Shown in pieces: positions 1-64,000 of a DNA stretch of 64,000 nt. This DNA comes from Macrocystis pyrifera (Eukaryota; Sar; Phaeophyceae; Laminariales; Laminariaceae). Within the stretch, counting starts at the first letter, position 1; the number at the start of each line of letters is the position of its first letter. The stretch is from assembly GCA_031763025.1 (NCBI GenBank), contig JASSKH010000006.1, forward strand, positions 15,589,479 to 15,653,478. The letters are read 5' to 3'. A program made the position numbers and the translations under genes. Below the pieces are notes generated by a model, which made no database searches, was not told the DNA's origin, and saw only the letters and a list, made by a program, of their open reading frames with translations.

Positions 1-3000
1 GCACCGTCAGCAGTCAGAGGATTGTTGCACTTTTGTTGCGACGGTGAAGCGCATGCAGTAAGCACCGTTACCGTCGCCGTCGTCTCGACTGCCGCATAAC
101 CGTCGCTGATGCAAAACCCCGGGATAGGCAGACATCTGCCTGAATCGGTGGGTTCGCTGCGCGCTGGCGACATAAATGTAGAACGTATATTATTATATGA
201 AAGAGGGAGTTTGGCCGGCAGGAGCCGGGAGGGAAGGTGGAGACCGCAGGAGGGACTCTGAAAGCGTTTTGGCAGAATTTGCCTGGACTGCTGAAGCACC
301 ACGCCCGCAGGTGGTGGATGGAGGGGACGTTGCGCCCGAGGAAGGAGTCGAGGGTGAAGATGGGCGCAGGGGGAGGAGTCTGCATCATCATCTGTTCGGG
401 ATGCGGTGCCCCAAGAGAGAGGAGGAAAGAGAAGGGATCGAGGCGCCACCGGCAAGGACTTACGTCCGCACCAGGCACGTTTGGCTTGCTTGGTTGATTG
501 ACTGCTGTGGTGACTACCGTTTTTAGAATCATTGTGTTTAAGAACGGTAGAGAATCTGCGAACATTGGAGATTCGGATTTATTTGGGAATACGAACTGGA
601 AATTAAATGAGATGCACAGACGTACACGTATACAGTATACGTATACGTATACGTATAGCTTCCCTCACTGAAGTTTTTCTGTAGACGCACTGCTGTAGGA
701 CTATGACGTCTGTCTGTTTTATGGTTGACTGGTCGAGGGCTCTGGTTGAGCATCGACACGAGTACAGCAGGAAGAGGTGTATGTGATGAACCCTTGTGCC
801 CAACTACAGCAACACGTCTGTTTGCGGCATTTCACATATTTACATCTTTGTATGCGGGTATCTCGTTTTTGAGTTGTTGGGTTGGTGTGTAGCACGACCC
901 GCGCCACTTGTTACGTGCTAAAGACAAGATATTTGCGGACGGAGTAATATACTATACGAGTACAGCAGCAGCAGAAGTAGTACGGTACTGTGAGCTGAGA
1001 CGAAAACGGTTTACTTGGCACTGCTGTATATGTTCATCAAGTATGTACTACAGCATATAGAGTGGTCGAGGAATACATGGGTTTGATGTGGGACCAGATA
1101 TTCTCGTTGACAAGTAGCTACCTAGTTGCAGTAGCATTTGAAAAGTTAACTATACCAAAGAGGAGTTTGCAAGCAGTGCATACGCAGATCTAATCGCTCG
1201 AATGCACGCCCCATCCCTTCTGTATGCCGGGTCAATGCTGCGGAGGCGACGTTTAATTTCACCCAGGAGGAATAGCTGGATGACCCGAGCTGCGGTGACA
1301 CCATGAGACCGAACGGAGAGGCAGCCGCGGCGGGGGCAACAGCAATAGTGTTCGGGGCATCGGGGTGATTCTTACTGAATGCGGTTGCCTGTGAATCTGG
1401 ATGAATATTTTCATTGCTTGTATTTTGGAATTGTTTTTTCTGGACGATTTGGATCCCGCGAGAGTTTTAGGTGTTTTCGAGTAGTCCCAACGTCAACTAA
1501 AATTCAAGTGAAGGAATGTATGCTATCTCGCATTACCGTCGCGATCTGTGTATCTATGGCGGGAGTAGGGGACAAGGGGAGACTCTTGTCCGGGGGAACG
1601 GGGTTCCTTGCGATCTCTGGCATTTATTTTCTTGGCTTAATTTTTATTTTGATGAGTATGGCTACTATGATGTTTTTCCATGATTTTCATTAACTTCCTA
1701 TAAATTTGAGGGAGTGGTTTTTGACGATACTAAAGAGAGACTATGAAGCGCCTGGGGGCGTGTGCGGTCCATATGAAATGTTTTCTGATTTGGAAGGTTT
1801 GGGTAGTATTTCGGAAATTGAGAGTTTGATTTTTTTGGTTGTTGAAAATTTGTGCTTTTGTTCAAAGTCAGTACTGACTAAGTGGTCTAGCAGGTAGTGC
1901 TATATAATTCCCTAGGGTGGGTCGGGAGTTGAAGTCTCGCCGAATTCGTAAGTTGATCTTTTCGAGCGTGCGCGCTGGAGACAATACGAATGATTATGAT
2001 AGTGTGCCTGTAGACACCAGTAGCGTTTGGCGAGGGGAGAGCCCCGGAGATCACTGTACGAAGTTGACGAGATCCCACTGTATATCTTTGGACCAATTCC
2101 GCGAAAAATGCCGTTTTACCTGACCGAATCCGAGAAGAATGCCGTTTTACCTGGCATTGGATTTTGAGAGTTTTATGTGTTTGTAACAGAGAGGCTGGGG
2201 ATTTGAGCATTTGAATACTGATTTGAGGATTTGAGTGTTGATTCAAGAAATTGATTTTTGAGTTTCAGATTGGATTTTTGACTTTCGGAGTTTGATTCGA
2301 GTTGATATTTTTATTGAGATATATCAGCCCTGCGATGTCACACATTTTCATGTACAGAGCTGAGGGGAATATTGATCATGCACAGGAGCAGGGGGGATAT
2401 GAGTATGGTCGTGTATATTGAGTAGGGGGGATGTTGATTGTACTCAGATGCACGACATATAAGATCCATGGTAGATTGGGGAGTTCCACGCTGGGAAGAG
2501 ATTCCGGCAGTAGGGTATTGGGATATCGGGGTAATGTGTGCCCACCAATGCCACTCGTCAGGTGCAACCCTACACTGCATGTGAGGCGAGTCAACTCTAC
2601 AGCGAGGATGTAATATAAGAGGAGTTATGTTTCGTGTCTGGAGTTAGCCACGCGTTCCCGTGCCAGCTGCGCCTATACCTTTAGGGATCAATAAACAGTT
2701 CGTTTTTTTTCTTTTTGACCGGTGGAGCGGGCAAGCAGTAAACGCAACTCGTGAGTCACGTTTAAAAAATCAACTAAGGGGACGATAAGTAACTATCCCC
2801 TTGTACCCGCGTCGTCCAACCCCATACAAACATCCAAACCGTTGGATACTCCGGTCAGCAAGTCAGGGGATCTTACGTACCGAACACATGCCAAGGCTGA
2901 GCCTGACACGGCCACGAACCACGGCTAAGCAAGATACGAAAGCAAAATCGCTCGCAGTAGCCTTTGTCCTTTTGTGGTCAGTCTAAAGCGCTAGATTCGA

Positions 3001-3330
3001 GCGGCTACCTCGGCACGAGCAGCGAGAAGCCTAACAATAACAACACAGCAGTCCAGGTGGAAGCATGCCTTCAAAAAAGAGGTGGGTGCAGATGTGCAGA
3101 TGGTGTAGACTGCTGTAGACCGACCTACTGTTGTATCTATTGCTGTCGCTCGTGACTCTTGACCAGAGGGTTTGGCTGTTGATTCACAGCAGTTTTTTTC
3201 CTTGTGTCGAATGTGTCCCAGTTTTTTTCCTTGTGTCGAATGTGTCCCTATTTGGTTGGTCGGATCTGCACGTCAGCTGTGAGTTCAACCGATCGGTCGA
3301 TACTCAACTTTCTGCACACCCCCCGGACAG
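1..3330. other. No gene recognised
   Basis: The longest open frames are 165 codons on the minus strand (68-565) and 104 codons on the plus strand (1379-1693). The first is Pro/Ser-rich with no familiar motif, and the second has one hydrophobic stretch near its C-terminus. Neither has supporting features, so I do not call them genes. A short stretch at 3269-3311 resembles the dispersed module seen at 6.2-7.9 kb. Confidence 0.5.
622..655. repeat. TATACG-type microsatellite
   Basis: Consecutive GTATAC/TATACG units form a short self-complementary microsatellite. Confidence 0.8.
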
Positions 3331-3332
3331 CT

Positions 3333-3590
3333 CATGAGCTAGCTCATCTATTGTGCATAGCTCACGCTTCGAAAACATGTGCAGATGAGCTACCGCCTAT
3401 AGCTCAAGCCGGGGGAAACATATGTAGCTCATGTAGCTCCTATAGCTCATCTCGGGCGCAGATGAGCTACTGTAACTCATGTAGCTCCTATAGCTCAGGC
3501 TGGGAAAGTGTGTGTAGATGAGCTATCTTCTGTAGCTCAAGCCTTCAAAACATGTGCAGATGAACTACCACCTATAGCTCAAGCCTTCCA
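3333..3590. repeat. AGCTCA/TGAGCT-rich tandem array
   Basis: Degenerate units of roughly 50-60 bp recur. Each has an ACATGTGCAGATGAGCTAC-like part followed by CTATAGCTCAAGCC. AGCTCA and its complement TGAGCT recur many times, so the array is highly self-complementary. It ends exactly where the helicase-like coding similarity begins, so it may mark a rearrangement breakpoint. Confidence 0.75.
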
Positions 3591-5393
3591 AACATCGACG
3601 CCGCCGACAGAGCTGGGCTAAAGCTGGACGGGCTCCCTCGAGGTGTCATCGGCTGCGGTCCGGTTTACAGGAAGTTCTCCATCGTTGGTAAAGGCAAGCG
3701 GAAATTCACCATCAACAGAATGCAGGTACCTCTGTCTCTTGGTATTGTTTCCTCAGTCTATCGAGCACAAGGCGAAACCATCCCTAAACTTGTGCTCGAC
3801 ATTCGTAAGCCAGTAGGCGGCTATATGGACAGCGCGGCTGTCTACGTCGCTCCGTCCCGAGCGACCGATGCCAGCAATCTCTTCTTGCTGTCGCTGGTTA
3901 CTCTCGACGATCTGACCCATCCACAGGACGATGTAGCGGCTATGATCGACTACCTCGAACGCCTCGACAAGGCTACAATAGCCTTGTTCATGGATGATCC
4001 CTCTACATTCCGACCGGCCACGACAAGTCCTCCGGCTAGTTATACATCCCACACCAACGACGGACAAACAGACACCAGCTCCATCCGCCCTTCACCTTTT
4101 CTGCCGCCCAATGAGAACAACAATTGCTTCTTCAACGCCGCCATAGCTGCTTGGGAAGGACACCCTCTCCCCAACCCAACCATGGCAACACCAGCTGGAG
4201 CCATCTTCTTCTTCTCCACTCTTGCGGCTGTGCGTGCCTGCATGTTCGACGGCAAGCCTCTCCAACGCACCCTCTTGGTAAGTTCTTGCTTGTTCTGTTA
4301 TCCACATCTCGTCGCAATAATACCCCCGGCGCCCGCAAGTACCCATATATATATAAATACTACGTTGTGCTTTCATGTGTCTTCCAAACGTATTGTATCA
4401 TTTCGTTCGGTATGCGTCGCATTCTTTGGCGAAATGCAGGATTCTTTGTCTCTAGCACGTGACAAGATCCTTGGTAGTAGCGGCCTACCGGGCGCAGGAT
4501 CCGTAATGGGAACGCCAGGCTCCATATACGAAGCGATCACCCTTCGACCTGATGATCAACTCCACCCCAACAGCGGGTGGCCAGGTGACGTCGTGGAACG
4601 ACATGCTCGTATCATGTACACTCGGACGGCTCTCGGATTCAACTCGCACTACACTAACGATTGCCTTATCGAAGACCATGGCCATATCGAGATAACCGCA
4701 TCCCAATGTGCACGATGGCGAGATCCCGCACCAGTCTTGATTCCGCACGGACCGCCCCAGTCACTCCAGGATGCAGTCAATGCCTTGTTCCTAACCGGAG
4801 CCGCCTCCGACTTCTCATTTCCTGGACCTGCTCCGTGCCCCCCCTGCGACGAGAGCTGCGCCAGGCACATCAGCACATCCACATGGTCGATTCTTCCTTG
4901 GAGTGCGGACAACGCCCCAGATCGCGTTTTCTTCGCGTCTGCACGTGTAGACATCTACGAGGACGCCGGAGAGCCGCCAGCACCGTCACCCATTTTCATG
5001 ATAATCGTTGAGTACTGCGTCGTAGCTGTCATCTACTCCCTTCCGAACCATTTCGTGACCCAGTTGCGTTCGAGAGGGCGGCGGTTGAAGTACGATTGCA
5101 TACTCGGGGGGAGTACCACGTCTTGCGACGATTTTGACTATGACTGGTATCATGGTTTCCAGCAGATGTATGTCTACCTTCGAAAGTCTATGACCTTGCC
5201 TGTTCCCCGGACACAAACGACACCATACCGTAGTGCTAGCTACCATGAGCGCGCAAGCCAAGAACGCACGAAGATAATCGAGGCGACTAGACAAGGACCC
5301 ATCATGCCTCCGCCTTACCGACGTCCTGGCCACTACGACGTGGGGAGCGCAGCTGTGCCTTGCCGACTCGACTCCGACGTACCGCTGCCTTGA
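3564..5393 (+). pseudogene. PIF1/Helitron-like helicase C-terminus fused to USP (C19)-like peptidase, 5'-truncated
   Basis: The frame is open from a stop at 3561 to the stop at 5393; the first Met is at 3720. Similarity starts near 3594 and carries the C-terminal helicase motifs of the PIF1/RecD-like superfamily: QVPLSLG, YRAQGET (residues 14-20 from Met) and YVAPSRAT (42-49). About 85 residues later comes NENNNCFFNAAIAAW, with the candidate nucleophile Cys136. This fits the Cys box of C19 ubiquitin peptidases better than the OTU box. A CPPCDESC cysteine cluster follows. Near residue 443, IYSLPNHFVTQL fits the His box, and QMYVYLRKS fits the last strand of the fold. The ATPase motifs and any Rep domain are missing, so this is a 3' fragment of a larger gene. 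Some Helitron-type transposons and PIF1 relatives carry cysteine-protease domains, so a mobile-element origin is likely but unproven. A candidate in-frame intron interrupts it. No partner gene lies nearby. Confidence 0.65.
4278..4439 (+). other. Candidate phase-0 spliceosomal intron
   Basis: GTAAGT follows codon 186 of the helicase-USP frame, and an AG at 4438-4439 gives a 162-nt intron that keeps the frame. The enclosed translation is hydrophobic and unlike the flanking protein. The interval is also open in frame, so retention is possible. A more pyrimidine-rich acceptor at 4455 gives 178 nt and runs into a stop. Confidence 0.4.
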
Positions 5394-6250
5394 GCGTCCC
5401 ACGTGTTCTTCACATGTGTGTTGAAATGTTTTGATTTTTGATGCGATACTGCTTCTCGATTAGGACTGCCTGCCTTCTTGTTTCTCCCTTTTTGCGAGAA
5501 CGCATTTTGCAGAAATGTTGCACGGCGCGTCCAGCCTTTCGAGTTCATGCTACATTTATATTAACTGTTCGGTCGACAGAATGTTGTTTACGGGGTGCAT
5601 GTACGTGACGATCATCGGCGAAAAGTCTACTTGTATGCCTTTTGTCATCTTGGACTTCACGGCAGCGTTTTATTTGGTGTGGGTGTGTTCGCGACACGTC
5701 GAGGTCATCCCAATCTGCGCGATGCGACTGTGGCGTTTAGTTTATGTTTTTTTCTTCGAAATAGCGGCAACAGCAGCATCTTCAAACAAGTAATATTCTA
5801 CGTGGCAAATATCGACGTCGCGAGAGAATTGTCATACCGCCAGCCAACGTTTTGTTATATGGTAAAACCCTAGGGAACAGCGGGGCAACCCTTGCCCTGC
5901 CCTACAATCAGTATTACAAAAACACAACTTTTTTAGTTACAGACAGACGAAGCCTTTACCAATCGCTGTACGAAAAAAAAATCCTATCGGCGAAAACTCG
6001 CTCCCTCGTTTTTGGCTCTTGGCGCCAATTTAATTTAATTGCCGGCTCCAGGTAATACCGTGGGCGTGCGGCCGTTTTTTTTTTTTTTGTTGGTGTTTAA
6101 GTTAGAGATGGACGTTGTTCGTGCTAGCGCGAGATGAGCTTCACCTTACGCGACAAAAGTGCCGCATCGTGATCCCCGACCCCGACTGTGTCGGGGCGGC
6201 CTCGGGCGTGCTTGCACCGTGCTCTGGCTGCCGGCTGGCCGGGTGTGAGT
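5394..6250. other. No gene recognised
   Basis: Only short overlapping open frames of up to 92 codons occur, without recognisable motifs. A T-rich run lies at about 6075-6089. Confidence 0.5.
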
Positions 6251-6253
6251 ACG

Positions 6254-7890
6254 CCAGCTGTGAGTGGGACCAGTTGAGTGATCGATACTTGATTTATAAC
6301 AGTCTCGCGGCCAAAGAATTTGGTTAACTGCTTACCTGTCGCCGTCAGGCTTACTTTTGTCCCGACACTCTTCTCAAGTAAACACGTTTTTTACCGTTGG
6401 GATGTGCTTGACAGCTGTGACCGGACGTCGTGCTCGTTTCATGCAGAAACTTTTTGTGAAAACGTCAGCTGTGAGTAGGACCAGTAGAGTGGTCGATACT
6501 TGATTTATCAGTCTCGTGGCCAAATATTTTGGTTGATGACCTTCCTTTGCCCCGTCAGGCCTACCTTGGGCCCGTCAAGCCTTCTTCTGAAAGTAATAAT
6601 TTTGAGCATCGGGATGTCGCTGACGGCTGTCCGTCAAGGGCGACGGCTGTCCGTCAAGGGCCAAATGTGCTGTCAGTCGACATCTATGCTCGCTCGTGAC
6701 GGTAAAAACATCATGTTTTTGAGGACCTCTTCTCCTTTGGCCGAAACGGGAGAGGCCGCACCCTCCGCGGCTTTCAGCAGCTCATAGCGACAAGAGTGTG
6801 GGGAATATGGGCTGGAGTGGCCGGTGTCATGCTCCGCCGTTGCTTGTGTGTGGAGGGTTGTGCGTTCCAGACACGAGTGTCGAAATTCCGATTCGGGCTA
6901 TTTTACGTACGAACGCAGGAGGTTTGCGATCGCGAAGCGAACGTCACGAGCCTCTTAGGCTGCTGTGCACACCGGGCGACCAGACGCCGTAGTAAGGAAA
7001 AGAAGACGGATTCTTTGGTGTCGACCGAATTGGACAAGGCTACCGACGCGGGCGGAGCGGTACGGCGGTGGAGGTACAAACGGTGTCTACAAAAACATTT
7101 GTTTTTACACAGCATTGGCAGACAGTGAGTCACGTGCATCGTGGAGTTTTGGCTGTGTTGTGAAGACATTTTTTTGTACCATTATCTAGCTGCCAAGGAA
7201 AATGGCAGAAGTTCTGAACAAGTACCTGTATGCCTGGATGTGCGCGTTACGTCCACCATGCAACATATTTCGTTGCTGACCCTCGAGGGCATGATTATGT
7301 AATTCCTCGTCGTTCCTACTGCCGTAGAGATGGCCTCTGCCACGCTCGCGCAGTGCCCAGACGGGGCACGAGAAACATATCAAATACCTCAGCTGTGAGT
7401 TGTACCATATGAGTGGTCGATACTGACTTTCGTGGACCAGTCCAGTGGTTGATACTGAGTTCGACCAGTAGTAGAGTGAACGATACCCAATTTTGAAAGC
7501 TACCGGTACGTGATTTATCACAGATTTAACGGCCTACGTTCGCCCCGTCAGGACTGCCTTTCGCTCGTCAAACCGTCATTTTAAATCCTGTGGTTCACGG
7601 CATTGGCATCTCCACTTTTTGCAAGCTACAAAGACGTGATTTATCAGTCTCTGTGAGTTGTACCAGATACGTGGTCGATGCTGAGTTTCGTGGACCAGTC
7701 GAGTGGTCGATACTGAGTTCGACGAGTTGAGTGGTCGATACCCAATTTTGCAAGTTACCAGTGCGTGATTTATCAGTCTCGTGGCCATAGATTTTTGTTG
7801 ACGGCCTACCCTTGCCTCGTCAGGCCTACCTTTGACCCGTCAAACCGTCTTTGCAAAAACAATCTGTTAATAGCATGGGGATGTCCATTT
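6254..7890 (+). repeat. Four dispersed copies of a 130-250 bp module
   Basis: Copies lie at about 6254-6385, 6464-6615, 7388-7600 and 7645-7890. The order of parts is conserved: CAGCTGTGAGTT, then one to three GAGTGGTCGATACT units, GTGATTTATCAG, CTCGTGGCC, then CCCCGTCAGGCCTACC and CCCGTCAA. Copies differ in the number of GTGGTCGATACT sub-units. The spacers between copies hold no recognised gene. A fragment recurs at 29664-29735 inside a transposon, and another at 3269-3311. Confidence 0.7.
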
Positions 7891-7895
7891 ATCCT

Positions 7896-9045
7896 TGGGG
7901 TTGATGCCTGATGGTTCCAGTCAGTTTCGGGCAGGCGAGATAAGATTTTGTCCTCCCCAAGAATATACATATATATATATTCTTGATTTCGATCTTCTTC
8001 ACACAAGAGGTCATAATTATTAATTATTTTTTGTGGCGGGTTAAGAAACCCCGAATGATACACAAAATTACTATCCACGACTTTCCGGAACGACCAACAC
8101 CCGTATCATCAAACTGTTATCCACGACTCTCTGGGACGACCAACGCACTTGCCCACAAATTCAAATTACTATCCACGACTTTCCGGAACGACCAACACAC
8201 CTCATCGTTAATTGATTTCGATATCTTCGCCAACGAGGTGATAGTTATCATTTGCAGCGGGTTAGGAATCTCTGAAGGATACATCAAACAACTATCATCC
8301 ATGATTTTTCGGTAGGACCAACGCACTTCATCGTATATTTCAGAGATTCTTAAACCTCCGCAAACGATAATTATAACCTCATTTGGGGAGGAGATCGAAA
8401 TACACATTACAATATACCCACATAATTGTTTTTTTGGGGGGGAGGAGAAATTGTGCTCTCCCGCAAGCTCGGTCGGGCTGATGCCTGATGTTTCCAGTTA
8501 GTTCGGACGCGCGGATAAAAAATAACCACTCTACCGCAAGCTGCAAACAACAAAAATGGCATGAACGAGAACGTATGCGGCTTGCGCAGTGCCCAGACGA
8601 TGCGCGCTGCTCCGCCGTGCTCGTCATATTTTTGGCGGTTTCTCTCGTGGTTTCTGTTTCTACAGCAGCACGATCCTGTGTGCGGTGTGATAAACAATTA
8701 TATAACGACTGTCTCCTGAACAAACGGCCTGATCTTGCTCCCACCTTTTTTTTTATTTTGCATGCGGTGTAATAAACAATTATCCTTCCAAGTACGATGA
8801 CGGTCTCGTGAAATCAATTTTATTTATTTCGAACTTCTTGTTTTATTTTAAGATTTCCTGGGTTTATCGGAGTGGATTTCTCGGCCAGCGTGCTGCAGTG
8901 TTTTCCTTCGATCAGAGCTCATGCCAAATGTTTCCAGTTAACTTCGGGCATGCGGAATAATTTCCTCGCTCTCTCGCAACATCGGTCGTGCTGATGCGTA
9001 TTGTTTCCAGTTAGTTTGGACATACGGAAATGAGTTCGCTTCTCC
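7896..9045 (+). repeat. Dispersed GATGCCTGATG-TTTCCAGTTAG module
   Basis: Four copies lie near 7896-7945, 8470-8530, 8918-8965 and 8985-9045. Each has CTGATGCCTGATG, then TTTCCAGTTAGTTCGG and an ACGCGGA-like end. No protein-coding gene is evident among them. Confidence 0.6.
8066..8330 (+). repeat. Tandem ~50-bp repeat ACTATCCACGACTTTCCGG
   Basis: Three close copies, each ending in ACGACCAAC, lie at 8066-8215, with a diverged copy near 8287. They sit between direct copies of GATTTCGAT..TTC (7985 and 8214) and an inverted relative near 8340-8400. Confidence 0.7.
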
Positions 9046-9059
9046 CCCACAAACTGCGT

Positions 9060-10404
9060 GCGTACGAGGATAATTTCCCCTCTCACCCGAAAGCTCGACA
9101 GTCGGGTTAATCCTCCGTGTTTATCCCGCCACGTCAGCTTGCATGCACAAAGCGCGACGGCCCCTCCTCACTCTCACCCCTTCACACAACATCGCTCCAC
9201 ACACTACCCAACAACCCACCCGTCATCTCGTCAGCCACGCGTCCAGATTTTGACTTGGCAAGAATGGTGGTGCTTATGTTTCGAGTGGGCCAATGAGGAA
9301 GCGGTAGTGGTGCCGTCATATTGGATTAATCTGTGTATACGTTCTGAGCGTTCCCCTGCAGTATAGATAGATCGGTCGTACAAGTACTTGCAGCAGGTCC
9401 AACCTTACCTGCATCTCACGTTCCGGTCAAACAGATACTTTCATTTAGATTCGGTATGGTGTACGCGTTCAGGGTATTTTATTGCAGCACGGTGGCGTTT
9501 CTTTTCGTGGGCGGACGTCGCAAGCATAACACAAAAACAAATCATAAGGAGAACGTCAACAATATCGTCGAGGAAGCTGGCGGTCACGGCGAGCGTCATA
9601 AAAAATAAAATAACAATGCTACTCCATTAATTTTTGATAATTTCCGTCATAAACCCCTTGGCAGTATACAACCGGTTGTACGCTTCAATTCACCTACATT
9701 ACGGGCATGCTCGAAGCCGCAGGCGGGCGTCAGCGCGGCGGAGCCCCCCCCTGTATCATGTACTATATCGGATGCAGCAGAGATACATTCCACGATATAC
9801 GCGAAAATCTTGCAAACTATTCATATCCCACATATATATCCAAATCCCATCATGTGGTCGGGATATAGGGAGAAACCAATAGGACTCTTATATCTAGAAC
9901 TAGGAAAAAAGCAGGATATAAATACAGATATATCATATATATATATCCGTATGTATTGCGCAGATATGCCCTCGCCCAGGATAATGATACCCAGCCCTAG
10001 TGTACTTGCATGCAAGCATCCATCAACCTGGGTCAACACCGTGTTCAACGTTCAACTTCCGCCTTCGCTTGGTCGGAGATATCTGTCACAGTCTCGTCGC
10101 GTGCATGTATCAGTTCTGGGGGAGCATTCACAACTCCTGCATGCAAAGCACTCATGATAGGAGCTGCTCGGTGTCATTTCGTCACCATATAACAAGCGCC
10201 TGTTTCCACCCCATGGTTTATGTTGTTTCCAAGAGTTCTAGCCCGCTAGGTGCTGGGCGTACATGCCACGCTCCCACTCTGCCCAAGTTCATGCACAGAC
10301 TGATCATTGTACCACGCAGCCTCGGTCCTTGTTGGTTCGTAACCGTCAGCTCTGTCCTGACCGGTGCTCCTTGGGATTGGTATAGCGCCGAGGGTAACAG
10401 GCAA
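9060..10404. other. No gene recognised
   Basis: The sequence is AT-rich with TATA runs near 9825-9955. Open frames reach 150 codons (10000-10452, plus strand) but show no family motif. Part of this stretch may be 3' flank of the minus-strand gene that ends at 10720. Confidence 0.4.
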
Positions 10405-10480
10405 GGCTATGTAGGGAGCTACGAGAGGTTGTGGGCTATATTGGCTATGTAGCTACGAGAGGTTGTGGGCTATATTGGCC
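10405..10480 (+). repeat. Two-copy tandem duplication (~36-38 bp)
   Basis: AGCTACGAGAGGTTGTGGGC and its TATATTGG flank occur twice in direct succession, with a 2-bp length difference. Confidence 0.85.
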
Positions 10481-10719
10481 GCACATCCGTTCGTGCGGGC
10501 AGGCGTTCATCTCCGGTATAGGTCACAATCCCTCCCTTTCCATTACTACGCCCATCTACCTCTGTGGAAATCCTCGGCTCCCTTGGAAAAACCGCTATGA
10601 CATATCCGCCCGCTCCCACTTCTGTCAATTGAAACGAACTCGTGTCATGCTGTACCATAGCGCTACACTGCTGCGCCGTTCATGGCTGCCCCGCCATTTG
10701 AAAAGCGACGACGCTATTC

Positions 10720-12823
10720 CTACCTCATACCCGAACAGAATTGCGATTCAAACGCGTCAAACTTACGCTGAAAACGGGATGCAACTACATCAGCACCCTC
10801 GTACAGTAGCGACTTAGTTGAGTTTGGGTGCGGCTGTGCAAGTGCAACAAACGACTTATGGAGAGCTTTAGCCACAACTTCATTCGGTGCCAGAAAGTCC
10901 GCCACCGATTCGGACTGGTTTATATCGCCTACACGGTTATAGTCAAAACACACCACGAATCCAGGATCCAGCTCTCCGAGGAAGGAGTGCACCACGGCGA
11001 TATTCGTAAGCAAGATTTGCATGTACTGCATATACTTCTCCTGTGGCGTTGGTGTTCCCCCATTTTTCAGCCCGCTGTGACAACGTCCAACCGTAGCCCG
11101 TTGTAGAGTGTGCGGACGGACAAGCACAAGCGCATGCACAAGCGCACGACGGATGTCAATGCACAGCTCTATCGACACTACGGCTGATGTTAGATACCAG
11201 GAGGGTAACGTCGAGTCATCGCGAACGTATCTCGAACATGAGTGGTTCAGGCATAACACCGTAGACAGACAAGGACACTAGATAACGACCTCGAGAACAG
11301 CCTACGGACTCGACTAAACCGAATAGCGACCTCCGGGTTTCGAGCTTCCGTGCATCATGTTTACCGTGCTGTAGATGCATCAACTGGGGAATTGGAATGC
11401 ACCACTCGGCGGAGACCCGCCGAAATAGAGCGGAACCATGCACCGACACAGTAGATGTTCGACGTAAACAACGCTTACTGATAAGTGATAGGCCATCGCT
11501 CTGACGCACAAAATCTTTGACGCGTTGAGGGAAATCAAGTGATTACCGGGTGGTGTCGATACCGACAGGTACAAGGATCCAATACAGTTCAGATGGTTTG
11601 TTGGTGTATTTTTCGCTCGTGTTCGCCCTACGCCGGCATGCGTTTGTGACCAACCACATACATTCTTTCATGTACATATGGCCCATTTAGATGCGAAAAA
11701 ACGATTTCGCTTGCGGACTACAGTACCAAACTTGGTTGTCCAGGGTGACGGTTTGACCAAGCTTACAGTATGGCATGTCGACCACATCGCCATTACCAGC
11801 GGAGAAAATATAAACTGTGAAGCTTTTGGATCGTATTCCGGGAGCCACTAGCTACATTGCGATCGACCGCATATTTATCATGCATTTTCAGCAGGTATTG
11901 GCATAAGCGTGAAATCCGGTAAGCTCATACACTTCTCATCAATAGAACGCCGTGTAACAAAGAATCTACCGTAGATCATTTACATATACAATCAACCCGT
12001 TTCCAGAGCTTGGAAAGGTCTGACACAACACTCTTACGCTGTTACGCTGGAGACAGTATACCATATACAGTAGATGCCTGGTACTCGTGTGTACACTACG
12101 TGCTCGTCCAGGTCAGAACGTTCGACATCCAACGAAGCTACACGATCAGTACCATCCATGACAACCTGGCCGTTTGTACAAAAAACGAGATGGGTAAGAG
12201 AAGAGTGCAAACTAAGGGCCATCAAGTGTTATCAGTGCTGTTGGTCAGACTCACGTTTGGAATTTCCGATGAACGGTTATAGAGATTAGCATATCTATAG
12301 CAGACCGCCGTAGATACATTATCCGCAAGTCCACACCCTCAGCTTCCGCCACCTCTGCCAGGATGCGCAGGTCAACGTATCTGAGTCCTTTGTTCGGGCC
12401 AACACCATAGGGATATGATAATCTGCGGGGCATCAGCATCATCGTTCCTGGATGTTCCATCTCCGCCCCGCGCTCAGCTAGCTTACGCATATCGTCTCTT
12501 GCACGGTCACGCGCTTTGCTATAGAGGGGCACATCCTGCCCCATTGCGTATTGAAGTAGGTAGAATTCATAGTTGATTTCTCCAGCGGGGACTTTAACCA
12601 AGTGTTTGTTAGTGCGGAACATGCGAGCATAGACCTCGCTAACGTAGTGATGTCCTGTGCCCTCTATTCCAACCACGAAAACCAAACGAAGTTTCGAACT
12701 GAAAACTGTCTTGGCGAGGGTGGGTGTGTAGTTTGCCTCAGACGCGACTTCGAGGGAGACCGGTGTTGCTGCCACGAACGTAGCCATCACTGCCCAAGCG
12801 ATAATTGTGTTCACAAGCCTCAT
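10720..12823 (-). CDS. Two-exon sulfotransferase-like protein with N-terminal signal/anchor
   Basis: Exon 1 runs from 12823 to 12255 and exon 2 from 11074 to 10720. The 1180-nt intron (12254-11075) starts GTGAGT and ends TTGTCACAG. Joining AC|C restores the frame in phase 2, giving about 307 residues. I start at the Met at 12823 because MRLVNTIIAWAVMATFVAA reads as a signal peptide or membrane anchor; an in-frame Met lies 12 codons upstream. Residues 49-59, FVVGIEGTGHH, resemble the phosphosulfate-binding loop of P-loop sulfotransferases. RIMYLRRSAIDMLIS (about 168-182) sits where the 3'-phosphate-binding motif is expected. Exon 2 (QILLTNIAVVHSFLGELDP) continues as an alpha/beta C-terminus with no motif break. 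The inferred role is sulfate transfer from PAPS in the secretory pathway, for example to cell-wall polysaccharide; the substrate is unknown. It is the best host gene in the window and has no neighbours in a functional cluster. Another P-loop transferase remains possible. Confidence 0.65.
11075..12254 (-). other. Intron of the sulfotransferase-like gene
   Basis: The donor CAAAC|GTGAGT and the acceptor TTGTCACAG|C give phase-2 splicing that joins two frames of matching character. Unspliced reading stops at once after the donor (TGA at 12253-12251). Confidence 0.6.
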
Positions 12824-12859
12824 GACCACTGCCCCTCTTCTCGAAGAATCTCCCAACAC

Positions 12860-13249
12860 GCGTTATATGTTTGCGTACAGGTGCTCGCGCCTCGACCTTC
12901 ACCTGCATATCGTTCACCAAGGCGGGTTTGAGATTGCAGTAAATTAGCGACTCACAACATGTGAAATTGTTTTTACAGGATTGAGAACAAGAAAATCTTG
13001 ACTAGCAGCACCGGAACTTTACTTCTGACCAAAGCGCGTAAACAGAGATCCCGTGGCACAGCCACATGTTTTGCATTAGGTAAAAGTGGTGCTCCAGATG
13101 TATGTTAAGGTATTGACCCCTATGCTCCAAACAGTTCATATTTCTCAGATATTCCTGGATAAGGAGGAAACGCGTGCTGAATACGTTCAAACAACGTTGT
13201 ATGCTCATGCCATGTACACGCGCTAGGCGTTCTACTATTTGTATTGGAG
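12860..13249. other. 5' flank of the sulfotransferase-like gene; nothing recognised
   Basis: No TATA box or other promoter element can be singled out with confidence, and there is no recognisable coding sequence. Confidence 0.4.
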
Positions 13250-13965
13250 CGGTCAAGACATATTGGTGCGACAATGTTTGGGCAAGCCACGGCAGTACCC
13301 ATGGCAAGCCACAGCAGTGCCATGTCATGCCGTGGCAGCCCGTGTCATTTGCCAAGCAAACCCAAAGCACGACGGCTATGGCAAGCCGTACGGCAAGCGC
13401 CACGGAACGAAGCACGGCCGTCAATATACCGTCCAAGTAAACGGCGGGTCGCATTTCGTCCAAAATAACCACCCCCTGATCCCGCCTTCATGTGACCGCT
13501 CAAGAAATGGTTAGCGCTTTTCGCACGGTGCCTCCGGCGGCTCCAGCTAAGGGCCAATTTTGTATTTGCAACGTGTGAGTCGGACTAGGTCCGGATGTCA
13601 CCAGGGGGCATTGTAATGCACAAACGCGACGGTTCATGCGCCCAACAGATCAAATGACGGGTCATGCTTCGCACTCGGTGCCACCGGTGGCTGCCTCCGA
13701 GGGCAAAATGATATGTTTGCACCTTGTGGATGGAATCAGGTCCGGGTGGGGCTGTTTTCATGGCGCCATGTAGGGTTACCATGGCGCTGCCGTAGGGTGC
13801 CATGGTAAGTGCTGCGGCACGTTCCGTAGCAGCGTCATGATCGATGGTAGTCCGTGTGGCTTGCCGTGGCCATCTATGGGTCACGATCGCAACCTCACGA
13901 CTTGCCACCATGCATGGTAAACCACGGGCTGCCACGGTCATGGTCACTACCATGGTATTCCATGA
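13250..13965. repeat. CCATGG/CCACGG-rich, partly palindromic repeat region
   Basis: Variants of GCCATGGCAAGCC and GCCGTGGCAGCCCGTG recur at 13290-13420 and, inverted, at 13750-13960. Between them a direct repeat of about 150 bp starts near 13525 and 13670 (GCACGGTGCCTCCGGCGGCT and its relative). The long minus-strand frame 13585-14133 lies across it and is repeat-derived. Confidence 0.6.
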
Positions 13966-15899
13966 AAAAATCAAATAGTGTGCATCCGTGATCGGCCAGT
14001 GAGAGCGTTGTAAAGTGTCGGCATGCTCCCAACCGGGGGAGAACGACCCCTTCGGGTGCCTCTCGATAGTAGAGGCACAGGCTCTAGACAAAGGCGGGTT
14101 TGGTAACAGTCCCGCACACGCTCTGTGAAACAAAAATACAACACCCTTCTAGACATGGGCAGCATATACGCTCTTTGCGAAGCAGCAGGATCCCTCATTG
14201 ATCCCAAACTTTATACGAATTAAGCTACGACCCAATGTTACAACAGTAATATCGTTTTTAACGAATTTCACTTCGTTTAGATGCTGTCTGGGACAGAAAC
14301 AAATGCTTCAGGTCGTATTTATTTTTGCCCGAATACCCCTGGTTTCGTTACTACAGAGAAGTAGCTGCTCTATCATGCTTGCTTATTGGTGCTTGGCCAT
14401 AGTTTTTATTCCGCTGTTTCTATGTTATTTTCTTCGTTTCTGTCCACGTCTAATATCATGATGTCTCTCTTGAGTGTTTCGTCGGCTGTTGAAACCCAAC
14501 GTTAGCAGCAGTAGTAGCTTTCGTCATTCTAGTATGTCTCATTTGAGCGGTTTTTCCTTATATTTACTACCGCAGTACCGTAGTGTGCAACTAGGTTTAC
14601 GCAGTGAATACTATGATAATCTTGTATTGCTCGTCCTGGATATGCTCGCCCGTATCCTGTACGTTGATACAGGGCTTGTTGTCCTTGATTTTCTGTGCCA
14701 AACCCTGGGACCACAACGTGTCTGTCTCTCGTTCAGAATTCGACGGCACACCACTAGATGGCACAACCCTAACCCCAACCCTAAAGCAAAATAAATCAGT
14801 ACCGGGGTTGGGTCTATCGCTGACAATGAGTGGAAATATCAAAATAATGCTTTGACCCTCTCGGAACTTCGAGAAGAGAAGCGTGACCATCATTTGTATC
14901 TGACACCTCACATTAGACACGGACAGTTCCAGCATCGATCACGCCAAACGGCCCTGGCTGTTACAATACTGAATTTAGGGTAGGAGCATGGGCCAGAAGT
15001 GCAACGTAGGTAAACGTATAACACGCAGTAGAATGGTGAACGTAAATATATTCAGATGTATCTTGCCATTGCGTAAGTGTTGGGATGGAGTCTCCAGCCG
15101 TTGCTGGGGACTCTCATCCCAGATGACACCCTTCTGCGAGCACCGTGCTGGATGCCCGTGAGGGGTAACAACCCGGGTGCCAATGGCATAATACATGTCA
15201 AGGCTGGCTATGGCAATCATTTGCAGGGTAGTACGTGTAAGCCGGGACGATGGGATGATCCATCCCCTTTCCACCTCGTAGTAGATTTTCCGAGGTTTTT
15301 CTCCAAGCAGATTGGGTAGTAAGGGAAGGAGGCCTTCTACATCTACTCTGTTGTTCCAGTATTTTGACCTCGATCGCAAGCCATGTTTGGTTCCATACAT
15401 CGGACACCTAGAATGCTGATGTATCGTGCTATTATGCAAGTGTTGAGTCGGAATGAGGCCTTCGACCGTTGCTGGCGACACCACTCATACTTGCTGTCTG
15501 TTCGTTTGGTTTTATTCTCATTGCTCGCACCACCTAGCCCGTCTGGTGCCTGATGTAGGTCGTGGTCCCGGTTTCCTCTTGACCTTTACATCCATAATTC
15601 CTTCTCTGGACTTATATACCCATATTTACTACCATAGGGGTTCTCTTTGTGGGAAAGCTGCATTTTTGTTTGCGAATGTTTAGGTTGTGGACCACTTATT
15701 CGCGTCCGTGTACCCATGTTAGTGACCTTTCCCGCATGATTCCCTCGGCGTAGTGGTACGGAATATTGCCGATATTCCTCTGAACTAACCCTGCGCATTT
15801 CCTACTCACCCGCGAGGCTGTAGAGGGTCCGGGTGGATTACTTAAACCTACGGACTTCAGACCAAGCGAGCAACTCATTGGCAGGACCACTGTGTCTGT
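13966..15899. other. No gene recognised; telomere-like island at 14766-14785
   Basis: The minus-strand frame 14975-15484 (169 codons) contains two similar segments (TVEGLIPTQHL and RLETPSQHL) about 370 bp apart, so it is probably repeat-derived. A short run AACCCTAACCCCAACCCTAA lies at 14766-14785. Confidence 0.4.
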
Positions 15900-16700
15900 A
15901 GTGGACAGCGCTTGCCTGTAGCCGGCCTTGAGCGGGCATTAATTACTAGTGTGCTTGAGCTTAAACGGCTCGACTGACGAAGCGTGTAAGGTCGAGGGCG
16001 CTAGGGGGCCTGGAGTGATTTCACTTCTGCCTACCGGACGAGGAATCACCTCGTTATGAGGCTATTTAACCCCCGTGTTTACGAACGCCTTATACGCCGT
16101 CTGAGGAACCCTGTTCGTGGAAACTACTCCGGAGAAATCGTCGACGTTTTACGGACGCCTTCAGCACGATCCTCGAAAGTCGCCTGTGAAGGGTTCGAAC
16201 ACCGGCAGTCCGTCTCTAGTGTAATATAGGAGTGTCTCACTTAGCGGGTGAGATTATACTATATCGTCAGCCCGACCTGCCGGTGATAGTGAACGAAGCC
16301 CTGCGCAGGGTCGCGACCATTGACCCCGCTATCCTACACTAAGTGTCTCCCAAACGGAAACGTGTGGCGAAGACCGTTTCGCAACGTTTGAGGGTCAGAG
16401 TTGCTATACCTAGACCATCACGCGTTGATCTACGCTCGGGACCTCTCGTATGTCCAAAGACACATTCCGTACACTACCGTGGCACCGATTGATTCCATCC
16501 CATCTGCTAGCTGTGTACAGCTACGTTGGGACGATGCAACCACATACGTGATCTGTGACATCAACCCTCACCACTGAAAAACAATTAGCATACATGTACG
16601 AAACAACGTTCAAACTATGCAACTCATTTCTAGCGAACCGTCGAGAAAACATGGTGGACGAACGGATACCCAACGTAACTCCGGGCTTGTACCTACAGTA
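15900..16700. other. Non-coding stretch with strong local secondary-structure potential
   Basis: Almost no open frame exists on either strand. At 16196-16345, CACCGGCAG pairs with CTGCCGGTG, enclosing a TCTCAC/GTGAGA hairpin, and is followed by the 12-bp palindrome CCCTGCGCAGGG. I recognise no RNA family. Confidence 0.4.
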
Positions 16701-16962
16701 TTAATGACTACCTGACCACGTCACGTATATCTGCTATCCTGAAAATAGCCCTTCTAACAGTATCAAAACTCGTGCATGAGTGTGGTGCGGCGAGATACGT
16801 TTTGCACATAATCTGCCAAGGGAACAATGCAGCGCGCATTCTACGTGTTATACGACCCCAAATCGAAAGCCAGCTGTGTTTTCGTCGCTGTATGATGCTA
16901 GTGTAGTTCCAATTGTGTACCTGTGATTGTGAGTGGAGGACAACCCTAAGAAGGTGTGGTGG

Positions 16963-17100
16963 GACGCGTTGTATCTTTCTGTGTGCATCATATGTGGGCA
17001 CAATAAAATATATTCCATGGTACTCATGTTGGACGCGTTGTATCTTTCTGTGTGCATCATATGTGGGCACAATAAAATATATTCCATCATACTCATGTTG
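16963..17100 (+). repeat. 69-bp tandem duplication
   Basis: The unit starting GACGCGTTGTATCTTTCTG occurs twice (16963 and 17032) with very few differences. The period is exactly 69, so it stays in frame in the minus-strand frame across it. Confidence 0.9.
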
Positions 17101-17189
17101 TATCCCAAGGGCACATTCATCCGGCCCGGTGGTGGAACTCCCGGTATGTGTGGGGCAAACGCTAATGATTGGGGTCAAATGACGATGCC

Positions 17190-17612
17190 TGGACGATTCT
17201 ATTCAATAGACTTTGGGTGAAATCGATTGTGTAGACAATTCCATTTAACAGACTTTGCCCCAGAGCAATTGTATATAATTTCCAATTTATTCACCTTGCC
17301 CGAACGAAATTGCCTAGGCATTTCCTATTAATTGGCATTGCCCCGAAGCAATTGCCCGGGCAATTCCACCTGATCGACTTCGCCTCAAAGCAATTGCCCA
17401 GGTAATTCCAAATAATTGACCCACAGTAATTGCCGGGGTGATTTCAATTCATCGACTTCGCCCCAAAGCAATTGCCCCGGCAATTCCAATCGATCGACTT
17501 AGCCCCAAAACAACTGCCCGGGCAATTCCAACTATTAACTGGAATTGCCCCAAAGCAATTGCCCAGGCAATTCCAATTAGTTGACATTGCCCCAAAGCAA
17601 TTGCAGAACCAA
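17190..17612. repeat. ~42-bp satellite with internal palindrome
   Basis: About ten degenerate units share the core GCAATTGCCCGGGCAATTCC, which contains the palindrome AATTGCCCGGGCAATT, followed by GATCGACTTCGCCCCAAA. Period 42 keeps a minus-strand frame open (WNC.GNCFGA-type peptide repeats), which explains the frame 17444-17836 without a gene. Confidence 0.85.
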
Positions 17613-17639
17613 TAGTCAATGTAATGTTTTATGCACAAT

Positions 17640-18690
17640 ACATAGATGTTATTTTGCATGTTAATTGTCGCCCCATGTATTTCCCCGCAGTTTTCGATGG
17701 AGACTACTCGCAACGGACAGAAACAGGCCAGAAACCAAGCAACACAGTGAACTCGCACACCCGCCAACAGCAAACAGCACACGGGTACCCAGCGGCTTCG
17801 AGCGTGAACGCAACCAGGTAGTTTCCTCGGCAACAATATCTAGCCAAAATGATACGGATACGACATCTGCTTGAAGTGCGCTGAAAGCAATCAGTGCCTC
17901 ATTGTGGACCTGGTACACAACCCACTCCCATCATCACGCAACTACGGACTCCCATTCTTTTCTTTCGATTTGATTCGGCACGCTGCAAATCTTGGTATGC
18001 CTATGTATAACATAAATATTGGATTTTGCATGTTATTCGTTGCCCAGTGTGTTTTTCCCGCCATTTCGATGGAGACTACTTTCAACTTCTAGATGTTCCG
18101 GCCTTGGGCTGTTCGCGCTACTCTATAGGGTGATGTGTACAATCGTTCATACCTGTTCCTGAGGCTGTGATACGTGGTCTCGCGGCGTGGTGACTCGGTC
18201 AAAGGAGGGGAAGATGATGGTCACGCGAAGGTGCTACATATTTTTTGTAGAGTTGCGGAGGTATACCCCCGCAACATTTGGTCAAAAAGGGGGAATTGTT
18301 TGGGCCCCTCCTGCGCGGCGGTGCCGTTAGCCCCAGCAACGTTCCAGAAACAGAAAAAGTGAAGGTGGGCGTGCTGGGCATGAGCTGCGGGTGACTTGCC
18401 AGCGCGTCAGCATCGATCTCGCAGTGGATTGGGACACGTGGAAACACCTCCCGCGGGCGTGTTTTGCCTATACCCCCATATGGCTAAAAGCCCCGGGGGG
18501 TATCCCCTTCGTTGATCATTTCCCAGAAATAAAACAACAAGGAATGTATACAAATGCTAACACTGGCCTACGCGCCAGACTGAATGCGTGCAATACAAGC
18601 CATGTCAAACAAGCAAACGAACAAACGAGCGACTACTGTAAGTAAAACACACATTATTCTGATTATATATATTGTGAATGAATAATACGA
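17640..18690. other. No gene recognised; one diverged direct repeat
   Basis: A segment of about 70 bp (TTTTGCATGTTA, TTTCGATGGAGACTACT) occurs at 17650-17712 and again at 18020-18088. Short open frames lack motifs. Confidence 0.5.
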
Positions 18691-18699
18691 AAATAACGA

Positions 18700-20880
18700 G
18701 CGACAGCTGCGTACGGTAAGCTGCAGGTGGCATGGCCACACCCGGCTGAGTGCGTACGATTTCGAATCTGTGCGGTCCTCGCGCCGCGTATGGTAAGCGG
18801 CAGGCCTGGTTATGCCCGGCTGGGTGCGCACAATAGAATGATCCAAAGCCAGCGACAGGTGCGTACGGTCCTTTACGGTAAGTGGCGCATGATGTGAATC
18901 ACGTCCGGCTGAGTGCGTACGACTGTGAATCTGAACATCCCTATGTCTGCGTGCGGTAAACGGCAGGTGCTGTTTCTAGACCCGGCTGAGTTGCATACGG
19001 CGTAATTACGTGAACACCAAGCGACAAGTGCGCACGGTAAGCGGCAGGTGATTCTGGTCGAGCCTTGCTGAGTGCGTGCGGTTCATACGTACGGCAAGCG
19101 GAAAATGACTCTGATGCATGGATGTAAGGGTGCGCTCGTCGTTCCGCAAGATTCAAGACACCTGGTCGAAGCTGGCCGTCATCTGATCGTTCGATGCCAA
19201 CCCCAAGTAAACAAACGAAATAACGACACACGCAAAGCAACGCATGTAACACCGCGAACATAAATGAGTGAACGTCACTGTACGGTATGCGCCGGATCTG
19301 AACTAGGTTCGGAGGGGTGCGTTGTGAACCTGAGCGTCTCATATGTCTGCGTACGGTAATCGGTAGGTGGTGTTTCAAGACCGGGCTGTGTGTGCACGGA
19401 GTAATTGCGCAAGTAGGACGCGATAAGTGCACACGGTAAGCGGCAGGTGATTCTGGTCGAGTCCGGTTGAGTGCGTGCAGTTGCCAACTTACACGGCCCT
19501 AGCTTCGCGTACGGTAAGCGGCGGGCGGTACTATCCATGCCCGACGGAGTCCGTACAATATATATATATAGACGAAGGCGGTTGTGAACCTGGACGTCTC
19601 CATCTTTGCGTGCGGTAAGTGAAGGTTATGTTTCTACTGTGGACCCGGATGAGTGAGAAAGACGTAATTGCGTTGTAACACGCGATAGGTGCGCACGGTA
19701 TGCGTTTAGTGGTTATGGGTCGAGCCTGGCTGAGTGCGTGCGGCTTGCGAGTCTGCGCGGTCCTAATTTCGCGTACGGTAAGTGACGGGTGGTATGAACC
19801 AAGTTCGGCTGAGTCCGTTCAATAGCTATAGGTGAAGACGATCGACCGATGCGTGCCGTGAGTAGCAGGTCATATATATCAAGCCCGGCTGATTTCGTAC
19901 GATTGCGAACCTGGACGTTAATATTTCCACGCACGGAGAGCGGCGGGTGATATTTTTAGAGTTCAGCAGAGTGTATACGATTTCAAACCTGGACGTTCCT
20001 ATTTCCCCGCACATTGAGAGGCGGGTGATGTCTACAGAGCCCAGCTCAGTGCGTACGGCATTCACACGTAGAATGGGCACCAGGTACGCATGGTGAGCAT
20101 CAGGTGATTCCGGTCGAACCTGGGTGAGTGCGTACGGCTTCGAGCCTGCCCGGTCTCATCTTCCCGTACGAGTAGCGGCGAGCGATATTGATCCCGCCCG
20201 GCTGAGTACGTACAGCATGCGGAAGTGGGCAACGGTTACGAACAGTAAGATGGGGGTGATGATAACCCCTCGGCCGAATGCGTACAGTTACAAACATAGT
20301 TTTGCAAAAAAACGCTCTATGCGATTCCATTAGCAGTTCTGCGACCTTTTCCATCTCGACGTCAGCGATATATACTGGTGTATGATCGATGCCATGCCTC
20401 CATGTAACTGAGTGAAAGCGAGCAACAAGTGCGTACGGTGAGCGAGAACGGTTTTAGCTTCGTCACCGTAAGCGGCAGGCGATACCGATCCAGCCCGGCT
20501 GAGTGCGTGCTGCATGTATCATGAAAGACAAGCGGCAGGTGCGTACGGTAAGCGGCAGGCGATATGGCCCCGCTGAGTGCGTACAATTTCAAACCTGGCA
20601 TCGTAGTGGGTGCTCCGCGCGGTTCGTACTTTGCGCCCTTGTATCTAACCGCGTTATCTTGTCGATAATCGCATGTGATCGACCCAACATTTTCATGTGG
20701 ATGAGCAGAAGAACTCGATTCGAACGAGCCTTGAGCCGCAGGTAGTATTGCTTACACCCGGTTGAGTGCGTATGGCTGCGGGTCCGATGGTATACTTGCG
20801 CTGCGACGCGGTAATCGATCTATAGGATCCTGTGTGCTGCCTTGCTCGTGGTGCGCTGGAGTGGTCACGCTGACGGGGAT
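18700..20880. repeat. Degenerate satellite of ~85-bp monomers in higher-order order
   Basis: More than 20 monomers share GCGTACGGTAAGCGGCAGGTG, a variable 12-20 bp, then CCCGGCTGAGTGCGTACG. Linkers fall into at least three types (GCGAACCTGGACGTTCCTAT, AATTGCGTGAACACGCGA, GCGAATCTGCGCGGTCCTAA) that follow one another in order. This gives a higher-order period near 260 bp, for example 19321 to 19581. Non-repeat insertions lie near 19100-19260 and 20285-20400. Confidence 0.75.
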
Positions 20881-20904
20881 AGCACCCCAATATTCGTGGA
20901 TTAT

Positions 20905-21281
20905 GTCCCCCTCGGCCTTTCAGGCCTGAGATAACGATGGGGCTCCGTCGCGGAAAGCGTGGGCTCCGTAGTATGGGGAGTAGAATTGATAGGAAATCCC
21001 ACGTGAGTAAGCGACCAACAGGACAGGATGGAGGCGGATGCGGCGGGTCGGGAGTGCAGCACCCGACACATTGGAATCAAGACAAGGACCAGAGCAGCCG
21101 AGATGTTAGATTGTTGAAATATGCTCGAAAACAACCAAGGATGGGTCCGAAAACGCGACGAGTTGATCGAGAGACTCGAGAGGGTGAGTTGACCGTGGGC
21201 GCATTTAACGTCCGTACTCTGACCGTTAACGGCAAGAACGGTCTTAGCCCTGCCGAAGAAACAACGGAGGTCTGCAGGCAA
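20905..21281 (+). pseudogene. LINE endonuclease (EEP) N-terminal fragment, distinct family
   Basis: The frame from 20937 contains GELTVGAFNVRTLTVNGKNG, the first EEP motif (catalytic Asn in NVRTL) of LINE endonucleases. Similarity stops near 21281, before the QETRR motif, so the fragment is cut on its 3' side. The sequence before the motif differs from the LINEs at 24 and 60 kb, which points to another family. Confidence 0.6.
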
Positions 21282-21406
21282 ACCCGGCGTACCATCATAC
21301 TATATCACATACCGTGGGTTTTTCATACCAGGTACAGCATATCAAACTATACCATCGTATCACATCATGTAAATAAGAGCATACGTTGAAGATGCAAGGT
21401 GATGAG

Positions 21407-23023
21407 TGGGGGTGGGTACCTTAAAAAACCTGGTTTGAACCGGTTTTGGGAAATCTAAAAACCTCGTTTTTGTGCCGGTTTAAACCGGTTAACCGGATAA
21501 AACCGGAAACCAAAAAAGGTAAACCGGTTTAAACCGGCAGTACCGGGCAAATTGTTTGTTGATTTTCGACAGAATAATAATATTACCAGTTCACTGATAA
21601 TCGACAGCACCAGTTGCAGGACTGGTATTAGCAGAGCATGTAGCATACTACGTACCTGGTACCCTGGTAAGTGTTGACATCAACCAAACCTCGGCTGACA
21701 TTTTTCTTCGCGTAATGTTTATAAGATTAAGGAAACGTATGTAAAGGGTTCGTAGACTCGTAAACCAGGTGTAATATATGATGTGCATATATGCATATAC
21801 AAGGGGGCATATATGTGTGAATATGTGTTGTGTGCTGTGTGTGAAGGTGACCTAATTGACACTTTGCTTTCTTGAGGAGACGACGTACAACGACCCCCAT
21901 ATCATAAGAGTGCTCCTATGTCCTATGCTATGAATAATGGTATATACGATGCGAAGACTAGCGACGACACAGACAGATAGTCGCTGTCGTGTGAATTTCG
22001 TTCTGTGCACTGCTGTAGTAACTCTAAATTGCTGGTTAGCTGGCTATCTTGCTCCACCCCTTGGCAGTGGGTGCCAGCGAAAACGCGTGACAAAAGCTGG
22101 TTGCCAGATTGGTTTCGGATAAAATCGTGCTCATTCATCGTGAAATCGTGACACTTCCGTTTTGTGCTTTTGCAATGTATTTGCACGCTGACAGTATGGC
22201 TATGCTGTTTTACCTGGATGTCAGGATAGTTATATGTAGGTGATCCTGGTTCAGGTGGCGTAGCTTCTTGGGGTGTTGGGTGTGGGCGCTGCCAGCTTGG
22301 GGGCTGCCATGGTTAACTTGCCCCCCCATTTGTTCCGGTGGCGTTTACAGGTGATGTAATGTCTGGGTCGGTGCCCTGTAGTGAACACTGTAGGGGTGGG
22401 TGTTTCACTTTGTTACTAAACGCGAACAAATGACTGCTGTTCGGTGTTCAATAGCCTTCGGGGGGGGGGGGGGGGGCACCGATGCAAAGCCAAGCGAGAA
22501 ATAAACGACCAATTACTCACCATCGGTTGTTTCTTTTGGTGCCACGCAGTTCATCATCGCGAGACCCCGAAAATTTCCTGTTCTCTTTTTTGTCTCCTAT
22601 GATACATGACCACGATCCATGTCAACTTGTGTAAAACCTTGCCAGTAAGGGCATCAATATACCAGGAACACATTATACGTTTATACGTATCAAGTATACA
22701 ATTGAGCTCGTCGAGCCTGCTGCACGTCCTCCATGCCTCAATTTATTTCAGAGATTGCTACATTACCAGAGCAGCGTAATAGCCTTATAGTTGAAGCTCT
22801 ACGCGAATACATGATATACTACCAGGCGGTAGGTGTACGGTGCTGCTCTGCCACTGTTTGTATCTCAGTACATATCTAGGCAAGGTCTTATTTTCTTTGC
22901 ATGAAATCATGAAAAGCCGATTAAAACCGGGTTAATAACACGGTTTTACCCGGTTTTCGTTTACAGAATAACGCCTCGGTATCCGTTTTTTTTATTCATT
23001 TTCCCCTAAGGTGCCCACCTCTA
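21407..23023. mobile_element. Non-autonomous hAT transposon with perfect 8-bp target-site duplication
   Basis: The ends are TGGGGGTGGGTACCTTAA (left) and TAGAGGTGGGCACCTTAG (right, reverse complement), of the form common in hAT elements. GTGATGAG flanks both ends (21399-21406 and 23024-23031). Inside each end are clusters of ACCGGTTTAAACCGG-type palindromes (21428-21548 and 22917-22965). The 1.6-kb interior has no transposase-like frame. It includes a 17-G run at 22460-22476. Confidence 0.85.
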
Positions 23024-23031
23024 GTGATGAG

Positions 23032-23100
23032 GTGAAGTGAGGTGAAGGTGCAACGTGGTGAGGTGATATATGAGGAAGTGAAGGTGCTCAGGGAGACCGA
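23032..23100 (+). repeat. GAGGTGAAG short tandem repeats
   Basis: Degenerate GAGGTGAAGTGA units flank the hAT insertion, whose target duplication is itself part of this motif. Confidence 0.6.
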
Positions 23101-23309
23101 TGGAGGAGCGCTTGCGACCATCGCCCCGAAGAACAACAGCACAGCCAGTAAGGTGAGGCTACTGACATGCAGCCAACTTTGCGTTCGGCAGTCCACTGCA
23201 TGAAATAACCAGCATCTTTAATCTGCAATGATGCATCTCAAAAAGCTTTCAGCCTTTACCGATGCCAGTGGAAACCCGCGAGGGGATGCGGTAGTAGCGG
23301 ACAGCTGCA

Positions 23310-23605
23310 ATGCGGCACAACAGCAGCACAGGAGCTGGGGGTACACTCGACCTTATAGACTGCGCCTCTGCTTGAACTATCGTGTACCGTGTACCGTCAT
23401 GGCGGTGTGTGCGTGGAGCAGCGTCTCTTCTTGCAGTAACGCAGAGCATAACGTGACCAAGCTGGAATATTGACTACTGTACGACTATGTCCGTGAAAGT
23501 ATGGACCACTGTGTAATTCATACTAAATAATTGACGTTCCTTAAATGCCTGGTTATTTACTACTGTACGACTGTGTCCGTCAAAGTAAGGACCGCTGTGT
23601 ACCCC
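23310..23605 (-). repeat. 86-bp minisatellite locus, ~1.5 units plus shared flank
   Basis: This is the reverse complement of the locus at 32910-33500. A shared segment (about 23310-23465) is followed by one full and one partial unit with TACTGTACGACTGTGTCCGT and AAGGACCGCTGTGTA. It lies directly upstream of the forward LINE. Confidence 0.75.
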
Positions 23606-26600
23606 ATAGCTTCGGCCTGCTTCGTCCTTGGGGTGGGCCGAGGACGTCCGCCATGACCTGCAACGGTCTAGCGACAGTCACACGAGCATCGAGCCTCGGG
23701 CTGGACGGAGGGTAAGCCTCGCACGGTCCGGCTGGTGGCCTGTTCACTCTAAGGACCGCGTGGGTTCTCAACTCCGACGCCAAGGAGTTCATCCCTTAGG
23801 CGGGACGGGTACATCACCACAGCAGAGAGCGTTACGTGGGCAGCTGAGGAAGTGGAGAGGCTGGCCACAGCGTGGGTATGCATGCACGATAGGAAGGATG
23901 GGAGTGTTGGCAATGGCTGGGACGGCTGCACCCAGACAATAGAAACCAAGGCACGTACCGGTCTACGAAACGGAGAACCATATTCGTCACAGAGAAGAAA
24001 AACAAGCAAAATAAGCAAAAAAGCAGGCGTGGACGAGCTTCACGTCGGCCGGCAAAGGAAACAGCACGTGAGGCTCGTAAGAGACATAATGAGGCACTTG
24101 TGGCGGTAGCGACCTACAACGTGCGTTTCCTGGCTGTAAAGGGGAATAACGGGTACGGACTTGACGAGCGTGTATTGGCAAAGGGACGGCAACTCGGTTG
24201 TGACTTCGTTGGCCTGTAGGGAGCTCGGAGATCCGGCAGCACGACGCTCCGTGCGGCAGGGTATCGCGTTTTCTGTTCAGGTCAAGAAAAAACAGATGCC
24301 AGGCAAGGGTTGCACGGAGTAAGTCTAACTGTCAAGGAGTCGTTGTGCAGTGAGTCTGTGTACACTCACCAGTTCATGGACGAACGGCTTACATCTATGC
24401 GCTTCGAGCTGGCTAGCAAATGCGCGGCAGTTAACTTCTAAGTTGCGTATGCTCCAACCGGTAGTACCAAGGATGCCGAACTGAAATGTATTTTCTGGTA
24501 GAAGCTGAAGGACTCGGTGGAAACGATCCCGACGAAAGAGTGCCTGTTTGTACTCATGGATGCCATTGCACGAACTGGACAGAGGATGAAAGGATGCGGT
24601 GATGATGGAAGTAGATTGCTTGGAACATATGGACGTGATGTTCGTAACGATAGAGGTAAATGACCCATTTCGTTCGCCACCAATTGCAAGTTTGCTCTCA
24701 CCAACATGTTGTTCAGCACGCGCAAGGGTGGGATATCGCATACGCACAACGGGACCAGTCCGAATGACTGTAAGCGGATCGATGACAGCCTAACCCGTCA
24801 AGCCCATCGACCTGAAGTACAAGATGTTCAAGTCGTCCCACACCCTTCTGCCCCAGCTAAGGCTGACTCAGACCAGAACATCTTGCATATCAAAGGCCGA
24901 CTTAGTGGTCACTATACGCCCAACAGACAAACACGGAAACCCCGAAAACACCGAGAATTCGACAGGCAACCTAATGACCGATAAATAGTGTCGTGAACGA
25001 GAGGCAGCGAGGGTCGTTTCCACTCTCAACCATCTTATCCAGCCCCGTAATACGTCTGGCATGCTTGAGTATTTTACAGCGGCTATTATTGATGCTGTAG
25101 AAAAAGAGGTGGCACCCGTCCACGTCGCCACCGCAGACATAAATGGCGTGAGTCTGCCGACACCTTGGCCGCATTCATGCTGACACGGACAGCGAGGGAA
25201 GATGCGCGACAATTCTTGCGTGCCCACCCCCGGGATAGAACCGCGTGGAAGATTTTGATATCTGCGTGTCGAACCTGCAGAAGGTGATTGCCGCAGGACT
25301 GAATGCGTACTTGGAAGAGTACCTCGCCGAAACCGAACGACTGCTAGCGGATAACGACCAGAGGGGATTCTACAAGCACCTTAAGAGTACGGTGGGATCG
25401 GATGGGACTAAAGCGAGGATCGAGCAGTTCCTCAGGGACGAGGATGGCATGCTGTTGCGGGATAAGGTTTGACTTCGTCAACGATGGTCGGGGCTTTACC
25501 ACAAACTCTTGAACCCGAAATCGCTGAAACTCGACCTCACAATCATCGACCTTTTGCCAGCGCGATCGCTTAAGCTATCGCTCGGAGATGAATCATCCAT
25601 GGACGATATGACGGGAGTACTTGAGGGGAAATCAACTTGGAAAGTTGTTGGGCAAGATGGTCTCCCGGCCGAACTCCTAAACCTCGATCACCCCGCATTC
25701 GCCCATTGCTTTCACAACAGCTTTGTCAAAATATGGGTAACACGAGAAGTCCCCCAGCAATGGAAAGATGCGATCATCAAAGTCCTTACAAAAAGAAGGA
25801 CCACACTGATTGCAAAAACTACAGAAATGTTTCGTTTGTTGCCCACGCAGGCAAAGGTTTGTTAAAAATCGTCGCGTCCCGCCTCAGCAACTACTGCGAG
25901 ATCGCGGGATTACTCCCGGAAGAACAGTGCGGCTTGGCTTCCGCCCCGCACGATCAACGATTGTATGTTGTTCGTCTTGCGGCGGGTGCAAGAGCTCGGA
26001 CGACAGAGGAAAATCCTTCTGTACGTGTGCTTTATAGATCTGCAGGAAGCTTACGACGCAGTCGACTGTGAGCTGCTATGGGAGGTACTCACACGCGTTG
26101 GAGTACTGATCAAGATACTGACAATTATCCGCAATTTCCACGAACCCATGTGGACTCGCGTGCGTACGGATGACGGCGATCACTCGGAATGGTTTTTGAT
26201 GTCAGGCAGGGGCTGCGTCAAGGCTGCGAGCTATCACTGTTATTATTCAACGTGTTCTTCTGCTGCGCTACATGTCGTACTAGTAAGAGTACGCTTCAGC
26301 CAAGACAAAGCCATCGTAAGGGATTTGGTTCAACTCGGTGATGCTGGAGTAGTCGGAACTCAGGAGCAGGAGCCGTTGGTGTGCGTGCGAAGGGCTGTGT
26401 AGGGCATGTTGTACGCCGATGACGCAGGAATTATCTCGACGTCGGCTGAGGGGCTTGCGAAAAAGATGACAGCCTTCGAACCAGCAGGCCTCACGGTATC
26501 GGAAAAGAAGACAGAGACAATGCTTCTACGAACACCAGACCAGGCATCCCTCACACCACCGCTCGTCATCGAAGCAGCAGGCCAGAGATATAAGCAGGTG

Positions 26601-28000
26601 GCCCAGTTCTTATATCTGGGCGTTGTGTTTCACGAAATTGCTGATCTCTCGCTCGAAATCGGCGGACGGATCCGTCTCATGCGGGCATGCCTCAAACGGT
26701 TCGGCCCGAAGTTGTACGATAGGATGACCGCCCCATTTATCCTGAAAGTCCCATTGCTGAAGGCCGAGGTGATTGAGACCCTGCTGTACGGGTGTGACGT
26801 GGACCCTCAGAACGGAACACTTTGCCAAGCTTCGGATGGCTCACCAACCAGTATTTTGGCCAGTCATTCCAGCGCCGACTTCGTACTGACCACGCCAGCC
26901 TGTCGTACACGAGGGCCTTCAACATGACACGTTGCGGGAGCATCGAAACGACCATCCGCAAACAGCGGCTCTTCTTTGCGGGGGCCGTAAGCAAGGAGCG
27001 ATTACCCAGTCGGGTAACGTTGGGAACAATGGCTGGTGGGGAGAACCCGAGACCTGGCGGACAGTTTAAGACTTGGCATAGATGCACAGTCGAAGACCTT
27101 AGGGAGTTCCGAGCCACCGAAGGGTCAGCGGAATAGGCCCCCTTAGTGTTTGGAGCTGAGACCGCACTGTGGTCCACTGCCGCAAAAACGGATGGGAAGT
27201 GGTATCGGGGGATCCTCAAAGGCGCCGAACGGTTCATGGCGAGGTAGAACGAGCATGAGGCACAGCTGAGTAGGCAGCGCCGCGCATCCGCCGTATGTGG
27301 TGTTCAATGGAATGGGGGGAGGGGGAGTAACAGGAGGAGTGGAAAGAAACCCGATCAAGGGAATGTGGGGAGGGGGGGGGGCACGAGGAGTAGAAGGGAA
27401 ACCGCGGTGGACGAAAGTAGGAAGGAGATAGCAGACAGGGAAGCAAGGCACTAGGCCGACTAGGAAGCAGAACATGCGTATGTTACTATGCTATTCGTGC
27501 GGCCAACTGATGGTGCAGCTTGTACGAACGTGGTCTTCGATGGTCTTGTTTTTTTTTTGTTTTGTTTTGCGCTTGATCCTGTGAATTTTATTTTATTTCT
27601 TTCTCTTTCTTTCTTGATGTGACAATCCTTACGAAACGAGTATTGTGGCGTGGGTGGATGACGAGCCTGCTTTGCTTGTTTCGTAGCGTCTGACGCCGAG
27701 GGGCGGGGCATAGTTGACGAACACGGGACGGAGGCGGCAGACAGGGGAGCAAGGTCCCAAGCGAATCAGTAGGGAGAACCTGGCTATGCTATTCATACCA
27801 CAAACTGCTGCCACAGCCTGGAGGGTACTTTGTGCTTCGGTTTGCCTGTTATTTTCCCTTGCCAGTTGGTTATTAGTCTCAATCTATTTAAAAGAGGGTG
27901 GTGTTGTATTTTTCTTCAACGCTCTTTGGTTTCAAGTGAGAACTTGTATCTCTCTATTAATAGGTTTGAATAATCGGCACGGACACTGATTGTGCTGGCT
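23606..28000 (+). mobile_element. LINE retrotransposon copy 2, degenerate, with long 3' UTR
   Basis: The presumed 5' UTR (23606-24030) precedes EEP and RT coding remnants (24030-27454). The 3' UTR follows, with T-rich tracts and the conserved CGTCTGACGCCGAGGGGC block near 27689. A deleted form of the terminal tail, CGGCACGGACACTGATTGTG, lies near 27977. The element boundaries are inferred from other copies. Confidence 0.75.
24030..27454 (+). pseudogene. LINE EEP endonuclease-reverse transcriptase, many stops and frameshifts
   Basis: EEP remnants start with VATYNVRFLAVKGNNG near 24113. In-frame stops appear at the QETRR position (24219) and near 24440 and 24500. ECLFVLMDA and a degraded KADSDQN region follow. 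RT motif A (FIDLQEAYDAVD) lies near 26030. Motif B is scrambled (near 26205), and motif C (YADDAGII) at about 26412 directly follows a stop. The C-terminal RLFFAGAV and PGGQFKTW segments are present. It is the same family as the copy at 60 kb, and the number of lesions marks it as older and inactive. Confidence 0.85.
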
Positions 28001-28415
28001 GTCGAGGCAAATTTTATACGTCACGGGACAGCTTACGCGGACTTTAATGCGTTCGAGCGCTGTTCTCATTTTGGCTGCCTTTTCTCGTAAAGTCGCAGTT
28101 GGAGTTGGTGAGTGTGACGAGAGAGACCAACCGGGACCGGCACAAACGGCCCTTAGGCAGGCGGGGTTCGGCTCATACTGGGTGGGTCTGCGTGCTGGCT
28201 ATCGGTGCTACTCGTGGTCGCACTGGGGGAAGCATAGTAATTCGTCGTGGTTCGTGAAGGATATTCGACATGTTAGAAAATATGTGCTTCGTGTTGTAGG
28301 TATTTTTAATATTAATAAGATGCACGAGACACTTTTACAGCCTACTTCTTAATACTATCAAAAGAAGCTCGACGCACTGTTGCCTATTCTGAAAAACATA
28401 CCTGGTACCTGATAT
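28001..28415. other. No feature recognised
   Basis: This stretch between a LINE tail and a DNA transposon has one 120-codon open frame without motifs. Confidence 0.5.
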
Positions 28416-28449
28416 GTAATAATCAAGGCTTATCACAGTGACTGAGAAT

Positions 28450-28745
28450 CGTGACGGGACGGGACGCGACAGATTTGACTCGTTTGGCGGGAAAGATGAA
28501 TGAAAACGGGACGGGACGGGACGGTAAATTGAGGCCATAAAAAGTTGGCGGGATGGGACGGGACGGGACAGCGGGTGCCAAATTTCTCGACGGGACGGGA
28601 CGGTAAATATTTTCCCCCTCGGCGGGACTGGACGGTCAATATTTTTTTCCTCGGCGGGCCGGGACGGTAAATATTGTTTTCCTCGGCGGGACGGGACGGT
28701 AATTTTCTTTTTCTTCGGCGGGGCGGGACGGTAAATATATATTTT
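28450..28745. repeat. Left subterminal GGGACGGGACGG array
   Basis: About seven units of CGGCGGGACGGGACGGTAA alternate with AATATTTTT-type spacers, period about 40 bp. Confidence 0.85.
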
Positions 28746-29939
28746 TTCTTTCCCGCCGCACGGTCGGCGCGGTTGTACGTGAAAAAAATCCCGCACATTG
28801 CTGGTTCCGCGAAGGGAGCCGTCCCGACGCAGACGTTTCTTCTCGACCCGCGCAGCCCAAGCCCCGAGAAATGCTGCCACCACACGGACGACGTCTTCTG
28901 ATTTCTTCCACCACTGCCCCAAGCACTGTTGTTGCGTTTCCAGCTCATGGTGGCTGTTCTGACATATGGTTGTGCTTGCGCTGTGTTACTGTGGTGGTTG
29001 TGGAGGTGGAGGTGGTGGTGGCGGCGGTGGTGATTCTAGTGCCGCTGCTGGTCGATCGACCCCGCCGGTGAGATAGGCATCCATGGCGTCCGTGCCGGTC
29101 ACACCAAAAATGTTAGGAGACAGCATTTTCACCCCTTGACAGACGGCAACTTTGCATTGACATTAACATACTTTGACTACCACCAAACTACTAGGTTTCA
29201 ATGGGTAACACTCGGCCCTACATCCTTGACAGCGCATGTTTTGCGTCCCGCTTGATGGCATGTCTCCTGAAATCTTTTTGGGCCACACCCGTACTGGTGT
29301 GATCGTGAGTTGAGTGGTCTGCTGTTTGTGTGTGGTGGCGAGCCTGTGGCAGGTGTTGTGTTATGATACGAGTACTCTTCTTTGAGTTGCGAGCGGAAAT
29401 ATCAAGTATGAAGAATCTTTAAAAAAGTGAAAAGAAAAAACACCAGGTACGTATACACTTACTACTTGGTATTAATAGTAATTTTCATTATTTTTCGTGG
29501 GTGGTCCATTTTGTACTTTACCTTCATTTGAAAGTAAATAAAAACAAATCATCAACCAGTTGCTGATCAACACTATCAGCACAGCTTTTTCTAGCAGAAG
29601 TAAATGTGGCGCCCAGCAATTTCATACCACTTCTGACCAGGTATTATATAAGCAAGATGATGAAAATACGTCATCTGTGAGTTCGACTGATTAATAATTA
29701 AATAGTTGATACCCAATTTTGCAAGCTGGGTAATACGCCTACTACTATTCTATACATATTTCATTTATAGATGGGAGTTGGGCAGAATTTATGATAACAC
29801 TTGTATTTATATAGGAATTACTATTGAAGCTTGTTACAACTCGAAATTTCTTGATTAATTTCGTAATTCGTGGTGGAAAAGGATGGGAACAGACGACCAC
29901 GAATGTTTCTTGTAGGGGACGAGATGCCGGAAGCGGTGC

Positions 29940-30212
29940 CAAGACGGGACGGAACGATAATTTCCTACGGGAGAGATTTTATCGGCGGGACGGGACGGTA
30001 ATTTTTCGGTGTCACGGCGGGACGGGACGGTAATATGTCGGTGTCACGGCGGGACGGGACGGTAATTTGTAACGGGAGAGGTTTTATAGGCGGGACGGGA
30101 CGGTAAGTGACGACGGTCAGGGATTTTGTCGGCGGGACGGGACGGCGGGACCATTTTGACGGCGGTTTTACCGTTCCGCCCCGTCCCGTCCCGCCGTTAC
30201 CGTCCCGCCGAA
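29940..30212. repeat. Right subterminal GGGACGGGACGG array
   Basis: About six units of GGCGGGACGGGACGGTAAT run outward. The last part switches to the complementary CCGTCCCGTCCCGCCG, so the end itself can fold back. Confidence 0.8.
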
Positions 30213-30269
30213 ATCACTGTGATAAACCTTGGTAATATTTGATACCTGGTATTCTGGTGCGTGTGTTCT

Positions 30270-32880
30270 TCTGGAACTTTGTACACCTCGACATCCAGCA
30301 CAACCAGTGTCTGTGCGGAATCTTCAATCTTAAGAGACTACTGTTGTTGGTTGTTTATTTCACATTAAACCGTTCTTTCTACACGTCGACATCAAGCACA
30401 ACCTGTGTCCGTTCCGATTCTTCAATCCTAGAGAGATACAAATTATGTGGTCACAAAGCTACGCCACAGAGATACACTACGTTGATACGTGTGCAATGCA
30501 ATGCCATGCCATCATACTGCGTACAACAGGTATACGACATACATTCCATAACCTAGAGAAACGAAACGAAACAAAGAGAAAATACAAAAACAAAAACGAA
30601 GACAATTCGAAAGAGAAAAAGAAACAAGAGAAAAGAAACAAATATATACCTGGTATATATATAACAAACAAACCATCGTGCCCCCCCCGCACGGGTTTGG
30701 CAGACACTTGAAAAGAACGAGCTGGAGAAAAAAAAAGGAAAAAGAAAAAAATATCACTAGTCGTCAACAGAGTAAGACTAAGAACCAAGGGAAAAATAAC
30801 AGGCAAACCAAACAAAGCACAAAGCATCCTCCAGGTAGCGGCAGCAGTTTATAGTACGAGTAGCACAGCCAGGGTCTCCCTGCTTGTCCGCCTGGTACCT
30901 TGCTACCCTGTCTGCCACCTTCGTCCAGCGGTCGTCAACTATGCCCGGCCCCTCGGCGTCAGACAATACGAAACAAGTAAAGCAGGCTCGTCATCCACCC
31001 ACGCCACACGACTCCTCCAATAAGGCTCATCAATCGGAGAAAGGAAGAGAAAAAAAAATATGATGAAAATCACATAGGGTCAGCGCAAAAAGAAGAAAAT
31101 AAAAAGAAACAAGAAAAAAAAAACAAAAACAACAGCAAGACAAAGGGAGATCACGTTCGAAACAGCTGCACCAGTTGGTGGCACGAGTAGTATAGGCATG
31201 CTCTGCTTCTTAGTCTGCCCGGTACCTGGCTACCCTGTCTGCCATCTCCTTCCTACTTTCGTCCACTGCAGTTTCAATTCTACTCCTGTTCCCCCCCCTC
31301 TCCGCATTCCCTTGGTCGGGTTTTCTGCTAGTCCTCTTGTTGCCCCTCCTCCCCCGATTCCCTTGGGCACCACCCACGGCGGATGCGCGGCGCTGCCTAC
31401 TCGGCTCAGCCTCAGCCTCGTGCCACCTCACCATGAACCGTTCGGCTGCTTCGAGGATCCCCCGGTACCACTTCCCCGCCTTTTTTGCAGCAGTGGGCCA
31501 CAGCGCGGTCTCAACTCCAAACACCAAGGGAGCAAGTTCCGTTGACCCTTCGGTGGCTCGAAACTCCCTAAGGTCTTCGACTATGCATCTATGTCAAGTC
31601 TTAACCCGTCCGCCAGGTCTCGGGTTCTCCCCACCAGCCATCGTCCCGAACATTACCCGACTGGGTAATCGATCCTTGCTTTGCCGTACCACCCCCCCCC
31701 GCGAAGAAGAGACGCCGCTTGCGGATGGTCGTTTCGATGCTCTCGCAACGTGTCATCTTGAGGGCCTTCGCGTACGAGAGGGTGGTACGGTCAGTACGAA
31801 GTCGGCGCTGGAAGCCAATGACTCGCAACAGGACTTGGTGGTGAGCCGTCCGAAGCTTGGCAAAGTGTTCCGCTCTGAGGGTCCACGTCACACACCCGTA
31901 GAGCAGGGTCTCAATCACCTCGGCCTTCAGCATTCGGACTTTCAGGCTTAGGGGGGCGGTCGTCCTATCATACAGCTCCGGGTCGAACCGTTTGAGGCAT
32001 GCTCGCATGAGACGGACCCGTCGGTCGTTTTCGAGCGAGAGGTCAGCATTTTCGTGGATATCGCCGCCTAGGTACAAGAACTGGGCCGTCTGCTTATACC
32101 TCTGGCCTGCTGCTTCGATGACGAGCGGTGGTGCGAGGGTTTTCTGGTCTGGCGTTTGCAGAAGCATAGTCTCTGTCTTCTTTTCCGACACCGTAAGGCC
32201 TGCTGCTTCGAAGACAGTCACGATGACTGTCATCATTTTCGCGAGCCCTTCAGCCGACTTCGAGACAATCCCTGCGTCATCGGCGTACAACATGCCCCAT
32301 ACAGCCCTTCGCTCGCACGCCACGGCTCCTGCTCCTTCGTTCCGACTACTCCAGCATCACTGAGTTGGACCAAATCCCTTACGATGGCTTCGTCATGGCT
32401 AAAGCGTACTAGTACGACGTACAACGCAGCAGCGAAAAATACGTTGAACAGTAACGGTGACAGCACACAGCCTTGCCGCAATCCCTGCGTGACATCAAAC
32501 CATTCCGAGTGCTCGCCGTCATCCGTTCGCACGCGAGCCCGCATGCCATCGTGGAAATTACGGATAATTCTCAGCATCTTGGTTGGTACGCCAAAACGTG
32601 TGAGTACTTCCCATAACAGCTCTCGGTCGACAGAGTCGTACGCTTTCTGCAGATCGATGAAGCACAAGTACAGGGGGATTTTCCTCTGTCTTCCAAGCTC
32701 TTGCAACCGGCGCACGACGAACAACATCTCCGGGCGACAGTTTAAGCGGTCGTGGTGGCAAGAGGTCGATGATCGTGGAATCGAGTTTAAGCGATTTCGT
32801 GTTCAAACGTTTGTGGTAAAACCTCCCCCACCGTTCACGAATTCGCACCTTATGTGGCCCAGCAAGGCTGCTGCGCCGCG
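30270..32880 (-). mobile_element. LINE copy 3, 5'-truncated, with full 3' UTR
   Basis: Coding similarity runs from 32850 down to 31210. The 3' UTR follows (31200-30760 and the terminal tail 30720-30345). The tail ends ACGGTTTAATGTGAA next to an AAC-like tract. A second partial tail (about 30275-30335) lies beyond the tract. The 5' end is cut inside the RT region at IRERW. Confidence 0.85.
31210..32850 (-). pseudogene. LINE reverse transcriptase fragment with internal deletion
   Basis: The fragment starts at [14 protein letters not shown]. Compared with the copy at 60 kb, about 370 nt are missing between the LKLSPGD and [11 protein letters not shown] segments (near 32740), with ATG microhomology at the junction. 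RT motif A ([12 protein letters not shown]), motif B ([14 protein letters not shown]) and motif C ([12 protein letters not shown]) all remain but lie in two frames. The C-terminal domain with RLFFAGG and the terminus EMADRVARYRAD follow. It cannot be active, since it lacks the endonuclease. Confidence 0.9.
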
Positions 32881-32909
32881 TCAGGGCTTGTAGTTGCGTG
32901 TTAGTGCTG

Positions 32910-33500
32910 TGACGTAAGTATTTAAGGAACGTTAATTATTCAGTATGGATAATATAGCGGTTCGTACATCACCGACATAGTTGTACGGCAGTAAATAGTC
33001 AGGTATTTAAGGAACATCAATTGCTTTGTATGAATTGCACAGCGGTCCTTATTTTGACGGACACAGAGTGGTACAGCAGTAAATGTCCAGCTATTTAAGG
33101 AACTTTAATTATTTAGTGTGGATAACACAGCCGTCCTTACTTGCACCGACATAGTCATACAGCAGTAAATAGTCAGGTATTCAGGGAACGTTGACTATGT
33201 GGGATGGGATACACAGCGGTCTTTACTTTGACCGGACACAGCCGTACAGTAGTAAAAGGCCAGTTATTAAAGGGACCTTGACTATTGAGCATGAATTACA
33301 CAGCGGTCTTTACTTTCACCGACGTGGTCGTACAGCAGTCAATATTCCACCTTCGTCACGTGAAGCTCTGCGTTGCTGCAAGACAAGGAGACGCTGCTCG
33401 ACGCACACACTTCCATGGGACCCGAAGAACGGTACACGGTACACGACCGTCCCAAGAGAGGCGCAGTCTGTAAGGTCGAGTGCACCCCAGCTCCTCATAT
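32910..33500 (+). repeat. 86-bp minisatellite locus, five units plus shared flank
   Basis: Five units of 84-88 bp (32910-33345) share GTATTTAAGGAACGTTAATT, CACAGCGGTCCTTAC and GTACAGCAGTAAATAGTC. The unique flank that follows (33345-33500, with CTGCAAGACAAGGAGACGCTG) is shared with 23310-23465. Confidence 0.85.
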
Positions 33501-34140
33501 ACTACATTGTTCCGCATACAGTAACCACAGCAGTCGCCAATGCTATGCCATGTTATCATTCTGGATATGACAGTCACGACATACGTGTTCTTTGAAAGAG
33601 AGAAAACAAGATATGCACTTACCAAAACCCCGTGAAACCTGACGCATATCAACCGCCTATAATATATCAATCATCATGCTATCCTTCAGGCGTACCTGGT
33701 ACGGAGCACAGCAGTAGACAATGCATGTGTGTGTTCTTCACATTAAACCGTTCTTTCCACCGTCGGGCAAGTCAAAATTAACACGGGGCAGTTGACGCCA
33801 GCTATCTCTAATCGAATGGCTGAAATAACGCGAACGATGGGAGCCATCTTCCAATAAAATCGCTGTATTAACGGGAACCACGGGAACCACGTGAAATCAT
33901 GCCGCACACAAACCAGAAGAAGAAAGACACAGCTCGCAGCTCGCACACCCGCAGTCACGCGACGATTGACCTTTACCTATCTCGACATGTAATCCGCCCA
34001 CGGTCAACGAGCTTGGTACCGCGCAAGACCGATGAGTGTCAGTTATGGCCTGGGAGATATAATTGGAATCCGTCGTCTAGGGGGCGAGAGGTTGGCCGCG
34101 GCGTCCTATGCTCTTCGTCAGAGCTTTCTAAAAGTTCTGT
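33501..34140. other. No gene recognised; LINE-tail scrap at 33730-33765
   Basis: TGTGTGTTCTTCACATTAAA marks a fragment of a minus-strand LINE terminus. The rest has only short open frames. Confidence 0.5.
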
Positions 34141-34149
34141 TTCGTGCCA

Positions 34150-34585
34150 ACGGAGAGGAATCGAGCGTTTTTGTCGCCTGTTTTCTACACACCAGCTGCC
34201 AAATATGTTTGTAGTAGACGCCTCGCCCACCCACGCCACATATTACCGACCGAGGTGTGAGAACTGTGATACTAGTGTGGGTCGGAGCCTCTAACCAGCG
34301 CGCTTCATTCAGAGTTCGTGACGTAATCGCTGAGTTTGTCGATCGATGTCAAACCTGAAAAATGGTCTATTTTTTGCCATCGGAGAGGGGTAGAGATTTT
34401 TTGTCGTCTGTCTTGTACAGACCAGTGCCAAAGTTTTTTTATCAGACGCCTGGTCCGCCCACGCCACATATCACCGATCGAGATGTGAGCACTGTGACAC
34501 TAGGCTGGGTCGGAGACCTTAACCAGCGCATTCCGTTCAGATTTCATGACGGTGTCGTTGGTTTTGTCGATCGATGTCTGCCGAG
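34150..34585 (+). repeat. ~225-bp two-copy tandem repeat
   Basis: GGAGAGG..TCGAGCGTTTTTGTCG at 34157 and GGAGAGGGGTAGAGATTTTT at 34382 begin similar units. Both contain CCCACGCCACATAT.ACCGA, GTGGGTCGGAG-like and GTCGATCGATGTC blocks. Confidence 0.8.
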
Positions 34586-34589
34586 GATT

Positions 34590-35170
34590 CTCATAAAAGT
34601 TGGCTCTAGTTAATGGGAATGACTATACATTGCTCTAGTATCTGCCAGAACAGGGGTTTTACATACATCGCGCGGCGCGCAATTCGTCACAATTTTCAGT
34701 ATACATGCCGAGCGGTATCACATATCCTCAGTTTAGTCTGCCATATGCTTCTGTACATTACGCTGCCGAGGTAAGCAATGAGATAGTTGCTGCTGTGCAT
34801 GAGCTACAATACTCCTCTATTCTCAGTTCTCAGTCTATGGCCGAAGATTCGATCAACCTTCAAGCTTCCTAATCAATCTCCTATAGAGGACTACATGGAA
34901 TATCGTCAAAAACAGACACAACTATTCGATTGCTATTCGGGCTCTTGTTCACCAATGTATTTCTTGCTGCTCGTCGTTCGTGCCGATGTAGTCGCGGAAA
35001 CGTCACCGGGAGGAAGTCGCCGAAGAGAGGTCGCAGAGAAATAACCGTGGTGAAGTCGCAAGGCGAGGGTCCCCTGAAGCCGTCGTTGCGTGGGCCGAGC
35101 AGAATTCGTTCGTTGATATTTGGCAACGAGATGCTACTGCCGCATGCCTAGTCTGACCGGGTAGGGAGGA
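34590..35170. other. No feature recognised
   Basis: Short open frames only, none with a recognisable motif. Confidence 0.5.
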
Positions 35171-35174
35171 CATG

Positions 35175-36781
35175 TGTGTTGTTGTTGTTGTTGTTGTTTT
35201 CTTCACATAACCCTAAACCCTGTTTTCTTCACGTTAAACCGTGTTTTCTTCACATTAAACCGTTCTTTCTACCCACATCCAGCACAACCAGTTTCCGTGC
35301 CGATTCTTCAATCCTAGAGAGAGTTGTTGTTGTTGTTTTCTTCACATTGACCCGTTCTTTCTACCCGTCGACATCCAGCACAACCAGTGTCCGTGCCGAA
35401 TCTTCAATCCTAGGGAGATACAAGTTCTGTGGTCACCAAGCTACGCCACAGAGATACTACGTTGCCACGTATGCAATGCAATGCCATGTCATCATACTGC
35501 GTACGACAGGCACGACATACACATTCCATAACCTAGAGAAACGAAACGAAACGAAACAAAGAGAAAAAAACAAAAACGAAGACACTTCGAAAGAGAAAAA
35601 GAAACAAGAAACAATAAACAGATATATACCTGGTATACGTACATATAGCAACAAACCATCGTACCCCCCCCGCAGGGGATCTAGCAGACACTTGAAAAGG
35701 GCTAGAAAAAAAAAGGAAAAAGAGGAAACACCATTATTTATTTTTTTTTATTTTTTTTTCATCATCACTTTTACTTTCCAGCCCACTCGTAGGAGGTTTT
35801 ACCCTCGACGATCTTCTGGACAAGCCGTGGTCACAGGTGTCGTCCCTTCTCCCCCCCGGTACGTGCCTTTAGTTTTTATCGCGCATAGGGTTCAGCATTC
35901 CCACTGCTCGTCGATTTTCATTGAATGTACAGCTAACTCACGCTCTCGCGCTTTCCGCTAATCAATTTTATGCAAGAAAACGTCCCTACGAGCATGCACT
36001 CGGTGAGACTCGAACTCACGAATTTCATCTTGACAGGTTCGCGGACCACCTACCAAGCCACCGGGGACACCGGCTTTAATAGTCGTCAACAGAGTAAGAC
36101 TAAGAACCAAAGGAAAATAACAGGCGAACCAAACAAAGCACAAAGCATCCTCCAGGTAGCGGCAACAGTTTATGGTACGAGTAGCACAGCCAGGGTGTCC
36201 CTGCTGGCTCTCCTGGTACTTTGCTACCCTGTCTGCCACCATCGTTCAGCGGTCGTCAACTATGCTCGGCCCCTCGGCGTCAGACAATACGAAACAAGCA
36301 AAGCAGCCTCGTCATCCACCCATGCCACACGACTCCTTCAATAAGGCTCATCAATCGGAGAAAGGAAGAGAAAGAAAATATGATGAAAATCACATAGGGT
36401 CAGCGCAAAAGAAAATAAAAAGAAACAAAAAAAAACAAAACAAACAGGAAGACAAAGGAAGATCACGTTCGAACCAGCTGCACCAGTTGGTGGTACGAGT
36501 AGTATAGGCATGTTCTACTTCTTAGTCTGCCCGGTACCTGGCTGCCCTACCCGCTATCTCCTTCCTACTTTCGTCCACTGCAGTTTCCCTTCTACTCCTG
36601 TTCCCCCCCCTCTCCGCATTCCCTTGGTCGGGTTTTCCGCTAGTCCTCCGGTTGCCCCTCCTCCCCCCATTCCCATGGGCACCACCCACGGCGGATGCAC
36701 GGCGCTGCCTACTCAGCTCAGCCCCAGCCTCGTGCCACCTCACGATGAACCGTTCGGCTGCTTCGAGGATCCCCCGGTACG
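35175..36781 (-). mobile_element. LINE 3'-end copy (5'-truncated) with nested SINE and duplicated terminus
   Basis: The coding terminus (36781-36522) and the 3' UTR are present. A SINE interrupts the UTR at 35737-36075. The terminal tail occurs twice, at 35410-35326 and at 35320-35200. Each copy ends in a GTT/AAC tract (35318-35336 and 35175-35197). Near 35200-35270 the last ~22 bp is repeated three times, one copy mutated to ATAACCCTAAACCC. Confidence 0.85.
35737..36075 (-). mobile_element. tRNA-derived SINE, nested in LINE tail
   Basis: Read on the minus strand, it starts GCCGGTGTCCCCGGTGG. The A box is TGGCTTGGTAGG, the T-arm/B box GTGAGTTCGAGTCTCAC, and it ends in an A-rich AAAAAAAAATAAAA tail. 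It matches the plus-strand copy at 45750 over its whole length. Confidence 0.85.
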
Positions 36782-37540
36782 GTTGTTTGCGATCGTGTTT
36801 ACGTCCATGCGAGCAGACGGAAAGCATCGAAAAGCCGACTGGGTGTGACCTTGGAATCGTTTCCCTAGTGCTGATAGGCACGTAGAGTAGATAAAATAAT
36901 TGCTGACGTGATACTTGCTGTCGGTCTCGAGCATACAGAAGGGGGAGGTAGGCTGACACACACCAACGCCACAAACTATGCATGGAATCTGAGTTGTGAT
37001 GTATTGGGTCTGCTTCAGTTAGCTCGAGTACTACCTGCGGTGGGCTGCATAGGTACGTTTGTCCTGTCAACAGTAGGGCGGTGCCACCAAACTCATGTGA
37101 AGTCCTGGCAAGGCAAGCAAAAAGTGTCTGCGCTAGCTCCCTGCATTGTCAGGAGCATTCAACTGGTACTGGTCACAGTAGTATCCAAGGCATCGAGCAG
37201 TGCCACAAACACTCGTATCTCGAGGCACTGCTGGAATTATATTAGTAGTTATAGTATCAACACTAATAAGGAGTAGGAGGTTTATCTCTGACGATGGAAA
37301 AAAATCGCAAACTGGCGACCTGCAGTGATATGATCACCTGCGAAAAATGAGTCGTCGTTCTTTTTACATATGAACGAAAAGGTGTGTGGAAGATCCCGTG
37401 AGTAATAACCATTGTAAATGTCCATGATTGTAACAATATTCTAAAAGAAAAAGTGTGTTTTTCATCGGGGTGAATACCTACCAGGTACTGGTATGATTTT
37501 ACATTTTGGGCATTTTGATAATAATATGATCGTACTGTCG
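36782..37540. other. No gene recognised
   Basis: One 122-codon plus-strand frame (36908-37276) has no recognisable domain. Confidence 0.45.
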
Positions 37541-37550
37541 GGGTAAGTAT

Positions 37551-37912
37551 GTGTGTGTGAGCTTTGGCTTCCCATTTTTATTTATTTATTTGGTTGGCTT
37601 CCCATTTTTATTTATTTATTTGGGATTCTTCTCATTTGCTTTTTCTTGTTCGGTTTGGTTTCTTTGTTGCTTCTCTTTCTTTATGGTTGTATTTTGGTTG
37701 CTGGCGTATGTATGTATGTTGTGTCGGCCGCACCTAGTGCGAAGGCATGGTATTGCGTAGGCTATTATGCATTACGGTGTGTTATCTCTGTGTCGTGGTC
37801 TGTGACCACGGAACTCGTATCTTTCTCGGGTGAAGAATCAGCACGGACACTGGGCTTGCTGGATGTCGACGAGTAGAAGAACGGTTTAATGTGAAGAACA
37901 CACACACTGTTT
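37551..37912 (+). mobile_element. LINE terminal-tail copy, subfamily B
   Basis: It contains GTGCGAAGGCATGGTATTG, CAGCACGGACACTGGGCTTG and the terminus GAACGGTTTAATGTGAAGAA followed by an AC tract. An internal segment of about 33 bp (TTGGCTTCCCATTTTTATTT) is duplicated in tandem at 37564-37622. Confidence 0.85.
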
Positions 37913-38269
37913 GGTAGTATTACACCCTCGGGCATATCTCACCAGGTTTCCTCGTACAGCACGTACATTCGGCAATGTAATACCGCTGTGCCACCGAGAT
38001 AGGACTATTATTAGGGACATGAAGTAAGCGAGATACAAAGTGTGGTAAGAGCATAGCCCATGCTGGGATGACAAATAATCAGGGCGTGTTTTCAATGTCT
38101 ATGCTGAACAATCTTGAAAGGTCAAAGAGTGAGTGAAAACCGCAAGTCTGGCGACCTCAAAAATATATAATGTTAATAGTACACGTCCACGGGCAGCATA
38201 TGGACGGCGGGCCAGTTTTGTTTGTTTTGCGCCGCGTAGCCCATATCAGTTCCGGGGGGTGGAGCACGG
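37913..38269. other. No feature recognised
   Basis: Spacer between LINE tails; no coding signal. Confidence 0.5.
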
Positions 38270-38475
38270 TTGAAGAAAACAGGGAAGAGACGGCAGACAA
38301 GATAGCTACTGCTGTTGGTATCAGATCGATTAATAGTATATAAAAACCTGTCGATGCAACTCGTACCACAAACTGCTGCGGCTGTTGTTCTTCCGTTTGC
38401 CTACTATTTCCTTGGTCTTACTCTGGATGTCGACGAGTAGAAGAACGGTTTAATGTGAAGAACACACACACACAC
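38270..38475 (+). mobile_element. LINE 3' UTR fragment with complete terminus
   Basis: A 3' UTR block (GACGGCAGACAAGATAGC, CGTACCACAAACTGCTGCGG) is joined directly to GTCGACGAGTAGAAGAACGG and TTTAATGTGAAGAA plus an AC tract. Confidence 0.8.
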
Positions 38476-38704
38476 TGTTTGGTATAGCGCGTGTTGTGAT
38501 ACTGCTGTCTATTTTCCTGGTTCTTGTGTCATCTGCCACATCTCCTCGGGGGGCACGACACGTGGTTTATGTTATACCAGATATGTGTTTCCAAACGCGT
38601 ACGAAATAGAGTCGTTTCATTACGTTGACCTGTTCGGCCTTGACAACCATACTTCACTTCTATTCGGATCGCATAACCTTGAATCAACCACACATCTTTG
38701 CCGA

Positions 38705-39669
38705 TGGGATAATGTTGTTGTTGTTGTTTTCTTGACATTAAACCGTTCTTTCTACGCGTCGACATCCAGCACAACCAGTGTCCGTGCCGATTCTTCAAAC
38801 CTAGAGAGATACAAGTTCTGTGGTCACAAAGCTACGCCACAGAGATACTACGTTGCCACGTATGTAATGCAATGCCATGTCATCATACTGCGTACGACAG
38901 GCACGACATACACATTCCATGACCTAGAGAAACAAAAACGAAACAAAGAGAAGAAACAAAAACAAAAACAAAGACAATTCGAAAGAGAAAAGAAACAAAA
39001 AAAGAAACTAGATATACCTGGTATATGTATATACTTCAGTATAGCAGCAAACCATTGTACCCCCACGTAGGGGACGTGGCAGACACTTGAAAAGAACGAG
39101 CTGGAAAAAAAAAAGAAAAAGAAGAAAACACCACTAGTTGTCAACAGAGTAAGACTAAGAACCAAGGGAAAAATAACCGGCAAACCAAACAAAGCACAAG
39201 GCATGCTCCAGGTAGCGGCAGCAGTTTATGGTACGAGTAGCACAGCCAGGGTCTCCCTGCTGGCCCGCCTGGTACCTTGCTACCCTGTCTGCCACCATCG
39301 TCCAGCGTTCGTCAACTATGCCCGGCCCCTCGGCGTCAGACAGTACGAAACAAGCAGAGCTGGCTCGTCATCCACCCACTCCACACGACTCCTTCAATAA
39401 GGCTTATCAATCGGAGAAAGGAAGAGAAATGAAAATCACACAGGGTCACCGCAAAGAAGACAATAAAATGAAATAAAAATAAACAAAAACAACAGGAAGA
39501 CAAAGGAAGACCACGTTCGAACCAGCTGCACCAGTTGGTGGTACGAGTAGTATAGGCATCTTCTACTTCTTAGTCTGCCCAGTACCTGGCTACCCTATCT
39601 GCCATCTCCTTCCTACTTTCGTCCACTGCAGTTTCCCTGCTACTCCTCTTCCCCCCCCTCTCCGCATTC
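38705..39669 (-). mobile_element. LINE 3'-end copy, 5'-truncated
   Basis: It spans the terminus with a GTT tract (38709-38727) through the 3' UTR to the last codons of the LINE protein at 39600-39640. The 5' truncation point is at 39669. Confidence 0.85.
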
Positions 39670-40175
39670 GGCCTGAATAATGTCAACTCCCTAGCTATAC
39701 TACTATATAGTCATCAAACTTGTGCACCTTAGGACTGCTGTAGCAGCATGAACTACAGCAGCTTATGCCTACGATTATTAATAAATAGGGGCATATAGTT
39801 ATCAAGTATCGGTATGTATGCCGTACAGCAGTATTCACCTACGAATAAGAAAACATGCTTCGAGCGCCACGCCAAAACCTACAGTAAACACCTAAACGAG
39901 TACCAGCTATGAGCGGACATGTTGCCCTGCTGGACGGACCGTACGAAGATGTCATAATTAATTACATACTACCACTACGACCTGGGCCAGCCTTCCAACG
40001 CACCTGTTTTTGTCAATGCAGTGTCAGAAGCACACAAAACAAGGGGGGGGGAGGTTGATAGATTGCTTTGTTTGGGTGAATATAACGTATACATTATCGC
40101 ATACGTGGGGGTAAATGTTCAATGCTGCAAGGGTAGCGATAACGATGGACCTGGCACAAAATTGAGTACGAGTAG
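39670..40175. other. No feature recognised
   Basis: No coding signal; ends at the next LINE fragment. Confidence 0.5.
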
Positions 40176-40177
40176 GG

Positions 40178-40331
40178 TCAGCGCAAAAGAAGAAAATAAA
40201 ATGAAACAAAAATAAACAAAAACAACAGGAAGACAAAGGAAGACCACGTTCGAACCAGCTGCACCAGTTGGTTGTACGAGTAGTATAGGCATGTTCTACT
40301 TCTTAGTCTGCCAGGTAACTGGCTACCCTAT
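40178..40331 (-). mobile_element. LINE 3' UTR fragment interrupted by transposon
   Basis: It shares ACCAGCTGCACCAGTTGGT and GTATAGGCATGTTCTACTTC with other tails. It stops at 40331, where the hAT-like copy begins. Confidence 0.8.
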
Positions 40332-41521
40332 ACTTTCAAATGAAGGTAAGTACAAATATTACCATCCATCTACGAAAAACGATCAAAATTACACTGCAGT
40401 ACCAAGTAGTGTAAGTGTGTATACCTGGTGGTGTTGTTTTTTTTTTTTCTTTTCTGTTTCATTTTTTTCAAATGAATCTTCATACTTCATCGCAACTGAA
40501 GGCAGTGTATCATAACACAACACCTGCCACAGGCTCGCCCCCACACACAAACAGCACAGAGATTACTCAACTCACAGTCACACCAGTACTGGTGTGGCCC
40601 AAACAAATGTCAGGAGACAAGTCATCAAGCGGGACGCAAAACGTGCGCTGCCATGGATGTAGGGCCGAGTGTTACACATTAAAACCTAGTAGTTTGGTGT
40701 CAGTCAAAGCATGTCAATGCAAAGTTGCTGTCTGTCAAGGGGTGAAAGTGCTGTCTCCTGACATCTTTGGTGTGACCGGCACGGACGCCATGAATGCCTA
40801 TCTTATTGGCGGGGTCGATCGACCAGCAGCGGCACTAGAATCACCATTGCCGCCGCCACCACCTCCTCCAGCTCCACAACCACCAGTAGCACAGCGCAAG
40901 CACACCCATCAGAATAACCACCCCATGAGCTGGTAACGCAACAACAGTGCTTAAGGGCAGGAGTGGAAGAAATCAGAAGACGTCGCCCGCGTAATGGCAG
41001 CACTTCTCGGGGCTTGGGCTGCGCGGATCGAGAAAAAAACTTCGGTTTCGGGACGGCTCCCTTAGCGGAACCAACAGTGTGAGGGAAAGTTTTCACGTAC
41101 AACCGCGACCTTGCGGCGGGAAAGAAGATAAATATATTTACCGTCCCGCCCCGCCGAAGGAAAAAAAAATTACCCTCCCGTCCCGCCGTGGAAAAAAATA
41201 TTTACCGTCCCGTCCCGCCGAGGAAAAAAAAATTACCGTCCCGTCCCGCCGAGGAAAAAAATATTTACCGTCCCGTCCCGTCGAGGGGAAAAAAAAAATT
41301 ACCGTCCTGTCCCGTCGTGAAAATCAGCCCCGTTGACTTTTACCGTGCCGTCCTGTCGAGAAATTTATCACCCGCTGTCCCGTCCCGCCAACGTTTTACG
41401 TCCTCATTTTACAGTCTCGTCCCGTCCCGTCCCGTTTTCCTTTCTTTTTTCCCGCCAAACGAGTCAAATCTGTCCCGTCCCGTCATGATTCTCAGTCACT
41501 ACAGTCTGATATAAGCCTTGC
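40332..41521. mobile_element. Truncated copy of the GGGACGGGACGG hAT-like element
   Basis: This is the reverse complement of about 28424-29560. The right end GTGACTGAGAATC..CAAGGCTTAT (read on the minus strand) lies at 41521, and the CCGTCCCGTCCCGCCGAGG array at 41120-41480. The left third is missing. A plus-strand frame (40415-40936) includes CQCKVAVCQGVKVLSPDIFG and a proline run; I do not recognise it. Confidence 0.8.
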
Positions 41522-41689
41522 GAATTTCTATTTCCATTTTTCCAACGAACAGGAGATGTAATCTCCAAAGAAAAGCTTGGCATGTTTTTTTCTATTTTGG
41601 CAAGTGAATATTTCCTCCTATTATGGAAATTTAGCAAGTTTTTTGCTGAATATGCGTCATTAAAAACGGCCCTTATTTACGGTCATTCA

Positions 41690-42030
41690 GGCTGGTGCCT
41701 TTGTGTGTATGCGACAACCCACCCCTGCGAATTCTGAAAAACGTGTTGATGAGAGCTCACTTATTACAATTATTGGTGGCGAACGACAGGAGGAGTCGTT
41801 TGCCATTGTCGTTACGAACACCACGTCCGTATGCTCCAAACACTCGATTTTCATCATCACCGCACCTCTCCATCCTCTGCCTAGTTCGCGCGTTGGCATC
41901 CATCGTCGGTAGTACAAACATACACTCTTTCGTCGGGATATTTTCCACAAAGTCCTCCAGCTTCTGTCAGAAAATCTATTTCAGTTCGGCGTCCTCGGTA
42001 CTATCAGTTGAAGCAACTCAACGACGAAGT
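41690..42030 (-). pseudogene. LINE endonuclease fragment
   Basis: Minus-strand reading gives ECMFVLPTMDANARTRQR and CGDDENRVFGAYGRGVRND, the DAN-containing middle of the EEP domain. It is cut at both ends. Confidence 0.8.
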
Positions 42031-42089
42031 TAACATTTCAGTTGTGTGTTCGTTGAATCATACTCAACGACGAAGTTAACCTATGTGTT

Positions 42090-42262
42090 GTGTGTCTTCA
42101 CATTCAAACGTTCTTTCTACATGTCCGCATCCCGCACAACCAGTGTCCGTGCCGATTGTTCAATGCTGGAGAGATACAAGTTATCTGGTCACAAAACTAC
42201 GCCTCAGAGATACTACATTGTTGCGTATGAAGCACAGCCAGTTGTAGGCAATGCATTGCCAT
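42090..42262 (-). mobile_element. LINE terminal-tail fragment
   Basis: Reading minus, it has GGCACGGACACTGGTTGTGC and AACTTGTATCTCTCCAGC-like blocks, with the end near TGTGAAGACACAC. Confidence 0.7.
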
Positions 42263-42264
42263 GT

Positions 42265-43567
42265 CACCAAGCAAGGGGCGATTTCCCAGTCGGATAATGT
42301 TCGAGACGATGGCTGGTGGGGAGAACCCAAGACCTGGCGGACAGTTTAAGACTTGGCATAGTTGCATAGTCGAAGACCCTAGGAAGTTCCGAGCCACCGA
42401 AGTGTCAACAGAACTTGCCCCCTTGGTGAATGGAGTTGAAACCGCGCTGTGGGCCACTGCTGCAAGAACGGCGGGAAAGTGGTACCGGGAGATCGTTGAA
42501 GCAGCCGAACGGTTCATGGTGAGGTGGTTCGAGGCTGAGGCTGAGCTGAGTAGGCAGCGCCGCGCATCCGCCGAGGGTGGTGTCCAAGGGAATGGGGGGA
42601 GGGGGGGCAACAGGAGGAGTGGCAGATGACCCGACCAAGGGAATGCGGAGAAAGGGGAACGGGAGGGGTAGCAAGGAAACTGCAGAATGTAGGAAGGAGA
42701 TGGCAGACAGGGTAGCAAGGCATCGGGCAGACTATGAAGTAGGACATGCCTATACTACTCGTGCCACCAACTGGTGCAGCTGGTTGAACGTGGTCTTCCT
42801 TTTGTTTTGTTTAATTTCTTGCGCTGATCCTCGGTGATTTTCATTTTTTTTCTTTCTCTTCTCTTCCTTTTTTCGATTGATAGGCCTTACTACAGGAGTC
42901 GTGTGGCGTGGGTGGATGACGAGCCTGCTTTGCTTGTTTTGTATTGTCTGACGCCGAGGGGCCGGGCATAGTTGACGAAGTCAGGATGGAGGCGGCAGAC
43001 AGGGTGGAAAAGTACCAGGCGGACTAGCAGGGAGAACCTTGCTATACTACTCGTACCATAAACTGCTGCCGCTAACAGAAGGATGCTTTGTGCTTTGGTT
43101 TGCCTGTTGTTTTCACTTGTTTCTTGGTCTTACTCTGTTTACGACAAGTAGTTAGTAGTGGTGTTTTTCTTTTTTTTTTTTTTTTTTTGTCCAGTTCGTT
43201 CTTTTCTAGTGCCTGCCAGATCCCCTTCGGGGGGGGCACGACTGCTTGTTTCTTGCAGGTTTTCTTCTTTCTTTTTCTCTTTCGGTTTGTCCTCTTTGTT
43301 TTTGTTTTTTTCTCTGTTTCGTTTCGTTTCTCTATTCATGGAATGTGTATGTCGTGCCTGTCGTATCCAGTATCATGACATGGCACTGTATTTCCCACTG
43401 CTGCTGTGCTTACTGCATACGTGGCAACGTAGTATCTCTTCTGTGGCGTAGCTTTGTGATCGCAGAACTTGTATCTCGTCTAGGATTGAAGAATTGGCAC
43501 GGACACCGATTGTGCTCGTTGTCGATGGATAGAAAGAACGGTTTAATGTGAAGAACACACACGGCAT
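42265..43567 (+). mobile_element. LINE 3'-end copy, 5'-truncated
   Basis: It starts in the C-terminal coding part (PGGQFKTWHS), passes the terminus MADRVARHRAD at about 42728, and includes the 3' UTR. A second degenerate copy of the terminus segment lies at 42985-43075. It ends GAACGGTTTAATGTGAAGAA plus an ACAC tract at 43567. Confidence 0.9.
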
Positions 43568-43738
43568 ATGATTGGCACGATATACGTACGTACATATTCT
43601 ACAAAAGAGAGAAAACGAAGGGAAAAAAAAAAAACAAAAACAAAAACAAAAACAAAAAAGGAAACGAATCGAAAGAGAGAAAGGAAGGAAGGAAGAAAAG
43701 TGTCGTGCCTCTCCGCAGGGGATGTTACGGGGAAAACA
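43568..43738. mobile_element. A-rich LINE-tail remnant
   Basis: The A-rich AAACAAAAAC tracts, CGAAAGAGAGAAAGG and CCGCAGGGGATGT resemble the minus-strand tail. The remnant is interrupted by the dispersed repeat that follows. Confidence 0.5.
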
Positions 43739-43809
43739 CGTGCGCCGGGTGTTGCGCCGCTCGACTTCGCAATGAGGGGCGGGAGCAAAAGAAGAGATGG
43801 TGTTGTTAG

Positions 43810-43870
<61 letters not shown>

Positions 43871-44149
43871 ATTGTTGTTGTTGTTGTTGCTGCGCTGTTG
43901 TTGTTATTTGTCGTCGATGAGTTGTGGTTGAGTTGTAGTAGTTGAGTTGTGAGGTCGATGGGGCTCTCATCCCTCTTCCACGTGACCCTAAAATACCATC
44001 CAAACATATTTTTGTGCAACCCATTCGGGAAAGCACAAAACCCACCGCATATGCCCCTGGGACAATTTGCAGCTACATAAATCACCAATCAGCCAATCAG
44101 AATACATCAGACATTTGCGCGACTGTGAACAACTGCTATGTTCTTACAG
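43739..44149 (+). repeat. Dispersed repeat D, copy 1, with expanded GTT tract
   Basis: It matches 49746-50044: GTGCGCCGGGTGTTGCGCCG, GTCGTCGATGAGTTGTGGTT, GGGACAATTTGCAGCTACAT, CCAATCAGCCAATCAGAAT, end TGCTATGTTCTTACAG. A GTT array (about 43811-43882) is expanded here but nearly absent in the other copy. Confidence 0.85.
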
Positions 44150-45749
44150 CCTCCCCATTCGCGGCACACTGTCATGATGGTAGTGCCAATGCCGTACTAC
44201 TGTAGGTCTACAATCATCCAACACATAGGTGCTGTCGTCGTGGCACTACAAGAAGATAGTATAGTGCCACCAATTCAAACTCAGAAATCCCCAAATCCAT
44301 AAAACAGTAGCCTCCGTGCTAAGCAATTGCCGAACTCACCCGGAATCCAAAAACTCAAATTCCATGCAAATTGAATTTCCAAACCATACTGCTTACGCGA
44401 AAGCACCAACAATATATCAAACACTGAACTGCTGTAACTAAGGACCTCTGTCCGCAATATTCAAACGGTTGTTTGTTCAAAAGCTACTACACACGCGCAA
44501 GCAAACACTCAACTGCCGTAGCTACGGACGTTTGTCCGTGATATTCAAACGATCATGAGTTGAAAACCTACTACACACATGCACAACCGCCTCCCGGCTG
44601 TGTACACATCGCCCTTCGATTTCCAAAAACTCACGAAAATCCAAAATATCCTACTCCTCGGGGTCAGTATATCCAATTAAAAAAAATATCTTACTCCTCG
44701 AAGTCAGTATAATACCACCCGAATCTCTCGACAGTCCAAAGCTATGTCTTCCTTACGAACCAATCACTAAAAATACTCATTGCATAATACTGAAAAATTA
44801 AAACTGTAATAAACAATGCATAGGTACGCGCACGGGCGTAGTATATAGTAGTACCATACTAATAGCTCCTCCGTACGTACGTGACCGTACTTTATGCAGA
44901 GACATCAATAGCAGTATTACCCAGACACCGCATAACGGGGGGGGGGGGGTTACAAAACAATCGAGTTGCTTCCAACTAGATCGGCCAACTATAAATCACC
45001 CAGCTTCAAACGTCAAAATTCGATACCCAGTGAACAAAACAAATTCATGGGTCTCGACCCCAAGTATGTCCGTACATACACACGTGCATCATCTCCCCAC
45101 CCTTGCTACTATTAATAATCTGAAAAGGATGCCTTCGCCACGACCTTCGTTCTCCAATCTGATCCCCGGTCGCGACTCAGGTCATCTTGTCCGCCTGGGT
45201 AATAGCGCTGTCGCTCGCGAAGGATTGAACTCAACGAAAGCATGGGGCAGATACCGTAGGGATACGTGAGAGCACCGTACCCTCGATTTTGTTGATCCAG
45301 TAACAATAGCAGCATATCGGGTGATTTTCGAGTATCTCATGCTACAACAGTAGTATGTAAAATAATACCATCCTTTACGTACAATAGTATATATACTGCT
45401 GCTGTCCTTCCTCCCTACCTACTCGAAATGTAAGCTCTAGCTTACAGTTTGTACTCCCTCCAAAACCAGTATTATTGTTTTTGAAAATATACCAGGTAGG
45501 CTGTACGGAATCTCCACTGGAAAAATCTACGCTCAATCCATCCAGGGATAGTGCGTACATATAAGATATCAGGTTCATCCATTGGTAGATTGAGCACCAA
45601 AACATTTAACCAAAACGATGAAATATGTGATGTTTACGCAAACAAGGATGCTAATTCACAATCATCCATTTGCCAATTACAACATTAATTCCAGGAAAAA
45701 AAAAAAAAAACAACTCAAACAATCGAGGTTGACAACCTGGCAGCATACG
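44150..45749. other. No gene recognised; small tandem duplications
   Basis: A roughly 95-bp duplication covers 44425-44590 (ACTGC.GTAGCTACGGAC; GATATTCAAACG). Another at 44640-44710 repeats ATATC.TACTCCTCG. A 14-G run lies near 44937-44950. Confidence 0.5.
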
Positions 45750-46086
45750 GCCGGCGTCCCCGGTGGCTTGGTAGGTGGTCCGCGAGCCTATCAAGATCAA
45801 TTTCGTGAGTTCGAGTCTCACCGAGTGCATGCTCATAGGGACTTTTTCTTGCATAAAATTGATTAGCGGAAAGCGCGAGAGCGTGAGTTAGCTGTACATT
45901 CGATGAAAATCGACGAGCAGTGGGAATGCTGGACCCTATGCGCGATAAAAACTAAAGGCACGTACCGGGGCGGAGAAGAGACGACACCTGTGACCACGGC
46001 TTGTCCAGAAGATCGTCGAGGGTAAAACCTCCTACGAGTGGGCTGGAAGGTAAAAGTGATGAAAAAAAAAATAAAATAAAAAAAAT
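45750..46086 (+). mobile_element. tRNA-derived SINE
   Basis: The A box TGGCTTGGTAGG lies at 45764-45775 and the B box GTTCGAGTCTC at 45809-45819, inside a perfect GTGAG/CTCAC T-arm-like stem. The roughly 250-bp body ends in an A-rich tail (46061-46086). It matches the minus-strand copy at 35737 closely. Confidence 0.85.
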
Positions 46087-47402
46087 ACCAGCCTAGTGAT
46101 GACAGCCTAGTGATAACCAGTACGCCAACCGTGATGCTGACGGTGAATAGTGAGTTCTTCGTCAGTTTGCCAATAACCAACACCAATTTCAGCTTCCAGT
46201 CTATCGGACAGAACAACGGCTTGTTGTATTTGGTACAACCAATGCAGTAGTCTATCAGGGCAGGGTATTCGTGAAACTACTGTAAAAATGATTGGAGTTT
46301 AGGCCCTGGCCTTCACGCAAGTCAAAAAGGCATTCAGGCAAGTGGAGATAGGCAACGCCGCAGGCGAATTGTTTTCGAGATAGGCAATATATGAGGCAAA
46401 TGCCTGAAAGCCCTGAACGTGCCTGAAACGTGTCTACATATTTCAGGCAAATGCCTGATAAAATGCCTCAGACGTGCCTGAAATCTGATGAGCCCGCGAG
46501 GGCACAAACCACACTAGTTTCAAGTAGTTAATGATTTCAGGCAAAAATCTCTATCTCGCCCAGCACATGCCTGTAACGTGTTTAGAACTGCACTTACTTT
46601 GTTGGAGACGACCCACTTGACGACCTACTTGGAATTAGTATGCTTTTCCCCTTTGGAACGGCACGCGTTCGTTTTTGGGGACACACTACACACTACGCAT
46701 ATACTTGATTTTAGTTTGGTAGTATTTAAATGAAATTATGGACATACAACAACTGTTACAGCAGATGGAGGATTGAGGTATGATATGCGAATCATCTACT
46801 GTACATGTGTAGCAATATTGACCACAATAACGTTTTGTGTTATTCGCGTATACCGTATGCATGGAACAGCACACGCTCTCTGAAAACATACACCTGGTTT
46901 AATTCGCACTGTTCATGGAAACAAACCAACAACTTGAATCCAACTTGTGCATGAGTGGGCGAGCAAATTGTCAAGCCCCAGCGTTGGGTTCTGCCCCATC
47001 ACCTGCAACGATATCATCGGTCGAATCATCGGACACGAAAAACCACAAGCAAGCACTACCCACAGCCTTGAAAGCCCGTTGCCTAGTTTTCATCGTGACG
47101 ACAATATAGTATCGGATGTTTGCCGGAGGGGCGCAGAGTCTGTGTATCAGCAAACGCCAAGCAAGAGTGATGTCCTACCCCAACCAATGATCAATCACTT
47201 CACGGCATACTGCGATTGGTGGCGACCGTTGACCCCGCTACCGCAACCTACGGAGCATTTGTATCCGTCGTCGGTTCCGCTTTCATCGCCGTCGGAGTTG
47301 CTGTCCTCGATGCAGCTACTTCCCAACCTGTTGTCAATCTCCAAAGCCGAGCTAGCACTAGCACTTCCCCCCGCGTCACTACCACCCGAAGCACCCCCGT
47401 CC

Positions 47403-47810
47403 TCAGCGTCCTTCCTTCCTGGCGCCGCGGAGAATTCCACGGTTGTGGCGCAACATTCCGGAAAGCTCGAACAGATCGTTCAGTACCGTCGTCTGCTGCG
47501 CGCCGAAGATGTTGTTCACTACCGAGAACGCGCGCTCCATCATTGCCGTTGACGGCTGGATACGCCATAGCCTACGGACCAGACCGAACCACTTGGGGAG
47601 CTGCTGCTTGTGGGCGAGCCAGAAGTCCCTGGTAGAGATGCTGAGGTCGGAAAGATTCTTCACGAGAGGGAAGTAGACGAAAATTTCTGCCTTAAGCTCG
47701 AGCAGAAGCTCGGGGGTCACGAATTTGAAGCCAAGCAACCCCTTCAACTCCACTGCGTGCGCATCGGCGTAAAGCGAGATACCCATGGGCGTCAAGACCA
47801 GGGCTCGCAC
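47403..47810 (-). pseudogene. hAT transposase C-terminal dimerisation domain (hATC)
   Basis: This 135-codon frame contains DFWLAHKQQLPKWFGLVRRL, then PSTAMMERAFSVVNNIFG and MLRHN, the signature of the hAT C-terminal dimerisation region. A full transposase of this superfamily is about 600-800 residues; the RNase H-like DDE core is absent. Only about 200 bp separate this domain from the zinc-finger remnant, so the middle has been deleted. The Met at 47810 is probably not a true start. No active protein is expected. Confidence 0.8.
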
Positions 47811-47999
47811 CTCCTCCGTCTTGATATCATACGCGACGCCCGTTAGGCCTTTTTGCCGCGTCTCGGATGGCGGCGTGCGTGTTGCAGGAATGGGTTGGTG
47901 TTCTGGTCACCGACGTTCTCTGTAACTGAGTGCCCTTTGACGTGGACCTCTCGTGCTTATCTTTCCCCCAGACCTCTTCGCGAATCAGCCGTCTGGGAG

Positions 48000-48340
48000 T
48001 CTCGCCATTTTTCTTGCTTCAGGCGGCGAGGTTAATCTCATGGTGGTTCGTCGTTCCGGGTTTACGACTCTTGGCCATCCCACAGTGCGAGATCACACGC
48101 TCTCCTTATCCGTGCTGATCTTCTTCGCGCATGGCTGACAGTACAGTTTCCCGAACGACACGGAAAAAAAAACCCTGGCCCGGAAACTGAAGTACACGAG
48201 TCTTCGCCGAGATGCGCTTCGCCTTGTTGTTGCCATGGTTTCTGGTAGCTCGCAGTTTGTGTTTGTGTCCAGCAAAAGCTGCAGAGCCGGCATCGACGAC
48301 CTTTCGCACTTTGCGCATCCTGTCCTGACCACTGGGTTTG
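48000..48340 (-). pseudogene. hAT transposase N-terminal zinc-finger remnant
   Basis: The combined frames read AKRISAKTRVLQFPGQGF, then KLYCQPCAKKIS and SHC after an in-frame TGA. This is the C..C...H arrangement found at the N-terminus of hAT transposases. The frame changes at the nine-A run (48164-48172). Confidence 0.6.
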
Positions 48341-48932
48341 GGGCTGTTCATCTCAACAAGCGCGTTTAGGGCGTACTCCCTTTTGCCACCGTCCAGCCTG
48401 TGAGGGTGCTCTGTCCAGGTGAAATGTCAGGGGTTTTGCTCGGCGGAGTCTCCTGCCTAGGTGCTGCGTCTCCTGCCCACGTGCTGGAGGTGCTGCAGGT
48501 CCTGCAGGTACCCCTGTTGCGGAATAACCGCTGCCACCGGTGTATCTTGCGTCGAAATGCAGGTTGCAGGTGTGTGCGTACTTCCTCCGCTGCCGGGCAT
48601 GGTGCCAGCTATCGTGGTATCTCCTACGGCAACCTGATCTGGCTGCTAGCCGAGCTGTGGCGTTGCGGGGTGCGTTGGCTGTGGGCTGTGCGATGTATCA
48701 GTTCTGCGTTGTCGTCTGGGGACTGGGGCCTGTAAAAATAACCCCCGTTCCCATAATTTTGGGAGTTCCCACCTATCGGGGTTATTTTTGAGTGCCTTTT
48801 CCGTCGTTTTGACATTCCTCGCTTTGCCTCGCAGAAGATAGGCACGAAAAGGGTGTTCAGGCACGCTGTTTCAGAAAAGGTCATTCAGGCATTATTTCAG
48901 GCATGCCTCAAAGGCCAGGGCCTACTGGAGTT

Positions 48933-49740
48933 GCTCGTATACCGTTCAAGCACATACAGAAATACGCCAGCTGCTAAAACAATCCTCTGCTGCTGGTTCC
49001 TGCCTGTACTTACTACTTCTCTTCCTCGTTCACCATCCGCTCCACTGTTTCCTATCGTAGCCTTATTCGTCACTTTACTTTAGCTGGCTGCTGTAAAATG
49101 ACAAAACCGCGGATTTTTCGCTCGACAGAATCGCAATCAAGGATGCTGCGCTTGATGGTGAGGCGTTGCTCTCCTGGGCTGATGCTCCTCTCCCATCTGC
49201 TCCAACTTATACTTGTTGTGCGTAGCTAACGTCGGCCGTGTCTCGCTGGATAACATGTTGCTGCTGCTGCTGGTGATAAAATCCTAATGTAAGTAACGCT
49301 GATGTTGCTGGTGGTATTGTTAGTGTAGATCCGGGTGTACTTGATGCTGTTGTTGTCCTTGGGAATTACAAAAGTGCTGCTGCTGCCGCTGCTGCTGCTG
49401 GCGATGCAGGTGTTAACGTTGCCCCTGCTTGCTGGTACTGCTGCTGCTGTTGCTGTTGCTGCTGGTTATCGTGTTCCGTTATAGCCTTGGGATTCTGCCA
49501 TCATTCTTCGGCAGTCCAAACCCTAATCCGACGGCGGCCTTGCCAGCCGATCGCATCTATTGTCACCATATAATCCATTTTGCCCAATGAACTGTCACCG
49601 GGTTCCAGCAGCGGTCCATCCCTACGTTCACCCTCTCGCATGAGCCATCCTTACTTATAGGTCCCGGTAGCGTTAGGGGACAGTCAAGGATGGTCGTTTT
49701 TTTTTTTGGCAACCCAGCTATACCGTTAGCGTGAGGGGAT
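48933..49740. other. No gene recognised; TGC-rich stretch
   Basis: An imperfect TGC trinucleotide-rich segment lies at about 49255-49470 (GCTGCTGCTGCTGGCGATGC and relatives). No coding signal is convincing. Confidence 0.5.
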
Positions 49741-49745
49741 AACTT

Positions 49746-50044
49746 GTGCGCCGGGTGTTGCGCCGCTCGACCTCGCCATGAGGCGCGGGAGCAAAAGAAG
49801 AGATGGTGCTGTTATTGTTCTTAGTCGTCGATGAGTTGTGGTTGATTGAGTTGTAGCAGTTGAGTTGTGAAGTCAAGGCGGCTCTCTCATCCCTCTTCCC
49901 CGTGACCCTAAAAAACCATCCAAATATAACCGACTGCATATGCCCCTTTTTGGGACAATTTGCAGCTACATAAATCACACCAATCAGCCAATCAGAATAC
50001 ACCAGACATTTGCGCGACTGTGAACAACTGCTATGTTCTTGCAG
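49746..50044 (+). repeat. Dispersed repeat D, copy 2
   Basis: Same order of blocks as 43739-44149, without the GTT expansion. It ends TGCTATGTTCTTGCAG and is followed by LINE-tail-like ATGTGGCAGACACTCGC. Confidence 0.8.
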
Positions 50045-50095
50045 ATGTGGCAGACACTCGCAAAAAAAAAAAAGTGCTACTATTAGCGGCAAATG

Positions 50096-50966
50096 TCAAA
50101 ATCAGGTACACCTGATCCGTTTGAGCCAAAATCAGGTACATTCTAAAACCAAGTGAAAAACGCGCGCCACGAGCGGTGTGATGTCCATGAAAATCCGGTA
50201 AAAAAAGAACGCGCCTAAAATTAAGCGTGCCACATGGCCTCCAAAATCTGAATTGATTTATTTTCTTCAGGGTGTAGGCAACACGGGCTCCACTTGGACC
50301 TGCAGAGAGTCACCATTACTGTGGTTCGTTTGTTTCGCCACGGCGGGAGCGCCAAGAGTATTTACTCTGGCGTCCCCCCCCCCGTTGACAGCTTTAAAGC
50401 TTCCAGTCCGTCCTCGCGGAACCGCCGGCTCGGCACGAAATTGTCTTGCCGTACCAAACCTGAGACCACCTCGACGCGGGGCGGTGCAGACGAAATGCCG
50501 CGTGGCCATGGTACTGCTGTAAACATAGAAAACAACAGAGTACACACAACAACCAACTAAATGAGATCACACACACACCCCAAAGGAGAAAAAGTGAAAC
50601 CAGCGCACGCAGGTATGCATGTATATACCTGGTACGTACTTTTACGGACGACGTACGAGTGCATACTGTAGTCTATACGTCAATACAGAATAATTTCAAC
50701 CGAGGGAGAGCAGACGCATACGGAGAGAAAACACAGCAGTGTACGTATGGCCTTTCTGATTTGTTCAAATTTGGCCAAAATCAGTTGAAAGCTAGACAGA
50801 GTAGAATAAATCAGGTATACCTTGGCTTTTTCGAGCCAAAATCAGTCACGATGTCAGCCTGGCCAAAAACAGGGTTCCAGGGGTGTGCACACATGTTTCG
50901 ATCTTGTTTTTGGCATGTATCTGATTTTGGCCGAAAAGTGGCCAGGTATACCTGATTTTGGCTAAA
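50096..50966. mobile_element. Possible foldback/MITE-like element with ATCAGGTA ends
   Basis: CAAAATCAGGTACACCTG at the left (50096-50113) is mirrored by AGGTATACCTGATTTTGGC at the right (50944-50962). Several internal copies of GCCAAAATCAG occur at 50130-50150 and 50770-50945. I see no clear target duplication. Overlapping frames at 50253-50560 on both strands show no known domain. Confidence 0.45.
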
Positions 50967-52018
50967 ACCCTATTATTAATAAGACCAGCCCATCATGGGA
51001 ATATTTTGAAGGGGCTTTGTTTGCCGAAACTAGCGATTTACTCGACGGGACTACTGGCTGTGCGCCTGAGGTCCGTATCGACCAGGAAAAAGTGGCAGGT
51101 GAATTTTGATGATTTTTTTTCTCAAACGTAACAACCAACAGACTGCACAAAAAAACAAGTTGCGAACTGTCATGGAGCTCCAAAAAAACTCGAATATAGT
51201 ATATACCGGAAGGTCAGCCTTGCATCACTTTTATCTCCTGATACGCCACGAATTGGCTGTCCATGGTATGCCCAGACGTATAAACGCGTATGTTCTAAAA
51301 AAAAAAAAAACTGTTAATAGACGACTCCCTGACGTCCCTTGCCCGGTTCTATTCAGCTCGTGCAGGGCCTTGCCCGTCAGCTATCTATCCCGGATACTCG
51401 CTGCACCGACGACCCCGCTTCACACCGCTCTACCGCTGCTTGCTCGTATCTGAACTGCGTTGGTCTTTCTTCATCAAACATCCGGAACTTCTATTATTTT
51501 TCATTCTTACCCCCGTACTAAACATCCCTTGTTATTATATGGGAAACCCTCCGAAACCGTCTCATTCCTTCACTGGTTTATCTTTTCTACCCGTTACCCT
51601 CCAAACACCAGGGTGCCCCTACGACAACCTTCCTCTTTGGTTGTCCACTTCCACGAAAAAATGCTTGATATTAATTGAAGAAGCCGAAATGGTGGGTGGG
51701 GGGGGGCTGCCCTGGACCCTGGACCGTCCCCCCCCTGCATGCGTATGCCTTCCTTACCCCTATATAAAATAGCCGGAGGGAAGAGAAAAAGGGGGGGGGT
51801 CGCCTCGTCCCTTTTCGCTTGCTTACGACTCCCCCCTCCTCCACACAAACGAAACGCGGTCGACCTCCTTACCGATCGCGCTCCGCTAGTGGAACGCTTC
51901 CCCTCGCGAGACCGCGGTTCCTTTCCCCCTTCGTCTGGATATGTGTAAGGACTGTTCGGGCACTTTGCAGCCTCCCAAGCGGTCCTTACTATACCGGGCG
52001 GAATAGCACCTATAGTAT
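50967..52018. other. No gene recognised; possible 3' region of the DIRS element
   Basis: The stretch contains homopolymer C/G runs. No split or inverted terminal repeats that would define the DIRS end could be assigned. Confidence 0.4.
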
Positions 52019-52911
52019 TTAACCCCATCTCGTCTCTTGTCCTGGCTGTCTCTCAAACTCCCCCCCCCCATGCTCCAACACCTCTGATACCCATACCGGG
52101 TCTTCCATGTTAGCCCTAACGTACGCCATAAACGAGTCCGACGACCATCTCCCTTCTTTCCTAATCACTGCCTCTGGCACTCTTCTCGCGGCCAGTCTGG
52201 TTGCCCCCCCTATTCTCCCCGAATGCAACGCGAATTCTTCCGGCATCAGACTTGCCCCCGCTCCTCTCCCCTCTTCCTTCCACCTCCTCCCTACACTGGC
52301 GAGACCCTTCCTCCAGTACTGGGTTGCCTTCCCCCTGGCCCGACCCTCCAACCGTTCATTCCTCGATATGACATCAAAGGGGCTTCCCTTGTCAACTCCC
52401 CGTCATTGCATATTTCGAAAGCTCCACCAATAGCCCCACTGCCCCTCCTTCCTCTCCTCCACCCCGTCCTGATCTTGTCCTGACTAGTACCGCTCCTTTT
52501 CTTCCTTGGTCTCCCTTCGATCCCCTGAACCTCACCTCTACCTTATTTGCTTCCGAATGCTACCCTCCGCCAGTTGATCGTTATCTCTGAAAAACGCGAC
52601 ATCCCCCCCTCCTTATGCAGTATACCTTGTGATACACCCCTCTCTCCTTGGCAAACAATTTTGACGCTCGCAACATAAAAAAAATAGGACAGTGTCAGAC
52701 CTATCCATAACACCCTCCCCCCTTGCCCCCATGATGCAGTGCTTCCTTGCATCCCCTTCAGCATCCCCCAAGTCAATGGTCTTCTTACCCTCTGCTGACT
52801 ACCCGTCTCTACGTGTGCCCTCTTGATACCTTGCCTCGCCGATCTGATCAATGGGTTACTCATGGGTGACGAAAGCCCCACGAACTGCTCATGGTAGAAA
52901 TTAATCGCCAC
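52019..52911 (-). pseudogene. DIRS tyrosine recombinase, broken by frameshifts
   Basis: The N-terminal core-binding part (INFYHEQFVGLSSPMSNPLI) lies at 52911-52700. After the eight-A run at 52677-52684 the reading frame must change to show LRASKLF, the Box I arginine motif. The catalytic C-terminal part (52351-52019) has FALHSGRIGGAT (H..R), VIRKEGRWSS and FMAYVRAN with the nucleophilic tyrosine. All four conserved positions (R, H, R, Y) are present across frames. Together with the RT it identifies a DIRS-group element. Confidence 0.85.
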
Positions 52912-53146
52912 TAACTTGCCTACTACCGTCGACTCCTTGTTCCCTTTTTTCTGCGCAGCAGTACCCCATGAACTCGACCAACTCCCCCACTAACTCCATC
53001 TCCCCCATGTCTTTCTGCAGCCAACACCCCCCTTGCCGACCAACAATCTCCAGCTCACCCACATCCTCCATTTCGCCTCGTAAGTGTTTCGAGACGAAGC
53101 TGCAACTCTTTCAAATGCGTACTCTCTCGCCATATCTCCGAACAAA

Positions 53147-54840
53147 CTAGCTGCTCCCCGATCCCAGTTCCTGCACCTGCCAAGCGATTTCGGGACATTC
53201 TGCGTTCTGTTTCTCGGGAACCTGTTCCTCTCGCCACCTAGTCAGACCACCTGCCAACCTGTTATCGACCCCCCGTACGTGCCTTGCCTGAAACACCACC
53301 TTCCCCTTGCTTCCGACGCCCCCATCATTCTCATCAATGCCCCTACCCTCGCTTGTTTCTTTCCCCCCCCACGACACCTCTTTACCCAGGTTACAGCTGC
53401 TTCGTTATCTGCCCTCATCAAAACTGCCTCCCCCTTCCTACCCGGTCTCTCCCCCCTCATGTCTACCATTACGAACGCCGTCACCCCCATGGCCATGACC
53501 TCCAACAGGTTAATGGAAATTAAATCAGCTACCGCCTGCCCCCCCTTTATCGTACGTTTCTGCACCTCTTCTGGCTGGGCGAAATCTCCAGTACACCCCC
53601 GTTTCCATGCACAACCCCCTATCGCTGTCAATGAAGCGTCCGAAAACCAGGTTCTACTCGGCCGCTGCTTCACGAAGCTGAAAGACGGTGCTGTTATGCT
53701 CTCTCCGCCGTACCCTCCCCCTGTCTCCAAAAACCATCTCCACCCTCCCACGTGTGCCATGAACTCCCGCGACAACCGTAGAACTCGTCTCGCTTCCTTC
53801 TGCTTTCTGAACCTACCCCACGCCCCCCCCCCCCCCCCCCCCCCCGCTCGCTCGACCCCATCAAGATGCAGATTAGATAACTGCAGAAGCCGACGGACGA
53901 AGTACCGTCCGGGCCGGATTACAAAGGATGCGTGGTGCAACTTCCCTGCTAACACTAGCACCTCCCTCACCGTTACCGTCTGCCGTCCTGCTGGCCAATC
54001 TGCCAATCGCGCGCGTAATTCGTCCACTGTCGTTTCGGGAGGGCAATAGTCATGCTCTCTGTGTCAACATCGTACCCCAACACCTCTTGTTGCGTTGCCC
54101 AGCCTGTCACCTTTTTTTTTTTTTCGAAAGTAACGGCTCCTCCCCTTCTGACCTCTCGCCCATAGCCTGCTCGTGGATTCCCGCTAGCGATTGAGACAAG
54201 TCCAAACACCGCGCCCCTTCCGGATTCCACTGAACTTCTGCTGGGATGGCATCATCCATAAAAAAATAAAAAATAAAAGCACAAAGGCTGGGTCGTCCTG
54301 CCCTCCCCCGTTCGCTGGCCGCACTACGCACTCTGCCGGCCACTGGGCTACTGGACGCCCCGTTACCTGCGCAACCGTCACGTGCTCTACCGCGCGGTTC
54401 CCGCCGTCGAGAACAAAGCGGATGCTCTCGTGGTGTTGCGTTGCGCATGCTGCATCGCAGCTGATATCACGCCCCACCACCCCGGACTACCCCTCCACCC
54501 AAACTGCAAGCGCCAATCGACGTAAAGGTACTCCCCCCAATACGTACCCGGGACACCCGCAGTCCCGGAACCTTCTCTGCTTGCTTCTTTGGGAAAAAAA
54601 TCGCCCTGCCCCCCGCCACGTCCGCAACCGCTTTTTCCCACACTGCGTCGCTAAATTTCTGCGCGCTGAATGGTTTCCGTATGCAAGTTCCTGTGTAAGG
54701 TCCCCCCCTAGCCCAACGTCTACCGGTACCCCCACGCTATGTGCCTCAACTTGTCGATTTCCGGGAATTGGTGCTTGTCCCCGAAGAACGCTTGTACGCG
54801 CTCTGGGTCCATGTGGGGTGCTGTCAACGATCCCCCCCAA
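53147..54840 (-). pseudogene. DIRS reverse transcriptase-RNase H, broken by frameshifts
   Basis: In minus-strand order: ELAYGNHSARRNL (about 54680), then in another frame DAVWEKAVADVAGGRAIFFP and KVPGLRVSRV. Next come YLYVDWRLQFGWRGSPGWWG (54387-54641), the catalytic FMDDA (near 54250) and, across a T-run at 54112-54124 that shifts the frame, WATQQEVLGYDVDTESMTIA. The RNase H part follows: TWFSDASLTAIGGCAW, ADNEAAVTWV, then after another shift FQARHVRGVDNRLAGGL (53147-53377). These are the expected RT and RNase H motifs of DIRS elements. A 23-C run at 53823-53845 encodes a glycine run in the linker. Function as written is impossible, but the lesions cluster at homopolymers. Confidence 0.85.
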
Positions 54841-54940
54841 CCATTACACAACCCTCCCTAGCCCCTCTTCCCCCCCCCCGGTTACCCGCGACAAAACTGC
54901 CCCAGCCGTCGTAGCTAAACTCGCACTAAGCTTGCCGCCT

Positions 54941-55731
54941 TCACCGATTTCCCCGACACCTTCCCCAACAACCCCTGTGCAACCTCCCAACGCTTCTGAT
55001 CTTCAACACGCCGGCCGGATATCGCACCTGTTTATGACAAAACCACCGCGCGCTCCCTCCCCCGAAGCCAAAATGGTCCCTCTGCGCGAAATTCCGCACA
55101 TCAATGTTGCTCAGCGCTGCTACCTGCTGTGTCCCTTCCCCCTTGACGATGAAAGTCACTATAATCGTACCCAAGGCATCCGCCGAATCAAAGGGTGGGG
55201 ATTTCCCATCCCCGCGCAGTGATGACCAGACCACTGTTGTGCGGTTGCTCTTGCGCCACATCGTCTCCGCTACTGATGCCTTGCTTCCCCGCTTCCCGCC
55301 TCCCCACCCCCATCCTTTCCCCCTCCCCCCAACCTTGCAACCCGGACGAGAAATTCGATGCTCCCCCCTCCCCCCACTGCGGCCTGGTGCTGAGTACTGA
55401 ACTGATGCCGTCCCCCCACCCCGGAGTTGCTTCGTGCTGCGGCCGCCGGTGCAACCTCCGTGCTCCCCTCTCCCACGGACTTGTCTCCTCCCCCCGCCCA
55501 CCCCCACTGTCCTTCGGGTGCCCCCATCTGCCGCTGTCGCGACCCCGACACGTCTATCTCCCACTCGCTTACATCCCCGAACCCTCCCCCCAGGCCTGAC
55601 TGCTGCTGCTGCTGTAGCCGCATGCTTGGCCGTTGTTGCTGCTGTCGCCGATTCGGTACTCCCCCGCCCCAACCTATCCCCCCCCCCCTCCCTCCCCCCC
55701 GCGTTTTCCCTGCCGCATTGCTCTGATGCCC

Positions 55732-55805
<74 letters not shown>

Positions 55806-55863
55806 GGTCCCCCCCCCCCCCCCCCCCCCCCCGTATGCCCACCCTTCTTGCTGTGGTGCCCAC
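54941..55863 (-). other. Low-complexity region upstream of the DIRS RT, possible gag-like remnant
   Basis: Two overlapping minus-strand frames (54941-55672 and 55270-55863) encode Gly/Ser/Gln-rich sequence driven by CAG and G runs. The position fits a gag-like first ORF, but no motif supports it. Confidence 0.3.
55737..55832. repeat. TGC trinucleotide array followed by ~25-C run
   Basis: About 22 uninterrupted TGC units (55737-55804) are followed by a C homopolymer (about 55808-55832). Confidence 0.95.
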
Positions 55864-55903
55864 TCTTGCTGTAGCTGCTGTGGTGTGCCCCGGCTATTCG
55901 GCT

Positions 55904-55920
55904 GCTTAGGGTTAGGGTCT

Positions 55921-55951
<31 letters not shown>

Positions 55952-55953
55952 GC
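55904..55953. repeat. Head-to-head interstitial telomeric repeats
   Basis: GCTTAGGGTTAGGG (55904-55917), TCT, then CCCTAA repeats ending CCCTAACCCTAAGC (55940-55953). The TTAGGG units point toward CCCTAA units, so the two arms form a hairpin. The block directly abuts a LINE 3' UTR copy. Confidence 0.9.
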
Positions 55954-56344
55954 ACAGCCAGGGTCTCCCTGCTGGTCCGCCTGGTACCTTGCTACCCTGT
56001 CTGCCACCATCGTCCAGCGTTCGTCAACTATGCCCGGCCCCTCGGCGTCAGACAATAAGAAACAAGCAAATCAGGCTCGTCATCCACCCACGCCACACGA
56101 CTCCTGTAGTAAGGCTTATCAATTGGAGAAAGGAAGAGAAAGACAATATAATGAAAATCACATAGGATCAGCGCAAAGAAGAAAACGAAATGAAACAAAA
56201 ACAAACAAAAACAACAGGAAGACAAAGGAACACCACGTTCTAACCAGCTGCACCAGTTGGTGGTACGAGTAGTATAGGCATGTTCTACCTCTTAGTCTGC
56301 CCGGTACCTGGCTACCCTTTCTGCCATCTCCTTCCTACTTTCGT
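55954..56344 (-). mobile_element. LINE 3' UTR copy joined to telomeric repeats
   Basis: CACAGCCAGGGTCTCCCTGC and the ACTATGCCCGGCCCCTCGGC block match other tails. It extends to the last LINE codons at about 56340. The distal terminal tail is missing; telomeric repeats stand in its place. Confidence 0.8.
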
Positions 56345-56880
56345 GTGTGTGTGTTCTTCACATTAAACCGTTCTTCTACTCGTCGACATCCAGCAAGCCT
56401 AGTGTCCGTGCTGATTCTTCACCCTAGAAAGATACGAGCTCTGTGGTCACAGACTACGACACGGAGATAACACACCGTAATGCATTAATAGCCTACGCAA
56501 TACCATGCCTTCGCACTAGGTGCGGCGACACAACATACATACATACGCCAGCGACCAAAATACACCATAAAGAAAGAGGAGCAACGAAGAAACCAAACCG
56601 AAAAAGAAAAAGACAAGGAGAAGAATCCCAAATAAATAAATAAAATGGGAAGCCAAACCTCAGACACATACTTACCCCGAGCATGAGCCAAAAGGGACGT
56701 GCAAGGGGGAAGGAACGAGAAAGAAAAAGGGGACCATGCATCCCGGTGAACACTTAACCAAATAAAAAGAGAAATAATGAGTGGGCCAAAATACGCTCGT
56801 CACCCACCCACTATGTAGTACTTCTTTCATAAGGATAAGAAGGGGAAAATATAGGAAAAAGTTAAGTCATAGAAAGAAAA
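56345..56880 (-). mobile_element. LINE terminal-tail copy, subfamily B (left arm of inverted repeat)
   Basis: It starts with a GTGTGTGT tract and TTCTTCACATTAAACCG. It is the near-complete reverse complement of about 57220-57735. Confidence 0.85.
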
Positions 56881-56896
56881 AAAAAAAACTCCCCTT

Positions 56897-56939
56897 GTTG
56901 TTGTTTTCTTCACATTAAACCGTTCTTTCTACGCGTCGA
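56897..56939 (-). mobile_element. Short LINE terminus with GTT tract
   Basis: TTGTTGTTGTTTTCTTCACA, then ATTAAACCG and CGCGTCGAC. It is joined directly to the plus-strand LINE fragment. Confidence 0.75.
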
Positions 56940-57735
56940 CTGAGGCAAAGCTGAGTAGACAGCGCCGTGCATCCGCTGCAGGTAGTGTTAGAGGGAATGG
57001 GGGGAGGGGTAACAGCAGGAGGGGTAGAGGGAACACCGTACAAGTGTATAGGGGCAGGGGGGGGAACAGGAGGAGTAGAAGGGAAACCGCGGTAGAAGAG
57101 AGTAGCAGAGAGACCGCAGATAGGGTAGCAAGGTACCAGGCCGACTAATAGGTTGGACGTTTCTTTGCTACTCGTACCGCCAACTGCTGCGGCCGTTCGG
57201 TATGCATTTTGATTTTTTTCCCTTCTTATCCTTATGAAAGAAGTACTACATAGTGGGTGGGTGACGAGCGTATTTTGGCCCACTCACTATTGCTCTTTTT
57301 ACTTAGTTAAGTGTTCACCGGGATGCATAGTCCCCTTTTTCCTTCTCGTATCTTTCCCCTTGCACGTCCCTTTTGGCTCATGCTCGGGGTAAGTATGTAT
57401 GTGTCTGAGCTTTGGCTTCCCATTTTATTTATTTATTTGGGATTCTTCTCCTTTTCTTTTTCTTTTTCTTGTTCTTTTTCGGTTTGGTTTTTTCGTTGCT
57501 TCTCTTTCTTTATGGTGTATTTTGGTTGCTGGCGTATGTATGTATGTTGTGTCGGCCGCACCTAGTGCGAAGGCATGGTATTACGTAGGCTATTAATGCA
57601 TTACGGTGTGTTATCTCTGTGTCGTAGTCTGTGACCACGGAGCTCGTATCTTTCTAGGGTGAAGAATCAGCACGGACACTGGGCTTGCTGGATGTCGACG
57701 AGTAGAAGAACGGTTTAATGAGAAGAACACACACA
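56940..57735 (+). mobile_element. LINE 3'-end copy, subfamily B (right arm of inverted repeat)
   Basis: The last about 68 codons (EAKLSRQRRASAAGS to DRVARYQAD, stop at 57148) and the tail match LINE copy 1 at 63700-64000 closely. It ends GAACGGTTTAATGAGAAGAA plus an AC tract. Confidence 0.9.
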
Positions 57736-58693
57736 CACATCCAGCACAACCAGTGTCCGTGCCGATTCTTCAAACCTAGAGAGATACAAGTTCTGTGGTC
57801 ACAAAGCTACGCCACAGAGATAACTACGTTGCCACCTATGCAATACAATGTCGTGTCATCATACTGCGTACGACAGGCACGACATACACATTCCATGACC
57901 TAGAGAAACTAAAACGAAACAAAGAGAAAAGACAAAAACAAAAACAACGACAATTCGAAAGAGAAAAGAAACAAAAAAAAATAAAAAAAATATACCTGGT
58001 ACTCGTGTGTGTATATACTTCAGTATAGCAACAAACCATCGTACCCCCCCGTAGGGGACGTGGCAGACACTTGAAAAGAACGAGCTGGAAAAAAAAGAAA
58101 AAGAAGAAACCACCACTAGTCGTCAACAGAGTAAGACTAAGAACCAAGGGAAAAATAACCGGCAAACCAAACAAAGCACAAGGCATGCTCCAGGTAGCGG
58201 CAGCAGTTTATGGTACGAGTAGCACAGCCAGGGTCTCCCTGCTGGCCCGCCTGGTACCTTGCTACCCTGTCTGCCACCATCGTCCAGCGTTCGTCAACTA
58301 TGCCCGGCCCCTCGGCGTCAGACAGTACGAAACAAGCAAAGCAGGCTCGTCATCCACCCACGCCACACGACTCCTTCAATAAGGCTTATCAATCGGAGAA
58401 AGGAAGAGAAATGAAAATCACATAGGGTCACCGCAAAGAAGACAATAAAATGAAATAAAAATAAACAAAAACAACAGGAAGACAAAGGAAGACCGCGTTC
58501 GAACCAGCTGCACCAGTTGGTGGTACGAGTAGTATAGGCATGTTCTACTTCTTAGTCTGCCCGGTACCTGGCTACCCTATCTGCGATCTCCTTCCTACTT
58601 TCGTCCACTGCAGTTTCCCTTCTACTCCTCTTCCCCCCCCTCTCCGCATTCCCTTGGTCGGGTTTTCTGCCACTCCTCTTGTTGCCCCTCCTC
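57736..58693 (-). mobile_element. LINE 3'-end copy, 5'-truncated
   Basis: It is very similar to the copy at 38705-39669, including the truncated coding end, and ends abruptly at 58693. Its terminus is missing where it meets the AC tract of the preceding copy. Confidence 0.85.
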
Positions 58694-58942
58694 GGTAAAC
58701 ACTATTGATAGTAATATTTATAATCACTTGTTTTTTCACTGATTTTCGTTGTTCTGATTAATGTATATTTGTATTACGTATTATTTGAGGCATCATAAAA
58801 CCAAAGTTGATATCCAACCAATATGGAGTACTCATTATAAATATCTGCCACTTTGTTGTTGCCGATGCCCTGTTGTCATGCCGCGACCCTCCTGGTTTTG
58901 ACGACAACACAACATACGCCAACGCAAAAAGATCGAGGCCTC

Positions 58943-58978
<36 letters not shown>

Positions 58979-60114
58979 TATGGCCGGTCGGACCGGCAGC
59001 AGGCGTACGCCTGTCCCTGTCCAGACAAGGCCGCCCCAGCAAGACATGAGAAAGATTTTCGAGAACAGGAATTGGACAATCTGCGTCCGTAAGGCGAGAC
59101 TGCGGGGGAGGACGACGAGCAGGGGGGCGGTGGAAAAGTCAAGGGGCGCCCGTACGGTATGACGTTGGCGCGTCTATGTCAGGACATCATTGAGATCAGG
59201 ACCCCACTTAAGCACGTCCGCCCCATTTCTGTAAGCGGGCGCCGGCGTGCAGCTCGAAGAGGTGTTGCTTCGACCTTTCATGCCAAGAACCCGAACCCAA
59301 GGAACCCATAAAGAATACGTTCTCCATCCCCACGTTGACGGCAAGGTGGAAGACATGCAAGAAGCACCCAATGCGGAACGTACATATGATTTCTTCCGTT
59401 AGAACGGCAACCGAACGCGCTGCATCGCCACCTTCCATCTCCCCTTTCTCCCGCTTGCACTGCTTGCTGCTGTTGCTGCTGACCCTGGCTTACACTTACA
59501 CACGACTGCTATATTCCAATAACTCCAGGAGCTGGTCTCCAGAAATGCTTCAAGCTTTTGGGCTTTCGCCTCTGATGAAAAAAGCGATGACGGCTGCTGT
59601 CAATTTTCTTCGTTGTGGTTGGTAAAAAAAAAACGAAATTCATCTCTGCGCACAACGGTCAATGGACACTGATATTGCTTGTACCTACTATAAAAGGGAC
59701 CTCAGGCGCACTCCTGACTGCTGTCACAAGCACCGGTAGACTCCTTAAGATGCTCCGCTTAGGTTTCCGAGAGCTTTCTCGAGCACTTTTTAGTTTCTCC
59801 AGAGTCGTAGTTGGACTGCTGTTCGTCTATGTTCCTAGTTCTGAGGACATCATGAGTTTCATAAAATAACTTCCAAGATACATTATTTCTTGCCCTAGTT
59901 CTGACCAACAGCCTTGTTTCTGACCCTCCGGAGGAAACTGATTGGCTGCTCCAAACATTAAATTAGGACTCTGGAGAAACCGGAAATTGTTACTTAAAGC
60001 CCGCAAAAACCTACGGGGAGCATTATGAGGAGTCTGTCAGTGCTTTTCGCTTTCCCGCCGAGGAAAATGCGGATGTATTTTCGGCCTCAAAACGCAGTTC
60101 TGAGACTCAAGAAA
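58694..60114. other. No gene recognised; CAG array
   Basis: Eleven CAG units lie at 58945-58977, followed by GTATGGCCGGTCGGACCGGC. Open frames of 60-96 codons (59335-59625 and 59615-59869, plus strand) have no recognisable domains; they could be exons but I cannot support that. Confidence 0.4.
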
Positions 60115-60389
60115 AAACAGAGTGAGACTAAGAACCAAGGGAAAATAACAGGCAAACCCAAGCACAAGGAACGCTCCAGGTAGCGGCAGCAGGTTATGGT
60201 ATGAGTAGCATAGGTAGCCAGATTCTCCCTACTAGTCCGTGTTAGGACCTTGCTACCCTGTCTGCCGTCTCCGTCCTGCGTTCGTCACTTGTTGCCCCCT
60301 CGGCCTCAGACAATACGAAACAAGCAAAGTAGGCTCGTCATCCACCCACGCCACACGACTCCATATCAATAGAAGAAAGAAAGAAAGAA
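60115..60389 (-). mobile_element. LINE 3' UTR fragment upstream of LINE copy 1
   Basis: It contains GAGTGAGACTAAGAACCAAG and CAGACAATACGAAACAAGC, diverged more than the other tails. LINE copy 1 begins immediately beside it in the opposite sense. Confidence 0.75.
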
Positions 60390-63300
60390 ATGAGAATCAC
60401 AGAGGATAAGGCGCGAAAAAAAAGAATACTGATACTCAGGCTACCTAACCCAAAAAGGAGGAGGGGACGAGCCTCTCGTCGGCTGGCAAAAAAAGCAGCA
60501 CGCGAGGCTCGTAAGAGGCGGAAGGCGGCACTTGTGGTGGTAGCGACCTACAATGTGCGTACCCTGGCCGTAAAGGGGAAGAACGGGTACGGGCATGACG
60601 AGTGCGTGCTTGCGAAAGGACGGCAACTCGGTTGTGACTTCATTGGTCTGCAGGAAACCCGACGGTCCGGCAACACGAGATTTCGTGCAGCTGGATACCA
60701 AGTTTTTGGTTCAGGTCAGGAAAAAACAGCAGCGAGACAAGGGTTGTATGGGGTAGGTTTAGCAGTAAAATACTCAATATGCCGTACGTCTAAGTTCACT
60801 CAGCAGTTTATTGACGAACGACTTATGTCTATGCGCTTTGAGTTGGACGGTCGGTGCGATGCGGTTAATTTTGTCGTTGCGTCCGCCCCAACTGATTGTA
60901 CCAAAGACTCCAAGCAGAAAGGCATGTTCTGGCGAAAGTTGGACGACCTGGTTGAGCAGATTCCTGCTAAAGAGTGTTTGTTGTGCTTATAGATGCCAAT
61001 GGGCGAACTGGGGGGAGGATAGAAGGGTGCGGTGATGATGAATGTAGGGTGCTCGGAGCATACGGACGAGATGTTCGTAGTGATAACGGCAAACGGCTTT
61101 TGTCGTTCGCTACCAGTTGCAAGCTAGCGCTCACCAACACATTTTTCAGCACGCGCAAGGGCGGAATATCGCATACATACAACGGCACCAGCCTGAATGA
61201 TCGTAAGCGAATCGACTACATCCTAACTCGTCAAGTCCACCGACCTAGAGTACATAATGTTACAGTCGTCCCACAGCCCCCATCGCCTGCTAAGGCTGAT
61301 TCAGACCATAACATCGTGTACATCAAGGCCCGACTTAATGGTCACTATTCGTCTAACCGAAGATTGCTGAAACCCCCAAAACGCCGAGAATTTGACAGGC
61401 AGCTTTTATTATCCGATGGAGAGCGTCGACACCGAATAGTCGAGAGGGTCGTTTCCGCTCTTAACCAACCTACTCAGCCTCGTAACACGTCTGGCATGGT
61501 TGAGTTTTTCACCACAACTGTCATGAATGCTGTTGAGAAAGAGGTGCCACCTCCACCACGTCGCCACCACCGAAACGGTTGGTGTGAGACCCCCGAAACG
61601 GTGGCCGCTTTCAAAGTAGCATGGACAGCGAGGGAGGATGCGAGACAGCTCTTGCGTGTCTACCCCCGAGATAGTACAGCGTGGAAGAAGTTGAGATCCG
61701 CCTGTGCGAATCTGCAGGAAGTGGTCGCCGCAGGAGTCAAGGCGTAGTTTGAAGAGTACCTCGCTGAAACCGAGAAATTCCTCGCGAGTTCCGATCAACG
61801 AGGGTTCTACAAGCACCTGAAGAGTACGGTAGGGTTGCAAGGTACGAAAGCGAGGAGTGAACAGTTTATCATGGACGAGGATGGCACGCTGTTGCGGGAT
61901 CAAGCGCGAATTCGTGAAAGATGGGCGGGGCACTACCACAAACTATTGAACACGAAATCGCTGAAACTTGACCCCACGATCATCGACCTAGTGCCACCAC
62001 GACCGCTGAAACTATCCCTTGGAAATGAACCATCCATTGACGAGATGATGGAAGCAGTGAAGGGTATGTCAAACTGGAAAGCCGTTGGACCAGATGGTCT
62101 CCCGGTCGAAGTACTGAAACTTGACCACCCCGCTTTCGTGCAGTATTTTGACAGTATCCTTGTTAACGTTTGGGTAACGGGAGAAGCCCCTCAGCAATGG
62201 AAACATGCGATCATAAAAACCCTTCATAAAAAGAAGGATAGAACTGATTGCAAAAACTACAGAGGTATTTCGCTTGTTGCTCACGCAGGCAAGGTGTTGC
62301 TGAAAATCGTTGCGTCCCGTCTAAGCAGCTACTGCGAGACCGAGCATATACTCCCTGAAGAACAGTGCGGCTTCCGCCCCGCACGGTCGACAGTCGATAT
62401 GCTGTTTGTCGTGCGCCGGTTGCAGCAGCTCGGGCGGCAGACGAAAATCCCCCTGTACATGTGCTTCATCGACTTGCAGAAAGCGTACGACTCTGTCGAC
62501 CGAGAACTGTTGTGGGAGGTACTCACACGCCTTGGTGTACCAACCAAGATGCTCACAATCATTCGCAAGTTTCACGAAGGCATGCGGGCTCGCGTGCGTG
62601 CGGATGACGGTGAACACTCGGACTGGTTCAATGTAACCCAGGGGCTGCGGCAAGGCTGCGTACTATCGCCGTTACTGTTCAACATGTTTTTCGCCGCTGC
62701 GATACACATCGTGCTGGTACGCCTCAGCAAAGACGAATGCATCGTAAGGGATTTGGTTCATCTCGAAGAGGACAGGGTTGTCGGAAAAGAGGGACCGTTG
62801 GCATGCGTGCAAAGGGCGGTGTGGGGCATGTTGTATGCAGACGACGCAGGAATAGTCTCGAAGTCGGCGGAAGGCCTTGCAAGAATGATGACAGTCATCG
62901 TGACTGTCTTCGAAGCAGTAGGTCTCACGGTATCCGAGAAGAAGACAGAGACGATGCTCCTACGAACACCGGATCAGACGTTTACCACCTCACCGCTCGC
63001 GATCGAAGCTGCAGGCCAAAAGTATAAAACAGACGACCCAGTTTTTGTACCTAGGAGGCATTGTCCACGAGAACGCTGACCTCTCCTTCGAAATCGCGCG
63101 ACGAATTCGTCTGATGCGGGCATGCCTCAAACGGTATGGTCCGGAACTGTACGATAGGACGAACGCACCGCTTAGTCTGAAAGTCCGGATGCTGAAGGCC
63201 GAGGTGATTGAGACCTTGCTGTACGGTTGCGTGACGTGGACCCTCAATGCGGACCACTTCGCCAAGCTTCGATCAGCCCACCACGAAGTCCTTCTGCGAG

Positions 63301-63914
63301 TCATTGGTTTCCAGCGCCGACTACGCACCGACCACACCACCCTCTCGTATGCGAAGGCGCTCAGGATAACACGATGCGAAAGTATCGAAACGACCATCCG
63401 TAAACGGCGACTCTTCTTTGCGGGGGCTGTGGTGCGGCAACACGAGGGGCGATTGCCCAGTCGGTTGATGTTCGGGACGATCGCTGGTGGGGGGAGCCCG
63501 AAACCAGGCGGGCAGCCCAAGACTTGGCCTAGGGCCATTGCTGAGGACCTTAGAGTGTTCAAAGCCACCGAGGGATCAACGGAAGACTCCCCCTTAGTCT
63601 TTGGAGTTGGGACCGCACTGTGGCCCACTGCAGCAAAACAGACGGGGAAGTGGTACCGGGGAATCCTCGAAGCAGCTGAACAGTTCATGGGCAGGTGGCA
63701 CGAGGCTGAGGCAAAGCTGAGTAGACAGCGCCGTGCATCCGCTGCAGGTAGTGTTAGAGGGAATTGGGGGAGGGGTAACAGCAGGAGGGGTAGAAAGAAC
63801 ACCGTACAAGTGTATGGGGGCAGGGGGGGGAACAGGAGGAGTAAAAGGGAAACCGCGGTAGAAGAGAGTAGCAGAGAGATCGCAGATAGAGTAGCAAGGT
63901 ACCAGGCCGACTAA
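60390..63914 (+). pseudogene. LINE EEP endonuclease-reverse transcriptase, three visible lesions
   Basis: A basic N-terminus (RRGRASRRLAKKAAREARKR) precedes the EEP endonuclease: YNVRTLAVKG, FIGLQETRRSG, LIDANGRTGG, RIDYILTRQ and KADSDHNIVY, so the catalytic Asn, Glu, Asp and His motifs are present. The RT has [14 protein letters not shown], motif [18 protein letters not shown], motif [15 protein letters not shown], motif [13 protein letters not shown] and motif [10 protein letters not shown]. The C-terminal domain carries RLFFAGAVV, PGGQPKTWPRAIAEDL and a basic Gly/Arg tail ending DRVARYQAD. No RNase H is seen. Lesions judged against copies 2 and 3 are one missing base near 60980, a TAG at 61745-61747, and one extra A near 63029. 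No separate ORF1 protein is evident. The product would nick target DNA and reverse-transcribe LINE RNA. Confidence 0.9.
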
Positions 63915-64000
63915 TAGGTTGGAGTTTTCTTTGCTACTCGTATCGCCAACTGCTGCGGCCGTTCGGTATGCATTTTGATTTTTTTCCCTTCTTATCCTTA
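60390..64000 (+). mobile_element. LINE retrotransposon copy 1, nearly intact, runs off the window
   Basis: The coding region ends at 63914. The tail (TTGCTACTCGTATCGCCAAC, CGGTATGCATTTTGATTTTT) continues past the window and equals 57150-57240, so it belongs to subfamily B. The 5' end is set by the adjacent minus-strand LINE tail. EEP plus RT without RNase H, and a microsatellite-ended tail, suggest an RTE-like clade; that is inference. Confidence 0.85.

Follow-up and report, generated by a model that had tools for sequence, protein, structure and literature searches.

The kelp locus

The window analyzed in this study is a stretch of 64,000 nucleotides from the brown alga Macrocystis pyrifera (assembly GCA_031763025.1, contig JASSKH010000006.1, forward-strand positions 15,589,479 to 15,653,478), and at 2698–5908 of its plus strand it holds part of one copy of a repeated element. 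This part corresponds to 979–4189 of the 4,190-bp reference unit of the family (L019, 5226–9415), with 94.1% identity in blastn. The 5′ part of the same copy is situated upstream of the window, where L050 166–1139 corresponds to unit 13–987, and the two halves are separated by an LTR element with two 266-bp LTRs that are 95.9% alike and with GTTCG on both flanks, the second LTR being window 2432–2697. Window 1–2697 represents most of this 3.29-kb LTR element, which splits the Helitron2-type copy with a 5-bp duplication (GTTCG) and has no long pol-like frame, its longest frame being 284 codons on the minus strand. The first dozen or so 5′-terminal bases of the repeated element are unrecognizable in the window copy as well as in L009 and L010, two copies that have their upstream flank in common with it. 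A tandem array of approximately 42–48 bp units (3340–3595) had been taken in a preliminary description for the point of 5′ truncation; the array instead lies inside the element and is common to other copies, as is the sequence upstream of it from 2698 onward (~94%).

Several further features were noticed in the window. Three related frames resembling the endonuclease and reverse transcriptase of non-LTR retrotransposons, with a YADD motif, were recognized by eye at 60333–63911, 25473–26924, and 31604–32802. Two distant arrays (28586–28738 and 41130–41314) have a similar 32-bp unit (CGGCGGGACGGGACGGTAA...) on opposite strands, and a short telomere-like run of CCCTAA lies internally to the contig at 55921–55951.

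Coding sequence and its intron

The coding part of the element appears in the window as an open frame of 609 codons and a stop (3564–5393, plus strand), along which the motifs VYRAQGET, YVAPSRAT, NNNCFFNAAI, and YSLPNHFVTQL follow one another. All of these, the two helicase motifs, the Cys box and the His box, are thus present in the order in which the preliminary description had reported them. It had also regarded the frame as a single open one, and here only the frame itself is real: it is not one exon, and it runs through an intron since the 162 bp of the latter are a multiple of three. This phase-0 intron (4278–4439, plus strand) reads GTAAGT...TGCAG. Within the open frame exon 1 spans 3564–4277 and contains a PIF1/Helitron helicase C-terminus (~3699–3893), a linker, and the Cys box, and the true coding start may be located elsewhere; exon 2 (4440–5393) encodes the remainder of a protease-like domain, a C-terminal tail, and the stop. 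The putative catalytic Cys is encoded at 4125–4127, the putative catalytic His with its adjoining Phe at 5049–5054, and the putative catalytic Asp at 5094–5096. In the spliced protein the His-Phe pair, which lies inside EYCVVAVIYSLPNHFVTQL, is 254 residues C-terminal to the Cys, and the Asp is 15 residues C-terminal to the His.

The intron was compared in 23 aligned rows that represent 22 distinct copies; the row L021_0 duplicates L022_0 and was left out of the counts of fixed differences and residue conservation. Its length ranges from 162 to 186 bp among the rows and is not a multiple of three in 9 of the 22 distinct copies. The donor begins with GT in 21 of 23 rows (the exceptions are both rows of L017) and the acceptor is CAG in all rows except L024 (22/23). 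The same site and phase are found in a divergent relative on contig C141, where the intron has 177 bp. When spliced at the aligned borders, six of the 22 distinct copies (the window copy, L011, L015, L017_0, L026_1, and L027) are open to the natural stop over 555–559 codons. The residues between LQRTLL and DSLSL, which had originally been read as protein, are therefore most likely absent from it, as they are encoded by this GT-AG intron of varying length.

Copies, ends, and insertion

The whole M. pyrifera assembly (537,376,219 bases in 223 contigs) was searched for relatives. The helicase part has at least 150 matches (150 of 448 candidates were scored) and exon 2 at least 151 (150 of 1,047 candidates scored), and 20 stretches of 10 kb were fetched, selected from the helicase-part matches. 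The unit is approximately 4.2 kb in most of these stretches; several copies are partial or internally deleted, for example L020.

The 5′ end of the element is TTCCCTAGGGTTTACCC, as (A)TTCCCTAGGGTTTACCCTAGGG, and forms a hairpin in all eight examples folded, in a shifted position in L017. The 3′ end consists of GGTAAAACCCTAGGGAA followed by a hairpin and CTACAAT, and this hairpin is found in seven of seven folded examples, being shorter in L019. The 5′ end recurs in reverse complement as the 3′ repeat, and the placement of the two is asymmetric, terminal at 5′ and subterminal at 3′. On the plus strand of the window the 3′ repeat occupies 5861–5877, the hairpin with a predicted 9-bp stem 5880–5900, and the terminus CTACAAT, placed by alignment of 3′ ends, 5902–5908. 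In L023 and L025 both repeats have TTCCCTAGGT in place of TTCCCTAGGG, as if the two ends of the element changed together; L022 departs from this pattern, since its 5′ end has GGT and its 3′ end GGG.

One nested insertion (L026/L049), where one copy has entered an older one at its 3′ end, gives the state of the target. The flanks join as CAACCTTGTATTAT/AAGGTAACACC, and in comparison with the uninterrupted L023 the joined flanks of L026 differ at two bases and carry no target-site duplication. The flanks of the copies indicate a T/A-rich target, and the exact terminal base cannot be fixed because a T stands on either side. An asymmetric inverted repeat, two hairpins, and insertion without duplication in this one case fit the Helitron2/Helentron group, and the conserved copy ends for which the preliminary description had proposed to look are present.

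A helicase C-terminus joined to a protease-like domain

The assignment of the first part of the protein to PIF1/Helitron-type helicases, already made from the letters of the window, is upheld by a sequence search of the PDB, in which solved PIF1 helicases match residues 46–110 of the frame with E 0.0017. The alignment to solved PIF1 displays the C-terminal SF1B motifs of PIF1/Helitron helicases (R-x-Q-x-P-L, Q-G-x-T, and Y-V-A-L-S-R). The Pfam profile UvrD_C_2 was hit at E 0.03–0.05, short of the Pfam cut-off (E 0.051 for the exon-1 piece). The helicase and the protease parts occur together in all 20 stretches fetched, which were picked from the helicase matches given above, so that the contrary case of two parts always forming separate genes does not apply to the copies read. 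The protein thus joins a Helitron-type helicase C-terminus to a protease-like domain behind it, across a conserved intron.

The fusion of a cysteine-protease-like domain behind the helicase, as first proposed, is supported by the protease half, which accompanies the helicase half in every one of the 20 stretches. The Cys, the His, the Phe after it, and the Asp are invariant among the 22 copies and the Asn residues at Cys-2 and Cys+3 are kept in 21 of 22 each, a conservation that is weak evidence by itself because the copies are young. With relaxed patterns, the order of Peptidase C19 is found: Cys box, His box, Asp/Asn, and an aromatic residue after the His; the H-x-G loop before G-H-Y, which is part of the USP pattern, is missing. 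When the 324-residue protease region of the sister copy L011 was shuffled, one of 200,000 shuffles had a His...Asp motif placed after a USP-like Cys motif under relaxed patterns, a figure of descriptive value only, as these PROSITE patterns had been loosened once the sequence was known. In most deubiquitinase families an aromatic residue stands directly after the catalytic His (PMC7391069), and the Phe of the window family agrees with this.

Profile searches gave no protease family in Pfam, nor in NCBIfam for the read-through protein. The Pfam profile UCH (Peptidase C19/USP) has no match to E 1, nor to E 10 within the filters of HMMER, which discard most matches above ~E 0.1. The only weak Pfam hits of the protease half were DUF1970 (E 0.14) and Cytochrom_C (E 0.28, whole protein, one of five copies). 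Sequence searches of the PDB returned no protease, the His-box piece giving seven matches up to E 10 and none of them a protease, and no relatives were found in viral contigs. The structure prediction suggested in the preliminary description was run with AlphaFold on a single sequence without alignment (window 4101–5393); its mean pLDDT of 31.8 lends no support to a USP fold and speaks for the fold neither way. The earlier C19-type assignment stays tentative: it is favored by the order of the motifs, by the distance from His to Asp, and by the aromatic neighbor of the His, but there is no profile match and the model has low pLDDT. As neither profiles nor PDB sequences match and the model is of this quality, we call the domain C19-like in motif order and not a member of C19. 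Judged from its motifs, its most probable identity is that of a deubiquitinase, or else of an enzyme cleaving a ubiquitin-like modifier that ends in Gly-Gly, and we infer for it a papain-like fold, enzymatic activity, and a substrate of that kind.

It is also conceivable, if unlikely, that the element is of the Helitron2 type and the domain belongs to another papain-like class, a strongly diverged OTU or VTD, and not to USP/C19. OTU domains have an acidic residue before the Cys and VTD domains a D-x-H pair; these features are not visible in the translations, and OTU and VTD profiles are not matched either. USPs are matched by the Asp 15 residues downstream of the His and by the succession Y-x-L/V-V-A, H-F, D. 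On the other side, the Cys box NCFFNAAI also resembles the OTU box. The C19 profile remains unmatched as well, and both OTU and VTD domains are described on Helentrons (PMC9741609, PMC4067079).

Longer relatives and the source of Rep

Longer relatives had been predicted to exist elsewhere in the genome, and this is the case. L023, L024, and L025 contain extra helicase sequence upstream, their 5′ parts being non-coding repeats as judged by eye, and a 108-residue piece of the extra helicase has at least 147 matches in the genome (from 150 scored among 235 candidates), a number in which single copies can be represented by more than one fragment. The profiles PF14214 (Helitron_like_N) and PF05970 (PIF1) have 63 and 82 genome matches, respectively. 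The proposed search for longer copies with a Rep domain had a divided outcome: no PF14214 match falls inside the 20 fetched stretches, but the divergent C141 locus has a Rep upstream. On the plus strand of C141, a Rep match (503614–504078, 62.7 bits) is followed by a PIF1 match (509101–509559, 46.4 bits), the helicase piece (510209–510523, 82%), and 596 bases read directly (510860–511455), in which the linker leads to the Cys box FLPPNSNNNCFFNAAIAAALAAW and then to the intron. The order is therefore Rep, PIF1 core, helicase C-terminus, and Cys box with intron. The starts of Rep and PIF1 are 5.5 kb apart, compared with ~1.9–2.7 kb in other pairs of the genome, and because of this distance they could belong to two elements; we infer that they may form one single RepHel gene. 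At a second locus, C218, a PIF1 match (9406645–9406869, 35.7 bits) lies upstream of the helicase piece (9407581–9407905, 71–73%).

These loci bear on the quite improbable alternative that a Helitron2 with a different RepHel carries the helicase-protease gene as a passenger, the Rep of C141 and perhaps its PIF1 coming from a neighboring element. The 0/63 Rep matches in the fetched stretches and the 5.5-kb spacing at C141 would be expected from such a passenger, yet the carried part is itself the end of a Helitron-type helicase, at C141 it follows a PIF1 core encoded by the same strand, and C218 likewise has a PIF1 match shortly before the helicase piece.

The copy at C200:14042, which has a Rep 6.7 kb upstream, was considered as a parent element and rejected: it is an ordinary short copy (96% to the unit, with an internal deletion), and Rep and copy may be neighbors by chance. 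At C192:7093821, C209:1840734, and C200:20354305, single frames of 1,439–1,646 codons combine Rep with PIF1 and represent further Helitron families of the genome. A 77-residue helicase fragment occurs with identical score on the small contigs C4, C5, C19, C22, C32, C38, C60, C98, and others, as if in a repeated array.

Selection on the protein

Codon-position counts over all copies, which include changes from decay after insertion, are weak, and comparisons between subfamilies and with C141 were used instead. In the all-copy counts a third-position excess is absent from the Cys-box part, which speaks against the protease. Against C141, six family copies differ with dN 0.29–0.32 and dS 0.99–1.09, and by 34–40, 31–35, and 65–68 differences at the three codon positions, over 134–138 codons that run from the linker through the Cys box into the beginning of exon 2; the six comparisons all share the one C141 sequence and are thus not independent. 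The divergent C141 locus shows purifying selection, with dN/dS of ~0.3. Between two subfamilies (3 vs 19 copies) 31 exon differences are fixed, a small number, with 9, 4, and 18 at the three codon positions. Of these 17 are synonymous and 14 nonsynonymous (p 0.0004 against 75% nonsynonymous), with 8 synonymous and 4 nonsynonymous in protease exon 2 and 5 and 8 in the helicase. Both subfamilies are truncated and their split may predate or postdate truncation, so that selection on short copies for their own protein and descent from selected parents are not separable.

It is very doubtful that the part behind the helicase is an unrelated C-terminal domain and no protease, its boxes being chance or structural residues. 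Such a reading has in its favor that no database search backs a protease; it has to account for a motif pair that arose in order only once in the shuffles (with the relaxed patterns), for the four residues kept in every copy, and for a Cys box retained at C141 at ~62% overall identity under the constraint just given.

Explanation and meaning

Taken together, we consider it likely that the window holds a non-autonomous copy derived from a Helitron2-type element whose parent RepHel carries a papain-like cysteine protease with USP-like motif order, most likely a deubiquitinase. The parent protein would be a RepHel in which the HUH Rep nicks one strand and the PIF1-type helicase peels that strand off. 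The terminal hairpins and the asymmetric inverted repeat would serve as start and stop marks of the rolling circle, and the element would enter an A/T site without duplication. A deubiquitinase in cis could then shield the transposition complex from ubiquitin-dependent removal. This role in transposition is proposed by analogy: similar protection has been suggested for VTD domains (PMC9741609), and the OTU and Ulp1 domains of Ginger have been proposed to involve the ubiquitin pathway (PMC2836005). The large natural set of copies is material on which a limit set by ubiquitin on transposition could be tested.

One might go further and regard the short copies as deubiquitinase-carrying satellites and not as plain deletion debris. 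Their spliced protein of helicase C-terminus and protease would dock on RepHel via the helicase part and shield it from ubiquitin-dependent removal, and the short form would be selected and outgrow its parent, which we hold to be rather far-fetched. As for the window copy, it is probably not active today, and that it makes a working enzyme at present is scarcely credible: its spliced frame of 555 codons has no premature stop, but it alone among 22 copies lacks 12 bp directly behind the Cys box, the helicase in the frame is the C-terminal part only, and the element is interrupted by the LTR element.

Comparison with known systems

In Helitron2 the 5′ ATIR by the 5′ end forms a hairpin, the 3′ ATIR is located 20–30 bp from the 3′ end just before the 3′ hairpin, and the element begins with a 5′ T (PMC3627910). 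The kelp element is Helitron2-like in ATIR placement, hairpins, and 5′ T, and unlike it Helitron2 is described in the main text of PMC3627910 without a protease or peptidase. Its likeness to Helentrons and the related DINE-1/HINE elements lies in a presumed RepHel parent, similar ends, a T-rich target, and non-autonomous copies that outnumber full ones (PMC4067079). Helentrons carry an AP endonuclease, and some of them an OTU-like cysteine protease (PMC4067079); the window protein P0001 has no Pfam match up to E 1. HINEs are described as lacking coding capacity (PMC4067079), whereas 6 of the 22 distinct kelp copies have a spliced frame of 555–559 codons.

Among brown algae, 13 Helitron families make up 1.10% of the Ectocarpus genome (PMC12477816); the available text of that report mentions no protease on Helitrons, and the word occurs once, where the legend of a figure spells out an abbreviation (aspartic protease). 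The Helitrons of Pleurotus ostreatus have RepHel genes with introns and captured domains as in the kelp, and the study states that, unlike there, it detected no cysteine protease in them (PMC4289320).

In the open-licence PMC literature, as far as its text was available, we found no C19-like domain on a Helitron, while OTU and VTD occur there and C19 on another transposon. A parallel would be the zebrafish Helentrons DrT1 and DrT2, which have a VTD deubiquitinase of shown activity in the Helitron reading frame (PMC9741609). The kelp domain, assigned by motif only, differs from this herpes-tegument-like class, and the existence of VTD corrects the view in the preliminary description that the known proteases of Helitrons are OTU-like. 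A Trichomonas vaginalis protein with Transposase_11 and Peptidase C19 (PMC2836005) provides C19 on a transposase, although not on a Helitron. Deubiquitinase-type proteases have thus been joined repeatedly to unrelated mobile elements, OTU and VTD to Helentrons, Ulp1 and OTU to Ginger, and C19 to a transposase, and a further, separately built case from a brown alga, in which the domain adjoins the end of the helicase, would add weight to the idea of ubiquitin-dependent turnover as a limit on transposition.
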